64,000 nucleotides of DNA from Mucilaginibacter aquatilis (GTDB taxonomy: Bacteria; Bacteroidota; Bacteroidia; Sphingobacteriales; Sphingobacteriaceae), in NCBI RefSeq assembly GCF_009755275.1, contig NZ_WQLA01000002.1, positions 496,001-560,000 of the forward strand, written 5' to 3'. Made by a program: the position numbers and the translations under genes. Under the pieces are notes generated by a model that worked only from the letters and a program-made list of their open reading frames with translations, was not told where the DNA came from and ran no database searches. Numbering within the stretch: position 1 is the stretch's first letter; the number at the start of each line of letters is the position of its first letter. Below are positions 1 through 64,000 of the stretch, piece by piece.

Positions 1-1
1 G

Positions 2-106
2 CGCAATGTGCTTGATGCCGAACTTGAACTGGCTCATACTAAAAAGAACATCTTTTTTGGAGCCATTAACTTATACCGTTCTGTAGGAGGCGGTTGGAAA
101 CGTTAA
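2..106 (+). CDS. Outer membrane efflux protein (TolC/NodT family), C-terminal fragment
   Basis: Only the last 34 codons lie in the window; the frame is open from the window edge and stops with TAA at 104-106. The end reads LYRSVGGGWKR, the usual end of NodT/CusC-type outer-membrane channel lipoproteins of RND efflux systems, where a Gly-Gly-Gly-Trp signature closes the second periplasmic helical repeat. A strong terminator follows directly, so this gene ends its own operon and is separate from the metal-efflux operon downstream. The body of the gene is outside the window, so the substrate cannot be judged. Confidence 0.7.
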   Translation, partial: RNVLDAELELAHTKKNIFFGAINLYRSVGGGWKR

Positions 107-141
107 GTTTCTGTGTTTAGTTTTTTCCTGCAACCCTGCTT

Positions 142-175
142 AGCCCTGGCACTTTTGTGCCGGGGCTTTTTTATT
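142..175 (+). terminator. Rho-independent terminator after the efflux protein fragment
   Basis: A 10-bp stem (142-151 with 158-167, one G-T pair) with a 6-base loop is followed by a run of T. It lies 36 bases after the stop codon at 106 and isolates that operon from the response regulator at 253. Confidence 0.85.
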
Positions 176-200
176 CGCATCATTGAAGCGGTGTAAGCCA

Positions 201-232
201 TTTAAAACAATTAGGCTATTTATGTATGTTTG
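201..232 (+). promoter_or_regulatory. Putative Bacteroidota promoter for the response regulator
   Basis: TATGTTTG at 225-232 fits the -7 consensus TAnnTTTG. Twenty bases upstream is TTTA (201-204), one base off the -33 TTTG. The start codon at 253 is 20 bases further on. The call is by consensus only. Confidence 0.5.
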
Positions 233-252
233 CTTTAAAACAAGTATAGGCC

Positions 253-936
253 ATGGCTAAAATTTTACTGGTTGAAGACGAAGACAAGGTGTCCTCTTTT
301 ATAAAAAAAGGGTTAGAGGAACACCATTACCAGGTTGATGTGGCCAAAGACGGTATTGCCGGTTTAACCAACGTTTTGCAAGATAGTTATGACCTGATTA
401 TACTTGATGTAATGCTTCCGCTTATAAACGGTATTGACCTTTGTAAGCAAATTCGTCAAAAGCAAAGCCAGGTACCCATATTGATGTTAAGTGCCTTAGG
501 TACCATTGATGATAAGGTAACCGGTTTGCATGCAGGTGCCGATGATTATTTAATTAAACCTTTCCATTTTAACGAACTGCTTGCCCGTATTGAGGCTTTA
601 TTACGCCGGCGCAACATGGCCGAAACCACCACGCACGTGTTAACATTTGCCGATTTAAAGCTTGATACCTGGGACAAAACTGCCGAACGTGCCGGTAAGA
701 AAATAACGCTCACCGCAAAAGAATATGCTTTGCTTGAATTATTTATGCGCAACCCCGGTAAGCTGCTTTCGCGCGAGTTTATGCTGGAAAAAGTTTGGGG
801 GCTTAACTTTGATACCGGCACCAACATGGTTGATGTATATGTTAATTATCTGCGCAATAAAGTACAAAAGGGTTTTGATAATAAGTTAATTCATACTGTT
901 ATAGGTATGGGCTATATTATGAAGGTTCAGCAATAG
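253..936 (+). CDS. OmpR/PhoB-family response regulator (metal-responsive type)
   Basis: A 227-residue two-domain regulator. The receiver domain covers about residues 1-120, with the acidic pair E8/D9, phospho-acceptor D52 (in ILDVMLP), S80 and K102 (in IKPF). A winged-helix DNA-binding domain covers about 128-225 and ends with the usual GMGYIMK. It is followed after three bases by its sensor kinase and then by a heavy-metal RND operon, as in CusRS and CzcRS. I infer that it activates the efflux genes from 2433, where an array of 11-bp repeats looks like its binding site. The inducing metal cannot be read from the sequence. Confidence 0.93.
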   Translation: MAKILLVEDEDKVSSFIKKGLEEHHYQVDVAKDGIAGLTNVLQDSYDLIILDVMLPLINGIDLCKQIRQKQSQVPILMLSALGTIDDKVTGLHAGADDYLIKPFHFNELLARIEALLRRRNMAETTTHVLTFADLKLDTWDKTAERAGKKITLTAKEYALLELFMRNPGKLLSREFMLEKVWGLNFDTGTNMVDVYVNYLRNKVQKGFDNKLIHTVIGMGYIMKVQQ

Positions 937-939
937 ATA

Positions 940-2307
940 ATGAAAATAAGAACAAGGCTATCTTTATACTTTACCCTCATCAGCTCGGGCACATTACTGC
1001 TGGTATTGCTGGCCTTGTATTTTGCCGTGTTTGGCTTTCTTAAAACAGATTTTAACAAGCGCCTGTCTGACAGGGTAAACGTGGCTGCGCAACTTTATTT
1101 AAAAGCTGACGAAATTGGTGCCGATTCACTGGTTCAGGTTCAGCAAAAGTATCTTGAAAAGCTACCTAACGAAGTTATACGGGTTTATAATGATGGTAAT
1201 AAAGCCGCCTTCGTATCATCAAACGGTATATACTGGCGCAATTCAACCATTGAAGAAGTAAGGCGTAAAGGAGAGATTGAGTACGAAGAAGAAAACAGGC
1301 AGGTTATAGGTCGTTACTTTCATGATAACCAAGGCAATTTTGTGATTCTGGCTTCTGCCGTTGACCGTAACTTTAACCCTAGGGTAACTATGCTGGCACG
1401 CATAACCCTTATTCTTTTTTTAGGTTTCAGTGCCATTTTATTCTTTGCAGGTCAGTGGTTTGCCAGTAAATCGCTGGCTCCCATACAACGTATTATAGGC
1501 GAAATACGGCACATAAGGTCAAGTAATCTGCACCTGCGTATTGCCGGTGTTAAAAATAACGATGAAATAGCCGAACTAATAAGCAACTTCAATAACCTGC
1601 TCGAACGTTTGGAGAATGCTTTTGAGTTGCAACGCAGTTTTGTGTCCAATGCATCGCACGAGTTGCGTACCCCGCTAACCAGTATTATGGGCGAGGCCGA
1701 CGTAGCACTTGAAAAGGCACGTAGTCCGCAGGAGTATAATCGCGTACTGCAATCCATATCCAATGATGCCATGCACTTGCAAGCCACAATTACCAGCTTA
1801 ATGGAACTTGCCCAGGTTGATTTCAATTATACTCAAACGGTATTGCAGCCGGTACGCATGGATGAGCTGATGTGGGAGCTTAACGAGTATTGGATTGAAA
1901 AGAAGGGAACTGATAAACTCATTTTGCAGTTTAAAGAATTTCCTGAAGATGAGAATGCACTGGTCATCATGGCAAATAAATCATTACTTGCCATAGCACT
2001 CAATAACATTATTGATAACGCATTTAAGTATTCGAAAGATGCAGCAGTAAATGTAACTTTTGATGCACGCCAGGATACCATCCAAATTGAAATTACTGAT
2101 AAAGGCACCGGTATAAAAGCCGAAGATATTGACCAGATTTTTAAATCATTCTACCGTGCCGAGGGTACCCGTAACCATGTACAGGGTAGTGGGATAGGCC
2201 TGTACATAGCAGGTAAAATTATACAGCTTTGCAATGGTACAATCAAAGTTGTATCTGATGGTTCATCCGGAAGTTCATTTATTTTAACCTTTATTAAAAG
2301 TAGGTGA
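940..2307 (+). CDS. Sensor histidine kinase, partner of the upstream response regulator
   Basis: A 455-residue membrane kinase. The first transmembrane helix is at about residues 9-34, then a periplasmic sensor loop of about 115 residues, a second helix at about 150-172, a HAMP linker, the H-box with phospho-accepting H240 (ASHELRTPLT), and a HATPase domain with N-box (NNIIDNAFKYS), G1 (DKGTGI) and G2 (GSGIGLYIA). The start is three bases after the regulator's stop, so the two are co-transcribed. The periplasmic loop has no obvious His/Met-rich metal site, so the signal is uncertain. By family it should phosphorylate the 253-936 product. Confidence 0.93.
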   Translation: MKIRTRLSLYFTLISSGTLLLVLLALYFAVFGFLKTDFNKRLSDRVNVAAQLYLKADEIGADSLVQVQQKYLEKLPNEVIRVYNDGNKAAFVSSNGIYWRNSTIEEVRRKGEIEYEEENRQVIGRYFHDNQGNFVILASAVDRNFNPRVTMLARITLILFLGFSAILFFAGQWFASKSLAPIQRIIGEIRHIRSSNLHLRIAGVKNNDEIAELISNFNNLLERLENAFELQRSFVSNASHELRTPLTSIMGEADVALEKARSPQEYNRVLQSISNDAMHLQATITSLMELAQVDFNYTQTVLQPVRMDELMWELNEYWIEKKGTDKLILQFKEFPEDENALVIMANKSLLAIALNNIIDNAFKYSKDAAVNVTFDARQDTIQIEITDKGTGIKAEDIDQIFKSFYRAEGTRNHVQGSGIGLYIAGKIIQLCNGTIKVVSDGSSGSSFILTFIKSR

Positions 2308-2352
2308 TCGGTTGCGGGTGGCTACATTCAATATATAATCCTGCTTTTGCTT

Positions 2353-2391
2353 TCTAATGTCATTCTAATGCACGTTTAATGCACGTCTAAT
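2353..2391 (+). promoter_or_regulatory. Four 11-bp-spaced direct repeats, putative response-regulator operator
   Basis: TCTAAT at 2353-2358, 2364-2369 and 2386-2391, with TTTAAT at 2375-2380, are spaced by exactly 11 bases, one helical turn. Tandem 11-bp repeats are the usual binding pattern of OmpR/PhoB regulators. The array ends 11 bases before a -7 box and fills the place where a -33 element would be, which suggests class II activation. Confidence 0.65.
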
Positions 2392-2401
2392 TCAGCCACA
2401 A

Positions 2402-2409
2402 TAGTTTTG
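2402..2409 (+). promoter_or_regulatory. -7 box of the metal efflux operon
   Basis: TAGTTTTG matches TAnnTTTG exactly. No TTTG lies 19-21 bases upstream; the repeat array sits there instead, so the promoter is probably activator-dependent. The channel gene starts at 2433. Confidence 0.55.
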
Positions 2410-2432
2410 AATTATCAACAGTTCAAAACAAC

Positions 2433-3707
2433 ATGTTCAATATATCAAAAGGAGTAAAGCTCCTGTTTATACCACTCATTACCTTTTTTGCCGGGCATGC
2501 TAATGCTCAAACCGATAGCCTTCGGTTAAGCTTTAAAGATGCCGAAAAGCTGTTTCTTCAAAATAACCTGAGCCTGCTTGCTCAAAAATACAATGTTGAT
2601 GCTGCGCAGGCATTAGTACAACAGGCCCGTTTGTGGGATAACCCTGTTTTGTCAACTGATCAGAATGTGGTAGACAATTCAGGTAAGTTTTTTGATCACC
2701 GCAATGGCAGCGGGCAGGTATTTGTTCAATTAACCCAGCTTATACAAACTGCGGGGAAACGTGGAAAGCAAATTAAAGTGGCCGAAGACGGTACCAGAAT
2801 TCAACAGGCTGCATTTGATGATTTGCTGCGTAACCTGCGTTACAACTTACAGCTTGATTTTGCTGAAGCAGCCAATTTGATAGCGCAACGCAAGGTTTAC
2901 GCAACCGAAATTAAATCCGCCACAGGTTTGGTTAACGCAACAGATAAAGCTTACCAGGCTGGAAATACATCGCTTAAAGACTTGGTAAGGCTAAAAGCTT
3001 TACTTTTTAACCTTCAGAATGAACTGGTTGACAATGAGCGCCAGTTAAATGATTTGCAGGCCGAGCTGAAAACCTTACTAGGTGTAAAAGAAGATCAGGC
3101 CATTCTACCTTTGATAAGCCCTCCGCATGAGAGTACTACACTTAATCCTGTTGCACTTGCCGAGCAAGCCAAAACATCACGTGCTGATTATTTGGTAAAC
3201 CAATACACGTTAGATCAAAATAACAGCAACCTAAAGTTGCAGCAAGCTCTTGCAAAACCCGATATAACTATAGGAACCAGTTTTGACCAAAACAGTAGCT
3301 ATACGCGCAATGTAATTGGGCTGCAAATAAGTGCCCCGCTGCCATTCTTCAATCGTAATCAGGGCAATATCAAGTCGGCTAAACTGGCTGCCCAAAGCCA
3401 GGAATTTGTTGTTAAAAACAGCGAATTGCAGGTGAAAAATGAGGTTTACAACGCCGTGCAGCAGTATAACCTTAGCCAGCAGCTTTTAGGAAAAACCGAA
3501 AGTGATTTTTATGACAAATACGATCAGATTTTTGCTGCCATGATGAAAAGCTTTCAGCAACGTCAAATCAGTCTGCCTGAATTTATAGACTTTTTTGACT
3601 CTTATAAAGAGACTAAAATTAAGATCCTTCAACTACAAATGAACTTACAAAGATCAATAGCTGATTTAAATTATGCAGTAGGTTCTACAGTAATAGCAGC
3701 ACAATAA
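2433..3707 (+). CDS. TolC-family outer-membrane channel of a metal efflux system (CusC/CzcC-like)
   Basis: A 424-residue exported protein. The N-terminus carries a signal peptide (hydrophobic core about residues 8-22, likely cut after AHANA at about 25). The mature part has the two long helical OEP repeats typical of TolC-like trimers, rich in Gln, Asn and Leu. It would form the outer-membrane duct of the tripartite pump with the adaptor (3761) and RND pump (4929). It is the first gene after the repeat array and -7 box. It has no lipobox, unlike NodT-type CusC, and so is closer to the CzcC type common in Bacteroidota. Confidence 0.88.
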   Translation: MFNISKGVKLLFIPLITFFAGHANAQTDSLRLSFKDAEKLFLQNNLSLLAQKYNVDAAQALVQQARLWDNPVLSTDQNVVDNSGKFFDHRNGSGQVFVQLTQLIQTAGKRGKQIKVAEDGTRIQQAAFDDLLRNLRYNLQLDFAEAANLIAQRKVYATEIKSATGLVNATDKAYQAGNTSLKDLVRLKALLFNLQNELVDNERQLNDLQAELKTLLGVKEDQAILPLISPPHESTTLNPVALAEQAKTSRADYLVNQYTLDQNNSNLKLQQALAKPDITIGTSFDQNSSYTRNVIGLQISAPLPFFNRNQGNIKSAKLAAQSQEFVVKNSELQVKNEVYNAVQQYNLSQQLLGKTESDFYDKYDQIFAAMMKSFQQRQISLPEFIDFFDSYKETKIKILQLQMNLQRSIADLNYAVGSTVIAAQ

Positions 3708-3760
3708 TCATACAATCGGAATCACTTTAAACACCGGTGAAATCCTTAAAACATACAACA

Positions 3761-4858
3761 ATGAACTCAAGAATTATATACGTGGCAATGGCGGCAATCA
3801 CCGTTTTAACCGCTTGCGAAGAAAAGAAAACCGGCACCATGGAGAACAAGCAGGTTTGCATCAGCGATTCACTTGCCCGCATGATTACTATTGATACCGC
3901 CCGCGAATCGGCCATGAAAAACGAGCTGAAGCTTAGCGGAGAGGTGTCATTCGATGAAAACAGCGTGGTAAAAGTATTTCCGTTTGCCAGCGGGCAGGTA
4001 ATGAACGTGAATGTATCATTAGGTGATAAGGTGAATAAAGGCCAAACACTGGCTGTAATTCGCAGCGCCGACGTTGCCGGCAACTATTCTGACCTTACTT
4101 CGGCCAAAGCCGATTTGGCTATCAGTCAGCGTGCTTTACAACAGGCCGAGTACCTTTATAAAAATGGTATATCAAGCGAGCGCGATTATACTGAGGCCAA
4201 AGAGAACTATACCAAAGCTGTTGCGGCCAACCGTAAGGTGCAAGAGCAAATTGCCATTAATGGCGGAGGTAATACCAACGCTGCCGGTACATTGATTGTA
4301 AAGGCCCCACGTAGCGGTTACATTGTTGAAAAGAATATAAGTGCAGGCAATTACATACGTCCGGATAACGGCAGCAGTATGTTTACCATATCAGATATGA
4401 AAGACGTTTGGGTAAATGCCAACGTATTTGAAACTGATATTGCCAAAGTTAAAGTGGGCTACGCAGCGCAGGTTACTACGCTGGCTTATCCTGATAAGCA
4501 ATTCACCGGCAAGGTTGATAATGTTGGTTCGGTGCTTGATCCTGACAGCAAGGTTCTCAACGTACGCATTGTGCTTCCTAACCCCGACAGGTTATTAAAG
4601 CCCGAGATGTTTACTAATGTGCTTGTTACCAATGCCGAAGCTTCACAGGCGGTGTCAATTACAAACGATGCTGTAATTTTTGATAGCGGTAAAAACTATG
4701 TGGTGGTGTATAACAGCAAATGTGATTTGCAGGTGCGTGAGGTTAATGTGATTAAAACGCTTGACAATGTTGCTTATCTGTCATCAGGATTAAAGCCGGG
4801 AGATAAGGTGATCTCCAAAAATCAGTTGTTGCTATACAATGCCTTAACCGAAGAATAG
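3761..4858 (+). CDS. Periplasmic adaptor lipoprotein of RND metal efflux (CusB/CzcB-like, HlyD family)
   Basis: A membrane-fusion protein of 365 residues. I chose the ATG at 3761 over an in-frame GTG at 3737 because it gives a clean lipoprotein signal (hydrophobic stretch, then LTAC with Cys at residue 19). A biotinyl/lipoyl-like half motif (PFASGQVMNVNVSLGDKVNKGQ) is followed by a coiled-coil hairpin (about 105-150), the second lipoyl half (VKAPRSGYIVEKNISAGNYI) and beta-barrel and membrane-proximal domains. It would link the pump to the outer-membrane channel. It lies 53 bases after the channel gene and 70 before the pump gene, so one operon. Confidence 0.9.
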   Translation: MNSRIIYVAMAAITVLTACEEKKTGTMENKQVCISDSLARMITIDTARESAMKNELKLSGEVSFDENSVVKVFPFASGQVMNVNVSLGDKVNKGQTLAVIRSADVAGNYSDLTSAKADLAISQRALQQAEYLYKNGISSERDYTEAKENYTKAVAANRKVQEQIAINGGGNTNAAGTLIVKAPRSGYIVEKNISAGNYIRPDNGSSMFTISDMKDVWVNANVFETDIAKVKVGYAAQVTTLAYPDKQFTGKVDNVGSVLDPDSKVLNVRIVLPNPDRLLKPEMFTNVLVTNAEASQAVSITNDAVIFDSGKNYVVVYNSKCDLQVREVNVIKTLDNVAYLSSGLKPGDKVISKNQLLLYNALTEE

Positions 4859-4928
4859 TCCGGCATTTACCCTTTCCCTTTTTATTAATTGGCAGGCAAC
4901 TTCAGTTTGCCGGTAATCAACATACACA

Positions 4929-7900
4929 ATGAATAAGCTCATCAAAAATATTATATACTTCTCGTTACGTCACCGCGCCATGGTGTTTTTTATGACCGGC
5001 GTGTTGGCTATACTTGGTGTTTGGAGCTATACAAATACCCCAATCGAGACTTTTCCTGATGTTACCAACACACAGATCATTATTATAGCGCAGTGGCCTG
5101 GTCACAGTGCCGAGGAAATGGAAAAGCTGGTTACCATACCCATGGAAACCGTGCTTAATTCCGTTCAAAAGAAATCAAACCTGCGCACCACATCATCTTT
5201 TGGCTTATCATATGTGCGCATCATATTTGATGACGATGTAGATGATTCATTTGCCCGCCAGCAGGTAATGAGCCGCATTATGAATGCGGAGTTACCTGAT
5301 GGGGTAAAACCTGAAATTGAACCGCCGTATGGCCCAACAGGTGAAATTTTTCGCTACACGCTTAAGAGCCGTACAAAATCATTACATGAACTTACTGCCA
5401 TACAAGACTGGGTTTTAGACCGCCAATTTAAAGCTATACCCGGCGTTGCCGACGTAAACAGCTTTGGTGGCGAAGAAAAAACGTACGAAGTAAGCGTTAA
5501 CCCGCTGTTGCTTCGCAAATACGGGCTTACATCTTTAGATGTTTACACCGCCGTAAACCGCAGTAATATAAATGTGGGTGGTGACATTATTGAAAAGAAT
5601 GACCAGGCCTTTGTTGTACGCGGTATTGGTCTCATTAACAACATTGGCGAGATAGAAAATATCATCATTAAAAACGTAAACAATGTTCCTATACTGGTTA
5701 AAAACGTTGCCGATATTAAAGAGGGTGGCTTGCCGCGTTTAGGTCAGGTTGGCAGGGATAAAAAGGATGACGTTATTGAAGGTATTGTGGTGATGCGTAA
5801 AGGCGAGAATCCTGCCGATGTGTTGGAAAGAATTCGTGATAAGGTTACAGACATGAATGAAAACGTACTGCCTAAAGACGTTAAAATTTCCACTTTTTAT
5901 GATCGTACCAACCTTATTGAGTTTTGTACCGAAACCGTAATACACAACCTGGTTGAGGGTATTGTATTGGTAACCGTAATTGTGTTTTTGTTTATGGCCG
6001 ATTGGCGCACCACACTTACTGTTGCCATTATAATTCCGCTGGCATTACTGTTTGCCTTTATTTGCCTGCGGTTAAAAGGTATGACGGCCAACCTGCTTTC
6101 AATGGGTGCTGTTGATTTCGGTATTATTATAGACGGGGCCGTGGTAATGGTTGAAGGCATATTTGTAGCGCTCGACCACAAAGCGCATGAAGTTGGTATG
6201 CAGCGCTTCAACAAATTGGCAAAGCTTGGTTTGTTTAAAAATGTAGGTGCCGAAATGGGAAAGGCTATCTTCTTTTCTAAATTAATTATCCTTACCTGTT
6301 TGGTGCCAATTTTTGCCTTCCAAAAGGTTGAAGGTAAAATGTTTTCGCCGCTGGCTTATACATTAGGTTTTGCATTATTAGGAGCACTCATATTTACGCT
6401 TACATTGGTGCCTGCACTATCAAGCATATTGTTGCGTAAAAATGTAAAGGAAAAGCATAATCCGGTAGTTAACTTTTTTGAAAACGGAGTTAGGCGCATG
6501 TTTAGCTTTACCTTCCGTAATCAAAAGCTTAGTCTGATTGTATCGGTGGTTTTCATGGCATTAACTTTTGCATCGGCCAAGCTTTTGGGTACTGAATTTT
6601 TGCCACAGCTAAATGAGGGAGCTCTTTGGGTTACTGCACAATTACCTATGAGTACCTCAATTGAAAGCTCAGTTAACCTTACCAACAAAATGCGCGATAT
6701 ACTGATGCAGTTTCCTGAGGTTAAGCAAACGCTGTCGCAGGTGGGCCGTACCAATGATGGTACCGACCCTAAGGGCTTTTTCAACGTACAAATACAGGTT
6801 GACCTGTTGCCTAAAAAGCAATGGAAGCGTCACATTACCCAGGAAGAGCTCATTGCGCAGATGGATAAAAAGCTGAGCCAGTTTCCGGGTATTATCTACA
6901 ATTACTCACAGCCTATTATTGATAACGTGGCCGAAGCTGTTGCAGGTGTACCGGCATCAATGGCGGTGAAAATATTCGGGCCCGATTTTGAAGTGCTCGA
7001 CCATAAGGCCAACGAGGTAATGGGCGTGCTTAAGCATATCAAAGGTGTTGAAGATTTGGGTGTATTGCGAAACTTAGGCCAGCCGGAGTTCAGGATTGAA
7101 CTTGACCAAAAGAAAATGGCCCGCTATGGCGTGGCAACTGCCGATGCCAACTCGGTTATTGAAATGGCTATAGGAGGGAAGGCGGCGTCAGAACTTTATG
7201 AAGGAGAACGCAAGTTTGATATACGCATACGCTATCAAAAGGAGTTTCGTGATGCGCAGGCCAAAATTGAAAACCTGATGGTGCCTACATTGAACGGATC
7301 GCAGATAGCAATTAAAGAAATTTCAAAAATTAAGCAAATTACAGGCCCGGCGTTTATATTCCGTGATAATAACAGCCGTTATATCGCTGTTAAATTCTCA
7401 GTTCGTGGCCGCGATTTGGGCAGCACCATTGACGAAGCACAGCATAAGGTAGGTAAAGTAGTAAAGCTTGACCATGGCTACAGCTTTACCTGGAACGGCG
7501 AATTTGAAAATCAAATTCGTGCGTCAAAAACCTTGTCACAGGTTGTTCCTATCTGTTTGGTGGTGATATTCCTCATCCTATTTAGCATGTTTGGTAATGC
7601 TAAAGATGCCATATTGGTTATCCTTAATGTTCCGTTTGCCTTAATAGGGGGTATACTTGCACTGCACATTACGGGTATCAATTTCAGTATATCAGCCGGT
7701 ATAGGTTTTATTGCCTTGTTTGGGGTGTGTATACAAAATGGTGTGATACTAATATCGGTGTTCCGCAAGAACATTGAAGAGGGCATGCACCTTGATGATG
7801 CTATCCTTAAAGGCGTAATATCAAGGGTAAGGCCGGTAGTAATGACGGCATTAATGGCTGCTATAGGTTTGATGCCGGCAGCAATATCAACCGGTATTGG

Positions 7901-8066
7901 TTCTGAAACGCAAAAGCCTTTAGCCATCGTAGTTATAGGCGGTTTAGTTACCTCTACTATTCTTACTTTATTGATTTTGCCAATCATATATGCAATGGTG
8001 TATAAACTTATACACCGTCGCGAAAACCGCAAGCTGCTTAAAAAGCTTGGGGCCATAAGTTCTTAG
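4929..8066 (+). CDS. Heavy-metal efflux RND pump (CusA/CzcA family)
   Basis: A 1045-residue inner-membrane proton/metal antiporter, full length for the HME-RND family. The N-terminal helix is followed by the porter motif around PIETFPDVTN, and the 12-helix duplicated architecture is present. The transmembrane-4 charged triad of HME pumps is intact: D396, D402 and E409 in DFGIIIDGAVVMVE, equivalent to D402/D408/E415 of CzcA. The C-terminal half has a second SSD-like helix set. It expels monovalent (Cu/Ag) or divalent (Zn/Co/Cd/Ni) cations; the sequence does not decide which. It is the last gene of the operon, with a terminator at 8105. Confidence 0.94.
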   Translation: MNKLIKNIIYFSLRHRAMVFFMTGVLAILGVWSYTNTPIETFPDVTNTQIIIIAQWPGHSAEEMEKLVTIPMETVLNSVQKKSNLRTTSSFGLSYVRIIFDDDVDDSFARQQVMSRIMNAELPDGVKPEIEPPYGPTGEIFRYTLKSRTKSLHELTAIQDWVLDRQFKAIPGVADVNSFGGEEKTYEVSVNPLLLRKYGLTSLDVYTAVNRSNINVGGDIIEKNDQAFVVRGIGLINNIGEIENIIIKNVNNVPILVKNVADIKEGGLPRLGQVGRDKKDDVIEGIVVMRKGENPADVLERIRDKVTDMNENVLPKDVKISTFYDRTNLIEFCTETVIHNLVEGIVLVTVIVFLFMADWRTTLTVAIIIPLALLFAFICLRLKGMTANLLSMGAVDFGIIIDGAVVMVEGIFVALDHKAHEVGMQRFNKLAKLGLFKNVGAEMGKAIFFSKLIILTCLVPIFAFQKVEGKMFSPLAYTLGFALLGALIFTLTLVPALSSILLRKNVKEKHNPVVNFFENGVRRMFSFTFRNQKLSLIVSVVFMALTFASAKLLGTEFLPQLNEGALWVTAQLPMSTSIESSVNLTNKMRDILMQFPEVKQTLSQVGRTNDGTDPKGFFNVQIQVDLLPKKQWKRHITQEELIAQMDKKLSQFPGIIYNYSQPIIDNVAEAVAGVPASMAVKIFGPDFEVLDHKANEVMGVLKHIKGVEDLGVLRNLGQPEFRIELDQKKMARYGVATADANSVIEMAIGGKAASELYEGERKFDIRIRYQKEFRDAQAKIENLMVPTLNGSQIAIKEISKIKQITGPAFIFRDNNSRYIAVKFSVRGRDLGSTIDEAQHKVGKVVKLDHGYSFTWNGEFENQIRASKTLSQVVPICLVVIFLILFSMFGNAKDAILVILNVPFALIGGILALHITGINFSISAGIGFIALFGVCIQNGVILISVFRKNIEEGMHLDDAILKGVISRVRPVVMTALMAAIGLMPAAISTGIGSETQKPLAIVVIGGLVTSTILTLLILPIIYAMVYKLIHRRENRKLLKKLGAISS

Positions 8067-8104
8067 CCGTGTGGTAACGGTTGAGGTTGAGTGTGTTTGT
8101 TGAG

Positions 8105-8136
8105 ACGCAGCCCGGGCGAGCCGGACTGCGTTTTTC
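8105..8136 (+). terminator. Terminator of the metal efflux operon
   Basis: The stem ACGCAG/CTGCGT (8105-8110 with 8126-8131) has an inner CCGG/CCGG pairing and is followed by T5 and a T-rich tract. Confidence 0.8.
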
Positions 8137-8187
8137 TTTTTAAGCTATATGATAAATAAAAGTTATTTTGGCTTAACAGAAAAAAAC

Positions 8188-8994
8188 ATGCGTATACTGC
8201 CGTTATTAATTTCAGCTGTTATTGTAGCATCCTTCACCGGCTGCAGGCCCAAGATCAAACAAGAACCCGTAAAAAAGGTGGCACAACCTGATTTTGTGGC
8301 TAAACATAGCGAGAGAGATACTGTAACGAAAGAGCTTCCGGATGATGCGCAGGCCAAGTTTAAATTATTAACAACGGGTACTTTTCATCATGATGAGATT
8401 ACCGCCGGTTTAGAAGTTTTAACATGGTATGGGCTTTTTAAAAGTAAACACGGAAGGTATTTTATCTCTCCGGCGCGAATTAAAGTAAAACAGGTAAAGG
8501 ATGATATAGTTGATGATGGCGCAGCTAAAACAGGCTGGGAGGTAACCACTGATGTTCAGGATACCTGTTTCTTCCTGTTATCGGGCTACACGCTGTCAAC
8601 CCACACGGTTGAACGATTGCTGCCCACAGCGGGAGAGATAACGCCGGGACAAGTACAAAAGTATCAATACAATGATGTTGATTATATGCTTGCCGCAACC
8701 GGTAAAAAGGCTTTAAAAGTAAATGCAGTATATCCATTTACTAATTACCGGCTACATTGCTCTGTAGAAAAAAACGGAATAAGCTATAATGACGTGTTAG
8801 TTGCACATAGTAAGCCCGACTACGGTTGTACAGTTTTATTTATAGGCGACGTTGACGGTGATTCCGTTCCCGACTTGTTGTTAGATACATCTGGCAGCGA
8901 GAATACCATGTCAACCACGCTATACCTGTCAAAACCGGCTGAGAAAGGTAAGCTATTCAAGCACGCCGGCACGCATACTATCACTGGTTGTTAG
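8188..8994 (+). CDS. Predicted lipoprotein of unknown function with a DxDxD calcium-type loop
   Basis: From the ATG at 8188 (an in-frame ATG at 8149 would put 13 extra residues before the signal) the 268-residue product starts with a lipoprotein signal; lipobox FTGC, Cys19. I recognise no catalytic domain. Near the C-terminus (about residues 229-241) is a loop reading GDVDGDSVPDLLLD, the DxDxDG pattern of FG-GAP/dockerin-like calcium sites. The mature protein is probably periplasmic or surface-attached. The gene follows the terminator of the metal operon, so a metal-related role is not indicated. It converges with the next gene, with only 8 bases between. Confidence 0.75.
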   Translation: MRILPLLISAVIVASFTGCRPKIKQEPVKKVAQPDFVAKHSERDTVTKELPDDAQAKFKLLTTGTFHHDEITAGLEVLTWYGLFKSKHGRYFISPARIKVKQVKDDIVDDGAAKTGWEVTTDVQDTCFFLLSGYTLSTHTVERLLPTAGEITPGQVQKYQYNDVDYMLAATGKKALKVNAVYPFTNYRLHCSVEKNGISYNDVLVAHSKPDYGCTVLFIGDVDGDSVPDLLLDTSGSENTMSTTLYLSKPAEKGKLFKHAGTHTITGC

Positions 8995-9002
8995 GTGCGG
9001 CG

Positions 9003-9686
9003 CTATTCGTCGGCTTTAAACTCGCGGGCCAGGCTTATGCCTAATGCTTCATACTTATCTTTATCTACAGTAGGATAACGGTATAAAAAGTGGGAGAATA
9101 TCAAGTCGCCTGATACGGGCATTTCAACCATTATTATTTTATACAAAAGTTGTTCATCTCCCTTGTTGGCTTTTACGCATATGGTATAGTTATAGCCTTT
9201 TACACCTTTACATATATGTTGAATTTTTGCCGGTCCTAACTCTTTATCCTTGCCTTTTTTAATATTGGCAATATGGTCGTTGGCAAACTGGTCAATCTTC
9301 ATCACATCTGCTATGCCTATTTTGCGTACCCTGCCCGATGGTAGAACAACTACATTCCCGGCATAAATTTTAAATACAGCTTTCTTGTCCTGGCTTGTGT
9401 AGGTAACCGTGTCAATATAAGGATCATTATTTTGCCTGACTTCGCTCACCACTTCCTCTTTAGGCCAACTCTCGCGAAAGTTTTTAGGGTATATATACGA
9501 GTAGCTGTATGATACATTGCGGTTTTGCTCATATAAAGCGGTGTCAGTAAGCGAAATGGTGCGCCCCTCCATATTGCAGGTAATGTTGCGCTCCAACAGC
9601 TTCTTGAGCTTACTCCGCTTAGTTTGAGCTTGCGCAAGCAGGGCAGCCGTTAGCAGTATTAAAAAAAGGAGCCATGCTTTTTTCAT
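9003..9686 (-). CDS. Exported protein of unknown function
   Basis: A 227-residue protein with a signal peptide (MKKAW, hydrophobic core to about residue 19, cut near AQA). The mature part is beta-rich, with no motif I recognise and only two Cys (residues 38 and 159). Tyr and Lys are abundant. It starts 28 bases upstream of the pdhC terminator on the same strand, so it has its own transcript or depends on read-through. It could be a periplasmic or outer-membrane-associated protein of a Bacteroidota-specific family. Confidence 0.7.
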   Translation of the reverse strand: MKKAWLLFLILLTAALLAQAQTKRSKLKKLLERNITCNMEGRTISLTDTALYEQNRNVSYSYSYIYPKNFRESWPKEEVVSEVRQNNDPYIDTVTYTSQDKKAVFKIYAGNVVVLPSGRVRKIGIADVMKIDQFANDHIANIKKGKDKELGPAKIQHICKGVKGYNYTICVKANKGDEQLLYKIIMVEMPVSGDLIFSHFLYRYPTVDKDKYEALGISLAREFKADE

Positions 9687-9709
9687 AACTCTTATAATTG
9701 GTTGGTTAA

Positions 9710-9744
9710 AGATAAAAGCCCCTTGGTTTTCACCAAAGGGCTTT
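9710..9744 (-). terminator. Terminator of the pdhA-pdhC operon
   Basis: A 12-bp stem (9715-9726 with 9733-9744, one wobble) with a 6-base loop; on the minus strand a TTTTATCTTT tract follows. Confidence 0.75.
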
Positions 9745-9765
9745 CAGTATTAAGAGCTTGTATGG

Positions 9766-11439
9766 TTATATTAATAATCTTACAGGTTCCTCCAGTAAAG
9801 ATTTTACAGTGTTTAAGAAAGCTGCAGCAGTAGCACCATCAACCGTACGGTGATCAGCGCTCAGAGTAACTTTCATAACATTGCCTGGTACAACAGCACC
9901 GTTTTTAACTACAGGCACTTGCTGAATACCTGCAACGGCAAGTATACATGAGTCAGGAGAGTTAATGATTGCAGTAAATTCATCAACACCAAACATACCT
10001 AAGTTTGAAATGGTGAAGGTTGAACCTTCCCAATCAGATGGCTGAAGTTTTTTGTCTTTTGCTTTTTTGGCAAACTCCTTAACCTCGGCACTGATACGGC
10101 TTAATGATTTACCATCAGCAAAGCGTACAACAGGTACTAAAAGACCTTCGTCTACAGCAACAGCAATACCAATGTTAACGTGCTCGTTAAAGCGTATTTT
10201 ATCACCTAACCATGATGAGTTTATAGCCGGATGCTGTTTTAACGCAGCAGCGCAAGCTTTAACCACCATATCATTAAATGAAATTTTGATTGGCGATACC
10301 TCGTTCATTTTAGTGCGGGCTTCCATTGCCGAATCCATGTTAATAGAAACGGTAACAAAGAAGTGAGGCGCAGTAAACAAGCTCTCAGATAAACGTTTGG
10401 CAATAACCTTACGCATTTGAGTAACCGGTTTTTCTGTGTATTTCTCTTCGCCAATAAAAGGAGCTAAGGTAATAGTTGGACCTGCTTTTGCTGCACCTTC
10501 CTTAGCGTTTGCACTTATCGCAGCTTCTTCAGCAGCAGCTTTCTGTGTAACCTCTTTGGTTGATGGTGTAAAGCCTTCAATGTCTTTTTTAACTATACGG
10601 CCGTTTTCGGCAGTGCCTTTAACTTCGTTTAAGTTAATGCCTTTATCTTTTGCCATTTTACGGGCAAGCGGAGATGCTTTTACGCGGCTATCATCAGATG
10701 TTGATTCTGATTTTTCAGGAGCGGCCTCAACAGATTTCTCTTCTTTAGCTTCACCTTTATCCTCGCTTTTAGTAGCTGGTGCGCCTGATCCGCCTTTTAA
10801 TAAAGGCTGAATGTCGGTACCTTCCTCGCCAACAATAGCAATAATATCATTCACTTTAGCAGCGGCGCCTTCTTCAACACCAATGTAAAGCAGGGTACCT
10901 TCTTCGTAGCCAACCACTTCCATGGTTGCTTTGTCGGTATCCACGTCAGCTAATGAATCATCAGCCTTTACTTTATCGCCCACTTTAAAGTTCCATTTAT
11001 TAATGGTTCCTTCGGTCATGGTGTCGCTTAATAGCGGCATGCGAATAACAGCAGCTTTAATGTTAGAAGTGTCAACCGCTTCCTCAGCTTTTTCCTCTTT
11101 AGGTTTTTCTTCCTTAGGAGCGTCAGCTTTTTTGTCTTCAGCTGGTTTTTCTTCTTTTGCCGCAGCGTCACCACCTTCTAAAAGTGGTTTATAATCTTCA
11201 CCTTCATCACCAATAACGGCAATTACAGCATCAACCGGTACAGCACTACCTTCCTCTACACCAATGTAAAGCAGGGTGCCTTCCTGGTACGATTCAAAAT
11301 CCATTGTGGCTTTATCGGTTTCAACTTCGGCTAATGTATCGCCTGATTTTACCTTGTCGCCAACTTTTTTATGCCATTTAGCGATGACCCCTTCGGTCAT
11401 GGTATCGCTCATTTTGGGCATTTTAACTACTTCAGCCAT
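9766..11439 (-). CDS. pdhC: Pyruvate dehydrogenase E2, dihydrolipoamide acetyltransferase
   Basis: A 557-residue E2 subunit that moves the acetyl group from E1 via lipoate to CoA. Two lipoyl domains are visible: residues 1-75 with lipoyl-lysine K43 (ETDKATMDF) and about 130-205 with K170 (DTDKATMEV), joined by Ala/Lys/Glu/Pro linkers. A peripheral subunit-binding domain follows at about 253-290 (SPLARKMAKDKGI) and a catalytic domain from about 330, with the active-site D529-H530-R531-x-x-D534-G535. It lies 42 bases after pdhA. The E1-beta and E3 genes are not in the window. The lipoyl synthase gene at 43592 would supply its cofactor. Confidence 0.96.
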   Translation of the reverse strand: MAEVVKMPKMSDTMTEGVIAKWHKKVGDKVKSGDTLAEVETDKATMDFESYQEGTLLYIGVEEGSAVPVDAVIAVIGDEGEDYKPLLEGGDAAAKEEKPAEDKKADAPKEEKPKEEKAEEAVDTSNIKAAVIRMPLLSDTMTEGTINKWNFKVGDKVKADDSLADVDTDKATMEVVGYEEGTLLYIGVEEGAAAKVNDIIAIVGEEGTDIQPLLKGGSGAPATKSEDKGEAKEEKSVEAAPEKSESTSDDSRVKASPLARKMAKDKGINLNEVKGTAENGRIVKKDIEGFTPSTKEVTQKAAAEEAAISANAKEGAAKAGPTITLAPFIGEEKYTEKPVTQMRKVIAKRLSESLFTAPHFFVTVSINMDSAMEARTKMNEVSPIKISFNDMVVKACAAALKQHPAINSSWLGDKIRFNEHVNIGIAVAVDEGLLVPVVRFADGKSLSRISAEVKEFAKKAKDKKLQPSDWEGSTFTISNLGMFGVDEFTAIINSPDSCILAVAGIQQVPVVKNGAVVPGNVMKVTLSADHRTVDGATAAAFLNTVKSLLEEPVRLLI

Positions 11440-11481
11440 AGTGTTGATGAATAGTTTGGTTAAATATTGTTAGTAATAGTA

Positions 11482-12477
11482 TTAGTCGCGGATGTAAGGG
11501 TAGTCGCTCTGAACATACACATCAGTATAAAGCTCAGATGCCTCAGGCCATGGAGACTCTTCGGCAAATTTAACAGCCTCTTCAATTTCAGCCTTTATGC
11601 GGGCCGCAACTTCTTCAAACCATTTTTCATCAGCATAACCATTTTTCTCTATCTCTTGTTTTACAATCTCGATAGGGTCTTTGGCTTTGTAGCTTTCAAC
11701 TTCTTCTTTAGTACGATATTTTTGAGGATCGGACATGGAGTGACCTTTATAACGGTAGGTACGCATCTCCAGGAAGGTTGGGCCTTCGCCGGCGCGGGCG
11801 CGCTGAGCGGCCTCATCCATAGCGTTGTGTACGGCTACCGGGTCCATACCATCAACAGCTGATGAAGGTATGCCGTAAGGTAATCCTAATTTATAAATAT
11901 CAACATCGGCAGTAGTACGTGCAACTGATGTACCCATGGCGTAGCCATTGTTTTCGCAAACAAAAATTACAGGCAATTTCCATAGTGCAGCCATGTTAAA
12001 GGTTTCGCCCAAAGCACCCTGGCGTACAGCGCCATCGCCCATGTAGCAAACGTTAACAAACTCAGTACCTTTATATTTTTCGGCAAAAGCAATACCGGCG
12101 CCTAATGGAATTTGACCGCCAACAATGCCATGACCACCATAAAAATGGTTCTCTTTGTCGAACATGTGCATAGAGCCACCTTTGCCTTTTGAACAGCCTG
12201 TAGCTTTACCATACATTTCGGCCATAATAGCTTTAGGTGATGTGCCTTTAGCCAAGGCATGTGCGTGATCACGATAAGTAGTAATCATGCTGTCTTCATG
12301 ACGTAATGCCGAAACGGCTCCGGCTAAAACAGCCTCCTGCCCGATGTATAAGTGACAAAATCCTCTGATCTTTTGCTGTCCGTATAACTGGCCGGTTTTT
12401 TCTTCAAACCGTCTCATCAACAGCATCAACTCGTACCACTTCAGGTAGGTGTCTTTAGTTATTTCGATTGAACTCAT
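11482..12477 (-). CDS. pdhA: Pyruvate dehydrogenase E1 component, alpha subunit
   Basis: A 331-residue thiamine-diphosphate-dependent decarboxylase subunit. The TPP motif GDGAVRQG ... ENN is present, with the spacing normal for E1-alpha. The phosphorylation-loop region RYKGHSMSDP and the N-terminal YGQQKIRGFCHLYIGQEA are typical of PDH E1-alpha rather than of branched-chain enzymes, though the families are close. It works as a heterotetramer with E1-beta (not here) and feeds the E2 encoded just downstream. A consensus promoter lies at 12509-12539. Confidence 0.95.
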   Translation of the reverse strand: MSSIEITKDTYLKWYELMLLMRRFEEKTGQLYGQQKIRGFCHLYIGQEAVLAGAVSALRHEDSMITTYRDHAHALAKGTSPKAIMAEMYGKATGCSKGKGGSMHMFDKENHFYGGHGIVGGQIPLGAGIAFAEKYKGTEFVNVCYMGDGAVRQGALGETFNMAALWKLPVIFVCENNGYAMGTSVARTTADVDIYKLGLPYGIPSSAVDGMDPVAVHNAMDEAAQRARAGEGPTFLEMRTYRYKGHSMSDPQKYRTKEEVESYKAKDPIEIVKQEIEKNGYADEKWFEEVAARIKAEIEEAVKFAEESPWPEASELYTDVYVQSDYPYIRD

Positions 12478-12508
12478 TTATTAAACAATCTTTCTGTTTT
12501 AGGATTCG

Positions 12509-12539
12509 CAAATCTAATTATATCCTTGAAAAAAACAGA
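12509..12539 (-). promoter_or_regulatory. Putative promoter of pdhA-pdhC
   Basis: Read on the minus strand: TCTG (12539-12536), 19 bases, then TAGATTTG (12516-12509), against the consensus TTTG-N19-21-TAnnTTTG. One mismatch in the -33. Confidence 0.55.
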
Positions 12540-12646
12540 TTTTGGGAGGCCTATATTAAAAATATTTTATCTTGCGACCCGCAATAGTAACCTCTGATTA
12601 ACTTAATCCGTATAAAAATTAATTTTAAAATAATTTGTTTTCAGGA

Positions 12647-12677
12647 TTTGCATAATTAAAAGGATTATATAACTTTG
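12647..12677 (+). promoter_or_regulatory. Consensus Bacteroidota promoter for the NlpC/P60 gene
   Basis: TTTG at 12647-12650, exactly 19 bases, then TAACTTTG at 12670-12677: a perfect match to the Bacteroidota housekeeping promoter. The start codon is at 12751, leaving a leader of about 65 bases. Confidence 0.75.
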
Positions 12678-12750
12678 TAGACAACAGTAGACATTGATGT
12701 CCATTTTAATAAACATATAGATCAGATACTCCCTAATTATTGTTGATTAA

Positions 12751-13299
12751 ATGAAGAAATTGTTCCTGGCTTTCGCTCTGTGTTTTAGTGTTTTAGCGTC
12801 GAGCGCTCAAACAAAAAGTGTTCCAAATCAGCAGGTTGAAGAAACCGATGAAGATAAGAATTTAGCAAAAGATTACTTTTCGCAAATTATGGGTGTGGCA
12901 ATGTCTGCTACGTCAAATGTGAAATTATTTCAATTTGTTTATGATTGGATTGGCACCCCTTACCACTTAGGTGGTGATACCAAACGCGGTATTGACTGCT
13001 CGGGGTTTGCTTACCAGCTTTATACAAAAGTGTTCAACACTGCCATAGGTAATAACAGCCGTAACATTTTTAGCATGGTTAACCCTGTTGGTAAAACTGA
13101 TTTAAAGGAAGGCGATTTGGTTTTCTTTAAAATACACAGCCGCTCAATTACTCACGTTGGTGTTTATATTGGCAACGGCAAATTTGCCCACGCCTCAACC
13201 AGTAAAGGTGTAATGATCAGTTATCTTGCTGATCCGTACTGGACCCGCTACTATTTTAAAGGCGGCCGGTTACTTGCAGATGCCCCTCAAAATAACTAA
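12751..13299 (+). CDS. Exported NlpC/P60 (C40) cell-wall peptidase
   Basis: A 182-residue protein with a signal peptide (cut near SSAQ, about residue 20). The NlpC/P60 domain occupies about residues 60-178. Catalytic Cys83 lies in GIDCSGF, His135 in ITHVGVYIG and the third polar residue is His147 in KFAHAST. These enzymes cleave D-Glu (gamma) to diamino-acid bonds in peptidoglycan stem peptides. There are no SH3 or LysM modules, so targeting must come from elsewhere. It has its own consensus promoter and is closed by a hairpin at 13329. Confidence 0.92.
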   Translation: MKKLFLAFALCFSVLASSAQTKSVPNQQVEETDEDKNLAKDYFSQIMGVAMSATSNVKLFQFVYDWIGTPYHLGGDTKRGIDCSGFAYQLYTKVFNTAIGNNSRNIFSMVNPVGKTDLKEGDLVFFKIHSRSITHVGVYIGNGKFAHASTSKGVMISYLADPYWTRYYFKGGRLLADAPQNN

Positions 13300-13328
13300 T
13301 ATATATTGTCAACACTAAGTTGCATAAG

Positions 13329-13359
13329 AAAAGCTCCTGTTTTAAGCAGGAGCTTTTTT
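13329..13359. terminator. Bidirectional terminator between convergent genes
   Basis: An 11-bp perfect stem (13329-13339 with 13347-13357) flanked by A-rich sequence to the left and T6 to the right; it can serve the gene at 12751 and the small minus-strand gene at 13412. Confidence 0.85.
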
Positions 13360-13411
13360 CGTTTTACAGTTTTGTGTTTGTTTAATGCTTATTGCTAAAA
13401 ATAAACCAATG

Positions 13412-13597
13412 TTAGTCGGTATCTTTCGTATTCTTCACCAGGCCAATACCTGCAAAGAAAAATATTACTGCAATAATGCCGGTTACAACCAGTGTGGTAA
13501 CTGTTGATGTTTTTTGAATTATACCAATGCCGGTATAAATAAGGCCAATAATACCCAGTACCGTGAGTATGGCGCCGAAAGTACGCTTTAAGTTCAT
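13412..13597 (-). CDS. Small two-helix membrane protein, unknown function
   Basis: 61 residues forming two hydrophobic helices (about 8-26 and 35-54) joined by a short polar turn and ending in a charged KNTKDTD tail. The composition is that of a real small membrane protein, and the frame is not opposite any other gene. Similar two-helix proteins are common next to stress genes in Sphingobacteriaceae. I cannot assign a function. Confidence 0.65.
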   Translation of the reverse strand: MNLKRTFGAILTVLGIIGLIYTGIGIIQKTSTVTTLVVTGIIAVIFFFAGIGLVKNTKDTD

Positions 13598-13675
13598 ATG
13601 TAATAAATTTGGTTAAACAGAATACAATGCATTAATAATCATTTCTCTATATTCGTTTCCTTATAACACCAATTT

Positions 13676-14608
13676 ATGATTGCCGTTTGGATTATTGTAT
13701 TAATTTTAGTTGTCGTAATATTTACATCCTTTGTTACCATAAAACAAGGTACTGTAGGCGTGGTTACCATTTTTGGAAAATACCGCCGTATTCTACTACC
13801 TGGCCTTAATTGGAAAATTCCATTGATTGAGGTGCTATACTCACGCATATCAATTCAAAATCGCTCGGTTGAGTTAGAATTTCAGGCTGTTACTGTTGAT
13901 CAGGCTAATGTGTATTTCAAAGCCATGATACTGTATTCGGTTTTTGACCAGAGCGAAGAAGCTATAAAAGCGGTTGCCTTTAAATTTGTTGACGAGCGTA
14001 ACCTGATGCAAGCTTTGGTGCGCACAGTTGAAGGTTCGATACGTGCTTATGTGGCCACCAAAAGGCAGAGCGACGTACTTATTCTTCGCCGCGAAATTGT
14101 TGAACATGTTAAGGAACAGATTGACAACATATTAGAAGGGTGGGGCTATCATTTGCAAGACCTGCAGCTTAACGATATTACATTTGATGATATCATTATG
14201 AAATCGATGAGTCAGGTTGTAGCATCTAATAACCTGAAAGCAGCCGCCGAAAATGAAGGTCAGGCTTTGTTAATTACCAAAACTAAAGCTGCAGAAGCCG
14301 AAGGTAATGCCATAAAAATTGCCGCCGAAGCCGACAGGCAGGCGTCGCAATTGCGGGGACAGGGCGTGGCATTATTCAGAGAAGAGGTAGCCAAGGGTAT
14401 GTCGGTAGCTGCAAAAGAAATGCACCAAGCCAACATGGATACATCAGTTATTTTATTTACCATGTGGACGGAAGCTATCAAGCATTTTAGCGAAAACTCT
14501 AAAGGAAACGTGATTTTCCTGGATGGGTCGGCCGATAACATGCAGAAAACCATGAAAGAAATGATGGCCATGCATGCTTTGCAAACAGATGAAGTAAAGA
14601 AGGCTTAA
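13676..14608 (+). CDS. SPFH/Band 7 (stomatin/HflC/QmcA-like) membrane protein
   Basis: A 310-residue protein with one N-terminal membrane helix (about 2-21), then an SPFH domain (VTIKQGTVGVVTIFGKYRRILLPGLN to about residue 200) and an Ala/Glu-rich coiled coil (about 195-250). Proteins of this family form large rings that organise membranes or chaperone proteases. There is no neighbouring NfeD or FtsH gene to narrow the role; the closest types are stomatin-like and QmcA. A terminator follows at 14632. Confidence 0.88.
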   Translation: MIAVWIIVLILVVVIFTSFVTIKQGTVGVVTIFGKYRRILLPGLNWKIPLIEVLYSRISIQNRSVELEFQAVTVDQANVYFKAMILYSVFDQSEEAIKAVAFKFVDERNLMQALVRTVEGSIRAYVATKRQSDVLILRREIVEHVKEQIDNILEGWGYHLQDLQLNDITFDDIIMKSMSQVVASNNLKAAAENEGQALLITKTKAAEAEGNAIKIAAEADRQASQLRGQGVALFREEVAKGMSVAAKEMHQANMDTSVILFTMWTEAIKHFSENSKGNVIFLDGSADNMQKTMKEMMAMHALQTDEVKKA

Positions 14609-14631
14609 ACTGTTTAAAGCTTATATAAACT

Positions 14632-14680
14632 AAAAAGGCATCAATATGCAACTGTTAAGTTAGCACATTGATGCCTTTTT
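14632..14680. terminator. Bidirectional terminator between convergent genes
   Basis: A 14-bp perfect stem (14632-14645 with 14667-14680) with A5/T5 at its base; it serves the SPFH gene on plus and the DUF892 gene on minus. Confidence 0.85.
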
Positions 14681-14697
14681 TATAATGGGCTGCTTGA

Positions 14698-15246
14698 TTA
14701 TGCTTTTTCAGTTTTAGCTGTAGCGTTAATCATGTTTTCAGCCAACTGAGTTAACATCTCATCTGTTTTTTTCTCCTCGGCCAAAGTTTCCTCTAACAAT
14801 TGTGCTGCATCACTAAAGCCAAGTGTGTTGGCAAGGGTACGTAATGTACCATATGATGCAATTTCGTAATGTTCTGATTTTTGTGCTGCTGAAATAATAC
14901 CGGCATCACGGGTAATTGAACCGTCTTCAGTATCACCTACAATGCTTTCAGATTCTTTGATTAAGCCTTCCATAGCATCACATTTTTTAGCTGATGCTTT
15001 TTCACCAATAATTTCAAAAACCTGCTCAAGGCGTGATACCTGATTGTCGGTTTCTTCTTTGTGAGTTTCTAATGCTGAACGCAACTCTTCTGATGTTGCT
15101 GCTTTAGCCAATTTTACCAGTGCTTTTGACAAATGTTTTTCAGCCCAGTAAATGTCTTTTAACTCGTCAACAAATAATTCTTTTAATGCCGACTCTTCAA
15201 CGTTTTCGGTATTCTCCGGTTGTTTTTTTGATTTCGTAGTTGCCAT
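14698..15246 (-). CDS. DUF892 / YciE-YciF ferritin-like protein
   Basis: The start is taken at the ATG at 15246 (MATTKSKKQPEN); an upstream in-frame ATG at 15285 adds 13 unlikely residues. The 182-residue product has a Lys/Glu-rich disordered head and then an all-helical ferritin-like four-helix bundle (LKELFVDELKDIYWAEKHL ... EHYEIASYGTLRTLANTLG), the signature of DUF892. Glu and His residues on the helices (ELKDIYWAE, KSEHYE) are the likely di-metal ligands. In other bacteria this family is induced by general or osmotic stress; the reaction is unknown. Confidence 0.9.
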   Translation of the reverse strand: MATTKSKKQPENTENVEESALKELFVDELKDIYWAEKHLSKALVKLAKAATSEELRSALETHKEETDNQVSRLEQVFEIIGEKASAKKCDAMEGLIKESESIVGDTEDGSITRDAGIISAAQKSEHYEIASYGTLRTLANTLGFSDAAQLLEETLAEEKKTDEMLTQLAENMINATAKTEKA

Positions 15247-15390
15247 AGTGTAGATTCTTTTAAGTAAGTATTCAACACACGGCAAATGGTTAGGTTTTAA
15301 TTATTTATTAAAAAATAATAGTATTAAATTATTGAAGGTCTTTTGTGGTTTCAAATATTTCGTTGAAGTGTCGGCTGTTTAATTGAGCTT

Positions 15391-17097
15391 TTAAAACTCC
15401 TCCTGTTCAATGCTTTCCCAACTCTGACGTTTATAGTAATACATCATGAGTAAATAGAGCAAGAACGCCGGTACAATAAGTATGCTTACAGCGGTATTCC
15501 ACTTCATTTTTACCAGCATGTAGTGCCCAAAGCCAACGGCGCCAATGAAAAAAGTTATTAGTAAAGAGATTATAACACGTCCGCCCGATTGTTTAACTAA
15601 TACAGGTTTTGAAAATGGTAATCCTTTTACCATAAACAGCGCCATAAATATACCGTAATTCATTCCGGCCAGTGTGGCTAAAATAACATCGTTTATTACA
15701 TCGGGCCCCCATACCACAATACTAATAATACCTAACACAGCACAGTAAGGCAAATAGTAAAGACTAATTACGGCTTTATACATTCCTGAGAGAATTTTAC
15801 CGGGCTTGTCTATAGGAAGCGCATAATATACCCAGGCCGGCTTAAACTTTTCGGAATAGGATATGTGCTGCAATACTGCCGATAAAACAAATGTGCTCAT
15901 ATAAATGAGTGCTATGTAGCTATAGCCTGATTGCACATCTTCCATGCGGTTATTAAGGCTGCCCTGGCGGTTGAGTATAAAGAACACAAAATACACCGGG
16001 ACGTAGCCAAACGCCGGGTATACTTTAATTTTAAACTCACGTATACGGGCCGCCAATTTCCAGGTTATTTTAAAGCCTGCATTTTCAACAGGATCACGAG
16101 CAATAATATTGGCCAACTTGTCAACAATGTCAAACCTCCCTTTTTTTTCAGCTTTATCTATTAAGGGTTTGGCATCAGTATTGGCGTCCGAAGTTGAGAC
16201 TACGGCAAGACGCTTGTTAAAGCCGGGAGCTAATACTTTGGCCACCAGCCATAAGCCAGCAATTGGTAAGGTAATGCCAATAATGGCCATTAAACTGGTA
16301 AATATATTTGACCGGCCCGGATGCATCAAAACTTCATTTAATGCTGCAATCCAAACCGGCGGAAGCAGGTAGGCCCACCACTGGCTTAACAACTCAATTT
16401 TTGCTAAAGCGCTTGCATTAATTACACGTGGCAGTATTTGGTAAGCAGCAAAAATGAAAACAGATAAGCCAATTTGAAAGTAGCTGATGATGTCTTTAAA
16501 CCGTTGCGGCGATACTGACTGCATTAGCAACAGGTAAACAATGTTTACAAACAAAATGCTTAAAAAAGTAGCCATTACAAGCTGCACCAAAAATACAGGA
16601 ACGGCAAGTATGCCATCAGTGTAACCTACAATCACCATTCCGGCCAGGCCTTGCAAAAAGGCTAACCTAAAAACGTACAAACTTATGTGCATTATGCGCG
16701 CTACTGCCAGGGTGCGGTCATTAACAGGGCGTGGCAGAATAATAAACTGTTCGCGTACGTCAAACAGCACTGTAGTAAAATCAGTAATGAGCGTTAGCGA
16801 TATAAGCACCATAAAAATGCTGAAGTATATAGTGTGACCAATAAACGGTGCATCAAACATAACCAGAAATGCACCTATAAAAAGGCCCATAGTTACGGTA
16901 AATAATGACACCGCCCATGGGTTTGTAGTTTTACCGTTAGCTGCGGCTTTACGCGTATGTGCAAATGTATTATTGGGCCGGCGGTCGTCCATCAGTAGCT
17001 TTACCCTTAGTATGTGGTGAAGCTGATAAGTATCAACACCTGTACGTTGCAGCATGGGCATAAGCGGACTAACCATTTTAAGCAGCAATTTATTCAT
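15391..17097 (-). CDS. ABC-2 type transporter permease, large
   Basis: A 568-residue integral membrane protein with roughly a dozen hydrophobic helices in two groups, separated by a cytoplasmic loop of about 60 residues (around 295-355). Its partner ATPase ends 15 bases upstream, so the two form an operon. The permease is longer than usual ABC-2 permeases and resembles the large Bacteroidota exporters of unknown substrate. No substrate-binding protein or adaptor gene is nearby, so export is more likely than import. Confidence 0.85.
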   Translation of the reverse strand: MNKLLLKMVSPLMPMLQRTGVDTYQLHHILRVKLLMDDRRPNNTFAHTRKAAANGKTTNPWAVSLFTVTMGLFIGAFLVMFDAPFIGHTIYFSIFMVLISLTLITDFTTVLFDVREQFIILPRPVNDRTLAVARIMHISLYVFRLAFLQGLAGMVIVGYTDGILAVPVFLVQLVMATFLSILFVNIVYLLLMQSVSPQRFKDIISYFQIGLSVFIFAAYQILPRVINASALAKIELLSQWWAYLLPPVWIAALNEVLMHPGRSNIFTSLMAIIGITLPIAGLWLVAKVLAPGFNKRLAVVSTSDANTDAKPLIDKAEKKGRFDIVDKLANIIARDPVENAGFKITWKLAARIREFKIKVYPAFGYVPVYFVFFILNRQGSLNNRMEDVQSGYSYIALIYMSTFVLSAVLQHISYSEKFKPAWVYYALPIDKPGKILSGMYKAVISLYYLPYCAVLGIISIVVWGPDVINDVILATLAGMNYGIFMALFMVKGLPFSKPVLVKQSGGRVIISLLITFFIGAVGFGHYMLVKMKWNTAVSILIVPAFLLYLLMMYYYKRQSWESIEQEEF

Positions 17098-17112
17098 ATC
17101 AACAGCGGCTTA

Positions 17113-17886
17113 TTAATTAAAAGCGTTTATAATGGCATCTGTTTCATTGTCTGACTCGTCTCGTCCGGTTAGTTTTGCAAATACCCTTTCAAGCGTATCG
17201 GCATGGTTTTGCTTTAATGATTCGAAGGTTCCGTCGGCAATAATTTCGCCTTTGTTAATTAACAGTATACGGTCTGAAACCTTTTCAACTACATCCATTA
17301 CGTGCGAGCAGTAGAAAATTGTTTTGCCTTCTTGTGATAGGCGCATAATTAACTCTTTAATCATAATCACCGCATTGGCATCTAAACCCGAAAGGGGTTC
17401 ATCCAGAATAATTATTTGAGGATTGTGTATAATGCCTGAAATAAGCAGTACTTTTTGGCGCATGCCCTTCGAAAAGGTATCCATACGGTCATCCTTATTG
17501 TTACCCAAGCCAAATGCAGTTAGCAGCCTGCTGGCCCGCGAGTGCAGCTGTTCATCTTCCATATTGTACAGCTTGCCAATAAAATCTAAGTACTCCATTG
17601 GCGTAAGTACTTCATAAAGCTCTGCATTTTCAGGAACGTAACCTATCAGCTTCTTAATTTCCTGAGGGTTGCTTTGCATGCTTATACCGTTCACCAAAAC
17701 TTCGCCCTCGAACTCCGGAATTAAACCTGTGAGTATTTTAACAGTTGTTGATTTGCCAGCTCCGTTAGGCCCAATATAGCCTATAACCTGACCGGGGTAT
17801 ATATCAAGCGACAAGTTTTTAAGTACCAGTTTTGAGCCGTATGATTTTGACAGATTACGAATTTGAATTAGCGGAGTATTGCTCAT
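17113..17886 (-). CDS. ABC transporter ATP-binding protein
   Basis: The start at 17886 (MSNTPLIQIRNLSKSYG) removes ten residues of an upstream in-frame ATG at 17916. The 257-residue ATPase has Walker A GPNGAGKST, signature FSKGMRQKV, Walker B IIILDEPLSGLD and the switch His in YCSHVMD. The fold is of the CcmA/NatA class that pairs with ABC-2 permeases. It precedes the permease gene at 15391-17097 and would energise it. The substrate is unknown. Confidence 0.93.
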   Translation of the reverse strand: MSNTPLIQIRNLSKSYGSKLVLKNLSLDIYPGQVIGYIGPNGAGKSTTVKILTGLIPEFEGEVLVNGISMQSNPQEIKKLIGYVPENAELYEVLTPMEYLDFIGKLYNMEDEQLHSRASRLLTAFGLGNNKDDRMDTFSKGMRQKVLLISGIIHNPQIIILDEPLSGLDANAVIMIKELIMRLSQEGKTIFYCSHVMDVVEKVSDRILLINKGEIIADGTFESLKQNHADTLERVFAKLTGRDESDNETDAIINAFN

Positions 17887-17971
17887 TGCATTAATTAAGT
17901 TACCGTAATATAGCAATCAAATCATAAAAAATCGCCTCAGAGCATTAAAATGTAACTTAAATAATAGGCAT

Positions 17972-17998
17972 AAAAAAACCTGCCTTGTTTGGGCAGGT
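17972..17998 (-). terminator. Terminator of the NTF2-like gene
   Basis: On the minus strand, stem ACCTGCC/GGCAGGT (17998-17992 with 17984-17978) is followed by T7. Confidence 0.8.
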
Positions 17999-18019
17999 CT
18001 TCAAATATCGAACCTTGGT

Positions 18020-18889
18020 TTATTCGTTTTCAACTGCTGATAATATTTCCAGCAAGATGTTCCAGCGGTGTTTTTCGTCCTGCTGCCAAATGCGCACATA
18101 GTTGTAATTACTTACAATATTGCCTTTTTGAATACGGGCCCTGCCATAGCTGTATGCTAAATCATTACTGGTTGAGCGGTTGGCATCAACAGTTTCTCCT
18201 GATATAACAATGGCTTGGTTTGCAAAAAACTGTAATACCTTGTCTGACCCAACCATAGGGTTAAAGCCCGGAAAGTAATAGTGTCCCTCAGGCATAAAAA
18301 ATTCTTTATACGCGCCAACGGTTGATATACGCAGCGCCTGGTTAAGCTGGCGGTCGTTATCAATGATAATTTTTTTAGGGTTGAACGGATCTGTACTTGG
18401 TGCTACCTTGCTGGCAGATGCCGGATCTTTAATATCGGTTAGCTCAACCTTATCAGTTTGCGGATGCTGTATACCCAAATTGGTAAACAACTTAAGCTTT
18501 TTGGTTGAAGCATCCATTTTCCATATAGAAACATAATCGCCATAAACTTTATCATCATCAGCTTTGCCATTTTGATAAACGTAAGGGCCGGCGGTAACGG
18601 CAAGATCGCCGTTTGTTGCTATGCGGGCAAACTTTGGTGTCCAGGTAAGTGTGCCGGGCTGCTTGTCAATTTTGCTGTAAAATTCGGTTATTTTAACAGC
18701 CTCGGGCTTAAATACAATCCCTTCCTGATCGGCAACGGTTAAAAATGCGTCTTTAATTCCCTTTTTAAGAGTAAGCTTAGCAAAATCATCTTCGGCTTTA
18801 ATTACAGTTTGTACCGTAGCGGTTTGGGCAAAAATTGAGGTGCTTATGCTTACAGCAGCTACGGTTAAAAAAGCTTTAATCATGTTCAT
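18020..18889 (-). CDS. Exported NTF2/SnoaL-like (DUF4440-type) protein
   Basis: About 289 residues from the ATG at 18889 (MNMIKAF). A signal peptide ends near IFAQ. Two weakly similar NTF2-like halves seem present: residues about 22-140, with the DUF4440-type start VIKAEDDFAKLTLKKGIKDAFL, and about 165-285 ending in WRILLEI-type strand WNILLEIL. NTF2-like folds bind small molecules or act as accessory domains; no catalytic residues can be named. It stands alone, with a terminator behind it. Confidence 0.75.
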   Translation of the reverse strand: MNMIKAFLTVAAVSISTSIFAQTATVQTVIKAEDDFAKLTLKKGIKDAFLTVADQEGIVFKPEAVKITEFYSKIDKQPGTLTWTPKFARIATNGDLAVTAGPYVYQNGKADDDKVYGDYVSIWKMDASTKKLKLFTNLGIQHPQTDKVELTDIKDPASASKVAPSTDPFNPKKIIIDNDRQLNQALRISTVGAYKEFFMPEGHYYFPGFNPMVGSDKVLQFFANQAIVISGETVDANRSTSNDLAYSYGRARIQKGNIVSNYNYVRIWQQDEKHRWNILLEILSAVENE

Positions 18890-19098
18890 AGTTAGATTGA
18901 GGCAACCCAATCGGCATGCTTTAACACGCTGATGTAGCTGCGGTAGTATAGAATGATAACTTAAAATCAGTAAATTTATTATGCGGGTATATTGCTATCG
19001 CTTGTGTACAAAAAACAAAAGTGAACCATTTGTTTGTGCCCGCCTGCAAATTATACTGATGGTTATAATATTTATCAGGTGTTTAAATTATTTAAAAG

Positions 19099-20559
19099 TT
19101 AAATTTTGCTCCAGGTAGTGCCTTCTTTACTGTCTTTTAATTGAAAACCAATTTGCTGTAAGCCATCGCGTATACGATCTGATGTGGCATAGTCGCGGTT
19201 TGATTTCGCCTGACTACGTAAGTCTACTATAAACTCCATAAGCTGGGGCAGTTCATCGGTACCTGCCTGTTCATTTTGTAAGCCTAAAATGCCGTTAACA
19301 AAAGTGTTCATTAAGTTTTTAAGCTCAACAAGGTTAGCTTCGTTAATTTTCATCTTACTATCATGTACCGAATTAATAATACGCGATGCTTCAAACAGTT
19401 CGGCTATTAGCACCGGGCTGTTAAAGTCATCGTTTAAAGCTTCGTAGCAACGGGTAAGCAGGGGCTGTATCTCTATTTCTGTTTCGGCAGATGATTTTAA
19501 ACCATCAAGCAGAGTATAGGCGTTCATTAAACGCTTAAAGCCCTTTTCAGATGCCTCCATAGCATCATTGCTAAAGTCAAGCGTGCTACGGTAATGGGCC
19601 TGAAGCATAAAGAAACGCACCGTCATCGGGCTGTAGCCCTTGTTGAGGATGTTGTTGTCTCCACTGAATAATTCATGCGGTAAAAAGCTGTTGCCCAATG
19701 ATTTTGACATCTTTTGCCCATTAACGGTAAGCATGTTGGTATGTACCCAGTATTTAGCCGGATTTTTACCATAGCATGCCATGTTTTGCGCAACCTCATT
19801 GGTGTGGTGTGTAGGTATTAAATCTAACCCTCCACCATGGATGTCAAACTGCTCGCCTAAGTATTTATGGCTCATAGCCGAGCACTCCAGGTGCCAGCCC
19901 GGGAAGCCCAGGCTCCATGGCGATGGCCACTTCATCAGGTGTTCGGGTTTAGCTTTAATCCATAATGCAAAATCCAGCTTGCCGCGTTTTTCGTCCTGAC
20001 CGCCAAGCGAACGGGTGTTGTTAAGCAAATCTTCGAGGTGACGGCCGCTTAAAACGCCGTAATCTTGTGTGCTGTTATACTTTTCAACATCAAAATACAC
20101 AGAGCCGTCAACTTCATAGGCAAACCCCCTGTCGAGCATAATTTTAACCAACTCTATTTGCTCAATAATATGGCCGGTTGCAGTTGGCTCTATACTTGGC
20201 GGTAACACGTTAAACTGGCGCATTACCTCATGAAAACCTGTAGCATACATTTGTACAATTTCCATAGGTTCAAGCTGTGATAGCTTTGCCTTTTTTGATA
20301 TTTTATCTTCACCCTCATCACTGTCGCCTTCAAGGTGCCCGGCATCAGTTATGTTGCGTACATATCTAACCTTGTAGCCAAGATGAGTAAGGTAACGGAA
20401 AATTAAATCAAAAGATATATAGGTACGGGCGTTGCCCAAGTGTGCATCACTGTAAACGGTAGGGCCGCAAACATACATGCCAATATACGGAGCATCAAGC
20501 GGTATAAACTCTTCTTTAGTGCGGGTTAACGTATTGTAAACAAATACATTTTGTTTCAT
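19099..20559 (-). CDS. cysS: Cysteinyl-tRNA synthetase
   Basis: A 486-residue class I synthetase charging tRNA-Cys. The HIGH-type motif is HLGN (in PTVYSDAHLGNARTY), the KMSKS motif is KMSKSLGN, and the zinc ligands include Cys31 in YVCGPTVYS, a Cys in HLECSAM and the His pair in IPTHHTNE. The C-terminal anticodon-binding helical domain is complete. It lies upstream of an EEP-family gene on the same strand in map order, but about 80 bases separate them. Length and motifs are normal. Confidence 0.97.
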   Translation of the reverse strand: MKQNVFVYNTLTRTKEEFIPLDAPYIGMYVCGPTVYSDAHLGNARTYISFDLIFRYLTHLGYKVRYVRNITDAGHLEGDSDEGEDKISKKAKLSQLEPMEIVQMYATGFHEVMRQFNVLPPSIEPTATGHIIEQIELVKIMLDRGFAYEVDGSVYFDVEKYNSTQDYGVLSGRHLEDLLNNTRSLGGQDEKRGKLDFALWIKAKPEHLMKWPSPWSLGFPGWHLECSAMSHKYLGEQFDIHGGGLDLIPTHHTNEVAQNMACYGKNPAKYWVHTNMLTVNGQKMSKSLGNSFLPHELFSGDNNILNKGYSPMTVRFFMLQAHYRSTLDFSNDAMEASEKGFKRLMNAYTLLDGLKSSAETEIEIQPLLTRCYEALNDDFNSPVLIAELFEASRIINSVHDSKMKINEANLVELKNLMNTFVNGILGLQNEQAGTDELPQLMEFIVDLRSQAKSNRDYATSDRIRDGLQQIGFQLKDSKEGTTWSKI

Positions 20560-20641
20560 GATGGCAAACTTACAATTTTTAGTTCAGGCTTGTAATTTTT
20601 TGCTGCAATGTACAGCTATTGCAAAGTCAAAAAAATGGCGC

Positions 20642-21763
20642 TTATTTAAGTAAAAGGGTGCTGCAAACCGGGTAATGGTCAGATAGTTTCTTTCTTAAGG
20701 TGTAATAATCAGCTACATCAAAGCTGCTGTTTACCAGTATATAATCAATCTGAAAATTAGGGAACGAGCCGTTATAGGTACGTGCAAAGCCAACGCCTTT
20801 TTCGCGGAAGGTGTTTTTTAAACCCTTGGTCATTTGGGCTACTGCGTACGAAGCAGGCGTATCATTGAAATCTCCGGCTATAATATAAGGGTACGGGCAT
20901 TGCGCTGCATGGGCCTTAATTTTAACCACTTGTTCGCTACGTTTAATGAAAGCACGTTTAAGCTTGCTGCCTATCCGGCGGGATGAACTCACATCGGGTT
21001 TTCCTTTTTTTGAAACCCTGCTTAGGTATTCATAGTCAATAGGGTCAAACCTTATGGATTGCAGGTGAACGTTGTAATACCTGAAAGTTTTGTCGCCCTT
21101 TTTTACGTCAACAAAAATGCATTGATTGCTGCTGTTAGGCTCTGTAGAAAGCATGATGATGCCTTTGTTTACAACCGGGAACTTTGAAAATATAGCCATC
21201 CCCATGGCTTCATGATCTGTGTTAAAGCTAAAAGGCTCAACATAGCACTCATCAGAGTGCATAAGCTTTTTCATGGAGTCTTTAATGGCATATTCGCCCC
21301 GCCTGCGCGTGTAAAACTCATCTATGCCAATAATGTCAGGGTTTTGGGCGCTTATGAGCTGTAGCATGCGCTTCTTGGTAACCGGATCATTTACCTGTTG
21401 CCCATACGGTTTAAAGTTATGGGCATTGTAAGTCATTACCTTAATAGCATTACTGCCTGTATTTTGATGTTTTTTTGTACGCAGGCCAACATTGTCTCGC
21501 AGTATGTTCCAGCCCAGCCCAATGCATAACAGCGGCACCAATATATACCTGCTGCGCCTGATGAGCCAGTAAAGCAACAAACAAAAGTTTACAAGCAGCA
21601 GGGGTAAATATCCTAAACCAAAAAAGGCAACAGGCCAAAACGTTCGTGGATCAGTAACCGGGGCAAGGTAGCAAACAAGCAGTGCAAGGCCAAAGCCTAT
21701 GCTTAGCCATAAAAATATCTTATCGAGAAAAAATAACCTTCTTTTTTTCTGTTTAGCCCTCAT
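20642..21763 (-). CDS. Endonuclease/exonuclease/phosphatase-family membrane protein
   Basis: 373 residues: a basic N-terminus (MRAKQKKRR), three hydrophobic helices (about 12-98), then an EEP domain. Catalytic motifs are MTYNAHNF, IIGIDEFY (metal Glu), IIAGDFNDTP and SDHYPV at the C-terminus. Such proteins have DNase I-like folds and hydrolyse phosphodiesters; with an N-terminal membrane anchor the domain probably faces the periplasm. The start overlaps the stop of the rhomboid gene upstream by 11 bases, so translation is coupled. Confidence 0.87.
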   Translation of the reverse strand: MRAKQKKRRLFFLDKIFLWLSIGFGLALLVCYLAPVTDPRTFWPVAFFGLGYLPLLLVNFCLLLYWLIRRSRYILVPLLCIGLGWNILRDNVGLRTKKHQNTGSNAIKVMTYNAHNFKPYGQQVNDPVTKKRMLQLISAQNPDIIGIDEFYTRRRGEYAIKDSMKKLMHSDECYVEPFSFNTDHEAMGMAIFSKFPVVNKGIIMLSTEPNSSNQCIFVDVKKGDKTFRYYNVHLQSIRFDPIDYEYLSRVSKKGKPDVSSSRRIGSKLKRAFIKRSEQVVKIKAHAAQCPYPYIIAGDFNDTPASYAVAQMTKGLKNTFREKGVGFARTYNGSFPNFQIDYILVNSSFDVADYYTLRKKLSDHYPVCSTLLLK

Positions 21764-22613
21764 GTTTGCTGGCGCGGCTCAATGCATCTTTTTCCTGTTT
21801 ATTCAGGCTGTCATATCCGGTAGCCGAAATTTTATCAAGTATACGGTCTATTTCTTCCTGGCGGGGTATAGAGGAGCTTTGTTGCTGGTATGATTTGTTT
21901 ACCGAGGCTACCTTTACTTTAGGCCGCTGGCTGAAAATTTGGTTCACCGAGCGGTTTAAATCGTTGCCGCGGTTAAGCTGTTTAACATAAATAAAACCCA
22001 TAAGCGCACCGCCTAAATGTGCAATTTCTCCGCCAGCGTTAGGGCCGGCAATGCTCAAAAAGTCAACCACCACAAAAAACAGGGCCAGCCACTTTAATTT
22101 AACAGGGCCAATAAACATCATATAAATGGTGTAATTAGGCAGTAATGTAGCGGTTGCTATCACAATGGCAGTAACACTGGCTGATGCGCCCACCACTACG
22201 GCATTAGTACCGGCAAATATGGGGAATACGTTGAATGAAAGCACAAAGAATACAGCACCAACCAAACCACCCATAAGGTAGAGGTTTACAATGCGTTTAT
22301 TGCCCAAATATTCTTCAAAAATCTGCCCCATCCAGTACAGCCAAAGCATGTTAAATAGAATGTGGAAAATGCCATCGTGCATAAACATGTAGCTAACAGG
22401 TGTCCAAAAACGGGTAGCTAATTTGCTTAATGATGCAGGGAGGGCAAGGTATTCGTTGGCATAGTAGCCAACCATGTCATTACCCATCATGTGCAAAAAC
22501 ACGTTTGGTATATTAATGAGTAAAAATACCAGTACGTTAATACCTATGAGCAGGTTTATGCGGCTGCCCGATTGGGTTAACTTTATACGAATATCTTGCC
22601 AGAGCGAGTTCAT
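21753..22613 (-). CDS. Rhomboid-family intramembrane serine protease (second of a tandem pair)
   Basis: 286 residues, about six membrane helices. The family motifs are HDGIFHILFNMLWLYWMG, GASASV (catalytic Ser) and HLGGALMGF (catalytic His). A soluble C-terminal tail of about 75 residues is Ser/Gln-rich and ends in a helix. Rhomboids cleave transmembrane segments of substrate proteins. It follows the other rhomboid gene by 42 bases and overlaps the EEP gene by 11, so the order mutL, rhomboid, rhomboid, EEP is a probable operon. Confidence 0.9.
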   Translation of the reverse strand: MNSLWQDIRIKLTQSGSRINLLIGINVLVFLLINIPNVFLHMMGNDMVGYYANEYLALPASLSKLATRFWTPVSYMFMHDGIFHILFNMLWLYWMGQIFEEYLGNKRIVNLYLMGGLVGAVFFVLSFNVFPIFAGTNAVVVGASASVTAIVIATATLLPNYTIYMMFIGPVKLKWLALFFVVVDFLSIAGPNAGGEIAHLGGALMGFIYVKQLNRGNDLNRSVNQIFSQRPKVKVASVNKSYQQQSSSIPRQEEIDRILDKISATGYDSLNKQEKDALSRASKHEG

Positions 22614-22655
22614 AACCGAAGAGATGTTATTTTATACTTACATAACTTACGTTAG

Positions 22656-23342
22656 TTAATAAAAATTGTTTGAGTTTTTATATCCCCACAATTTAATTAA
22701 AATGAATCCGAATAACCCACCACCTATATGTGCAAAGTGCGCAACCGAATCGCCCGGAGTTGGCCTTAATCCCTGGAATACCTCAAGCAGAAGATAAAGC
22801 GGAACAAAGTACTTGATCTTGATGGGCGTGAGGTATAAATATACTTCTAAATTGGGGTAAAGCAAAAAAATTGCCATCATTAAACCAAATATAGAACCTG
22901 ATGCGCCAACGATGCCTATGCCGTAAATACTCTGCAGGGTGAGTGGCTCAGACATGTCTTTAGGCTGATAGTCGGCAGGAATACCAAACGAGCCGGTTAT
23001 TTGGTGCACCTCATATGCCTGCACGGCAAATTGCAAGGCCAATGCGCCAATGCCGGTTAAAAAATAGTAGTTAAAAAACCGCTTTTGTCCAAAGGTTTGC
23101 TCTAAAATAGGCCCGATAAAAATAAGCCCCAGCATGTTTGAAAATATATGGAATATGTTGCCATGCATAAACATGTAGCTTATAATTTGCCACGGCTTAA
23201 AAAGGGGCGATGCCGGGTAATAAGCAGCAAGTATTTCGTTTAAAACGGGTATAACGTTTGATGCTATAAAGAAAATCACGTTAACTATCAGGAGGTTTTT
23301 TACAACCGGGGTTATATCACCAAAAGGGCTTTGCCTGTACAT
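22656..23342 (-). CDS. Rhomboid-family intramembrane serine protease (first of a tandem pair)
   Basis: 228 residues, six predicted helices. Motifs: HGNIFHIFSNMLGLIFIG in the helix 2 region, GASGSIFGL with the catalytic Ser, and HIGGGLFGF with the catalytic His. Unlike its neighbour it has no long C-terminal tail, but it has an extended loop (about 105-135) between helices. It starts 9 bases after mutL ends, so the three genes are tightly linked. The substrates are unknown. Confidence 0.92.
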   Translation of the reverse strand: MYRQSPFGDITPVVKNLLIVNVIFFIASNVIPVLNEILAAYYPASPLFKPWQIISYMFMHGNIFHIFSNMLGLIFIGPILEQTFGQKRFFNYYFLTGIGALALQFAVQAYEVHQITGSFGIPADYQPKDMSEPLTLQSIYGIGIVGASGSIFGLMMAIFLLYPNLEVYLYLTPIKIKYFVPLYLLLEVFQGLRPTPGDSVAHFAHIGGGLFGFILIKLWGYKNSNNFY

Positions 23343-23351
23343 ATCAATTGT

Positions 23352-25220
23352 TTATTTTTCGAACCTTTCAGCAAGTTCGTTCATTGTAAAAGTGCTGATT
23401 ACCGGTTTGCCGTTTAATGCCGAATTAGGCATCTGGCAAGCAAACAGCTGATCAATCAGCAGGTTCATTTCTTCTAAAGTTAAACGCACACCGGCTTTGG
23501 TAGCTGCGTTGCGGGCCAGCGTACGTGCCAGGTTGTCGCGCTTATCTAACTTCAATATAGCCATGTTGTTTTTAAACCCTTCAAGCAAGTGCTCAAGTAA
23601 TTGATGTTCGCTTGATTGGTTAACGTCAGCAGGTACGCCGTCAACAACAACGGTGTTTTTGCCAAATTCGCGTATATCAAAGCCAAGGGCCTTAATGTCA
23701 GGTAATAGCTCCATGAGTAAAGCAAAGTCGCTGCCGTTGAGAGTAACACTTTGCGGAAACAGGCTTTGCTGGCTGGTGCCCGAATGGTTTTGCAATTGCT
23801 GCAAAAAGCGCTCGTATAAAATACGCTCGTGAGCGGCCTGCTGATTAATGAGCATAAAGCCCGATTTTATTTGCGAAAGGATATACCGGTTATGTATCTG
23901 AAATAACTGGCGCTCACTGTTTTTACTTACTGCCTGGTTGTTTACCTCAAAACTGGCATCGGGCAATATTTCCTGCTGTGCCTGTTCAGTTGGTTGTTTG
24001 CTTATTTCATAAAGCGTTTCCCAGTTATTGGGCATACCTCCCCTGTAGGGGTTGTTTGATGATTGGTAGCTGCTTTCGCGTGGCGACGGCGTTGCCTTTG
24101 CAGGGGTATCAAAAGGATTAAAGTTAGGATTAAAGGTAATGCCCGGCGGAGTTATTTGCTCCAGTGGTTTGGCCGTTATTAGGTGCTCAATACTGTTCTC
24201 CTGGTCAAAATCCAAACTAGGCGTTATATTATAGCGGCCTAATGACCGTTTAACCGCCGACCGGATGATGGCGTATATAGCTTTTTCATCCTGGTACTTA
24301 ATTTCGGTTTTGGTAGGATGAACATTGATATCAATCTTAGCCGGATCAATATCAATAAATAATACGTAGAACGGATAGGTATCTTCGGGTAATAATTCTT
24401 CAAAGGCAGTCATTACCGCATGGTTGAGGTAATTGTCTTTAATGAAACGGTTATTTACAAAAAAGAACTGTTCGCCACGGGTGCGTTTTGCAAATTCGGG
24501 CTTGCCTACAAAACCTCGCAGGTTAATAATGGTAGTATCTTCTTCAACAGGTACAAGGCGCTGGTTATAGTTATTGCCAAACAGGTGTACAATGCGCTGT
24601 TTCAACTGTGAGGCCGGTAAGTGGTAAACCTCCTGCCCGTCATGGTGCATGGTGAAAAATATTTGCGGGTGCGCCAGTGCTACGCGCTGAAATTCATCAA
24701 TAATATGGCGCAGCTCAACCGGGTTGCTCTTTAAAAAGTTACGGCGTGCGGGTGTATTATAAAATAGGTTTTTAATTGATGTTGACGTACCAGCACCGGT
24801 TGCACAGGGTTCCTGGCTTATTACTTCTGAGCCTTCAATTATAATGCAGTTGCCCAATTCATCTTCATGGCGGCGGGTTTTGGTTTCAACCTGTGCAATG
24901 GCAGCAATTGAGGCCATGGCTTCGCCCCTGAAACCCATGGTGCGTATGGCAAATAAGTCTTCGGCCTTGCGTATTTTTGAAGTGGCGTGGCGCTCAAAAC
25001 ACATGCGCGCATCAGTGGCACTCATGCCGCAACCATTATCAATTACTTGTATAAGCGCTTTGCCTGCATCTTTTAAAATTAGCTGTATTTTGTCGGCACC
25101 CGAGTCTATTGCGTTCTCCACCAGCTCTTTCACTGCCGACGCCGGGCGCTGCACTACCTCACCTGCTGCAATCTGGTTGGCTACCGAATCGGGTAAAAGC
25201 TGTATTATATCTGACATCAA
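23352..25220 (-). CDS. mutL: DNA mismatch repair protein MutL
   Basis: A 622-residue MutL. The GHKL ATPase part shows IAAGEVVQRPASAVKELVENAIDSG, DNGCGM and GFRGEAMASI, then the S5-like domain and a variable linker (about 345-430). The C-terminal dimerisation domain contains NQQAAHERILYE (459-470) where endonuclease-type MutL proteins have DQHA-x2-E-x4-E: the first Asp and the His are replaced. The later CPHGRP-type element is CQMPNSALNGKP. Nicking activity is therefore uncertain. It heads a run of genes with two rhomboids. Confidence 0.95.
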   Translation of the reverse strand: MMSDIIQLLPDSVANQIAAGEVVQRPASAVKELVENAIDSGADKIQLILKDAGKALIQVIDNGCGMSATDARMCFERHATSKIRKAEDLFAIRTMGFRGEAMASIAAIAQVETKTRRHEDELGNCIIIEGSEVISQEPCATGAGTSTSIKNLFYNTPARRNFLKSNPVELRHIIDEFQRVALAHPQIFFTMHHDGQEVYHLPASQLKQRIVHLFGNNYNQRLVPVEEDTTIINLRGFVGKPEFAKRTRGEQFFFVNNRFIKDNYLNHAVMTAFEELLPEDTYPFYVLFIDIDPAKIDINVHPTKTEIKYQDEKAIYAIIRSAVKRSLGRYNITPSLDFDQENSIEHLITAKPLEQITPPGITFNPNFNPFDTPAKATPSPRESSYQSSNNPYRGGMPNNWETLYEISKQPTEQAQQEILPDASFEVNNQAVSKNSERQLFQIHNRYILSQIKSGFMLINQQAAHERILYERFLQQLQNHSGTSQQSLFPQSVTLNGSDFALLMELLPDIKALGFDIREFGKNTVVVDGVPADVNQSSEHQLLEHLLEGFKNNMAILKLDKRDNLARTLARNAATKAGVRLTLEEMNLLIDQLFACQMPNSALNGKPVISTFTMNELAERFEK

Positions 25221-25400
25221 AAAAATCCCTTCAATTTCAATCGGCTAAATTAAATATTTGATGGCATAACTTTACCTTTGAAACGTTGTATATAATAAAA
25301 CTACTGCCCCTTCGGTGTCCTTTAACGTAGAAGATTGTTGATACATGGCATAGGCTTCCCGCTTCAGGGGAAGGGTTAAGGAGGGGCTAAATCAATACAT

Positions 25401-27044
25401 ATGAATAGAAAGCTGGCTCTGCTTTTACTGCTGCCTTTGGGTATGGCCTGTAAGCAGCAAAAGAAAGATTATAATGCCGATATGCTGGTTAAAAACGCAA
25501 CGGTTTATACTGTTGACAGTGTATTTACAACCACCGAAGCTTTTGTTGTAAATGCCGGCAAAATTGTTGCAGTTGGCAAGGCCGATAGTTTAGAGAAAAT
25601 TTACCTGGCACGTGAAGTCGTTGATGCAGGCGGTAAAGCAGTATATCCGGGTTTTATTGATGCTCATACTCACTTTTACCGTTATGGTATGAGTTTGAAC
25701 GAAGTTCACCTTGAGGGAACCAAAAGCTGGGATGAGGTTTTAGACTCGGTTCAAACTTATGCGGGTCGTAATGCTGATGGCTGGATTATTGGCCGCGGCT
25801 GGGACCAGAATGATTGGCAGTTAAAGCAATTTCCTAATAAAGCAAAACTCGATTCATTATACCCTGTACGCCCTGTTGTTTTGAGCAGGGTAGATGGCCA
25901 TGCCGCCATTGCCAACCAGGCTGCGCTAAATATAGCAGGCATTAAGCCCGGACAAAAAATTGATGGCGGAACCGTAGAGACGGTGGATAATAAGCTTACC
26001 GGAATTTTGATTGATAACGCGGTGGCTTTGGTTACCCGCAAAATACCCGATCCGGTTGAGGCACAAGTGCAGGCTGCTTTGCTTGATGCGCAACGTAATT
26101 GCTTTGCCGTTGGTTTAACCACTGTAGATGATTGCGGGCTTGATTACCCCATGGTAAACGTTATTGCTGAGTTGCAACATAAAAAAGCGTTGAAAATGCG
26201 CATGTATGTGATGTTGTCTGACAATGAAGCAAATATTAATTACCTGTTTAAAAGAGGCGTTTACAAAACACCCGCACTTAATGTACGCTCATTTAAGGTA
26301 TATGCTGATGGTGCACTTGGATCGCGCGGTGCGTGCTTACTGCACGATTACAGCGATCGTAAAGGCTGGAAAGGCTTTTTGCTGAGCAATCAAAAACACT
26401 TTGAAGATGTTGCCGGGCGTATAGCGGCCAAAGGTTTTCAAATGTGTACGCATGCCATAGGCGATTCGGCTAATCGTACTATATTAAAAATATACGCCGG
26501 GGCTTTAAAAGGTAAAAATGATCGTCGTTGGCGTGTGGAACATGCCCAGGTCATTGATCCTGATGATTTTAAATACTTTGCCGAAAATAATATTGTACCA
26601 TCTGTACAGCCAACGCATGCTACATCAGATATGGGATGGGCCGGTGAGCGCCTTGGACAGCAACGTTTAAAAGGTGCTTATGCATATAAGCAATTATTGC
26701 AACAAAACGGATGGATTCCGCTTGGGACTGATTTTCCGGTAGAAAATATCAATCCGCTTCTAACGTTTTATTCAGCAACCGAGCGCAAGGATTTAAAAGG
26801 TTTACCTGCGCAAGGGTTTCAAAAAGAAAATGCGTTGAACCGTATAGAAGCATTGCGTGGCATGACCATATGGGCAGCAAAATCAAATTTTGAAGAAACC
26901 GAAAAGGGAAGCATAGAGGTGGGCAAGTACGCAGATTTTGTAATACTCGATAAAGACATTATGAAAGCAAAAGGGCCCGACCTGCCAAATATTAAAGTGT
27001 TAAAAACTTACGTGAACGGCGAGAAAGTGTATGAGAAAAAATAA
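25401..27044 (+). CDS. Lipoprotein amidohydrolase (YtcJ-like, amidohydrolase family 3)
   Basis: 547 residues with a lipoprotein signal (LGMAC, Cys17). The metal-dependent hydrolase fold shows DAHTHFYRYG (first His pair), a central domain with KVYADGALGSRGACLL, ATHAIGDSANR-like CTHAIGDSA, HAQVIDPDD and the C-terminal GTDFPVENINPL. YtcJ-type enzymes act on N-acyl or cyclic amide substrates; the exact one is unknown. Membrane anchoring suggests a periplasmic role. Its end overlaps the next gene by 14 bases. Confidence 0.9.
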   Translation: MNRKLALLLLLPLGMACKQQKKDYNADMLVKNATVYTVDSVFTTTEAFVVNAGKIVAVGKADSLEKIYLAREVVDAGGKAVYPGFIDAHTHFYRYGMSLNEVHLEGTKSWDEVLDSVQTYAGRNADGWIIGRGWDQNDWQLKQFPNKAKLDSLYPVRPVVLSRVDGHAAIANQAALNIAGIKPGQKIDGGTVETVDNKLTGILIDNAVALVTRKIPDPVEAQVQAALLDAQRNCFAVGLTTVDDCGLDYPMVNVIAELQHKKALKMRMYVMLSDNEANINYLFKRGVYKTPALNVRSFKVYADGALGSRGACLLHDYSDRKGWKGFLLSNQKHFEDVAGRIAAKGFQMCTHAIGDSANRTILKIYAGALKGKNDRRWRVEHAQVIDPDDFKYFAENNIVPSVQPTHATSDMGWAGERLGQQRLKGAYAYKQLLQQNGWIPLGTDFPVENINPLLTFYSATERKDLKGLPAQGFQKENALNRIEALRGMTIWAAKSNFEETEKGSIEVGKYADFVILDKDIMKAKGPDLPNIKVLKTYVNGEKVYEKK

Positions 27045-28854
27045 GTTAGGTTTTATTGCGGCCTTTTTTTGTGGTTTTGTATTGCTGAACACTGCATGTG
27101 CGCAGGTTCCGCCCGTGCAGCCAATGCTTGTAGGTGCAGCTTATTTAAGTGAAGAAAATCTTTCTGCCCAATCAACGGTGTTGCTTAATAATGAGCAAGG
27201 TGCAATTCCATTGAAGGATTTAGATAGGTCTGCCATTGCAAGTGTGCGCTTTAATCATGAGTATGCCACCTCTTTTGATAGCCTGCTTAACAAGTATACG
27301 CTCATTAAGCCGTTTAACGGGCTTACTTACTTAACCGTAGGCAAATTAACCGATGATTTAAAGCTTTTCAACACAGTTATTCTACAGGTTACTGATCGTG
27401 ATTTAAATAACCCGCGTTTGCTGGAGTTTATTGCAATGAACGATAAGCTTAAAAAAGTTGTGATAGCTTATTTTGGCAGCGGGCTTATGCTTGATAAGCT
27501 TAATTCTGTTACTACACCGGTTTTATGGTGTTCGCGTATATCGCCCGTTGCAGCTGCGTTTACTGCCCAGGCAATATTTGGAGGTGTAGCAATTACGCAA
27601 AAGATGCAAAAAACAATGTCGTCCAGGTATGTTGCAGGCTCGGGGTTTGTTACCGTTAAAACACGTTTGCAATATACCGTACCCGAGGCTGTGGGTATTA
27701 AAACAGAAAACCTTTTACCTATTGATAACATTGCCCGCGAGGCTATCAGTGATCGGGCAACGCCGGGTTTTGTGGTACTGGTTGCTAAAGACGGAAAGGT
27801 GATTTTAAATAAGGCTTACGGATATCATGTGTATGATAACACTCAGCCCGATAAGATTACCGACATATTTGACCTTGCATCGGTAACCAAAATTTCGGCC
27901 ACTACTATGGAAGTTATGCAGTTGGTGGAGCAGGGCAAATTAAACCTCGACTCTACCGTAAGCTCATATGTTGCTTTGGCGCGTAATACCAATAAAAAGA
28001 ATATCAGCGTACGCGAGTTAATGCTGCATCAGGCAGGGTTAATACCTTATATACCCTTTTATGAGCGTATAAAGCCAACCGACCATAGTTCCGACTCATC
28101 TGCCGCTTACCCTACAAAGGTTACTGATGGGTACTATATGCGTAAAGATTATTTTAAGGATGTAATGTGGCCGCAAATGCTCAATACAGCATTACGCACC
28201 CGTGGCAAGTACGTGTACAGCGACTTGAGCATGTACTTTATGAAGGAAATTGTAGAAACAGTTACTGCCACTCCGCTTAACGAGTATGTGCAAACTCATT
28301 TCTATAACCCGCTGGGTATGCAAACTGCAGGCTTTTTGCCACGTAACCGCTTTGCTAAAGAACAAATGGTACCTACCGAGAACGATACTTATTTCAGGCA
28401 CAATCTTTTAACCGGTTATGTCCATGATCAGGGTGCGGCAATGGTTGGGGGAGTATCTGGCCATGCCGGTTTATTTGCTTCGGCAAATGATATGGCCATT
28501 TTATTCCAAATGGTGCTTAACGGCGGCAGTTACGGAGGTGCTCAGTACTTTAAACCCGAAACGGTAGCACAATTTACGGCCAGGCAATCAAATGTAAGTC
28601 GCCGGGGGCTGGGTTTTGACCGTTGGGACCCTGAGGTAAGCAAGCATTATCCTTCAAATTATGCTTCTTCAGAAACATACGGACATACCGGCTATACCGG
28701 TACATGTGTTTGGGTTGATCCTAAGTCGGGTTTGGTATATGTGTTTTTGTCAAACAGGGTATATCCTAAAGACTCACAGCTGTTAAGCAGTCGCCGTATA
28801 AGGCCCCGCATTATGGATGTGGTTTATGAAGCCATACAAAAGGGAATGCAGTAA
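27031..28854 (+). CDS. Serine beta-lactamase-fold hydrolase with N-terminal GH3 C-terminal-like domain
   Basis: 607 residues. A signal (hydrophobic to about residue 22; TAC-AQ) is followed by about 35-215, which reads like the C-terminal domain of a family 3 glycosidase (QSTVLLNNEQGAIPLKDL; later a IFGGVAIT element), but no GH3 catalytic barrel precedes it. The class C beta-lactamase/DD-peptidase domain covers about 225-600: S284-V-T-K287, Y396-S-D and H552-T-G. Known Bacteroidota fusions join a full GH3 to such a domain, so this may be a shortened relative. It is coupled to the amidohydrolase by a 14-base overlap. Confidence 0.87.
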   Translation: MRKNKLGFIAAFFCGFVLLNTACAQVPPVQPMLVGAAYLSEENLSAQSTVLLNNEQGAIPLKDLDRSAIASVRFNHEYATSFDSLLNKYTLIKPFNGLTYLTVGKLTDDLKLFNTVILQVTDRDLNNPRLLEFIAMNDKLKKVVIAYFGSGLMLDKLNSVTTPVLWCSRISPVAAAFTAQAIFGGVAITQKMQKTMSSRYVAGSGFVTVKTRLQYTVPEAVGIKTENLLPIDNIAREAISDRATPGFVVLVAKDGKVILNKAYGYHVYDNTQPDKITDIFDLASVTKISATTMEVMQLVEQGKLNLDSTVSSYVALARNTNKKNISVRELMLHQAGLIPYIPFYERIKPTDHSSDSSAAYPTKVTDGYYMRKDYFKDVMWPQMLNTALRTRGKYVYSDLSMYFMKEIVETVTATPLNEYVQTHFYNPLGMQTAGFLPRNRFAKEQMVPTENDTYFRHNLLTGYVHDQGAAMVGGVSGHAGLFASANDMAILFQMVLNGGSYGGAQYFKPETVAQFTARQSNVSRRGLGFDRWDPEVSKHYPSNYASSETYGHTGYTGTCVWVDPKSGLVYVFLSNRVYPKDSQLLSSRRIRPRIMDVVYEAIQKGMQ

Positions 28855-28913
28855 TGCATCAAGCGTTGATGATTGTGCCTGTTGCATACCTGTCAAATAT
28901 CCTTTGCTCAAGG

Positions 28914-29123
28914 CTATCGCATAAACCAATGCATAAAACCGCAGTTGCTGCATACAAAACACATGGCTGTACTATCTGTCCATTCTACATTAAAGAATGT
29001 ACGGGTCGGTGAGTGCAATTGCTCGCGGCGGGTATAAAAAGTGGTGTTTTTACAAAAAGTGCAAACTAGTTGCCTGTTATCAATCTCGTATGATTTAGGT
29101 TCTTCAGCAGAAAATAAGCCCAT
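28914..29123 (-). CDS. Small Zn-ribbon protein (COG3478/YpzJ-like)
   Basis: 69 residues from the internal Met (MGLFSAEEPKSYEI), start near 29123; the longer in-frame ATG at 29231 would add 36 unlikely residues. Two Cys pairs, CTFC (about residues 20-23) and CSNC (about 58-61), with an extra Cys before the latter, form a zinc ribbon, and the chain ends in GFMHWFMR. The pattern resembles the predicted nucleic-acid-binding Zn-ribbon family COG3478. The cellular role is unknown. Confidence 0.75.
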   Translation of the reverse strand: MGLFSAEEPKSYEIDNRQLVCTFCKNTTFYTRREQLHSPTRTFFNVEWTDSTAMCFVCSNCGFMHWFMR

Positions 29124-29344
29124 GGTTTTTTGGTTTAAGTGTGTAAAGTAAATATAGATGTTTGGCGTTGTATTATTGTGCTTTGTATAACAATTGTAAG
29201 GCTGTGTAAAGTTTACATATACATAACACATTTGCCATAAATAGCTGTTAAACTTGCGGGCATGAAATCAAACTATATTATCGGGTACCAGGTGGTTGAG
29301 AGGTATGGTTTGGCTTCATTTCAACGCTTAATCAAAACATCTTC

Positions 29345-30481
29345 ATGAAAATTGGCATAGTTTGCTATCCAACCTTTGGCGGTAGCGGTGTTGTGGCAAC
29401 TGAACTGGGCAAAGCCCTGGCCGACCGCGGTCATCAGGTGCACTTTGTTACCTATAACCAGCCGGTAAGGCTCGATTTTTTCTCTGAGAATTTATTTTAC
29501 CACGAGGTTGCTGTAAGCAAGTACCCGCTGTTTGAGTATCCGCCTTATGAACTGGCGCTGGCCAGCCGTTTGGTTGATGTGGTACGATTTGAAAAGTTGG
29601 ACGTTTTGCACGTGCATTACGCTATCCCGCATGCATCCGCAGCTTTTATGGCCAAGCAAATATTGGCAACTTACGGCATTCATATACCGGTAATAACCAC
29701 TTTGCATGGCACTGATATTACGCTGGTGGGTAATGATCGTACCTATAAGCCAGTAGTAACATTTTCCATTAACCAAAGCGATGGCGTAACATCCGTATCA
29801 GAGCACCTTAAGCAGGATACTTACAAGTTTTTTGAAATAGAAAAGGATATTAAGGTAATAACTAACTTTATTGACCTGAGCCGTTTTAGTCATTCTCCTA
29901 AAGAGCACTTTAAGAAAGCAATAGCGCCTGAAGGCGAGAAAATACTGGTACATACGTCCAATTTCCGCAGGGTTAAACGTACGCCTGATGTAATTCGCAT
30001 TTTTGCACAGGTGAATGCACAAATACCATCGAAGTTGTTAATGGTGGGCGATGGGCAAGACCGCCCCGAATGTGAGGAGCTTGCACGTGAACTTGGCGTA
30101 AGTCAAAACGTGCGGTTTTTGGGTAAGCAGGATGCTGTTGAAGAAATTATGTCGGTATCTGACTTATTCCTGATGCCATCACAATCAGAAAGTTTTGGTT
30201 TAGCTGCGCTGGAAGCTATGGCTTGCCGTGTACCGGTTATCAGTAGTAATGCCGGTGGCCTGCCCGAATTAAATGAAGAAGGCGTAACCGGCTACCTGCG
30301 TGATGTGGGCGATGTTGACGGTATGGCCGAGCGGGCTGTTTACATGCTGCAAGATGAGGCCCGACTTGCCGAGTTTAAAGAAAATGCACTGCAACATGCA
30401 CGCAAGTTTGATTTGGCTAACATTTTACCCGAATACGAAAACTTTTATATGGAAGTAATTGAAAGCAGTAAGCGCTTTTAA
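29345..30481 (+). CDS. bshA: N-acetyl-alpha-D-glucosaminyl L-malate synthase BshA
   Basis: A 378-residue GT-B glycosyltransferase (family 4). The start MKIGIVCYPTFGGSGVVATELG, then HVHYAIPHA and TTLHGTDITLVG, and the C-terminal donor-site motif FLMPSQSESFGLAALEAMAC are all typical of BshA. It joins UDP-GlcNAc to L-malate in the first step of bacillithiol synthesis, used by Bacteroidota and Firmicutes in place of glutathione. A YtxJ-type bacilliredoxin gene at 44597 supports the pathway. bshB and bshC are not in the window. Confidence 0.94.
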   Translation: MKIGIVCYPTFGGSGVVATELGKALADRGHQVHFVTYNQPVRLDFFSENLFYHEVAVSKYPLFEYPPYELALASRLVDVVRFEKLDVLHVHYAIPHASAAFMAKQILATYGIHIPVITTLHGTDITLVGNDRTYKPVVTFSINQSDGVTSVSEHLKQDTYKFFEIEKDIKVITNFIDLSRFSHSPKEHFKKAIAPEGEKILVHTSNFRRVKRTPDVIRIFAQVNAQIPSKLLMVGDGQDRPECEELARELGVSQNVRFLGKQDAVEEIMSVSDLFLMPSQSESFGLAALEAMACRVPVISSNAGGLPELNEEGVTGYLRDVGDVDGMAERAVYMLQDEARLAEFKENALQHARKFDLANILPEYENFYMEVIESSKRF

Positions 30482-30586
30482 TTAAACCGTTTTGCCTTTA
30501 AAGCGTCTGTTGGTAATAAAGCTCAGGGCCGGTAAAAACAAGGTTGCCGGTTGTGTGTATTATTATACGTTCAAATAAACACTACA

Positions 30587-31069
30587 ATGAAAAAGATACT
30601 TCAAATTGTTTTAACAGCCGTGGTAATAGGTTTTGCTGTAACGGCTTGTTCAACCCAAAACGCTGCAACCGGCGTTCAAAATGTTGGCCGTGGTAAATTT
30701 ACCGGCACTTGGGTAGTAAATAACGTAAGTTATGAAGGTTTGGTTGAAAACGCAGTTTCAAGCGCGTTTGACGAAGCAAAGCCATCGGCTTTTGTGGGCA
30801 GTACCTGGAAACTTACCAATAGCGGTAATGGTATTTATACCTTAACCAGCGGCGTGTCACAAACCATTTTTTGGTCAATTAACAACAATGGGCCAAGCGG
30901 ACAAATGTTTCAGTTTAAAAAGATATTTGAAGGTGATAAAGCCAAAAATGTGCAGCAAGGTTACCAGTTAATGGTTAGCAGCAACGATGGTAACAGCATG
31001 GTGCTTAAAACACCTGTAGCCATTGGTAACAGCACCGGTTATGTGGTGTATAGCTTTAATAAGCAGTAA
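30587..31069 (+). CDS. Predicted lipoprotein of unknown function
   Basis: 160 residues from the ATG at 30587, chosen because it starts a clean lipoprotein signal (AVTAC, Cys21); an in-frame start at 30551 would add 12 residues. The mature part reads GKFTGTWVVNNVSYEGL, a start common to lipocalin-like small exported proteins, and is rich in Ser, Asn and Gly with predicted beta strands. No catalytic motif. A terminator follows at 31095. Confidence 0.75.
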   Translation: MKKILQIVLTAVVIGFAVTACSTQNAATGVQNVGRGKFTGTWVVNNVSYEGLVENAVSSAFDEAKPSAFVGSTWKLTNSGNGIYTLTSGVSQTIFWSINNNGPSGQMFQFKKIFEGDKAKNVQQGYQLMVSSNDGNSMVLKTPVAIGNSTGYVVYSFNKQ

Positions 31070-31094
31070 GATAGTTTTTTTTCTTTTAATAAGG

Positions 31095-31126
31095 AAACGC
31101 CGGTTAGTTATAGCCGGCGTTTTTTG
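31095..31126 (+). terminator. Terminator after the lipoprotein gene
   Basis: Stem AACGCCGG/CCGGCGTT with a short loop (about 31096-31121) followed by T6. Confidence 0.8.
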
Positions 31127-31181
31127 TTTGTGTCTTGAACTAGAACAGTTCAGATTGAAAATTATGAAATGGCTTCATAAC

Positions 31182-32324
31182 TTACTCTATCGAAGCAAAT
31201 TTTAAACAACTCGGGCTATCCACCTCAATTTTATTAGCTGTTTGAGTGATCTGACCAGTAGCGCGGTTAATTTTAAATACCACCACGTTATTGCTGTTCT
31301 TATTAGCTACCAGCAAAAAGTTGCCTGTAGGGTCAATCACAAAGTTGCGTGGATGGTTGCCGCCGGTGTTGTGACGTTCTACAAAGCTAAGCATGCCGTT
31401 ATCCTGGTTAATACGGTACACTACAATTTCGTTAGCTGTACCACGGTTGCTGGTGTAAAGAAACAGGCCGTCGGGCGAAACGTGGATGTCGGCACCTCCG
31501 GGTTCTTTAGTTGAGCCATCTTCCATCATACTTACTTTTTGCAGCATTTTTGGTTTGCCACCGTTGTACTCGTAAGTAAATACATGGGCGCCCATTTCGG
31601 TAATAACGTACATGTATTTACGGTTGGCGCTGAAATCAATATGGCGCGGACCATCGCCGCCTGTTACGCTTACCGAGGTTGGTTCGCTTAACGGTTGTGG
31701 TTGCGACGCTTTGTATTTATAAACATGAATTTTATCGCTGCCCAGATTGGTGTATAACAAATGCTTCTCATCGGGCGATAGTACTGCAGTGTGCACGTGG
31801 GGTTTTTCCTGGCGTTTTTTATCCGGACCAAGATCATTCGATGGGTCTTGTATAATTTGAGAGGCTGAACCTAATGATCCATCAGCAGCAACCGGGTAAA
31901 CATATAGGCTTCCACCTGCGTAATTAGCCGAAAATACGTGCTTCTGATCCTTATCAATGGATATGTAGCATGGACCCGCACCTGATACCTGTTTATTAAT
32001 TAAATTTAACGTGCCTACCTTGGGGTCGAAAGTAAAAGAGCTTACACTGCCTTTGCGGTCGTCGCCAATTTCATTTACTGCATAAACAAACTTCCTGTCG
32101 TTTGAAACGCAAATGTATGATGGATTATCAACACCCTGACCAGTACGGCTTAAATACGCTACGCGACCGGTTTCTGTGTAAAACCGATAAACGTAAATGC
32201 CTTCGCTATTGGTTCCGGTGGTGTATGTGCCAATAAGTAAGTCTAATATTTTAGGTCCTTTGTTTTTGCTTTGTGCACTAAGTAAACCTGGTAGTAAGCA
32301 CAAAATTAGTAGTAGTTTTTTCAT
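31182..32324 (-). CDS. Exported lactonase-family seven-bladed beta-propeller protein
   Basis: 380 residues with a signal peptide (MKKLLLILCLLPGLLSAQ). The mature part is a PF10282-type lactonase propeller, with repeated blades of the form KYMYVITEMG, LFLYTSNRG, NFVIDPTGNFLLVAN and EKHLLYTNLGSDKIHVY. Characterised members include 6-phosphogluconolactonase (Pgl), but an exported copy cannot act on cytosolic 6-phosphogluconolactone, so its substrate is probably an extracellular sugar lactone. A paralogue without signal peptide is encoded at 32702. Confidence 0.88.
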   Translation of the reverse strand: MKKLLLILCLLPGLLSAQSKNKGPKILDLLIGTYTTGTNSEGIYVYRFYTETGRVAYLSRTGQGVDNPSYICVSNDRKFVYAVNEIGDDRKGSVSSFTFDPKVGTLNLINKQVSGAGPCYISIDKDQKHVFSANYAGGSLYVYPVAADGSLGSASQIIQDPSNDLGPDKKRQEKPHVHTAVLSPDEKHLLYTNLGSDKIHVYKYKASQPQPLSEPTSVSVTGGDGPRHIDFSANRKYMYVITEMGAHVFTYEYNGGKPKMLQKVSMMEDGSTKEPGGADIHVSPDGLFLYTSNRGTANEIVVYRINQDNGMLSFVERHNTGGNHPRNFVIDPTGNFLLVANKNSNNVVVFKINRATGQITQTANKIEVDSPSCLKFASIE

Positions 32325-32516
32325 AATGAAAACGCTTTAATTATTTGCAAGGTAGCAAATTCTTAGTTGCGGTATCATCTGCATACAAGTGCTATTTAGG
32401 TTATCCCTCAGCCTTGCTAAAGCACCGCGTTAATAGCTTGGGTTGTAAACATTTGATAATCAAATACAATTATTTTGTAACAAAAATGTTATATGTAGTG
32501 TTACTAACCTTAGATT

Positions 32517-32699
32517 ATGAGAAAGCCGGAGTTGTGTTGTTCGAAGTGTAAGCGCCCATATCATTACAAAAAAAATACGCCACTTATATTTAAGTGGCTG
32601 GAAGATATTATTCCGGTAAAAATCTTTTTTTGTGCCTGTTGTGTCAAAAGTCGCTATCACATCATATCACGTAAGGAACTTAGTAAATACTGGATTTGA
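32517..32699 (+). CDS. Tiny protein with two Cys pairs (putative zinc-binding), unknown function
   Basis: 60 residues starting MRKPELCCSKCKRPYHY and carrying CSKC (8-11) and CACC (39-42), a spacing fit for a zinc ribbon, then a basic end (RKELSKYWI). It lies on the plus strand between two minus-strand lactonase genes and ends two bases short of the next gene's stop, with no other gene opposite it. The paired Cys and the high Lys/Tyr/His content suggest a real gene, but a chance frame cannot be excluded. Confidence 0.5.
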   Translation: MRKPELCCSKCKRPYHYKKNTPLIFKWLEDIIPVKIFFCACCVKSRYHIISRKELSKYWI

Positions 32700-32701
32700 G
32701 C

Positions 32702-33781
32702 TTAGGCTACAGGTGAAAACTTTAAACAGCTTGGGCTGCTTATTAAAGTTTGTACTCCAGTAGATGTAAGTTCACCTGTTTCACCATTAATTTTAAAAAC
32801 TACCACATTATTGCTTTTTTGATTAGCAGATAATAGAAAGCCTCCAGTAGGATCGATGGCAAGGTTACGGGGTTCTTTGCCTCCGCTGTCGTGCCGTTGT
32901 ACAAAAGTCAGCAAACCGCTTGCAAAGTCTCTTTCAAAAACGATAATTTCATTTGCATCTCCCCGGTTACTGGCATAAACAAAACGACCATTAGGGCACA
33001 TTCTGATATCGCCACCGCTAATTTCCCCATCAAAGCCATTAGGTAACATGCTTATTTTTTGAATTTGTTCAAGCGTACCGTTGTCATATTTGAATGCGGT
33101 AACGTTGCCGCTCATTTCATTTACCAGGTAAAGGTTTTTATTGTCAGGACTAAAAACTACATGCCTGGGGCCTTCTCCTGGCTCCGCTTTAGCAAGTGGT
33201 GCTGATACAGGAACTAATACATCATTATCACTATGTGGGATGTAGTTACGGATGTTTACACTATCGGCACCCAAATCGGTATATACTAAGTGGTTTTCAT
33301 CGGCCGATAGTAGCGCAATGTGAACATGTGATTTATCCTGGCGTTCATGATTAGGGCCTGAGCCATTTTCCTGTATTATTTGTTTCACCGGTGCAAGTGA
33401 ACCATCTTCATTTATAGGAAAAACATATACACTGCCTCCTTCATAGTTTGCAACAAACAAATGTTTATGTGCCCGGTCTATGGTAACGTGGCAGGGACCA
33501 GGGCCGGTATGCTGTGTATTAAGCAGGTGTAAAGTACCATCACTAGCATCGAAAGAAAATGCACTAACGTAGCCGCTGCTTTCTACTCCAACCTCGTTAA
33601 CAGTATAAATAAAGCGATTGTTAGCTGCTACACAAAGGTAAGTTGGGTTTTCAACCGGTACAGCGGTTTTATTCAAAAACGATAGCTTTCCGCTTTCTGC
33701 ATCAAACCTGTAAACATATAGTCCCTCGGTACCGTCTTCAGTGTACGAACCTATAATTAAATTGAAAACCAGATTCTTCAT
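32702..33781 (-). CDS. Cytosolic lactonase-family beta-propeller protein (6-phosphogluconolactonase-like)
   Basis: 359 residues with no signal peptide. It shares with the 31182-32324 product the whole blade pattern (LIIGSYTEDGTEGLYVYRFD, PCHVTIDRAHKHLFVANYEGG, PRHVVFSPDNKNLYLVNE, RNLAIDPTGGFLLSANQKSNNVVVF). It is a PF10282 lactonase; a cytosolic copy could be the 6-phosphogluconolactonase of the oxidative pentose phosphate route, which remains inference. The two paralogues were probably formed by local duplication, then one acquired or lost the export signal. Confidence 0.88.
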   Translation of the reverse strand: MKNLVFNLIIGSYTEDGTEGLYVYRFDAESGKLSFLNKTAVPVENPTYLCVAANNRFIYTVNEVGVESSGYVSAFSFDASDGTLHLLNTQHTGPGPCHVTIDRAHKHLFVANYEGGSVYVFPINEDGSLAPVKQIIQENGSGPNHERQDKSHVHIALLSADENHLVYTDLGADSVNIRNYIPHSDNDVLVPVSAPLAKAEPGEGPRHVVFSPDNKNLYLVNEMSGNVTAFKYDNGTLEQIQKISMLPNGFDGEISGGDIRMCPNGRFVYASNRGDANEIIVFERDFASGLLTFVQRHDSGGKEPRNLAIDPTGGFLLSANQKSNNVVVFKINGETGELTSTGVQTLISSPSCLKFSPVA

Positions 33782-33837
33782 ATAGCTATAAGTTGTATAT
33801 GTTTAACACTATAGCAGGCTTTGGGTTTTCATAAAAG

Positions 33838-33877
33838 TTAAAAAGGGAAACTCCCTAATGGAAATTTCCCCTTTTAA
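33838..33877 (-). terminator. Probable terminator of the RluB-type gene
   Basis: An imperfect inverted repeat (AAAAAGGGAAA against TTTCCCCTTTT) lies 33 bases past the stop codon on the minus strand; the pairing has a mismatch, so this is a weaker call. Confidence 0.5.
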
Positions 33878-33909
33878 TTGTTGCTGTAAGTTATGCAGAC
33901 AGTATATTA

Positions 33910-35379
33910 TTAAGCTTTAACCAGATGCTTTAGTTGAATTATTTCTTTTTCTTCCAGGAATCTCCAGCGTCCGCGTGGTAAGTCTTTTTTGGTAAGGTTT
34001 GCATAAATGGTGCGGTCAAGCTTTACCACTTCATAACCCAGGTGTTCGAAAATACGACGAACAATGCGGTTTTTGCCGCTATGTATTTGTATACCAACCT
34101 CGCGTTTGGTTCCACCTTGTACATAGCTTACCATATCTGGTTTAATAAAGCCATCTTCCAGCTCTAAACCATACTCAATCTTATTAAGGTCGCCCTGTGT
34201 TAAACTCTTGTTAAGTTCAACCTGGTATATTTTAGTAATGCTATTGCGTGGGTGCGAAAGCTTGTCGGCCAGTTCGCCATCATTAGTCATTAGTATTAAG
34301 CCGGTTGTGTTGCGGTCAAGCCTGCCTACAGGGTAAATGCGCTCTTTGCTTGCCTTGTCAACCAAATGCATAACAGTGCGGCGCTCCTGTGGGTCATCGG
34401 TAGTGGTAATGTAATCCTTAGGTTTGTTAAGTAATACATAAACCATTTTCTCGCGCTTCAGGGTTTCACCGTTATAACGTATTACATCTTTTGATGGATC
34501 AACCTTATGGCCTAACTCTGATATTACCTCGCCGTTAACCGATACCACACCTGCAGCAATCAATTCATCGGCTTTACGGCGCGAACAAATACCTGCGTTT
34601 GATATATAGCGGTTAAGACGTATTAAATGACTGTCGTCATTTTCTGAAGCTTTTTTGTTGCGGCCCCTTAAGTTTGTTTTAGGGCGGTCTTCATTAAATT
34701 CTTCAGGATTTTTGCGGTAACCTGATGATCTTTCTCCTGTTTGTTCCCGGCGCTCACGAAAAGGCTTGTTACGCTCATCATTGCCGGTTTTACGGAAGTC
34801 TGAAGATCTTTCGCCTGATTGTTCGCGGCGTTCGCGGAATGGTTTGTTACGGTTATCATCACCCGCTGGTTTATCGGCCCAGGTGCGGCTACTGCCTATA
34901 GCACGGCTAAATTTCTTTTCGCCACCTTCGCGTTGCTCACCTGTGCGTGATTTAAAGTTGCTTCTGTCGCCAGCTTTAAAATCACCGCCTGTGTTTTTTC
35001 TAAATGGCCTGTCGGTGCTGCTGCCACGGCTTTCGTTGGTGCGCTTAAACGGACGGTCGGCGCCTGTGCTTTCGCCACGGTTGCTGCGGTCGCTAAACGG
35101 TTTCTTTCCGGCTGTCGAGCCAAAGCTCCTTTTTGGCCTGTCATCTGCGTTAAAACCACCTGATGATGTTTTGCGTCCTGCTGTAAACGGTTTTTTGTCG
35201 CCATCGGTACCGAACCTTTTTTTAGGTGCGCCATCGTCTGACTTTTTAAAACCTGAATTAGCATTACGTGTACGCGGTGAAGAGCTGTTTCGTGGTTCGT
35301 GGCCACTGCCGCCGGTGCGCCTGCCGGCTGATTTGTTGGACTTGTCGTCGCGACTGTTCCCTGGTTTTTTGAATACCAT
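33910..35379 (-). CDS. rluB: RluB-type pseudouridine synthase with long basic low-complexity N-terminus
   Basis: 489 residues. Residues 1 to about 245 are low-complexity and rich in Arg, Lys, Gly, Ser, Asp, including near-repeats around NKPFRERREQ-GERSS. An S4 RNA-binding domain follows (IRLNRYISNAGICSRRKADELIAAG), then the RsuA/RluB catalytic domain with D355 in PVGRLDRNTTGL. The family makes pseudouridine in 23S rRNA near the peptidyl-transferase centre (position 2605 in E. coli for RluB); RluF or RsuA are less likely alternatives. The extension is much longer than in E. coli RluB and probably helps RNA binding. Confidence 0.88.
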   Translation of the reverse strand: MVFKKPGNSRDDKSNKSAGRRTGGSGHEPRNSSSPRTRNANSGFKKSDDGAPKKRFGTDGDKKPFTAGRKTSSGGFNADDRPKRSFGSTAGKKPFSDRSNRGESTGADRPFKRTNESRGSSTDRPFRKNTGGDFKAGDRSNFKSRTGEQREGGEKKFSRAIGSSRTWADKPAGDDNRNKPFRERREQSGERSSDFRKTGNDERNKPFRERREQTGERSSGYRKNPEEFNEDRPKTNLRGRNKKASENDDSHLIRLNRYISNAGICSRRKADELIAAGVVSVNGEVISELGHKVDPSKDVIRYNGETLKREKMVYVLLNKPKDYITTTDDPQERRTVMHLVDKASKERIYPVGRLDRNTTGLILMTNDGELADKLSHPRNSITKIYQVELNKSLTQGDLNKIEYGLELEDGFIKPDMVSYVQGGTKREVGIQIHSGKNRIVRRIFEHLGYEVVKLDRTIYANLTKKDLPRGRWRFLEEKEIIQLKHLVKA

Positions 35380-35537
35380 ATTTTTTTGTTAAAGCTTTAA
35401 AAGCGGGGAGCAAAGGTACGAAAAATTGCCTTATTGCAAAAAAAGTTTCCACACGCGAAATCGGCGTTTAAACACTCTTAAACCCATTGTTTTAACATTT
35501 TTTCCACATCGCTCAAAACACTAAGCAGGCCTAAGTG

Positions 35538-35567
35538 TTTGATTGTGTGATATGTTTTATACCTTTG
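35538..35567 (+). promoter_or_regulatory. Putative promoter of the lytic transglycosylase gene
   Basis: TTTG at 35538-35541, 18 bases, then TACCTTTG at 35560-35567; -33 and -7 both match the Bacteroidota consensus, the spacer is one base shorter than usual. The start codon is at 35611. Confidence 0.6.
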
Positions 35568-35610
35568 CGCCACACATCTACCTGTGTATTGTTGAACTAA
35601 ATTAAATTGA

Positions 35611-36375
35611 ATGATTAAAAATCACCTCATTACGTGCTCCGTAATATGTGTGCTGTTTATCATTTCAAGACTCTTTGTTTTCAGTGTTGATCACAAAGAA
35701 GAATTGAAAAGCAGTCCTGTTCTTTTTAACGTTTTTGAAAACAAAAAAGTTGAAGAGAAACCAAATTTAAACTTTGCCGACGAGAAAGTGCCGGTGAAGA
35801 ACGTTAAAGTAAAACGCAAGATCAGCTACTCCATTTGGAAACATAGCCGATACACCTCTCAAGCCAAACAACTGCAGGCTCAGGCTGCAAAATGGTTTCC
35901 GATGATTGTACCCATTTTGCAGGTTTATGGTATCCCCGAAGATTTTAAATATATTCCTTTACTGGAATCGGGTTTTCAAAAACATGTGCGTTCGCCGCGT
36001 GGCGCAGCGGGTATATGGCAATTTATGCCTGGTACCGCACGCCAGTACGGCCTTAAGGTTGGGCATGGCAAAGATGAACGCCTTAACAACCGCAAAGCTA
36101 CTATAGCCGCATGTAAGTATATTAAAGACTTGTATGATGAAATGGGTAGCTGGACGCTGGCTGCAGCGGCTTACAACGCCGGGTCGCCGCGTATGCACAA
36201 GGCAATTAACCGCAAAAACGGCGGCAACTATTTTTTTATGCACCTTAACCGGGAAACAGGTATGTACGTTTACAAGCTTGTAGCCATGAAAGAGGTTATG
36301 GATAAAGAAATAGAGGAAAACTATGGCCCTATGATGGCTAATATAGTACCTGCCGACACATTGTCATTAAACTAA
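35611..36375 (+). CDS. Membrane-anchored lytic transglycosylase (SLT domain)
   Basis: 254 residues with an N-terminal hydrophobic helix (about 7-25) serving as anchor or signal. The SLT domain has catalytic Glu119 in YIPLLESGF, then SPRGAAGIWQFMPGTARQYGL and AAAAYNAGSPRM, the usual family-1 (MltD/Slt-like) motif set. It cleaves the MurNAc-GlcNAc bond to form 1,6-anhydro-muropeptides. No LysM repeats follow, so it is shorter than MltD. A near-consensus promoter precedes it and a hairpin terminator follows. Confidence 0.92.
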   Translation: MIKNHLITCSVICVLFIISRLFVFSVDHKEELKSSPVLFNVFENKKVEEKPNLNFADEKVPVKNVKVKRKISYSIWKHSRYTSQAKQLQAQAAKWFPMIVPILQVYGIPEDFKYIPLLESGFQKHVRSPRGAAGIWQFMPGTARQYGLKVGHGKDERLNNRKATIAACKYIKDLYDEMGSWTLAAAAYNAGSPRMHKAINRKNGGNYFFMHLNRETGMYVYKLVAMKEVMDKEIEENYGPMMANIVPADTLSLN

Positions 36376-36401
36376 AATATTTAGTAATTACGGAGCAAGC
36401 G

Positions 36402-36434
36402 AGGCCTGTATGCATTGTGCATGCAGGCCTTTTT
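36402..36434 (+). terminator. Terminator after the lytic transglycosylase gene
   Basis: A long stem (AGGCCTG and inner ATGCA paired with TGCAT and CAGGCCT, 36402-36430) followed by T5. Its distal arm overlaps the -33 region of the uvrA promoter. Confidence 0.85.
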
Positions 36435-36445
36435 CAGTATATTTG
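36414..36445 (+). promoter_or_regulatory. Putative promoter of uvrA
   Basis: ATTG (36414-36417), 20 bases, then TATATTTG (36438-36445), near the Bacteroidota consensus. The start codon is at 36527. Confidence 0.5.
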
Positions 36446-36526
36446 CGGCTCGTTTTTAGATAATTATACACGGCCAAAAAACTTAGCGGCTGTTTACAAG
36501 TTACATACTTGTTGTTTAAAAAAATT

Positions 36527-39379
36527 ATGGCTGAAAAAACAATTGACCTGGGCGAACAAAGTGAAGTAGAGGTATACGGGGCCCGGGTGCATAATCTTAA
36601 AAATATTGATGTTTCATTTCCGCGTAACCAGCTGGTGGTGGTAACAGGGTTGAGCGGCAGCGGTAAATCGTCGTTGGCGTTTGATACCATTTACGCTGAA
36701 GGGCAGCGCCGTTACATGGAAACTTTTTCGGCCTATTCGCGCCAGTTTATGGGCGGCATGGAGCGTCCCGATGTTGATAAGGTGTCAGGCTTGAGTCCGG
36801 TTATTGCCATTGAGCAAAAAACAACCAGTAAAAACCCACGCTCAACAGTAGGTACCATTACCGAGATATATGATTTTATGCGCTTGCTATATGCCCGTGC
36901 CGGTGAGGCATACTCTTATGTAAGCGGGCAAAAAATGGAGCGTATGAGCGAAGATCAGATTATGCGCACCATTGCCGAAAAGTTTGACGGGCAGCCGTTA
37001 AATATTTTGGCACCGGTGGTAAAAGGCCGTAAGGGTCATTACCGCGAATTATTTGAGCAAATACGCAAGCAAGGCTACCTAAAGGTATATGTTGATGGCA
37101 ACATTATGGATGTTGAGCCAAAAATGCAGGTAGACCGTTATAAAATTCATGATATTGATATTGTAGTTGACCGTTTGACGGTTAGCGAAAAAGATAGCAA
37201 GCGTTTACATACTTCAGTACAATCGGCACTTAAGACGGCCAAAGGCATCATACGCATTGCCGATAAGGACAACAATGTATCTTATTTCAGTAAGTTTTTG
37301 ATGGATCCGGTTTCGGGTATTTCTTATGACGAGCCGCAGCCTAATACATTTTCATTTAACTCGCCTTATGGCGCTTGTGATAAGTGTGATGGTTTAGGTT
37401 ATATTTTTGTTGTAGATGAGTCATCAGTTATACCAAACCCAAAGCTGAGTATTGTTAACGGCGGTTTGGCGCCGCTTGGCGAGTACCGCGAAACGTGGGT
37501 TTTCCAGGTGTTGAAAGCTCTGGGCAAAAAGTATGATTTCTCTTTATCAGTGCCTATTGAGAAAATCCCCCGCGAAAAGCTGGACATTATATTAAACGGT
37601 TCGCAGGAAATTATTTCTGTTGCTGTTGAGTACAATAAATGGAACGTCCAAAATTACCAGGTTACATTTGATGGTATCATCCGTATGCTTGAAGAGCAGC
37701 AGGAGCGCAAAAACGAGGATGTATCAGACGATTTGGAAGCTTACCGCACCTTAAAGGTTTGTCCTGTTTGCGAAGGTGCCAGACTCAAAAAGGAGTCGTT
37801 ACATTTTAAGGTTAGCGAAAAAAATATTTTTGAGCTGGCTACAATGGATATACGAACCCTGCAAGATTGGTTTGTAGGTATTGAAGACAGGCTTACCGAG
37901 CGTCAAAACGTTATAGCACGAGAGATACTTAAAGAAATACGGGCACGCATTGGCTTTTTGCTTGATGTAGGCTTGAGCTACTTAACACTTGACCGTACGG
38001 CGCGTACCCTATCGGGCGGTGAAGCGCAGCGCATACGTTTGGCTACGCAAATTGGCTCGCAGCTAATGAACGTAATGTACATTTTAGATGAGCCAAGCAT
38101 AGGTCTGCACCAGCGCGATAATGATCGCCTCATTAACGCACTAAAAAACCTGCGAGATTTAGGTAATACCGTGCTGGTAGTAGAGCATGATAAGGATATG
38201 ATACTCGAAGCCGACTACGTTATTGACATGGGACCTGCCGCTGGCGTTCATGGTGGTACTGTTGTGGCCGAAGGTACACCTCAGCAGTTGATGGCTATGC
38301 ACACGCTTACTACATCATATATTAATGGTGAGCGCGAAATTGCCATTCCTAAAGAACGCCGTAAGGGCAATGGTAAATCTGTAACGCTTAAAAAAGCTAC
38401 AGGGCATAATCTTAAAAAGGTAACGGTAGAGTTTCCGTTGGGTAAACTTATAGGTATAACAGGCGTATCAGGTAGTGGTAAATCAAGTTTAATTACCGAA
38501 ACGCTGTACCCTATTTTAAATCATCATTTTTTTAGGGCTAAAAAGCAACCGCTGCCTTATGACAAAATTGAAGGGCTGGAGAATATTGATAAGGTTATTG
38601 AAATAGACCAAACGCCAATTGGTCGTACGCCACGCTCAAATCCGGCTACTTATACCGGTGTATTCTCTGATATCCGGGCATTATATGTACAACTGCCCGA
38701 ATCAAAAATACGTGGTTACAAACCTGGGCGTTTCTCGTTCAACGTAAAGGGTGGCCGTTGCGAAACCTGTCAGGGTGCAGGACAAAAGGTTATTGAAATG
38801 AACTTTTTGCCCGACGTGCAGGTGCCTTGCGAGGAATGTGGCGGTAAGCGTTACAACCGCGAAACTTTGGAAGTGCGCTATCGTGGCAAATCCATCAGTG
38901 ATGTATTGGATATGAGTATTGAAGATGCTACGGTATTTTTTGAGCATATTCCGGCCATCTATCGTAAGGTGAAAACATTAAATGATGTTGGTTTGGGCTA
39001 CATTACCTTAGGGCAGTCATCCTTAACATTATCAGGCGGTGAAGCACAGCGTGTAAAGTTGTCAACCGAGTTATCTAAAAAAGATACCGGAAACACATTT
39101 TATATTCTTGATGAGCCCACCACAGGTTTGCACTTTGAAGATATTAACGTACTGTTAGGCGTATTGCAGCAATTGGTTGATAAAGGCAATACCGTGCTGG
39201 TGATTGAACATAACCTTGATGTAATTAAAGTAGTGGACCATGTAATTGACCTTGGTCCGGAAGGTGGATCGGGAGGCGGACAAATTTTGTACAAAGGTAC
39301 ACCCGAAGGTTTGTGTAAAATAAAGGAAAGCTTTACCGGAAAGTTTTTGGCTAAGGAGATGGGCGTGAAAAGAGTATAG
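36527..39379 (+). CDS. uvrA: Excinuclease ABC subunit A (UvrA)
   Basis: 950 residues from the ATG at 36527 (MAEKTIDLGEQ); a TTG at 36509 is in frame but less likely. Two ABC ATPase halves are complete: Walker A GLSGSGKSS and GVSGSGKSS, signatures LSGGEAQRIRL and LSGGEAQRVKL, Walker B LDEPSIGLH and LDEPTTGLH. The zinc modules are CDKC ... CPVC and CETC ... CEEC. UvrA finds bulky DNA lesions and loads UvrB for nucleotide excision repair. Length is normal; it has its own promoter and terminator. Confidence 0.97.
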   Translation: MAEKTIDLGEQSEVEVYGARVHNLKNIDVSFPRNQLVVVTGLSGSGKSSLAFDTIYAEGQRRYMETFSAYSRQFMGGMERPDVDKVSGLSPVIAIEQKTTSKNPRSTVGTITEIYDFMRLLYARAGEAYSYVSGQKMERMSEDQIMRTIAEKFDGQPLNILAPVVKGRKGHYRELFEQIRKQGYLKVYVDGNIMDVEPKMQVDRYKIHDIDIVVDRLTVSEKDSKRLHTSVQSALKTAKGIIRIADKDNNVSYFSKFLMDPVSGISYDEPQPNTFSFNSPYGACDKCDGLGYIFVVDESSVIPNPKLSIVNGGLAPLGEYRETWVFQVLKALGKKYDFSLSVPIEKIPREKLDIILNGSQEIISVAVEYNKWNVQNYQVTFDGIIRMLEEQQERKNEDVSDDLEAYRTLKVCPVCEGARLKKESLHFKVSEKNIFELATMDIRTLQDWFVGIEDRLTERQNVIAREILKEIRARIGFLLDVGLSYLTLDRTARTLSGGEAQRIRLATQIGSQLMNVMYILDEPSIGLHQRDNDRLINALKNLRDLGNTVLVVEHDKDMILEADYVIDMGPAAGVHGGTVVAEGTPQQLMAMHTLTTSYINGEREIAIPKERRKGNGKSVTLKKATGHNLKKVTVEFPLGKLIGITGVSGSGKSSLITETLYPILNHHFFRAKKQPLPYDKIEGLENIDKVIEIDQTPIGRTPRSNPATYTGVFSDIRALYVQLPESKIRGYKPGRFSFNVKGGRCETCQGAGQKVIEMNFLPDVQVPCEECGGKRYNRETLEVRYRGKSISDVLDMSIEDATVFFEHIPAIYRKVKTLNDVGLGYITLGQSSLTLSGGEAQRVKLSTELSKKDTGNTFYILDEPTTGLHFEDINVLLGVLQQLVDKGNTVLVIEHNLDVIKVVDHVIDLGPEGGSGGGQILYKGTPEGLCKIKESFTGKFLAKEMGVKRV

Positions 39380-39422
39380 AATACAGCGTCGGGAATACAG
39401 ACGTAAGAATTGATTATATTAA

Positions 39423-39451
39423 AGGGGCGCAATTTGTTGTGCCTCTTTTTT
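39423..39451 (+). terminator. Terminator of uvrA
   Basis: A 10-bp stem with two G-T pairs (39423-39432 with 39437-39446) followed by T6-7. Confidence 0.8.
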
Positions 39452-39481
39452 TGTTTAATTTGCTTATCACAGTTTTAAACT

Positions 39482-40404
39482 ATGAAATATCTATACATCT
39501 GTTTTTTGTTACTAGCTTATTCTGCCAAAGCACAACAGACAACTTACACAGCATTAATTTCTAAAGCCGACTCCTTATATCAAGCTAAAGATTATAAAGC
39601 CTCGGCGTGGGCTTATTCTGCTGCTTTTAAAAGTAACAAGTGGCAAGGGCTTATAAATGATCGGTACAATGCTGCCTGCGCCTGGGCACTTGCCAATTAT
39701 ACTGATAGTGCGTTTACTAATTTACAGCGTGTAGTTTATGTAGGTGGCTACCATAACTACCAGCATATTACGCAAGTTACTGACTTAGCCTCTTTATATT
39801 CCGATAAACGTTGGCCAAAATTACTTAAGCGGGTAAAGTTAAATGAGCTAGAGGCTGAAAAAAAACTCAATAAACCTTTGGTAATAGAACTTACCGGTAT
39901 TTATAACGATGATCAATCGTACCGTTTGAAACTGGATTCGGTAGGTAGGAAATACGCCGCAATTCTAAAGAAGTAAAGGAATTATGGTCCACCATCCAGC
40001 AAAAAGATTCAATTAATTTATCAAAAGTAAAAGCAATTTTAGATGATCGTGGTTGGCTTGGAGCTGATGTTATTGGCGATAAAGGCAATTTAACCTTGTT
40101 TTTAGTAATTCAGCATGCCGATATTAAAACGCAGGAAAAGTATCTTCCTTTGATGCGAGCAGCTGTTAAGGAAGGCAAGGCACACCCGGCAAACCTGGCT
40201 TTGCTTGAAGACCGACTTGCTATACGACAAGGTAAAAAGCAAATTTACGGTAGCCAAATTTCAATTGATAAAACAGGCAAAGCCACTATTGACGCTATTG
40301 ATGATGAACCTAACGTAAACAAGCGTAGGGCTGCAGTTGGCTTGCAACCGCTGGAGAACTATGTTAAGCAATGGGAAATTGAGTACCATCTGCCAGCCAA
40401 TTAG
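39482..40404 (+). pseudogene. DUF6624-like exported protein, interrupted by a frameshift
   Basis: The first frame (39482-39976) encodes a signal peptide (cut near AKAQ) and a TPR-like region, then runs out with YAAILKK. Reading on in the -1 frame from about 39952 gives IRRNSKEVKELWSTIQQKDS, then DDRGWLGADVIGDKGNLTLFLVIQHAD, LALLEDR and KKQIYGSQI, to a stop at 40404. That second part is the classic DUF6624 pattern (GWxG, QHAD, LLEDR, QxYGSQ). One base is missing around 39946-39952 (GGTAGGAAATA), either a true mutation or a sequence error. Nothing resembling a slippery heptamer is present. Confidence 0.75.
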
Positions 40405-40446
40405 CACTGGTTGCAAACAAAAGCGCGTAACTCATCTTAACAAGTT

Positions 40447-41955
40447 ATGCTACCATTACTTACTGCACAACAAATTCGCGAAGCCGATGCTTACACCATA
40501 GCTCATGAGCCCATAAGCTCCGTTAATTTAATGGAGCGCGCCTCTAAAGCTTTTGTAAGTTGGTTTGTAAATCATTTTCCCGATAAGCGTGACACCATAT
40601 CAGTTTACTGTGGTACGGGAAATAATGGTGGAGATGGACTAGCTATTGCCCGTTTACTTTTTGAGCATGATTACAGGCGGATCAACGTAAAGATAGCACG
40701 TTATACGGCCAGGTCAACAGCAGATTTTGACGTTAACTTGCAAAGACTGCAAGCCATGCAAATCCCCTTAATTGAATTATCCGAATCAGAAACCTTACCA
40801 CAAGAAAACGCTGATATACTTATTGATGCCTTGTTAGGAAGCGGGTTGAATAAACCGTTAGATGGTAGCTTTAGGGCTTTGGTTGATCACCTTAACAGTT
40901 TAAGCAAATGCGTTGTAGCAGTAGATGTTCCTACCGGATTTTATACTGATGGAGAAGTAGAGTTGGAGGGAGCAGCACTGAAATCCAATTTGGTGATCAC
41001 CTTCCAACAGGCTAAAATAAACTTTCTGCTGCCTGAATCAGGTGCATACATTAACTGCTGGGAAGCGGTTAACATTGGACTGGATACCGAGTTTATAAGT
41101 TCGCTGCAATCGCCTTATCAAATGGTTGAGGATAAGGATATCCATGGCATATTAAAGCCGCGAACGAGGTTTAGCCATAAAGGCACTTTTGGGCATTCCT
41201 TGATTATTGCAGGACAGGCTAAAACAATGGGTGCTGCATTACTTTCCTCATCAGCGTGTGTGTATGCAGGGGCAGGGTTAACTACAGCGTGTGTACCAGA
41301 GGCTGGTTTAACCGCGCTCAATAGTTACCAGGCTGAAGTAATGGCCATTGTAAGAAACGAATACCAGTTGCCTGATTTGGAACTGGAAAAGTTTAAGGCA
41401 ATTGCTATTGGACCGGGATTAGGCACAGGCGATGATGCTTTGGCTTTGCTGCAACACGTAATTACAGATTACCAAAAGCCATTAGTAATTGATGCAGACG
41501 GACTAAACTTGTTAGCCGGTAATACAATTCTGGTTAATCAGTTGCCCGCAAAAAGTATTATTACACCACACATGAAGGAGTTTGACCGCCTGTTTGGCCA
41601 TCACACAAGTTGGTGGCAACGCTTACAAACCATGTGGCAAAAAGCAAGCGAACTTAATATTTACATCGTTTTAAAAAACAGCTACACCATCACCGGAACT
41701 CCTGAAGGACAACTATATTTTAATTCGAGCAGTAATGCCGCAATGGCGGTAGGAGGGATGGGCGATGTTTTGACGGGAGTTATAACGGCTTTGCTAGCAC
41801 AAGGCTACAGCCCTTTAGAAGCTTGTTTAGCAGGAGTATACTTGCATGGCCGTGCCGGCGATGAGCTTGCACTTCCTGATAAATTAAATGTTGTATTGCC
41901 CGGTCAGGTTGCTGCACGTGTACCTGCAACAATGGCTAAGCTTACGCAAAAATAA
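40447..41955 (+). CDS. nnr: Bifunctional NAD(P)H-hydrate epimerase / ADP-dependent dehydratase
   Basis: 502 residues. The N-terminal YjeF_N epimerase domain (about 1-215) has GNNGGDGLAIARLL and VAVDVPTGFYTDGE; the C-terminal ADP/ATP-dependent dehydratase domain (about 225-500) has FSHKGTFGHSLIIAG, AIGPGLGTG, VIDADGLNLLA, ITPHMKEFDRL and the GGMGDVLTGVI nucleotide-binding motif. Together they repair damaged hydrated NADH and NADPH. It lies 42 bases after the DUF6624-like gene and may share its transcript. Full length and intact. Confidence 0.95.
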   Translation: MLPLLTAQQIREADAYTIAHEPISSVNLMERASKAFVSWFVNHFPDKRDTISVYCGTGNNGGDGLAIARLLFEHDYRRINVKIARYTARSTADFDVNLQRLQAMQIPLIELSESETLPQENADILIDALLGSGLNKPLDGSFRALVDHLNSLSKCVVAVDVPTGFYTDGEVELEGAALKSNLVITFQQAKINFLLPESGAYINCWEAVNIGLDTEFISSLQSPYQMVEDKDIHGILKPRTRFSHKGTFGHSLIIAGQAKTMGAALLSSSACVYAGAGLTTACVPEAGLTALNSYQAEVMAIVRNEYQLPDLELEKFKAIAIGPGLGTGDDALALLQHVITDYQKPLVIDADGLNLLAGNTILVNQLPAKSIITPHMKEFDRLFGHHTSWWQRLQTMWQKASELNIYIVLKNSYTITGTPEGQLYFNSSSNAAMAVGGMGDVLTGVITALLAQGYSPLEACLAGVYLHGRAGDELALPDKLNVVLPGQVAARVPATMAKLTQK

Positions 41956-41987
41956 AAGGGCTACATGTATTTGAATGTAACCCTTTC
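41954..41987. terminator. Weak hairpin between nnr and the anti-sigma gene
   Basis: AAAGGG-C-TACA pairs with TGTA-A-CCCTTT around one mismatch; the flank is T-rich only on the minus strand. The next 170 bases to 42161 are AT-rich and show nothing else I can name. Confidence 0.45.
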
Positions 41988-42161
41988 ACTATTAACTGAC
42001 CTTATAAAGAACAACAAATACTTTTTAAAAGTTATTCATAAGACGCGGTCAAATGTAAATAGTTACACAAAATTCACTCAAAATTTTATTTTATTTAGCA
42101 AGCTTAAAAAGCTACGTTTAGAATTAAATATTGGTTTATATAATTTATTTAAAATAAAATT

Positions 42162-43004
42162 CTATAAACTGGCCATTACAACCATTTGCTCCATAGTTGG
42201 GTTTGAGCTTCCTCCCCTTGGTTCAATTGTAACAGCAAAAGCTTGGGCAGTACTAACCGACTTCATAAGTTGCATATCAGCAGTATCAGTAAGAGCGCCA
42301 TCAAACACACCAAGATCAACAGGTTTTTGATCTACAATTGCCCATAACTGGTATTGCTGATCTTTGCTGGTTTCCGGAAGTTTAACGCTTTTTAAATCAA
42401 CCATTACCTTTTTACGTGTTGCACTCCAGGCAACAGTTAGTGCACTGTTAGGCGCTTTAGCTGTTCCCTTTAATTGAATAAGTTTGAAAGACGGATCGCG
42501 AAACACACTGATTTCATCCTGCATGAAGCTTACCTGATTGGCAAACTTTTGATTGCTTTGCGCTAAAGTGATCAACTGCTGCTGTGATTGACGTAAGCGG
42601 CTGTATAAAATTGCCGTAGCGGCAATGCTAGCGCATAATAAAAGCAAACTTGCTGCAAAACCATATTTGTAAAATACACTTACAGTTGGCTTGGCTGCAG
42701 ATGAGGCATTCATTTTTCTTACAGTTGCTTCTTCACGCCTGTTTGTTACAGTCTTTAAATTTCTGTCGTCGGCAAAGTTGGTAAGCAAACTGTTTAAAAC
42801 ACGGTCGCGTAATACTGGGGAGGGTTCTGTTTGGTGAAGATCTGCGTAAAGGTAAGCCGCCTTTTCAATTTCCTGAAGTTCGGCTTTAACCAAGGGGTGT
42901 TTTTGAACCATAGCTTGTACCTGCAGCTTTTCTTCTGTGCTCAAATCGCCCAGAACATAAAGCTCCAAAATACCCGATTCTATATATTCCCTTGTCTCTT
43001 CCAC
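42162..43004 (-). CDS. Anti-sigma factor, RskA-like
   Basis: 280 residues: an N-terminal cytosolic zinc-less anti-sigma domain (YIESGILELYVLGDLSTEEKLQVQAMV), one membrane helix (about 114-137), and an RskA-type periplasmic C-terminal domain (VAWSATRKKVMVDLKSVKLPETSKDQQYQLWAIVDQKPVDLGVFDG). It starts 2 bases after the sigma gene ends, so the two are one operon. It should hold the sigma factor inactive at the membrane until a signal releases it. The signal is unknown. Confidence 0.88.
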   Translation of the reverse strand: MEETREYIESGILELYVLGDLSTEEKLQVQAMVQKHPLVKAELQEIEKAAYLYADLHQTEPSPVLRDRVLNSLLTNFADDRNLKTVTNRREEATVRKMNASSAAKPTVSVFYKYGFAASLLLLCASIAATAILYSRLRQSQQQLITLAQSNQKFANQVSFMQDEISVFRDPSFKLIQLKGTAKAPNSALTVAWSATRKKVMVDLKSVKLPETSKDQQYQLWAIVDQKPVDLGVFDGALTDTADMQLMKSVSTAQAFAVTIEPRGGSSNPTMEQMVVMASL

Positions 43005-43006
43005 TT

Positions 43007-43558
43007 TTAGTTAAAATGCTTACGTAATTGCTGTATTGCCATACGCAGGCGGGTTTTAATGGTTCCTAACGGCATACCAAGCTCATCAGCAGCCTCGGTA
43101 TGTGTGTAACCTTTAAAATAAATCAAATCAAGTACTGATTTTTGCTCGGGTCTCAGCGTATTAATCAAATCCTTAACACCCAACAGCTCAGGCTTATAAA
43201 CCGTGCTGTTGTTTTGATCAATATAACCTACGTTATTTTCGAGCTCCTGGTTTTTGAATTGATTGCGAAAATCTTTCGACCTTATTTTATCAATTGCAAG
43301 ATTGCGTGCAATATTTACGATCCAGGTAAACAGCCTGCCTTTTTCGGCGCTGTAGCTGGCGGCAGAGTGCCAAATTTTAACAAAAGTTTCTTGTAAAACG
43401 TCTTCGGCGGTAGACGTGTCGTTAACAATGCGTACAATCACCCCATAAAGTGCTGCAGAATACATATCATACAATGCTTCAGCGCCTATTTTATCATGAC
43501 GCTGAAGTGCTGAAACAAGTTCTTCTTCAGTAAGGGTAATTCTATGCTTTTTGGCCAA
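43007..43558 (-). CDS. ECF-type RNA polymerase sigma factor
   Basis: 183 residues with sigma region 2 (LYDMYSAALYGVIVRIVNDTSTAEDVLQETFVKIWHSAASY) and region 4 (LRPEQKSVLDLIYFKGYTHTEAADELGMPLGTIKTRLRMAIQQLR). No region 1 or 3, so group IV (ECF). Its partner anti-sigma factor follows at once. This resembles the SigK/RskA-like pairs frequent in Bacteroidota. The target promoters are not evident here; no shared unusual motif was seen upstream of the operon. Confidence 0.93.
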   Translation of the reverse strand: MAKKHRITLTEEELVSALQRHDKIGAEALYDMYSAALYGVIVRIVNDTSTAEDVLQETFVKIWHSAASYSAEKGRLFTWIVNIARNLAIDKIRSKDFRNQFKNQELENNVGYIDQNNSTVYKPELLGVKDLINTLRPEQKSVLDLIYFKGYTHTEAADELGMPLGTIKTRLRMAIQQLRKHFN

Positions 43559-43591
43559 AGTGCAGTAAATATAAAATATTATACCACAACA

Positions 43592-44470
43592 TTATAAATC
43601 AAACAAATGTTTTTCAGCATGGTAAGATGAGCGTACAAGTGGTCCGCTTTCTACATACTTAAAGCCCATTTGCAGGCCTACCTCTTTATAGTAGTTAAAT
43701 TGCTCGGGTGTAACCCAATCAATTACCGGGTGGTGATTACGGGTTGGTTGAAGGTATTGGCCCAGTGTTAATATATGCACTCCCGCATTATATAAGTCTT
43801 GCATAGCTTCCAGCACATCTTCTTGCTGCTCGCCTAAACCAAGCATTATACCCGATTTTGTACGTAAGCCGGCAGCAGATATCTGGCTAAGACACTCCAA
43901 ACTACGGTCATATTTGGCTTGTATACGCACTTCGCGGGTTAAACGGCGTACAGTTTCAAGATTGTGAGATACAACCTCGGGGCGTACCGCCAGTACACGT
44001 GCCAAATTATCCCAATTGCCTTTAAAGTCAGGCAAAAGCGTTTCTAAAGTAGTTTCAGGGCTCTCCCTGCGGATGGCATTAATGGTTTCGGCCCATATAA
44101 TTGAACCTCCATCTTTAAGGTCATCTCTGTCTACCGATGTAATTACACAGTGTTTAACCTGCATAAGTTTAACCGATGTTGCTACACGGTTTGGCTCATC
44201 CATGTCAACCGCTAATGGACGGCCTGTTGCTACCGCGCAAAATGAACATGAGCGCGTACAAATATTGCCCAATATCATGAATGTTGCAGTACCGGCACCC
44301 CAGCACTCACCCATGTTAGGGCAGTTACCGCTTTCGCAAATGGTATGCAGCTTATGGGTATCAACCAAACTACGTACATGTGCATACTCTTTACCAACAG
44401 GCAGTTTAACCCTAAGCCAATCGGGCTTACGTTGTACCTGGTTGGCTGGAATTACCGGTAAATCAATCAT
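43592..44470 (-). CDS. lipA: Lipoyl synthase
   Basis: 292 residues from the ATG at 44470 ([24 protein letters not shown]); the longer in-frame start at 44548 runs through an intergenic repeat and is rejected. The auxiliary cluster motif [12 protein letters not shown] and the radical-SAM motif CTRSCSFC are both intact, and the chain ends in the usual [15 protein letters not shown]. LipA inserts two sulfurs into protein-bound octanoate, making the lipoate used by the E2 subunit encoded at 9766. It lies 33 bases upstream of the ECF sigma gene. Confidence 0.96.
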
Positions 44471-44500
44471 AATAACAAAAGTAGGGATTTTAGTATAGAA

Positions 44501-44588
44501 GCAAGAGCCAGGAATCAAGAAACAAGATTTTTTACAATACATAACCAATTTGCCACATTAATCTTGGCTCATGGTTCTTGTTTCTTGC
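44501..44588. repeat. Imperfect 29-bp inverted repeat upstream of lipA
   Basis: 44501-44529 and 44560-44588 are imperfect inverted copies (22 of 29 positions match by hand) built from CAAGA/TCTTG words. It sits between the lipA start and the ytxJ stop and could form a stem-loop. Its relation to other intergenic repeats of the genome is unknown. Confidence 0.6.
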
Positions 44589-44596
44589 ATCTGCAG

Positions 44597-44926
44597 TTAT
44601 TGTACCATCTCCAGTGTCTCTTCAACCGAGATGCCACCGTGTGATTGGTCAAGTATACACTCGCCGTCTTTAATCAAAAGCAACTGAGGCGATTCATGGT
44701 GAACCTTAAATTCTGACGCAATTTGGTTAGATATTTCACGAAATTTGATCAGGTCAAGAAAATAAAGCGGAATGCTATCGGGCAGTTGATCCCAGTCAAG
44801 CTCAAAACGGCGTTTAGCCATCATGCTAATTGAGCAACGTGTGCTGTGCTTAAAAATAATACTGTAGCCGGGTTGTTGCTTAATACTGCTTAACTGCTCA
44901 GCCGAGTCTAATGCCGTCCAGGTCAT
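44597..44926 (-). CDS. ytxJ: Bacilliredoxin-like protein, YtxJ family (bacillithiol system)
   Basis: 109 residues with a thioredoxin fold and a single active-site Cys in FKHSTRCSISMMAKRRFE, the YtxJ hallmark (monothiol), plus the cis-Pro element SPQLLLIKDGE. The protein is thought to remove bacillithiol from mixed disulfides. Together with bshA at 29345 it shows a working bacillithiol system. It is followed by a repeat and lipA on the same strand. Confidence 0.88.
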   Translation of the reverse strand: MTWTALDSAEQLSSIKQQPGYSIIFKHSTRCSISMMAKRRFELDWDQLPDSIPLYFLDLIKFREISNQIASEFKVHHESPQLLLIKDGECILDQSHGGISVEETLEMVQ

Positions 44927-45019
44927 ATCTAAAATTAGTCAATTGTATAACTGTTAGCAAAAATACGCTATCTGTTACAAATGGTTTTCAGCAATTTGTC
45001 AAAATATGTCTGTATTGGT

Positions 45020-45127
45020 TTAGCGGCGGCGTGAATTACCGTAAGCCGGGCATAATTTATTTGAGCACGATGAGAAGGTACCTATTAAAGTGGCGGCCAG
45101 CAAGGCAATGTAAATTAGCTTTTTCAT
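45020..45127 (-). CDS. 35-residue lipoprotein (CPAYxN-type), unknown function
   Basis: A short frame of 35 codons plus TAA. The product starts MKKLIYIALLAATLIGTFSS and continues to a Cys at residue 21 (FSSC), a clear lipobox, then a 14-residue mature part with a second Cys (residue 26), LCPAYGN and SRRR. It lies between ytxJ and ribH on their strand. Tiny lipoproteins with a CPAY motif recur in Bacteroidota as I recall; no function is known. Too short for usual gene finders. Confidence 0.65.
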   Translation of the reverse strand: MKKLIYIALLAATLIGTFSSCSNKLCPAYGNSRRR

Positions 45128-45149
45128 GTTAACTGCTTAAATCAAATAA

Positions 45150-45644
45150 TTAATCGTGTAACTGTTTGTTAAGGTCAGCCATCTTGATAGCAGTTACAGC
45201 AGCTTCAACGCCTTTGTTTCCATGCTTTCCTCCGGCCCTGTCTTCGGCTTGTTGCTCATTATCAGTGGTGAGTACACCAAATATAACAGGTTTTGAATAC
45301 TTTATGCTAACATTACTTACACCATTTGCTACAGCGTTACAAATAAAGTCGAAATGACGTGTTTCGCCTTGTATAACGCAGCCTAAGCAAATAACGGCGT
45401 CTAAGTTTTTGTTCTTTAATAAAATATCGGCCCCTGTTGTTAATTCAAAGCTACCCGGAACAGAATAGGTGAAAATGTTTTCTTCTAACGTGCCGTTATC
45501 AACTAAACTTTGGTAAGCACCTTCATAAAGGGCCCCGGTAATTTTTGCATTCCACTCGGCCACTACAATGCCAAAGCGGTATGCACCCGCGTTGGGTATG
45601 GTGGTGTTTGAAAAATCAGAAAGATTTTTAAGCTGTGTAGCCAT
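45150..45644 (-). CDS. ribH: 6,7-dimethyl-8-ribityllumazine synthase
   Basis: 164 residues, normal length. Motifs: FGIVVAEWNAKIT (substrate-binding Trp), SVPGSFEL, CLGCVIQGETRHFDFICNAVANG (catalytic His) and FGVLTTDNEQQAEDRAGGKHGNKG. It condenses the pyrimidine with 3,4-dihydroxybutanone phosphate in riboflavin synthesis and forms an icosahedral or pentameric shell. Other rib genes are not in the window. It lies 51 bases after the TPR gene and probably shares its transcript. Confidence 0.96.
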   Translation of the reverse strand: MATQLKNLSDFSNTTIPNAGAYRFGIVVAEWNAKITGALYEGAYQSLVDNGTLEENIFTYSVPGSFELTTGADILLKNKNLDAVICLGCVIQGETRHFDFICNAVANGVSNVSIKYSKPVIFGVLTTDNEQQAEDRAGGKHGNKGVEAAVTAIKMADLNKQLHD

Positions 45645-45695
45645 GCAAAATGTTTAAAATTGTTAACAGCAGGATGTTATACGTAAAACTATTAA

Positions 45696-46373
45696 TTATT
45701 GTTTTGCTTCAACACGAGCAATATAAGCATCAATATTTTGAGCTTCAGTGCTTGCCGGATAGTCAGTTTTTATTTTCTTATAAGCTTCTGCAGCTTCTTT
45801 AGCCTTGTTAAGTTTTTCGTAAACTAAACCTAATTTTTTAAGGTAAAACGGCGACAAAAATTTGTTGTCGGCCTTATCAGCAGCTTGTTTAAAATTGCTT
45901 TCTGCTTTATCAAACTCTTTTAATTCAACATAAGCATCGCCAATACCACCTAGTGCCTCTGCAGATACTACTTTGTCGTTGCTGCTGAAACTGTTAAGAT
46001 TATCAATAGCTTTGTTGTATTCACCTTTGTTAAGGTAAGCAATACCGGCATAGTAGTAAGCTAAATTAGCGGCCTTAGTGTTGCTGTAGTTGGAAATGAT
46101 TTTTTCAAAACCCGGATAGCTGGCATCGCCTTTTAAGGCTTTGTCCCATTCTTTTTTAGCCCAGTAATCCTGTGCTACATACATTTGGTTTGCAGCTTCA
46201 ACCTCACGCGGAGCCAAGTATAGTTTTTGGTAAGCAATGTATATGGCTATCAGTGCAATAATTGCTGCACCAATAAATAATAAACTTTTCTGGTTCTCTC
46301 TTACGAAGCCACCTGTTGGTACATGAGTTTTTCTTTCTGGTGCAACGTTGGCATTCACTTCCGTATTTGACAT
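45696..46373 (-). CDS. Tetratricopeptide-repeat membrane protein (YfgM-like)
   Basis: 225 residues: a short cytosolic head (MSNTEVNANVAP), one membrane helix (about 30-50), and a periplasmic TPR array of three to four repeats (AEALGGIGDAYVELKEFDKAESNFKQAAD, then FYLKKLGLVYEKLNKAKEAAEAYKKIKTDYP). The architecture matches YfgM/TPR_21 proteins, which bind SecYEG and periplasmic chaperones in E. coli; equivalence is inference. A near-consensus promoter is at 46396-46427, and ribH follows. Confidence 0.85.
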   Translation of the reverse strand: MSNTEVNANVAPERKTHVPTGGFVRENQKSLLFIGAAIIALIAIYIAYQKLYLAPREVEAANQMYVAQDYWAKKEWDKALKGDASYPGFEKIISNYSNTKAANLAYYYAGIAYLNKGEYNKAIDNLNSFSSNDKVVSAEALGGIGDAYVELKEFDKAESNFKQAADKADNKFLSPFYLKKLGLVYEKLNKAKEAAEAYKKIKTDYPASTEAQNIDAYIARVEAKQ

Positions 46374-46395
46374 TTCTATGCTAAAATTAAGTTTG

Positions 46396-46427
46396 CAAAA
46401 CTACGTTATTCTATTTTTTTATACAAT
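46396..46427 (-). promoter_or_regulatory. Putative promoter of the TPR-ribH genes
   Basis: On the minus strand: ATTG (46427-46424), 20 bases, TAGTTTTG (46403-46396). One mismatch to the consensus. Confidence 0.5.
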
Positions 46428-46515
46428 ATTAAAAACCGTAAATATTTGTAGCTCTTATTTAAGCGTGTTAAAAGCTCCATTCGTCGGGTTTTAGTGCTAA
46501 CTTTGAAGCCGCTTT

Positions 46516-47616
46516 ATGTATTTGCAGCAACTATCTGTTATCAATTTTAAAAATTACACCGAGGCCGAACTAACATTCAGCAGTGGTGTAAATGCGCTTG
46601 TTGGTAATAATGGTGCCGGCAAAACCAATATACTTGATGCTATTCATTACCTGTCGCTTTGCAAAAGCTATTTTAACCCTATTGATAGCCAGCAAATAAA
46701 GCAGGGTGCCGACTTTTTTATTATAAACGGCACGTTTGAACGTAACGAATTGCCCGAAACAGTTGCCTGTTCGGTAAAGCGTAATCAGAAAAAAGTATTC
46801 AAGCGCAATAAAAAGGATTACCAGCGCCTGGCCGATCATATTGGACTCATTCCCCTCGTCATGATTTCGCCGTATGATAGCAGCATCATTATGGAGGGGA
46901 GCGAAGAGCGGCGCAAGTTTGTTGACAATGTTATTTCGCAAACAGATAACCATTACCTTGATGAATTAATTGTTTACAACAAAGTATTGGCTAACCGTAA
47001 CGCCTTATTAAAGCGCATTGCCGATACAGGTAGGTTTGACCCGGGTTTGCTTGAAATTCTTGATGAGCAGCTTATAACATCAGGAACGAAGATTTTTAAT
47101 AAAAGGAAAGCCTTTCTCGAAGTTTATACCAAACTATTTAATCAATACTACCAGTTTTTGAGTGAAGATGCAGAATTGGTTGAGCTTATTTACGAATCGC
47201 AGTTACTTCAAAATGATTTTGCAGCACTTTTAAAAAAGGTAGTAGAAAAAGACAGGGTGCTAGAACGTACTACGGCTGGAATTCACCGCGATGATTTGCA
47301 CTTTAGTGTACACGGTATGCCATTAAAAAAATTTGGTTCGCAGGGGCAGCAAAAATCATTTTTAATAGCCCTTAAACTTGCGCAGTATGTATATCTGCAG
47401 CAGCAAAAAGGGTTTAAACCTTTGTTGTTGCTTGATGATATTTTTGATAAACTTGATGATAGCCGTATTACCAAGCTAATGCAGCTGGTGAGCAACAAGG
47501 AGTTTGGTCAGGTGTTTATTACCGACGCCAACCCCAAACGGGTTACTGATATATTCAACAAAATAAAAGTTGAGGTGAAGTTATTTGATATAAGCCGGGG
47601 AGAGGTTTCGGGGTAG
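46516..47616 (+). CDS. recF: DNA replication and repair protein RecF
   Basis: 366 residues. Walker A GNNGAGKTN, the ABC signature region FGSQGQQKSFLIALKLAQ and Walker B LLLLDDIFDKLDD are present, with the RecF start YLQQLSVINFKNY. It loads RecA on gapped DNA with RecO and RecR. A -7 box (TAACTTTG, 46498-46505) lies ten bases before the start, with no good -33. The DciA gene follows 106 bases later, a frequent neighbour of recF. Confidence 0.96.
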   Translation: MYLQQLSVINFKNYTEAELTFSSGVNALVGNNGAGKTNILDAIHYLSLCKSYFNPIDSQQIKQGADFFIINGTFERNELPETVACSVKRNQKKVFKRNKKDYQRLADHIGLIPLVMISPYDSSIIMEGSEERRKFVDNVISQTDNHYLDELIVYNKVLANRNALLKRIADTGRFDPGLLEILDEQLITSGTKIFNKRKAFLEVYTKLFNQYYQFLSEDAELVELIYESQLLQNDFAALLKKVVEKDRVLERTTAGIHRDDLHFSVHGMPLKKFGSQGQQKSFLIALKLAQYVYLQQQKGFKPLLLLDDIFDKLDDSRITKLMQLVSNKEFGQVFITDANPKRVTDIFNKIKVEVKLFDISRGEVSG

Positions 47617-47722
47617 TGTTAAGTCCTTTAGTAGATAGTACTAAGGTTGAAGAGTGCAGTTTTCTAATACGGTTTTGCTACTATTTACTTACTACATTTA
47701 TAACTATATTCAATTAGAAAAT

Positions 47723-48013
47723 ATGCGTAAGCCTAACGATAAATCAATAAAGGAAGCAATTGAGCAAATGCTTAGTGTTTACAAAATAAAGCAGCGGTTT
47801 GATGAAACGTCAATGATTGCTGCCTGGCCCGAAATTGTAGGTAAGCCGGTAGCCAACCGCACAAGCGAGCTTTTTGTTAACAACAAAAGATTATTTTTGC
47901 GTATAGAATCATCAGTAGTAAAAAACGAATTGATGATGATGCGTTCACAAATTATAGAAAAAATTAATGCACGTGCAGGCAGTGCAATTATAGAGGAGAT
48001 TATTCTTCTCTAA
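47723..48013 (+). CDS. dciA: DciA-like protein (DUF721)
   Basis: 96 residues from the ATG at 47723 (MRKPNDKSIKEAIEQMLSVYKIKQRFDETSMIAAWPEIVG); the longer in-frame start at 47654 is not convincing. The KIKQRFDETxxxxAWPEIVGKPVANRT pattern and the later LFLRIESSVVKNELMMMRSQIIEKIN are typical of DUF721/DciA, which recruits the DnaB helicase in bacteria without DnaC. recF lies directly upstream, as in many Bacteroidota. Its end overlaps the opposite gene's end by 14 bases. Confidence 0.88.
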   Translation: MRKPNDKSIKEAIEQMLSVYKIKQRFDETSMIAAWPEIVGKPVANRTSELFVNNKRLFLRIESSVVKNELMMMRSQIIEKINARAGSAIIEEIILL

Positions 48014-48203
48014 GCGCATGACGAACATGAGCGCCTGGCTTGCTGAAAAGATCATCACGTATTACAGCGTAAATAATTACCAGGGCTGCAGGAATATAAA
48101 ATGTAAATTGCACTTCAGGATGCGCCTTAACCAGAGACCAGCTTCCAATAATAAACAACACCACACAAACTGAGTAAATAGCGGCTCTTGATGCTTTCTT
48201 CAT
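48000..48203 (-). CDS. Small two-helix membrane protein, unknown function
   Basis: 67 residues with two membrane helices (about 8-26 and 33-49) and a basic tail (KPGAHVRHALREE). It converges on dciA and overlaps its last 14 bases. The hydrophobic pattern and the MKKASRAAIYSV start suggest a real protein. No family recognised. Confidence 0.65.
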   Translation of the reverse strand: MKKASRAAIYSVCVVLFIIGSWSLVKAHPEVQFTFYIPAALVIIYAVIRDDLFSKPGAHVRHALREE

Positions 48204-48260
48204 AATGCTAATATAATAAACACTCTTTCTACCAAGAAATTATCATGCCAGCAGGCTATA

Positions 48261-48324
48261 AAAAAAGACCAAATTTTACCTTAAGTGAAATTTGCGTTTC
48301 TTTAAGGGTAAAATTTGGTCTTTT
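48261..48324 (-). terminator. Strong terminator of ndk
   Basis: A stem of about 22 bp with one bulge (48263-48284 with 48302-48324) followed on the minus strand by T6; by far the longest terminator stem in the window. Confidence 0.85.
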
Positions 48325-48349
48325 AGCTTGAATTCCTTAAAAGGAAAAA

Positions 48350-48769
48350 TTAAAATTTCTCAAAAGCTGAGAAGAAGAAGCTACCTTCAATAGCAGCATT
48401 CTCATCAGAGTCAGAACCGTGAACGGCGTTAGCCTCAATTGATTCAGCATACAGTTTACGAACAGTACCTTCGTCGGCTTTGCTTGGGTCAGTTGCACCA
48501 ATAAGGGTACGGAAATCAGCAACAGCGTTTCCTTTCTCTAAAATAGCAGCTACAATAGGACCTGAAGACATAAAGCCAACAAGATCTTTGTAAAAAGGAC
48601 GCTCTTTGTGCACAGCATAAAACTCACCTGCTTTTTCAGGGGTTAAATAAGTGTACTTCATAGCAGTAATTTTGAAACCGCCTTTGGTAATGTGGTTTAA
48701 TATAGCACCTATGTGGCCATTGCGTACTGCATCTGGCTTAATCATGGTGAAAGTTTTGTTATTTTCCAT
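48350..48769 (-). CDS. ndk: Nucleoside-diphosphate kinase
   Basis: 139 residues, normal length. Start [21 protein letters not shown]; the active-site His is in [12 protein letters not shown], with the substrate loop [15 protein letters not shown]. It equilibrates NTP and NDP pools. A -7 box (TATTTTTG, minus strand, 48796-48789) lies upstream, and the gene is followed by a very strong terminator, so it is a single-gene unit. Confidence 0.97.
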
Positions 48770-48888
48770 GTTTGTTTTAAAGTTGTGGCAAAAATAGAGT
48801 TTTGTTACTGAAACCTAAAGCTTTTTATAGAATTTGCATGGCGCGTTTTTGATATTATTATTTAGATTTGCACTTCTTTTTTTAGTTG

Positions 48889-49899
48889 ATGTTAGATATA
48901 GCCTCGCTTAGCGAATTATTAAACCAGCCCCGCAAAATTGTTATCACCACGCATCATAAACCTGATGGTGATGCTATGGGTTCTTCATTGGGTTTATATA
49001 ATTACCTGGTGCAGCAAGGACACCACGCCATTGTTATAGCACCAACAGACTATCCTGAGTTTTTATGGTGGATGCCGGGTAACGAAGAGGTTATCATTTA
49101 TACCGAAAAAACGGAAACTGCAGCCCGGTTAATTGCCGAAGCTGAGATTATTTTTTGCCTTGATTTTAATCACCTGAGCCGAATTAACCAAATGGGTGAA
49201 CTGGTGGGCGAAAGTAGTGCTGTTAAAGTGATGATTGATCATCACCTTGAGCCTCAGGATTTTGATGACTATCGTTACTGGAATATCAATGCCTGTGCAA
49301 CTGCCCAGTTGGTTTACAGCTTTATAGTTGAAGAGTTGAAACACCCTGAGCTTGTTAATGCCGATGTTGCTACCTGCCTGTACACAGGTATCATGACTGA
49401 TTCTGCTTCATTCCGTTTGCCAAATACTACTGCCGCGGTGCACCGCATTGTGGCTAACCTGATTGATGCAGGTGCTGTAAACTGGCGTATACACGAGTTG
49501 GTATACAGTAATGCTCCTGAAAACAGGCTTAGGTTTTTAGGCTACTGTTTAAGTAACAAGCTTGAAATTTTACGCGAATACAATACAGCCTTAATCAGCG
49601 TTACTAAAGAAGAACTTAAAAAATACGAATCAAACACCGGCGATACCGAGGGCATTGTGAATTATGCTTTATCAATAACCGGCATACGCTTAGCGGCCTT
49701 TATAGTTGAACGTACTGATATGGTTAAACTATCTTTACGGTCAACAGGCGAGTTTCCGGCAAATGAAATATGTAAAAGGTATTTTAACGGCGGCGGACAC
49801 CGGAATGCTGCGGGCGGCCAGTCGGGCAGGAGCCTCGAAGAGACTATTCAACAATTTAAACAAATACTACCCGAATACAAAACACTGTTAATTCAATAA
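48889..49899 (+). CDS. DHH/DHHA1 phosphoesterase (NrnA-like)
   Basis: 336 residues from the ATG at 48889. The DHH domain has THHKPDGDAMGSSLGL, FCLDFNHLSR and MIDHHLEP; the DHHA1 domain ends with FNGGGHRNAAGG. NrnA enzymes degrade short RNA oligonucleotides and 3'-phosphoadenosine 5'-phosphate; c-di-AMP/pApA phosphodiesterases are close relatives, but no PAS or GGDEF domain precedes, so NrnA is preferred. A -7 box TAGATTTG is at 48863. The FKBP gene follows 7 bases later, so they are likely co-transcribed. Confidence 0.92.
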   Translation: MLDIASLSELLNQPRKIVITTHHKPDGDAMGSSLGLYNYLVQQGHHAIVIAPTDYPEFLWWMPGNEEVIIYTEKTETAARLIAEAEIIFCLDFNHLSRINQMGELVGESSAVKVMIDHHLEPQDFDDYRYWNINACATAQLVYSFIVEELKHPELVNADVATCLYTGIMTDSASFRLPNTTAAVHRIVANLIDAGAVNWRIHELVYSNAPENRLRFLGYCLSNKLEILREYNTALISVTKEELKKYESNTGDTEGIVNYALSITGIRLAAFIVERTDMVKLSLRSTGEFPANEICKRYFNGGGHRNAAGGQSGRSLEETIQQFKQILPEYKTLLIQ

Positions 49900-49906
49900 A
49901 CAAACA

Positions 49907-50881
49907 ATGAGAAAAAGTTTAATGTTTTTAACCGCAGCAGCAATTGGCCTGGCCAGCTGTAACAGCGGATTTAAAAAAGGTGACGGCGGTTTGCTGTACA
50001 CTATTCATGAAGATAAAGAAGGTGCTCCGGTTAAGGAGGGTGATTTTATAAGTGTAAACCTGATTGCTAAAACTGATGCCGATTCGGTACTTTTTAACTC
50101 TTATGATCAGGGTAAACCTATGCCTACCTTGATGCCTAAACCACAGTATAAGGGTGATATTTATGCAGGTATAAGCAAACTGAGCGAAGGTGACAGCGCA
50201 ACCTTCAAAATAAACACCGACTCAATGTTTAAGGCAAGCCCAACTCCGCGCCCGGCTAACTTAAAAGGTAAATATATCATTTACCAGGTTAAGGTTGTTA
50301 AAATTATCCCTAAAGGTAAGCTGAGCGATCAGGTATTTCAGGGTCGTATAACTGATTATTTTAAAGCAGAGTCGGCTAAACTTAAAGGTGTTGAGCCAGG
50401 TAAAATCAGCAAATACATTGCTGCAAATAACATCAAGGCTACCAAAACGTCTACCGGCCTGCAGTATCAAATAACCAAACCAGGCTCAGGCCCAACTATT
50501 GCTAAAGGTGATACTGCCGTAGTAAACTACACCGGTAAACTTGTTAGCGGTAAAGTGTTCGATACCAGCATCAAAGAAATTGCTCAAAAAGAAAAAACTT
50601 TTGATGCCAACCGCCCTTACCAGCCTATTCGCATTGCTGTAGGTGCAGGTGCTGTTATACCTGGTTGGGATGAAGGTTTGCAGTTGCTTAACAAAGGTGC
50701 TAAGGCAACGTTGGTTATACCATCAAGCCTGGCATACGGTGAGCAAGGCTTAGGCCCGGTTCCTCCGTTTGCGCCAATTGTATTTGATGTTGAATTGGTT
50801 GACATTGTGCATCCAAAAGCTGGTGCAGCAGCGCCAACTATGCAGTTACCTGCGCCAACTCAGGCTCCGGCAAAACAATAA
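49907..50881 (+). CDS. FKBP-type peptidyl-prolyl isomerase lipoprotein
   Basis: 324 residues with a lipoprotein signal (LASC, Cys18). An N-terminal FKBP-like region (about 30-125, GLLYTIHEDKEGAPVKEGDFISVN) lacks several usual active-site residues, then a linker, then a complete FKBP domain (about 185-305) with VVNYTGKLVSGKVFDTS, VIPGWDEGLQLL and PSSLAYGEQG. A Pro/Ala/Gln tail ends the chain. It would fold periplasmic or outer-membrane proteins. A paralogue follows at 50993. Confidence 0.9.
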   Translation: MRKSLMFLTAAAIGLASCNSGFKKGDGGLLYTIHEDKEGAPVKEGDFISVNLIAKTDADSVLFNSYDQGKPMPTLMPKPQYKGDIYAGISKLSEGDSATFKINTDSMFKASPTPRPANLKGKYIIYQVKVVKIIPKGKLSDQVFQGRITDYFKAESAKLKGVEPGKISKYIAANNIKATKTSTGLQYQITKPGSGPTIAKGDTAVVNYTGKLVSGKVFDTSIKEIAQKEKTFDANRPYQPIRIAVGAGAVIPGWDEGLQLLNKGAKATLVIPSSLAYGEQGLGPVPPFAPIVFDVELVDIVHPKAGAAAPTMQLPAPTQAPAKQ

Positions 50882-50905
50882 AATTTAATATTATACTTTC
50901 TCCTC

Positions 50906-50969
50906 ATTGCGAGAAACAATGCAGCTGTCGTTTTTTAAAAAACAGCATGGTTGCGTTGTTTCTCGCAAT
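50906..50969. repeat. 64-bp composite palindrome between two FKBP genes
   Basis: The outer 14-bp arms (50906-50919 with 50956-50969) are perfect inverted copies; an inner stem GCTGT/ACAGC plus TTTTTT/AAAAAA closes the loop. It could act as a terminator or processing site, or be a REP-like intergenic element. Confidence 0.7.
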
Positions 50970-50992
50970 TGATGTATTAGGACATTTACAGA

Positions 50993-52021
50993 ATGAAAAA
51001 AGCTCTTTTATTAACGGTTTTCGTAGCGGCATATATTGGTCAGGCTGCTGCTCAAGCCAACTACACCAAAACACCTAAAGGTGCGTTATACACTATTTTA
51101 AAAGCCGGCGGCGGTGCAAAAATTAAACAGGGTGAGGTAATAACCTTCCAATTTACACAAAAAAATGATCGCGACTCGCTTTTAGGTAGCTCATACCAAA
51201 TGGGTAAGCCTGCAATGGTGCAGGTGCAGCCTAGCCGTAGCGTTTCAGATTTGATGGAGGTGTTTACAGTGCTTAGCGTTAATGACAGTGCACGTGTACG
51301 AATACCAACTGATTCTATTTTTGCCGGGCGCGAAGATGGGCGTCCGCCGTTTTTACCAAAAGGCAGCTACCTTAATTTTACCATAAAGGTTGAGAAAACG
51401 CAAAGCCTTGATGAGGCTATGGCCGAACGCAATGCTGCTATGGAAAAGGAAAAGACCGAACGGGCAGCCATGGCCGAAAAATTACGCGGTGAAGAGAAGG
51501 CAACTTTAGCGCGGTATATAGCCGATAATCAACTTACGCCACAAACCACAACATCCGGCTTAAAATATATCATTACTACACCATCTGCAGGCAGGAAGCC
51601 CGTAAATGGCGATACGTTACTGGTTAACTATGCCGGGCGTACCATGGATGGTAAACTATTTGATTCGAGCATTGAAGAGGTAGCAAAAGCCGGAGGCCTG
51701 CAGCAACCCGGCCGAAACTATGAGCCTATTAAAGTAGTGGTTGGAGACGGACAAGTGATACGCGGATGGGATGAGGGTTTATTGTTGGTTAACGAAGGCG
51801 CGAAAGCCAAATTCATTATTCCATCGGCCTTAGCTTACGGTGAGCGCGGAGCCGGTGCTGATATTAAGCCTTACAGCCCGCTGGTTTTTGATGTTGAGGT
51901 TGTAAAGGTAATACCTGGTGTACGCAAGAAGGCCGTTGCTAAGACGGGTGTTAAGCGAGCCCCGGCAAAAAAAGCCACAGGTAAAAGGGCTGCAACTAAA
52001 AGAAAAGTCACCAAAAAATAA
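50993..52021 (+). CDS. FKBP-type peptidyl-prolyl isomerase, exported, with basic tail
   Basis: 342 residues with a signal peptide (cut near AAAQA). The architecture copies its neighbour: a degenerate N-terminal FKBP-like region (about 25-130), a charged helix rich in Glu, Lys, Ala (about 140-175) and a complete FKBP domain (about 185-305; LVNYAGRTMDGKLFDSS, VIRGWDEGLLLV, PSALAYGERG). The last 35 residues are Lys/Arg/Ala-rich (KRAPAKKATGKRAATKRK), histone H1-like, odd for a secreted protein. A terminator follows. Confidence 0.9.
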   Translation: MKKALLLTVFVAAYIGQAAAQANYTKTPKGALYTILKAGGGAKIKQGEVITFQFTQKNDRDSLLGSSYQMGKPAMVQVQPSRSVSDLMEVFTVLSVNDSARVRIPTDSIFAGREDGRPPFLPKGSYLNFTIKVEKTQSLDEAMAERNAAMEKEKTERAAMAEKLRGEEKATLARYIADNQLTPQTTTSGLKYIITTPSAGRKPVNGDTLLVNYAGRTMDGKLFDSSIEEVAKAGGLQQPGRNYEPIKVVVGDGQVIRGWDEGLLLVNEGAKAKFIIPSALAYGERGAGADIKPYSPLVFDVEVVKVIPGVRKKAVAKTGVKRAPAKKATGKRAATKRKVTKK

Positions 52022-52030
52022 TATTGTGCA

Positions 52031-52062
52031 AAAGCCCTGCGTTAACATCGCAGGGCTTTTTA
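52031..52062 (+). terminator. Terminator of the second FKBP gene
   Basis: Stem AAAGCCCTGCG/CGCAGGGCTTT (52031-52041 with 52049-52059) and a T4 tract. Confidence 0.85.
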
Positions 52063-52072
52063 CTTTCGCGCC

Positions 52073-52840
52073 ATGGTACTAACCGATACGCATACTCATC
52101 AATATTATGAAACTGATTCTGTTAAAAAGGATGAAGTTATTCAGCGATGCATAAGCAACGGTGTAAGCAGGTTGTTTTTACCTAATGTTGATAGCAGTAG
52201 CATTGCGCAGGTGATGGATATGGTAAACCGGTATCCGCAAAATTGCTTTGCCATGATGGGATTGCACCCATGCGATGTTAAAGCCAATTGGGAGGAGGAA
52301 CTCGAGGTTATTTATGCTGCCCTGCAACAAAACAAAGTATATGCTGTTGGCGAGATAGGGATTGACTTATACTGGGATAAAACCTTTATAAGCGAGCAAC
52401 AGGAAGCCTTTCGCCAACAAATTGGTTGGGCCAAAGCTGCCGGTTTACCCATTAATATTCATTGCCGCAATGCATTTGATGAGGTGTATGAAGTATTAAC
52501 AGAGCAGCACGATGATAAATTACGCGGTATATTCCACTGTTTTTCGGGAACGTTGGAACACGCCAACAAGATCATTGACCTGGATTTTAAACTGGGAATT
52601 GGCGGTGTTGTAACTTATAAAAATGCCGGGTTGGACAAGGTAGTTGAACAAATAGACCTAAAACATGTGGTTTTAGAAACAGATTCTCCGTATCTTACTC
52701 CCGTACCGTTCCGCGGTAAGCCTAATGAAAGCTCGTATTTGGTACATGTGGCCCAAAAGGTAGCCGATTTGCACCGTACAAGTATTGAGGCAGTTGCCGA
52801 AATTACAACTGAAAACTCCAAAACGATTTTTGGGGTTTAA
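52073..52840 (+). CDS. tatD: TatD-family metal-dependent hydrolase (DNase)
   Basis: 255 residues. Metal ligands: DTHTHQYY at the start, GLHPCDV, GEIGIDLYWD, INIHCRNAF, and LETDSPYLTP with the final Asp. TatD enzymes have 3'-5' DNase activity on damaged or DNA ends and also a D-aminoacyl-tRNA deacylase relative. The gene follows a terminator closely. Upstream and downstream genes do not suggest a specific job. Confidence 0.93.
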   Translation: MVLTDTHTHQYYETDSVKKDEVIQRCISNGVSRLFLPNVDSSSIAQVMDMVNRYPQNCFAMMGLHPCDVKANWEEELEVIYAALQQNKVYAVGEIGIDLYWDKTFISEQQEAFRQQIGWAKAAGLPINIHCRNAFDEVYEVLTEQHDDKLRGIFHCFSGTLEHANKIIDLDFKLGIGGVVTYKNAGLDKVVEQIDLKHVVLETDSPYLTPVPFRGKPNESSYLVHVAQKVADLHRTSIEAVAEITTENSKTIFGV

Positions 52841-52892
52841 TGGTGTTATTAATTAACAATTTATTATTTTCAAAAGTATAACCAATTATTAA

Positions 52893-53912
52893 ATGTGCCA
52901 GATACTGATCATCTATACCGGTGGGACAATAGGTATGATGAGCGACCCACGCACTAAAGCTTTAGTGCCCATAAATTTTGAGCAAATTATGGAGAACGTT
53001 CCTGAATTGGAGCGATTAAACTGCCGTATTAAAGTACACTCGTTTGAGGATATTATCGATTCATCAAACATGAGTCCGGCTATTTGGAGCCGCCTGGCCG
53101 GTTTAATTCAAAAGCATTACGACGAGGTTGATGGCTTTGTGATTTTACACGGCTCAGATACTATGGCCTATTCGGCATCTGCATTAAGTTTCATGCTCGA
53201 AAACCTGGCCAAACCCGTAATTTTTACAGGTTCGCAATTGCCTATCAGCGCTATACGTACTGATGCTAAGGAAAATTTAATGACAGCAATAGAACTGGCC
53301 AAGGCTAAAAAGAACGATAAAGTGCGCGTACCTGAGGTTTGTATTTATTTTGACTACAAATTATTTAGAGGTAACCGCGCGTTTAAATACAATTCATCAA
53401 AGTTTGAGGCTTTCCGCTCACCAAATTATCCGGTGTTGGCCGAGTCGGGCGTACACCTGCGCTTTAGTATAAATGATATACGCAAACCAGGCGAGGGAGA
53501 CTTAATTGTGCATAAAGAGTTTACAAGTGATGTGGCCGTTTTAAAGCTGTATCCGGGCATAAGCCCTAAGGTTGTCGAAAACATTGTAAATTCTGATGTA
53601 CGTGGTATTGTAATGGAAACCTTTGGGGCAGGCAATACCACAACCGATCAATGGTTTACCGATTTACTAAAAGGTGCAATTGACAGCGGAAAGGTTATCG
53701 TTGATATATCTCAATGTAAGGTAGGTACTGTTGAGTTAGGCCGTTACGAAACCAGCAAGCAACTAAAGGATATTGGCGTTGCCAATGGTTACGATATGAC
53801 GTTTGAAGCCGCTATCACAAAAACAATGTTTTTATTAAGCCAGTTTGAAGATCCTAAGGAAGTAAATTACTGGCTTGAGCAGGATATTCGTGGCGAATTG
53901 ACAGTTTCGTAA
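52893..53912 (+). CDS. ansA: Type I (cytoplasmic) L-asparaginase
   Basis: 339 residues without a signal peptide. The two asparaginase signatures are present: YTGGTIGMM at the start (catalytic Thr) and VILHGSDTMAYSASAL (second catalytic Thr/Asp), with TGSQLPIS and TDAKEN after. It hydrolyses Asn to Asp and ammonia. The lack of a signal peptide favours the type I (low-affinity) form. A strong bidirectional hairpin follows before ackA. Confidence 0.94.
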   Translation: MCQILIIYTGGTIGMMSDPRTKALVPINFEQIMENVPELERLNCRIKVHSFEDIIDSSNMSPAIWSRLAGLIQKHYDEVDGFVILHGSDTMAYSASALSFMLENLAKPVIFTGSQLPISAIRTDAKENLMTAIELAKAKKNDKVRVPEVCIYFDYKLFRGNRAFKYNSSKFEAFRSPNYPVLAESGVHLRFSINDIRKPGEGDLIVHKEFTSDVAVLKLYPGISPKVVENIVNSDVRGIVMETFGAGNTTTDQWFTDLLKGAIDSGKVIVDISQCKVGTVELGRYETSKQLKDIGVANGYDMTFEAAITKTMFLLSQFEDPKEVNYWLEQDIRGELTVS

Positions 53913-53935
53913 AGCTTTACTGAAAATCAATAAAC

Positions 53936-53975
53936 AAAGAAGCCGTGCATGGAAACTGTACGGCTTCTTTGTTTT
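53936..53975. terminator. Bidirectional terminator between ansA and ackA
   Basis: An 11-bp perfect stem (53936-53946 with 53960-53970) with an inner GCA/TGT extension, T-rich to the right and A-rich to the left. Confidence 0.85.
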
Positions 53976-53980
53976 AAGTA

Positions 53981-55180
53981 CTAACTTACTAATCCATAGC
54001 ACTGCTGAGCAATCTCCAACTCCTCATTTGTTGGCACAATTAAAACTTTAACCTTCGACTTTGCCGTACTAATTTCACGAATGCCTTTAGAGCGGGTGCT
54101 GTTTGCTGTAGTGTCCAGTTCAATTCCTAAATACTCTAAATCGGTACAAATCAGCTCGCGTATCAGGGCGTCGTTTTCTCCAACGCCGGCTGTGAAAATG
54201 ATGGCGTCAAGTCCGTTTAAAACAGCAGTATATGAGCCAATGTACTTTTTAATGCGATAGGCATACAGGTTGTAAGCTAATTTGGCCTGCTCGTCGCCTT
54301 GTTCAATGGCTGCAGTAATATCACGCATATCACTATGGCCGGTAAGGCCCAGCATGCCGCTGCGCTTATTAAGCAGGTTGCTCACCTGTTCAATGTCATA
54401 GCCTAATTGGTTAACTAAGTAAAATACCACCGTTGCATCAATATCGCCCGAGCGTGTGCCCATAATTAGCCCGCTCAACGGACCAAAGCCCATACTGGTA
54501 TCAACCGACTGGCCATTGTTAACAGCAGCCATACTACAGCCATTGCCCAGGTGTATGCTGATGAGTTTGCTCTCAACCTTACCCAAGTAGTCGGCAGCTT
54601 GTTCAGTCACATACTTATGGCTGGTGCCATGAAAGCCGTAAGTGCGTATGTTAAAATCTGTATAATATGAGTTTGGTATAGCGAAACGATACGCCTTTGG
54701 GGGTAAAGTTTGATGAAATGCCGTATCAAAAACACCTATTTGCGTAGCGTTAACAAATATTTTTTCGGCTACCTCAATACCTAAATAACTGGCCGGATTA
54801 TGTAATGGTGCTAATTGAAAAGTGCCTTTCAGTTCCTCTTTTACCTTGGCATCAATAATAGTAGTGGTGGTAAAACGCTCACCGCCATGCACAATGCGAT
54901 GTCCAACTACCTGAATGTCGGCAGGGTCTTGTATAACGGCAAGTTCGCCTTCGGTAAGCAAAGTGTTTACTTCTTTAAGTCCGGCTTCATGGTCGGGCAG
55001 TTCTTCAGGGGTAAGTTTAATCACTTTCTCCTCGCCATCAACAAAAACCTTGTGGGTTATGGTTGGGTTGCTCAAGCCAATGCGCTCTACCAATCCGCTG
55101 CATACTGGCGTGTTAGTTGGCATCTTAAACAATTGATATTTGATAGAGCTGCTGCCCGAATTAACTACAAAGATGTTCAT
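53981..55180 (-). CDS. ackA: Acetate kinase
   Basis: 399 residues, normal length. Motifs: VNSGSSSIKYQLF, VGHRIVHGGERFT, GVFDTAFHQTLP, YGFHGTSHKYV, HLGNGCSMAAV and DAIIFTAGVGEND. It makes ATP and acetate from acetyl phosphate. It starts 76 bases after pta ends, on the same strand, so pta-ackA form an operon, in the order usual for Bacteroidota. Confidence 0.97.
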   Translation of the reverse strand: MNIFVVNSGSSSIKYQLFKMPTNTPVCSGLVERIGLSNPTITHKVFVDGEEKVIKLTPEELPDHEAGLKEVNTLLTEGELAVIQDPADIQVVGHRIVHGGERFTTTTIIDAKVKEELKGTFQLAPLHNPASYLGIEVAEKIFVNATQIGVFDTAFHQTLPPKAYRFAIPNSYYTDFNIRTYGFHGTSHKYVTEQAADYLGKVESKLISIHLGNGCSMAAVNNGQSVDTSMGFGPLSGLIMGTRSGDIDATVVFYLVNQLGYDIEQVSNLLNKRSGMLGLTGHSDMRDITAAIEQGDEQAKLAYNLYAYRIKKYIGSYTAVLNGLDAIIFTAGVGENDALIRELICTDLEYLGIELDTTANSTRSKGIREISTAKSKVKVLIVPTNEELEIAQQCYGLVS

Positions 55181-55256
55181 GTGATTTTATTTATGGTCAA
55201 TAGACCATAGTTTATTGAATTATCATAGTCAATTAATCATCAACTATGAACTAAAG

Positions 55257-57353
55257 CTAATCTTGTTGTGCCTGAATGGCCGTAATTATTACGGTATTAA
55301 AAATATCGTCTACCGTACAACCTCTGCTCAAGTCATTCACCGGTTTGTTTAAGCCTTGCAACATAGGACCAATGGCCAAAGCACCCGTTTCGCGCTGAAC
55401 GGCTTTATAAGTGTTGTTGCCGGTGTTTAAGTCTGGAAAGATAAGTACACTGGCCTGACCGGCAACCTCAGAGCCGGGAAGTTTACTTTTACCCACAATT
55501 GGGTCAACTGCGGCATCGTATTGTATTGGTCCTTCAACTTTAAGGTCGGGGCGCTTGGTTTTCACTATTTCGGTAGCGCGGCGCACTTTCTCTACATCTT
55601 CGCCCTCGCCGGAGGTGCCTGATGAGTAAGATAGCATGGCAATACGCGGTTCAATACCAAATCGCTGACTGCTTTCGGCTGATGATATAGCAATTTCGGC
55701 CAGTTGCTCGGCGGTAGGGTTGGGGTTAACGGCACAATCGCCAAATACCGAAACACGATCAGGTAAACACATGAAAAATACCGACGAAACCACTGAAATG
55801 CCTGGCTTGGTTTTAACAAACTGCAATGCCGGACGAATGGTGTGCTGCGTGGTATGCACCGCGCCTGATACCATACCATCAGCATGGCCTTTATAAACCA
55901 TCATAGTGCCGAAGTACGATACGTCGGTCATCATGTCGGTAGCCATTTCCATGTTTACATTCTTGTTCTTACGAAGCTCGTAAAGCGTGTTTACATAGTC
56001 CTGGTAATATTCAGAAGCAGCCGGGTTAACAACGTTTATTTTGCTCACATCAAGGTTAAGTCCAAGGCGCTTAATGTTAGCAGTAATATCATCGGGGTTA
56101 CCCAGCAGGGTAAGCGTTACTATATCCTGGCTAACTAAGCGAGCCGTGGCTCTTAAAATGCGTTCATCGTTTCCCTCAGGCAACACAATATGTTTCTTTT
56201 GGCTTTTTGCCCAATTTGTAATTTGATACTGGAACATGCGCGGCGTAATGCCTCCGCTTGGTTTGAAAGTCACAATCTGCTGATCGAGCTTGGCTACATC
56301 AACGTATTTATTAAATACGTCAATAGCCAATTGTATTTTCTTGGTATTATCGGCAGTAATTTTCGAGCGTATATTGCCAATTTCGGTAGTGGTTTGAAAG
56401 GTGCCGGTTTTAACCGCTATAATAGGTACAACAGTTTGCAAACCCTGTATCAGCCTTATAATAGGCTCTTCCGGTATCGTATCGGCAGTTAAAACTATGC
56501 CAGCAATTTGCGGATAGCTGGTAGATAGGTTAGCCTGTAAAGCGGCGATTATGATATCTCCTCTGTCGCCCGGCGTAATAATTAGCAGGTTATCTTTAAT
56601 GTAGTTTAAAAAATTAGGCACCTGCATGGCACCAGTAACAAAATTATCCACCTGATTGCTCAAGCGTTCTTCGCCAAATAAGAGGGTTGCATTCAAGCTT
56701 TCACAAATCTCCTTCATGGTAGGTGCCTGTAAGGCCCGCATGGCTGGTATTATAGCAACAATTACATCATCAGGAAGTTGGGCAGCAAGTAGTTCGCGTA
56801 CGTCGTCTGTTTGTTCTTCACTTATTTTATTGGCAATAACAGCAAGCACCTGTATTTCGCGAGCTTCAAAATTGCGCACCATTGTAATGGCCGAATTGGC
56901 GATTTGAGCCGTGGTTTTGTTCTCGCCAGATATTACGGCAATAACCGGTGCGCCCAGATTTTTGGCAATGGAGGCATTTACCTCAAATTCAAACGCCGAA
57001 CCTTCACCCTGATAATCGGTACCTTCAATAACAGTAAAATCGTATTTGTCTTCCAGCTGTTTGTATTTGCGAATAACAGTATCAATCATTTCGCCCTGGC
57101 TGCCTGTTTCTGACTGGCGCATAGCTTCCTGCCAGCTGAAAGCATGTGCCTCATCATACGTAATAGGCAAATCAAAGTAGCTTAGTACGGTTTGTATATG
57201 ATCACTTTTGTGCTGGGTAGCCGGCCGGCTTACAATGGGTTTAAAGTAGCCTATTTTTTGAGCCTTGCCCAACAACATGTTTATAAGGCCAAGAGATACG
57301 ATGGATTTGCCGCTGTACGGCTCGGTACTGGTAATAAAAACGGTTTTTATCAT
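55257..57353 (-). CDS. pta: Phosphate acetyltransferase
   Basis: 698 residues, the long form. N-terminal DtbS-like P-loop domain (FITSTEPYSGKSIVSLG), a DRTGG regulatory domain (about 215-325) and the C-terminal PTA domain (IVLPEGNDERILRAT, then DVSYFGTMMVYKGHADGMVSGAVHTT and MLSYSSGTSGEGEDVEKV). It makes acetyl phosphate from acetyl-CoA. With pyruvate dehydrogenase and ackA it completes the acetate branch. The long form is allosterically controlled in other bacteria. Confidence 0.97.
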   Translation of the reverse strand: MIKTVFITSTEPYSGKSIVSLGLINMLLGKAQKIGYFKPIVSRPATQHKSDHIQTVLSYFDLPITYDEAHAFSWQEAMRQSETGSQGEMIDTVIRKYKQLEDKYDFTVIEGTDYQGEGSAFEFEVNASIAKNLGAPVIAVISGENKTTAQIANSAITMVRNFEAREIQVLAVIANKISEEQTDDVRELLAAQLPDDVIVAIIPAMRALQAPTMKEICESLNATLLFGEERLSNQVDNFVTGAMQVPNFLNYIKDNLLIITPGDRGDIIIAALQANLSTSYPQIAGIVLTADTIPEEPIIRLIQGLQTVVPIIAVKTGTFQTTTEIGNIRSKITADNTKKIQLAIDVFNKYVDVAKLDQQIVTFKPSGGITPRMFQYQITNWAKSQKKHIVLPEGNDERILRATARLVSQDIVTLTLLGNPDDITANIKRLGLNLDVSKINVVNPAASEYYQDYVNTLYELRKNKNVNMEMATDMMTDVSYFGTMMVYKGHADGMVSGAVHTTQHTIRPALQFVKTKPGISVVSSVFFMCLPDRVSVFGDCAVNPNPTAEQLAEIAISSAESSQRFGIEPRIAMLSYSSGTSGEGEDVEKVRRATEIVKTKRPDLKVEGPIQYDAAVDPIVGKSKLPGSEVAGQASVLIFPDLNTGNNTYKAVQRETGALAIGPMLQGLNKPVNDLSRGCTVDDIFNTVIITAIQAQQD

Positions 57354-57437
57354 ACAGGCAGATGTGTTAGTAAGCCAATAGCTTACTTGACAAATATAGT
57401 AGCTAATAGTTCTTGTGCAATTGCTATTTGATTTGGC

Positions 57438-58274
57438 TTAATCGCCTCCGCAGCCTCCTCCACAACCGCTGCATCCAGATGATGAACAGCCCGAGCAGCC
57501 ACTGCTGCAACCATGTCCGCTATCACTATGTCCATGCGCTTCGTGGCTATGTCCACTATGCAAATCATTACCACATGACGAATCATCGCTGTCACCACAC
57601 CCTCCTGCCGAATTTTCATTTTGGCGTTGGCGTTTTTCAGTAGCGTAAATACTTATGCTTATAAATAAAAGTATCCCACAAAAAAATAGAGGAATCTTTA
57701 GATCATCAAAATTGCTGATAATGTAAGGTATAATGAAGCAAAGAGCTATGAATACAAATACGAACAGTAAAAACTGCATTTTGCTAATGGTAGAGCGCTT
57801 AACCGGCTTGTACTGGCTAACATTTATCCGCTGAAAATTAATATCTGAAAAGCGGCTTTCATTATCCAGCCATATATCTGCAGGAGGCTGAGTATCAAAT
57901 TTATTTTCGTAAAGCTTAAAAGATTGTGTGTAGTAACTGTCGAACTTCTCAGCTTCGGCAATGCCACCTTTGGTAGGGTTATGGTGAACGTCCTGTCCCA
58001 AAGTGTCGCGGCAAAAATCAACCCAATATGAACGTGTGTAAGTGAGGTGCAGGTGCCAGGCCTGGTCAACGGCGTCAGACGGGGTAACACCTGTTGGTGA
58101 TATACAGCAAAGGAAAATAAACTTCTTATATTCCTCAATTACGCGTTTAGTGTAAGTGCTGCTCCAGCCGTTCTCGCGTGACAGCCGGGCCGTAAAATTA
58201 GAACTGCTTTCATCATCGTCAAGATTAAAATTCTCAATCTTGCGCCATAAGGTTTGTTCGGTTTCTGTCATCAT
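57438..58274 (-). CDS. GRDP-like membrane protein with Cys/Gly/His/Ser-rich tail
   Basis: 278 residues. N-terminal helical domain (about 1-130) with ISPTGVTPSDAVDQAWHLHLTYTRSYW, the WHxH pattern of glycine-rich-domain (DUF1399/GRDP) proteins, and DVHHNPTKGG. Two membrane helices (about 165-185 and 192-210) are followed by a 65-residue tail of Cys, Gly, His, Ser and Asp, ending in CSGCGGGCGGD, with at least ten Cys and seven His. Tails of this type follow TIGR04222-like membrane proteins. Metal or redox function is guesswork. Confidence 0.8.
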   Translation of the reverse strand: MMTETEQTLWRKIENFNLDDDESSSNFTARLSRENGWSSTYTKRVIEEYKKFIFLCCISPTGVTPSDAVDQAWHLHLTYTRSYWVDFCRDTLGQDVHHNPTKGGIAEAEKFDSYYTQSFKLYENKFDTQPPADIWLDNESRFSDINFQRINVSQYKPVKRSTISKMQFLLFVFVFIALCFIIPYIISNFDDLKIPLFFCGILLFISISIYATEKRQRQNENSAGGCGDSDDSSCGNDLHSGHSHEAHGHSDSGHGCSSGCSGCSSSGCSGCGGGCGGD

Positions 58275-58340
58275 AATTTATCATGACCTTTGCCGAAAGG
58301 TATTAAGAAACTTTCACATTCTCTGATGTCAGTAAATTAC

Positions 58341-59030
58341 TTATGCTGATTTGGTAAGTTCAGTGAGCGCATCAGTATTAACAATGGCTATGCTTTTGCC
58401 GGTTAAGCTTATGCAATTTTCATTTACCAATTCATTAATTACCCTAAAAACGGTTTCGTAGGTTGCTCCTGCGTACGAGGCAAGGTCTTGCCGGCTTAGG
58501 TTAATGTTTATTAAACCACTATCGGTTTTGCCAAACTGAGCTTGTAATTTCAACAGCGCATCGGCTACCCGGCCTTTTACCGGCATGTGTGCTAGGTTGC
58601 GCATACGGCGTTCTGACACGCGAAGCTCGTTTGCAAAAAAGTTTACCAATTGGAAAGTAAGTTGGTTGTTTACCTTTAGCGTACTTTCAAAAAACTTCAT
58701 ATCTATATAGCAAACCACCGAGTCTTCAAGTGCTGATGCCGATATAGGATAAATTAAATCGTCGCCAATACCCCTATGACCTAAAATAGCACCATCCTTA
58801 GCAAAACGTAAAATCAGTTCCTTATCAGCATCCCATTTTTTATAAACCTTTACGTTTCCGCTGTAAACAAAGTATATGCCCGTAACAGGGTCACCTTCCT
58901 TGAAAATTAGCTCGCCTTTTCTTAATTTGTAATTGGTTTTGTTAGCGCATATAGCCGGACGCCATTCCTCAATGCAATTTTGACACATAAAACAAGAGTT
59001 TGCGTCACAAGTGGCTTTATTTTTTTTCAT
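58341..59030 (-). CDS. Crp/Fnr-family transcription regulator with N-terminal Cys cluster
   Basis: 229 residues. The N-terminus has Cys8, 13, 16, 19 and 28, a pattern suited to an iron-sulfur cluster. The cyclic-nucleotide-like sensor domain (about 35-150) and a winged-helix domain (about 150-225; INLSRQDLASYAGATYETVFRVINELVNENCISL) follow. This layout is FNR-like rather than CRP-like, so an oxygen- or redox-responsive regulator is likely. Target genes are unknown; the gene is divergent from the DUF4202 gene at 59299. Confidence 0.9.
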   Translation of the reverse strand: MKKNKATCDANSCFMCQNCIEEWRPAICANKTNYKLRKGELIFKEGDPVTGIYFVYSGNVKVYKKWDADKELILRFAKDGAILGHRGIGDDLIYPISASALEDSVVCYIDMKFFESTLKVNNQLTFQLVNFFANELRVSERRMRNLAHMPVKGRVADALLKLQAQFGKTDSGLININLSRQDLASYAGATYETVFRVINELVNENCISLTGKSIAIVNTDALTELTKSA

Positions 59031-59298
59031 TATTGCGCTTTAGTACTATAAATTAGAGTTTGTTATTAAACTATGTCTAATTAAATGACAAAAATAATGT
59101 TTAAACGCATTAAAATGTTGCATGTATATAAAATAGATGCCCTTTTGTAATGTATTTTGCATTTGAGAGTTGATTTTGATGGTTTCTGTCTTCAAAAGTG
59201 TATAATTAAAAGTAAATAGATGTTTGAGCGTCGCCATACTGTATTCCCTGGTAAAATTGTTTATTTCGCAAAGTGAGCCAAAGGTGCTACTTTGCATA

Positions 59299-59892
59299 AT
59301 GAGTAAGTTGCAGGCTGCATTGCAGCTTTTTGATAGCTATAACCAGCAAGATCCGCGTGTGTTAAATAACGATGGCAAAAGTTATCCGCAAGAATATTTT
59401 TACGCGCTCAAATTATATGATTGGATAATAAAGCTTGATGCTGATGCTAGCAATGAATTAATTTTAGCTTCGCGATGCCAGCACATAGGCAGGTGGGAAA
59501 TACCGCGCGAATCATACCCCGAAGGACGTGACGCATATTTAAAATGGCGTAAGGATTTAGCTTTACATCACGCTGCGGTAGCTGGTAAATTATTGATGAA
59601 GGCAGGCTACAACGATACAGATATAGAACGTGTAGTGCAAATTGTACTCAAAAAGCGTATTAAGGTTGATACTGATGTACAAACCATGGAAAATGCCTTA
59701 TGCCTGGTTTTCTTGCAGTACCAGTATGACGATTTTAGGTTAAAATATGAGAATGAGCCCGAGAAAATGATCAATATCCTTTACAAATCATTATTAAAGA
59801 TGGATGCGCATGGACACCATTTTGCATTACAACTTGACTATAGTGCAGGAGGATTCAGATTAGTGCAACAGGCACTGGTTAAAATGTCTTAA
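59299..59892 (+). CDS. DUF4202 family protein
   Basis: 197 residues from the internal ATG at 59299 (MSKLQAALQLFDSYNQQDPRV); the in-frame start at 59224 adds 25 residues and is less likely. All-alpha, with His residues in SRCQHIGRWEIPRESYPEGRDAYLKWRKDLALHH, a recognisable pattern of DUF4202, which looks like a degenerate HD-type fold. Function unknown. It is divergent from the Crp/Fnr gene and is followed by the PAS kinase 82 bases on. Confidence 0.87.
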   Translation: MSKLQAALQLFDSYNQQDPRVLNNDGKSYPQEYFYALKLYDWIIKLDADASNELILASRCQHIGRWEIPRESYPEGRDAYLKWRKDLALHHAAVAGKLLMKAGYNDTDIERVVQIVLKKRIKVDTDVQTMENALCLVFLQYQYDDFRLKYENEPEKMINILYKSLLKMDAHGHHFALQLDYSAGGFRLVQQALVKMS

Positions 59893-59974
59893 TTGAATTA
59901 AATTTTTCTTAATTGTAAACACAGCTCGCTAATTATAGTTACTTTGTTGGTTGTAATTATAAGCATTACCCATT

Positions 59975-61558
59975 TTGACCGAGCATAGCCAACTGTTAAA
60001 GGAAATTGAGTTTTTAAAAGCAGAACGAAAGCTTTTAACGGAGCGTATTGCCCTGTTGGAATCGCAACAGGAAAACAGCAGCAGTAATGTTTTTACTGAC
60101 CAGATGATGCTGCGTACAGTGGCTGATTACTTACCTGTAATGGTGTGGACTGCACAGCCCGACGGATTTGTTGACTTTGTAAATAAAGGCTACACAGCGT
60201 ATTGCGGGCAAACCACTGCCGAGGCGTTAAGTGACGGTTGGGTTCATATTGTGTTTGCCGATGACCTGGATGCTACTACAAGAGCCTGGCAAATAGCCAT
60301 AGAAACCGGTAATGCTTATGAAATACAATACCGGTTAAAGCGTGCAAGTGATAATTCGTTTCGCTGGCATCAGGCAAGGGCTTTGCCCATAAGTAATGCT
60401 CAGGGGCAAACTATACAGTGGTTTGGCACCATCATAGATATACACGAGCAAAAGGAGACCGAAGCTGCAAAAGACGAGTTTTTAAGCATAGCCAGTCATG
60501 AATTGCGTACGCCGTTAACAAGTGCAAAGGCGCTTATTGACTTAAGTAAACGAATGGCCGATCCGGCCGAAAAGGTATTTCAATTTGTTGACCGGGCAGC
60601 AGGACAACTCAAGCGCCTTGAAAGGCTCATTGCCGACTTGCTTGATGTATCAAAAATACATGCAGGAAAGATGGTATACAATAAAGAAAGCTTTGACTTT
60701 TCTGCCGTGCTGCAAGACACCATCTCTTTATTGCAATCAACCGCCGGTGATCATCAACTATTACTTGAGCAAAATGATGCCGTTACCATAACTGGCGACC
60801 AGGGGCGTATAGAACAGGTGATTAATAACCTGATTTCAAATGCCATCAAATATTCGCCCGATGCAAATAAGGTTGTAATACGCTCATCAGTACAGCATGA
60901 TAATCTGGTAGTATCTGTGCAGGATTTTGGTATAGGGATAAACGAAGAAAACCTCAACCGCATATTTGACCGGTACTACCGTGCTGATAATAGTTACATG
61001 CGCTTTCAGGGTTTGGGGTTAGGATTGTACATAGCTGCCGAGATTATTAAAAGGCATAACGGTAGTTTATGGATTGAGAGTGAAGCAGGAAAGGGATCTA
61101 CGTTTTATTTTTTATTACCGCTTAACGGCAAACAGTACTTTATAGATATAGATACCGACAACCAAACCTTTTACAAAGGCAACTTCATAACCATTAACTA
61201 CAACGAGCAAATGCACTGGCTTGATGTTAATTGGTTAGGTTATCAAAATTATGACTCAGTAAAAAAAGGTTGCCTCATTATGCTCGATCTGTTAAGGAAA
61301 AACAAGTGCGCAAAGGTTTTGAATGATAACACACATGTGTTAGGAAACTGGTCTGAAGCGGCTGATTGGGGCGGCGAATACTGGTTTCCGGCAATGCAGG
61401 AAGCTGGGCTTAAACATTTTGCCTGGATTTATTCTCCAAGTACCTTTAGCAGGCTCTCGGCACATAAAAGCATCGATATTACTATGGGGAAGGTTACCGC
61501 GCAATTTTTTGACAGCCTTAGTGAGGCTAAACAATGGCTTGCTGCTCAGGCCGGGTAA
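59975..61558 (+). CDS. PAS-domain histidine kinase fused to a SpoIIAA-like C-terminal domain
   Basis: 527 residues; the start is TTG at 59975, as no upstream ATG is in frame. A coiled head (about 4-32), PAS fold (about 46-165; VMVWTAQPDGFVDFVNKGYTAYCG), H-box with H175 (ASHELRTPLTSAK), HATPase domain with NNLISNAIKYS, DFGIGI and GLGLGLYIA. After about residue 385 comes a further 140-residue domain (DVNWLGYQNYDSVKKGCLIMLD, then KVLNDN, then WFPAMQEAGLKHFAWIYSP) that resembles single-domain SpoIIAA-like proteins of Bacteroidota. No membrane helix, so cytosolic. No partner regulator nearby. Confidence 0.87.
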   Translation: MTEHSQLLKEIEFLKAERKLLTERIALLESQQENSSSNVFTDQMMLRTVADYLPVMVWTAQPDGFVDFVNKGYTAYCGQTTAEALSDGWVHIVFADDLDATTRAWQIAIETGNAYEIQYRLKRASDNSFRWHQARALPISNAQGQTIQWFGTIIDIHEQKETEAAKDEFLSIASHELRTPLTSAKALIDLSKRMADPAEKVFQFVDRAAGQLKRLERLIADLLDVSKIHAGKMVYNKESFDFSAVLQDTISLLQSTAGDHQLLLEQNDAVTITGDQGRIEQVINNLISNAIKYSPDANKVVIRSSVQHDNLVVSVQDFGIGINEENLNRIFDRYYRADNSYMRFQGLGLGLYIAAEIIKRHNGSLWIESEAGKGSTFYFLLPLNGKQYFIDIDTDNQTFYKGNFITINYNEQMHWLDVNWLGYQNYDSVKKGCLIMLDLLRKNKCAKVLNDNTHVLGNWSEAADWGGEYWFPAMQEAGLKHFAWIYSPSTFSRLSAHKSIDITMGKVTAQFFDSLSEAKQWLAAQAG

Positions 61559-61627
61559 GACGCTATATTAACTTATATCCGTAGCTTTCACAACGTATGA
61601 TGTAATGCACGAACTTTTAAATCGCCA

Positions 61628-64000
61628 CTACTGTAACAAAAGTTTAAGATTTATACCAAAATTGGTAAAGGCAGTATTGAATGTTTGTGAAGTATAAGGG
61701 CGGGTAATATTTGAATCGTAAAATATATTGAAGTTAAAGCGCTGGTTAATTACATAATCAATTGAAGGTCGGATGGTGATATTCTTAGCTCCTGATGAAA
61801 TCTCCGCGGTTTCTACATCAGCGCGGTAAATCACAATTTTATTATCGCGCAGGGCAAAGTCAAACTTAAAGTTCAAATCATTATTGAGCTTAAAGTTGCT
61901 GAACAAGCCAAACGGGAAATGGAAATTGCGGGTACGATAACCAAAACCTACCACCATTATATTCTCATTTTGCTGCGCCAACTGGCTGTTAAGTACGCTT
62001 AAGCTAAGGGTACGACTGTTGCGGTATTCGGCGCTAAGCGTCATGCTGTTTTTAAAACGTACATCAACGCCTACAAGCGGCACAAACTGTTCAAAAAGCG
62101 TTACCTGGGTAAACTGATAAAACGGTAAGAAATCATTATTTACATCGCGCTCAACAGATGCGCCATTTACTTCGCGGTAGCGGATGAGGGAGTTATAGCT
62201 GTTTACACTGTAGGTTGAGCGATAACCGTGACGTAAATCAAAAGAATCAAAAAAGTCTTTAAGCCAGCTTACGCGGCTTAATCCGTTATAGGTAATTTGC
62301 CAGTTTGGAATGGGTATTTGCGGGAAAGAATTTAGCCCCGATTTGCCTGCGTCTTTACCGGCATAAGCGGTTAAAAATGAATTTACCAGTACATCTTGCT
62401 GGTTAGGTCCGTACCCATCGGCATAGCCGTTGGTACCAGCACCTGTGGCGTTGCTGTTTTGTGCGGCTAACCGCTGCGATATAATTTGCCTGTTGTTTAA
62501 AAGTTGTTGAAATGCCGCAGAGTTATTATTCAGTCCCCTGTCTCGGCTAAACGCGGTACCTATTGAAAGGAACGATACACTGTATGTGCCGGATGTTATG
62601 GGGCTTTGGTCTTCAAAATTATTATTGGCCGGATTAAATTTATAATTAGTTTGAAAATTACGATCGCGCGTGCGGAAGGCGGTAAGTTCTATATTTAAAT
62701 CGGGTATTGGCCTTATGGTACTGCGCAGGTGCATATCCTCATTAAGCGTAGTTGTGTATAATTGATTTTGCAACGTATCGCGGCTGAGCCATCCGTTAGC
62801 AACGGCTCTTGAACGTAAATCGGCCTGGCTGCCTAATAAAAATCCTATACCCGGCGCATTTGCGCTGAAATCCTGCCCGCCAAAGCCGGTTGTTGGCAAA
62901 TATCCGGGTAAAAATGTGCCTTGTGTACGCGTATACGTTGCGCCCAGGTTTTTTACGCTGGTTAGCAAGTTCACTAAAAACTTGCCGCCACCTTTAGCAT
63001 CGGTATTATTAAACTTACGTATGGCACTAAACTTATTATACAAATTGCTCAGGTTAAGCGTAGGGTTAAGTTGAACCGAACGTGAGTTTTGTATGGTATT
63101 GCCGACATCATAAGCTGCATTGTCAATAGCAAATTTAGGTTGGGTTTGCCAGTTAAAGTTGGTGCTGTAACGTGCAATGGCACTTACCCAATCAAACCCC
63201 GGTATTTTACTTATAGGTAATGTATAGTTAAAGTTAATGGTGTGATTATAGTTGGTGGTACGGCCTAAACGTTTAAGGTTTTCCCAAAGCGTATCACGCT
63301 TCATTCCGTTTATACGACCGGCAGGCTCATCAATAACACCAAGGTTGGTGGCATCAATATCCATTTGCAATGATTTGGTTAAATTCCAGCCTATACCATA
63401 AACACGTGTAACGTTAAAGTTTTTGTTAAACGTTGTGGTAGGTATAGGCAGGTAATTATTAGGGTCGTTGTTACGCAGGGTATTTTCTGAATAAAATCTG
63501 TCAAAACTAATGGCAAAATTTAACCTCGACGGAAGAATGCTGAAGTTGAAATCACGCAACAGGTTCAGCATGTTGTTTTTTATTACTTTTTCTAAAGGCG
63601 TATAATACTTTGCCTGGTTAAGATAATTGTAAGCTAGGGCAACCTTGTATATCTTTTGAACATCGTTTTCGGTAATGAAGTCATGGTGCTCATACTCAGA
63701 GTAAGCATATGTAGCGTTGAGGTTTTCTACATCCCACAATTTGGCCGGTGCTGCCTGGTTTGATTTTGATTTGTGTACGTTGGTAAAGTTTATGCTTTTG
63801 CGCATGGTATAATCTTGCGCTACCCGTTTTATCTCATCTTTTTTCTCCTGTGTTGGCGCATTAGCAATAGCAGTCTTTAACTCAACATCTGGTTGTGCCG
63901 GGTTAAACTGCGGCATAGCTACCTGTTGCGATACGTTTACATACATTGGTATGCGCATACCTGTTTTTGCAGGGAAAAACTTACCTAGCTCTAAACTGCC
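61628..64000 (-). CDS. sprA: Gliding motility / type IX secretion protein SprA, C-terminal part
   Basis: 790 codons lie in the window and the frame is open to the edge, so the N-terminal two-thirds are missing; full-length SprA is about 2400 residues. The visible start of the fragment, LGKFFPAKTGMRIPMYVNVSQQ, and DINMDF-like beta strands with NFTRV-type aromatic girdles are typical of SprA, the giant outer-membrane barrel that forms the translocon of the type IX secretion system. The C-terminus NFGINLKLLL fits an outer-membrane barrel end. It marks the genome as T9SS-capable. Confidence 0.9.
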   Translation of the reverse strand, partial: GSLELGKFFPAKTGMRIPMYVNVSQQVAMPQFNPAQPDVELKTAIANAPTQEKKDEIKRVAQDYTMRKSINFTNVHKSKSNQAAPAKLWDVENLNATYAYSEYEHHDFITENDVQKIYKVALAYNYLNQAKYYTPLEKVIKNNMLNLLRDFNFSILPSRLNFAISFDRFYSENTLRNNDPNNYLPIPTTTFNKNFNVTRVYGIGWNLTKSLQMDIDATNLGVIDEPAGRINGMKRDTLWENLKRLGRTTNYNHTINFNYTLPISKIPGFDWVSAIARYSTNFNWQTQPKFAIDNAAYDVGNTIQNSRSVQLNPTLNLSNLYNKFSAIRKFNNTDAKGGGKFLVNLLTSVKNLGATYTRTQGTFLPGYLPTTGFGGQDFSANAPGIGFLLGSQADLRSRAVANGWLSRDTLQNQLYTTTLNEDMHLRSTIRPIPDLNIELTAFRTRDRNFQTNYKFNPANNNFEDQSPITSGTYSVSFLSIGTAFSRDRGLNNNSAAFQQLLNNRQIISQRLAAQNSNATGAGTNGYADGYGPNQQDVLVNSFLTAYAGKDAGKSGLNSFPQIPIPNWQITYNGLSRVSWLKDFFDSFDLRHGYRSTYSVNSYNSLIRYREVNGASVERDVNNDFLPFYQFTQVTLFEQFVPLVGVDVRFKNSMTLSAEYRNSRTLSLSVLNSQLAQQNENIMVVGFGYRTRNFHFPFGLFSNFKLNNDLNFKFDFALRDNKIVIYRADVETAEISSGAKNITIRPSIDYVINQRFNFNIFYDSNITRPYTSQTFNTAFTNFGINLKLLLQ

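Follow-up and report, generated by a model that had tools for sequence, protein, structure and literature searches.

The window, which is the whole stretch of 64,000 nucleotides of Mucilaginibacter aquatilis DNA analysed here, carries a two-component gene pair and, directly behind it on the plus strand, an efflux operon. The first gene (253-936) encodes a response regulator of the OmpR/PhoB family, with the Pfam domains Response_reg (PF00072, 104.5 bits) and Trans_reg_C (PF00486, 88.5 bits) both above the cut-off. Judged by its sequence, the protein appears CusR/CzcR-like and is the candidate binder of the array described below; its top NCBIfam model was TIGR01387 (CusR/CzcR/SilR) at 260.7 bits, which is below the cut-off of 279.2 and does not place it in the heavy-metal family itself. 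A search of solved structures returned other OmpR-family regulators only. The second gene (940-2307, plus strand) encodes a CusS/CzcS-like sensor histidine kinase with HAMP, HisKA and HATPase_c domains (TIGR01386, 197.6 bits, below the cut-off of 292.55). The target operon, also on the plus strand, starts with a TolC/CusC-like outer-membrane efflux protein (2433-3707; Pfam OEP in two stretches), followed by a CzcB/CusB-like periplasmic adaptor (3737-4858, start codon uncertain; TIGR01730 above the cut-off) and a pump that belongs to the CusA/CzcA family of heavy-metal RND transporters (4929-8066; TIGR00914, 982.8 bits, cut-off 701.45). Downstream of the pump gene, 8149-8994 encodes a protein of 281 amino acids with a lipoprotein-like start, which may be a member of the operon and gave no Pfam or NCBIfam match.

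Results

A four-word array in register with a -7 box

Four six-letter words lie on the plus strand between the kinase and tolC genes, namely TCTAAT at 2353-2358 and 2364-2369, TTTAAT at 2375-2380 and TCTAAT at 2386-2391, the last of them at about the -33 place. Read directly from the sequence, their starts (2353, 2364, 2375 and 2386) are separated by steps of 11, 11 and 11 bp. The -7 box TAGTTTTG (2402-2409, plus strand), a full match to TAnnTTTG, begins 16 nt downstream of the first base of word 4. A sequence-only reading of this DNA had described TCTAAT-type words at exact 11-base intervals, directly behind the regulator and kinase genes and ending just before a -7 box. The intervals and the upstream genes are as described, and "-type" was the right wording for an array whose third word is TTTAAT; the box indeed lies at 2402, but it is separated from word 4 by 10 nt and does not follow immediately. 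Using the four-word pattern with up to three mismatches, two matches were obtained in the window (the array and its one-step shift), compared with 0.01 on average in 100 dinucleotide shuffles. No other site of the 4.33-Mb genome has three mismatch-free words in a row; the two matches that were obtained overlap at this one.

Conservation of the array at orthologous promoters

The upstream regions of 80 tolC homologues, all except two at least 47% identical, were scanned for the regulator, the kinase, the words and the box. In the close group, which consists of the 32 nearest promoters (L061-L092) and the window, all 33 promoters carried four words at steps of 11, 11 and 11 bp, the last of which starts 16 nt before a TAnnTTTG box. 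Among the 32 distinct promoters, word 1 was TCTAAT in 29 and TTTAAT in 3, word 2 TCTAAT in 24 and TTTAAT in 8, word 3 TTTAAT in 28 and TCTAAT in 4, and word 4 TCTAAT in 26, TCCAAT in 5 and TTTAAT in 1. The information content was 1.89 bits for the 24 word columns, 0.67 bits for the 15 spacer columns and 2.00 bits for the six fixed -7 columns; anchoring the alignment on TAnnTTTG with the best upstream words fixed the -7 value in advance and gave the word values a slight advantage. Because the words are conserved while the intervening spacers vary, a simple tandem duplication was ruled out as the origin of the array. The words are themselves AT-rich, as chance words could be, but this conservation refutes a chance origin and the shuffles and the whole-genome search also argue against it, so that it retains practically no probability.

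The presence of the array follows that of the adjacent regulator gene. All 41 loci with an adjacent regulator match had an array, of four words in 31 and of two in 10, and it was absent from 35 of the 39 loci lacking such a match. The other four were L067, L069 and L080, with four words, and L115, with two; L069 is truncated by its contig end, and its kinase is present. L093, which was counted as array-less, has two words 11 bp apart and no box in register. Thus, ahead of orthologous operons, the repeats proposed in the sequence-only reading have kept their sequence, their period and their register, and they track the adjacent OmpR-type regulator gene. Two sister-genus loci (L139 and L140) have four TTTAAT words in unchanged register. 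In ten loci, whose regulators are 58-61% identical, only two words are present, those of slots 2 and 3 (one a base off); slot 4 is empty there, and a site over the -33 place is therefore not universal.

A different conserved promoter was seen at 28 tolC orthologues (L093-L114, L116, L118, L125, L127, L136 and L137) that have no regulator-kinase pair within 3 kb upstream. It consists of two TTCAT-type words 11 bp apart and an AAnnTTTG box 15 nt from the start of the second word, and this second word together with the following TGAA is often palindromic. At these orthologues, the operon may have been taken over by another regulator with nearly identical geometry.

The regulator associated with the array

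Six OmpR-type regulators are encoded in this genome, one of which is a second CusR-like protein, 49.6% identical to the window regulator. The recognition-helix stretch of the window regulator (within 253-936, plus strand) is TNMVDVYVNYLRNK, of a kind common to the array-linked regulators: the stretch [TS]N..[DE]VY.[NS][YF]LR[NK]K is shared by the window regulator, the second CusR-like regulator and 18 of the 18 complete regulators at class-wide array loci, in a sample that covered 19 of 72 sites, mostly chosen for a nearby kinase, and whose 19th regulator (L220) is incomplete. The remaining four OmpR-type regulators of this genome do not have the stretch.

The second CusR-like regulator-kinase pair lies on the minus strand at G000:C3 487269-489486 (7269-9486 of L227), some 6.5-8.7 kb ahead of the window. 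Its kinase gene is followed by the words TCTAAT, TTTAAC, TCTTAG and GCTAAT at 11-bp steps, by TACCATTG, one mismatch from the TAnnTTTG box, 16 nt on, and then by a small gene without a Pfam match; this array was found by reading the sequence and not by the two-word composite pattern. Ahead of the second regulator gene there is also a two-word site, with TCTTAT and TTTAAT followed by TATGTTTG. The two related systems of this genome thus seem to use the same operator code. The two-word composite gave a mild excess in the genome (10 matches, 4 in the control), and a larger regulon was not supported, as only the window array and the site before the second CusR-like regulator are trusted among the pattern matches. 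Autoregulation through the array was also rejected: TAnnTTTG occurred within 110 nt upstream of the regulator gene in 30 of 42 loci, none of which had two or more exact words in register, and the window regulator gene has no array upstream.

The array could instead be the operator of a repressor, or of a regulator other than the adjacent CusR-like one. L067 and L080 keep the array without a regulator in the fetched stretch, and 10 of 30 class-wide sites have neither an adjacent related kinase nor a divergent related regulator. However, a close homologue of the regulator is encoded elsewhere in both genomes, 88% identical and about 100 kb off for L067 (G070) and 70% identical and about 5 kb upstream for L080 (G044), and the array was accordingly kept after the separation of regulator and operon. 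The tracking of the adjacent regulator across the 80 loci, the 11-bp direct repeat typical of OmpR/PhoB regulators and the position of a site at about the -33 place of promoters without a -33 motif, which suits an activator, also speak for the adjacent protein, and we regard another regulator or a repressor as very unlikely. The two genomes in which the regulator gene has parted from the operon (G070, with L067 and L245, and G044, with L080 and L246) are natural tests of action at a distance.

Distant homologues and class-wide searches

A set of more distant TolC homologues (32-39% identical) was assembled without regard to their promoters and comprised 20 loci of the sister genus g61, 19 Mucilaginibacter loci and one other; two further rows of the match lists were added to give 42, and one locus, L281, had already been found by the class-wide composite search. 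The register score was at least 19 of 24 in 37 of the 42 promoters (35 of 40, and both added ones), with L257 marginal among them, whereas the best of 4000 shuffles reached 15. Among the five failures, three had no TAnnTTTG in range, L285 was of the two-word type and L295 was one base out of register. In six sister-genus loci (L260, L262, L268, L269, L271 and L275), the -7 box ends only 4 nt before an ATG, and their tolC transcripts would have little or no leader.

The full composite with up to three mismatches had 72 matches, compared with 3 for the reversed pattern, and these were distributed over 51 of 395 Bacteroidia genomes and 32 of 196 genera. When 30 of the 72 sites were examined, 18 followed a co-directional related kinase gene, 2 adjoined a divergently oriented related regulator and 10 had neither neighbour, although one of these ten (L145) follows a distant regulator. 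The genes downstream of the 30 sites encode TolC (5), adaptors (3, one with TolC as well) and other proteins, including small ones resembling universal stress proteins; of two such proteins tested, one matched Pfam Usp at an E-value of 0.006, below the cut-off, and the other matched nothing.

A search of 395 Bacteroidota genomes for the array without the box (at most one mismatch) produced 41 rows, counted as 37 separate arrays and spread over 29 genomes. For 30 of them, an exact TAnnTTTG between 6 and 59 nt from the last word was found in 17, and only at +16 (9 arrays), +27 (1), +28 (5) and +38 (2); the equal-length stretch upstream of the same 30 arrays held none. The two +38 arrays carry further words, so that their true distance from last word to box is again 16, and five of the nine +16 arrays are operon orthologues of this genus. 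Thirteen of the 30 had no exact box in range, five of them having a one-mismatch box at +16. The remaining seven arrays comprised two with exact boxes (both at +27), three with one-mismatch boxes at +16 and two with none. The five arrays with the box at +28 rather than 16 or 27 (L171, L172, L183, L188 and L197) form a second, slightly different register class.

The -33 place

As the sequence-only reading had stated for the window, there is no TTTG at the -33 place: neither TTTG nor TTG occurred 28 to 15 nt upstream of the -7 box in any of the 32 distinct promoters, window included. In the distant-set arrays (n = 35), TTTG was found in none and TTG in two. This suits a promoter that depends on an activator, but the -33 motif is weak in this phylum. 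According to the accessible parts of PMC7366714, the TTTG -33 motif was described for Bacteroides and was not identifiable in Flavobacterium johnsoniae, and for this reason the missing element is weak evidence by itself.

A predicted RNA hairpin over the -7 box and the tolC start

An inverted repeat surrounds the -7 box. In the window, the predicted RNA hairpin has its 5' arm at 2404-2413, within and just past the box, and its 3' arm at 2420-2429, ending 3 nt before the tolC start codon (both on the plus strand), as judged from folding and covariation. The inverted repeat was significant (p < 0.05) in 20 of 32 promoters, and its arms differ between lineages. Summed over the 32 sequences, the ungapped inverted-repeat score was 228, against 148 in box-preserving shuffles (largest, 162), with no excess upstream of the array (141 against 138) and a slight one inside the gene (145 against 136; largest of 60 shuffles, 144). 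When 40 nt beginning 9 nt before the box were folded as RNA in the 32 sequences, the z-score was -17.3 for the coding strand and -10.4 for the other. Upstream of the array, the same measure gave -0.9 and +1.5, respectively. Within the tolC gene it gave -3.1 and -7.0, folding there also being somewhat better than in shuffles, and more so on the opposite strand. Reversed copies of the -7 box, a possible cause of the palindrome, were not found by eye in a few 3' arms.

Pairing was then compared within two clades. In the clade of the window (alignment A2, with its own RNAalifold fold as the structure), 96.1% of 129 cells pair, and 12 cells have two-sided changes, compared with 4.0 in shuffles (none of 500 as high); sliding the partner destroyed the pairing. 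One doubly changed pair uses a degenerate position of the -7 box, as U-A in 7 sequences and C-G in 6. In the other large clade (alignment A1), 75.8% of 260 cells pair, a percentage that leans towards L069, from which the structure was set by hand, and 14 double changes were counted, compared with 6.7 in shuffles (0 of 500). RNAalifold gave no consensus structure on A1, one of the two alignments.

The ten two-word loci alone had hairpin z-scores of -8.3 on the coding strand and -2.6 on the other, and the distant-set arrays (20 and 15 promoters) had -5.5 and -7.0 on the coding strand and -1.7 and -4.4 on the other. The predicted stem reaches or passes the start codon in many promoters, and in the distant set it often takes in the start codon. 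No coding-strand hairpin was detected at the 28 tolC promoters of the other type, without a related regulator-kinase pair in the 3 kb upstream (z +1.7), or at the promoters of the regulator genes themselves, which have the same kind of -7 box (25 distinct, z -0.9). A class-wide hairpin was not supported, as 29 class-wide sites showed no clear excess.

A near-palindrome over the -7 box and the start, the usual place for a repressor, could also be a DNA operator for a second, dimeric repressor and not an RNA element; the best ungapped arms, 4 to 19 nt long, would suit this, and the opposite strand also folds better than shuffles. In contrast, the sequences and centres of the arms vary by lineage while pairing is kept, and the signal leans to the coding strand: its folds contain 44 G-U pairs, compared with 13 in the opposite-strand folds, it is more stable by 73.7 kcal/mol in sum over the 32 sequences (shuffles never went beyond -25.5), and the two-word group is strong mainly on this strand. 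We therefore consider the DNA operator unlikely and favour an RNA hairpin that is predicted to span the -7 box and the start-codon region, to covary and to favour the coding strand.

Discussion

Probable class II activation by a CusR-like regulator

Our proposal is that the four words are sites for two dimers of the CusR-like regulator at a class II promoter built on the Bacteroidota -7 box, which we hold to be very probable. In this mechanism, the words would be tandem half-sites on a single face of the helix, one for each response-regulator monomer, and two dimers of the phosphorylated regulator (253-936) would bind them. The promoter-proximal site, at about the place of the missing -33 element, would replace that contact, and the regulator would hold or recruit RNA polymerase at the -7 box (2402-2409). 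A signal sensed by the kinase, probably a metal ion, would then turn on the tolC-adaptor-RND operon. The exact geometry, its conservation, the absence of the -33 motif and the link to the regulator gene with its shared recognition helix are direct observations; from them we infer the binding, phosphorylation and activation by the regulator, and its signal. The geometry of a class II promoter was found in all 33 close-group promoters, with word 4 starting 16 nt before the box, and steps of about one turn recurred in independent arrays; the -33 element of such a promoter is expected to be weak or absent, as in the 32 close promoters. The sequence-only reading had already suggested this type of promoter, and geometry, conservation and the regulator link support it, with the mechanism of an activator touching sigma deduced from position and by analogy with PhoP as described in the accessible parts of PMC3335776.

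Tandem 11-bp repeats are the binding pattern of OmpR/PhoB regulators, and the PhoB pho box has the word CTGTCAT. The array shares the 11-bp period of the pho box, and the CTGTCAT word is absent from it. Metal regulators such as CusR, CopR, PcoR and CzcR stand, as here, in a regulator-kinase pair beside a CusCBA-type pump. Sites of the CusR type are palindromic, whereas this array is a direct repeat, with a different word and site number, and the NCBIfam metal models are not reached by this system. Salmonella PhoP box promoters of architectures I and III are alike in having an OmpR-family activator, direct-repeat half-sites and strict helical phase, in the portions of PMC3335776 available to us. 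There, the distance from the PhoP box to the -10 element is about 12 or 21-23 nt, and the box covers the -35 place at class II promoters, like the array here. It functions 12, 23 and 33 nt upstream of the -10 element, at steps of one helical turn such as those seen between array and -7 box in the class-wide search. However, these PhoP promoters have a single box of two half-sites, a sigma-70 -10 element and the word (T/G)GTTTA, and those described here have four words, the Bacteroidota TAnnTTTG and TYTAAT.

Among Bacteroidota, the sigma-ABfr promoters described in the accessible parts of PMC7366714 share TAnnTTTG at -7, which all 33 close-group promoters have, and their TTTG at -33 is replaced here by the candidate activator array. 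PorX at porT (PMC8050853) and HaeR (PMC3764172) of Porphyromonas gingivalis are response regulators binding to Bacteroidota promoters, as proposed here; unlike here, neither an array of direct repeats nor a constant distance to a -7 box was found in the available parts of these two papers. The earlier suggestion that this promoter type is rarely described agrees, as a weak test, with our finding no such promoter, and no read-through lock, for Bacteroidota in the open full-text literature, a search that left most subscription papers out of reach. The activator part is of a known kind, an OmpR-type class II promoter, here with an array that is long and a polymerase that is unusual; the combination of array and lock is, to our knowledge, new.

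A possible read-through lock on tolC

The hairpin should form only in read-through RNA, and we therefore propose a translation lock similar to that of Tn10. Fold-back protection of Tn10/IS10 from outside promoters is said to have been described by Davis, Simons and Kleckner in 1985: RNA entering from upstream reportedly folds over the initiation region, and RNA from the element's own promoter cannot. In the same way, read-through RNA from the regulator-kinase genes would hold both hairpin arms, close the tolC initiation region and be poorly translated, and RNA begun at the array promoter, if it starts about 12 nt beyond the first base of the -7 box, would lack the 5' arm and hence be open. Unlike in Tn10/IS10, the lock would act on a metal operon of the host, which stands behind the sensor genes that belong to it, and its 5' arm contains or touches the -7 box. 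As Bacteroidota mRNAs have no SD sequences according to the accessible text of PMC7366714, the start region itself would be masked by the hairpin.

Several predictions and comparisons are consistent with this. A stable stem over the initiation region with conserved pairing, as fold-back requires, was found by prediction and comparison, more weakly on the second alignment, and the leader from this assumed start onward was less folded than shuffles (z +4.1). Read-through is to be expected, because in 23 of 31 loci word 1 either overlaps the stop codon of the kinase gene or starts no more than 20 nt beyond it, and the sole terminator-like site within 2200-2500 of the window is on the other strand. 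That the hairpin keeps tolC poorly translated in read-through RNA has, in our estimate, an even chance of being correct. The hairpin might also act in read-through RNA without affecting translation, as a mark or protection of the 3' end of the regulator-kinase transcript or as an attenuator, and its position soon after the kinase stop codon would fit either role. However, the window has no T-run after the hairpin, the strand of its only terminator-like site (2200-2500, a result for the window only) argues against this, and in many promoters the predicted stem ends at or passes the start codon; we consider such roles improbable.

Returning to the translation lock, its general form would be that the -7 element of sensor-linked efflux operons in Sphingobacteriaceae, when read through, becomes the 5' arm (or the loop) of a structure closing the start codon, a statement to which we give equal odds for and against. 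If it is true, the same short DNA would mean on when RNA polymerase starts there and off when polymerase passes through. RNA folding would account for some of the base preferences within the -7 box, whose degenerate positions would evolve in step with the 5' leader. A costly pump could then stay off despite standing directly behind its sensor genes, and array and lock together would form a compact switch of two layers, for which no terminator is required between the sensor genes and those of the pump. The activator part would offer a clean model for the replacement of a weak -33 contact, that of the unusual sigma factor of Bacteroidota, by an activator. For a type of two-component system that is widespread in Bacteroidota, it would also provide an operator code (TYTAAT at 11-bp steps, the last word starting 16 nt before TAnnTTTG), and as this code is concrete, the targets of such systems, including metal pumps, adaptors and other genes behind the array, could be read from genomes.
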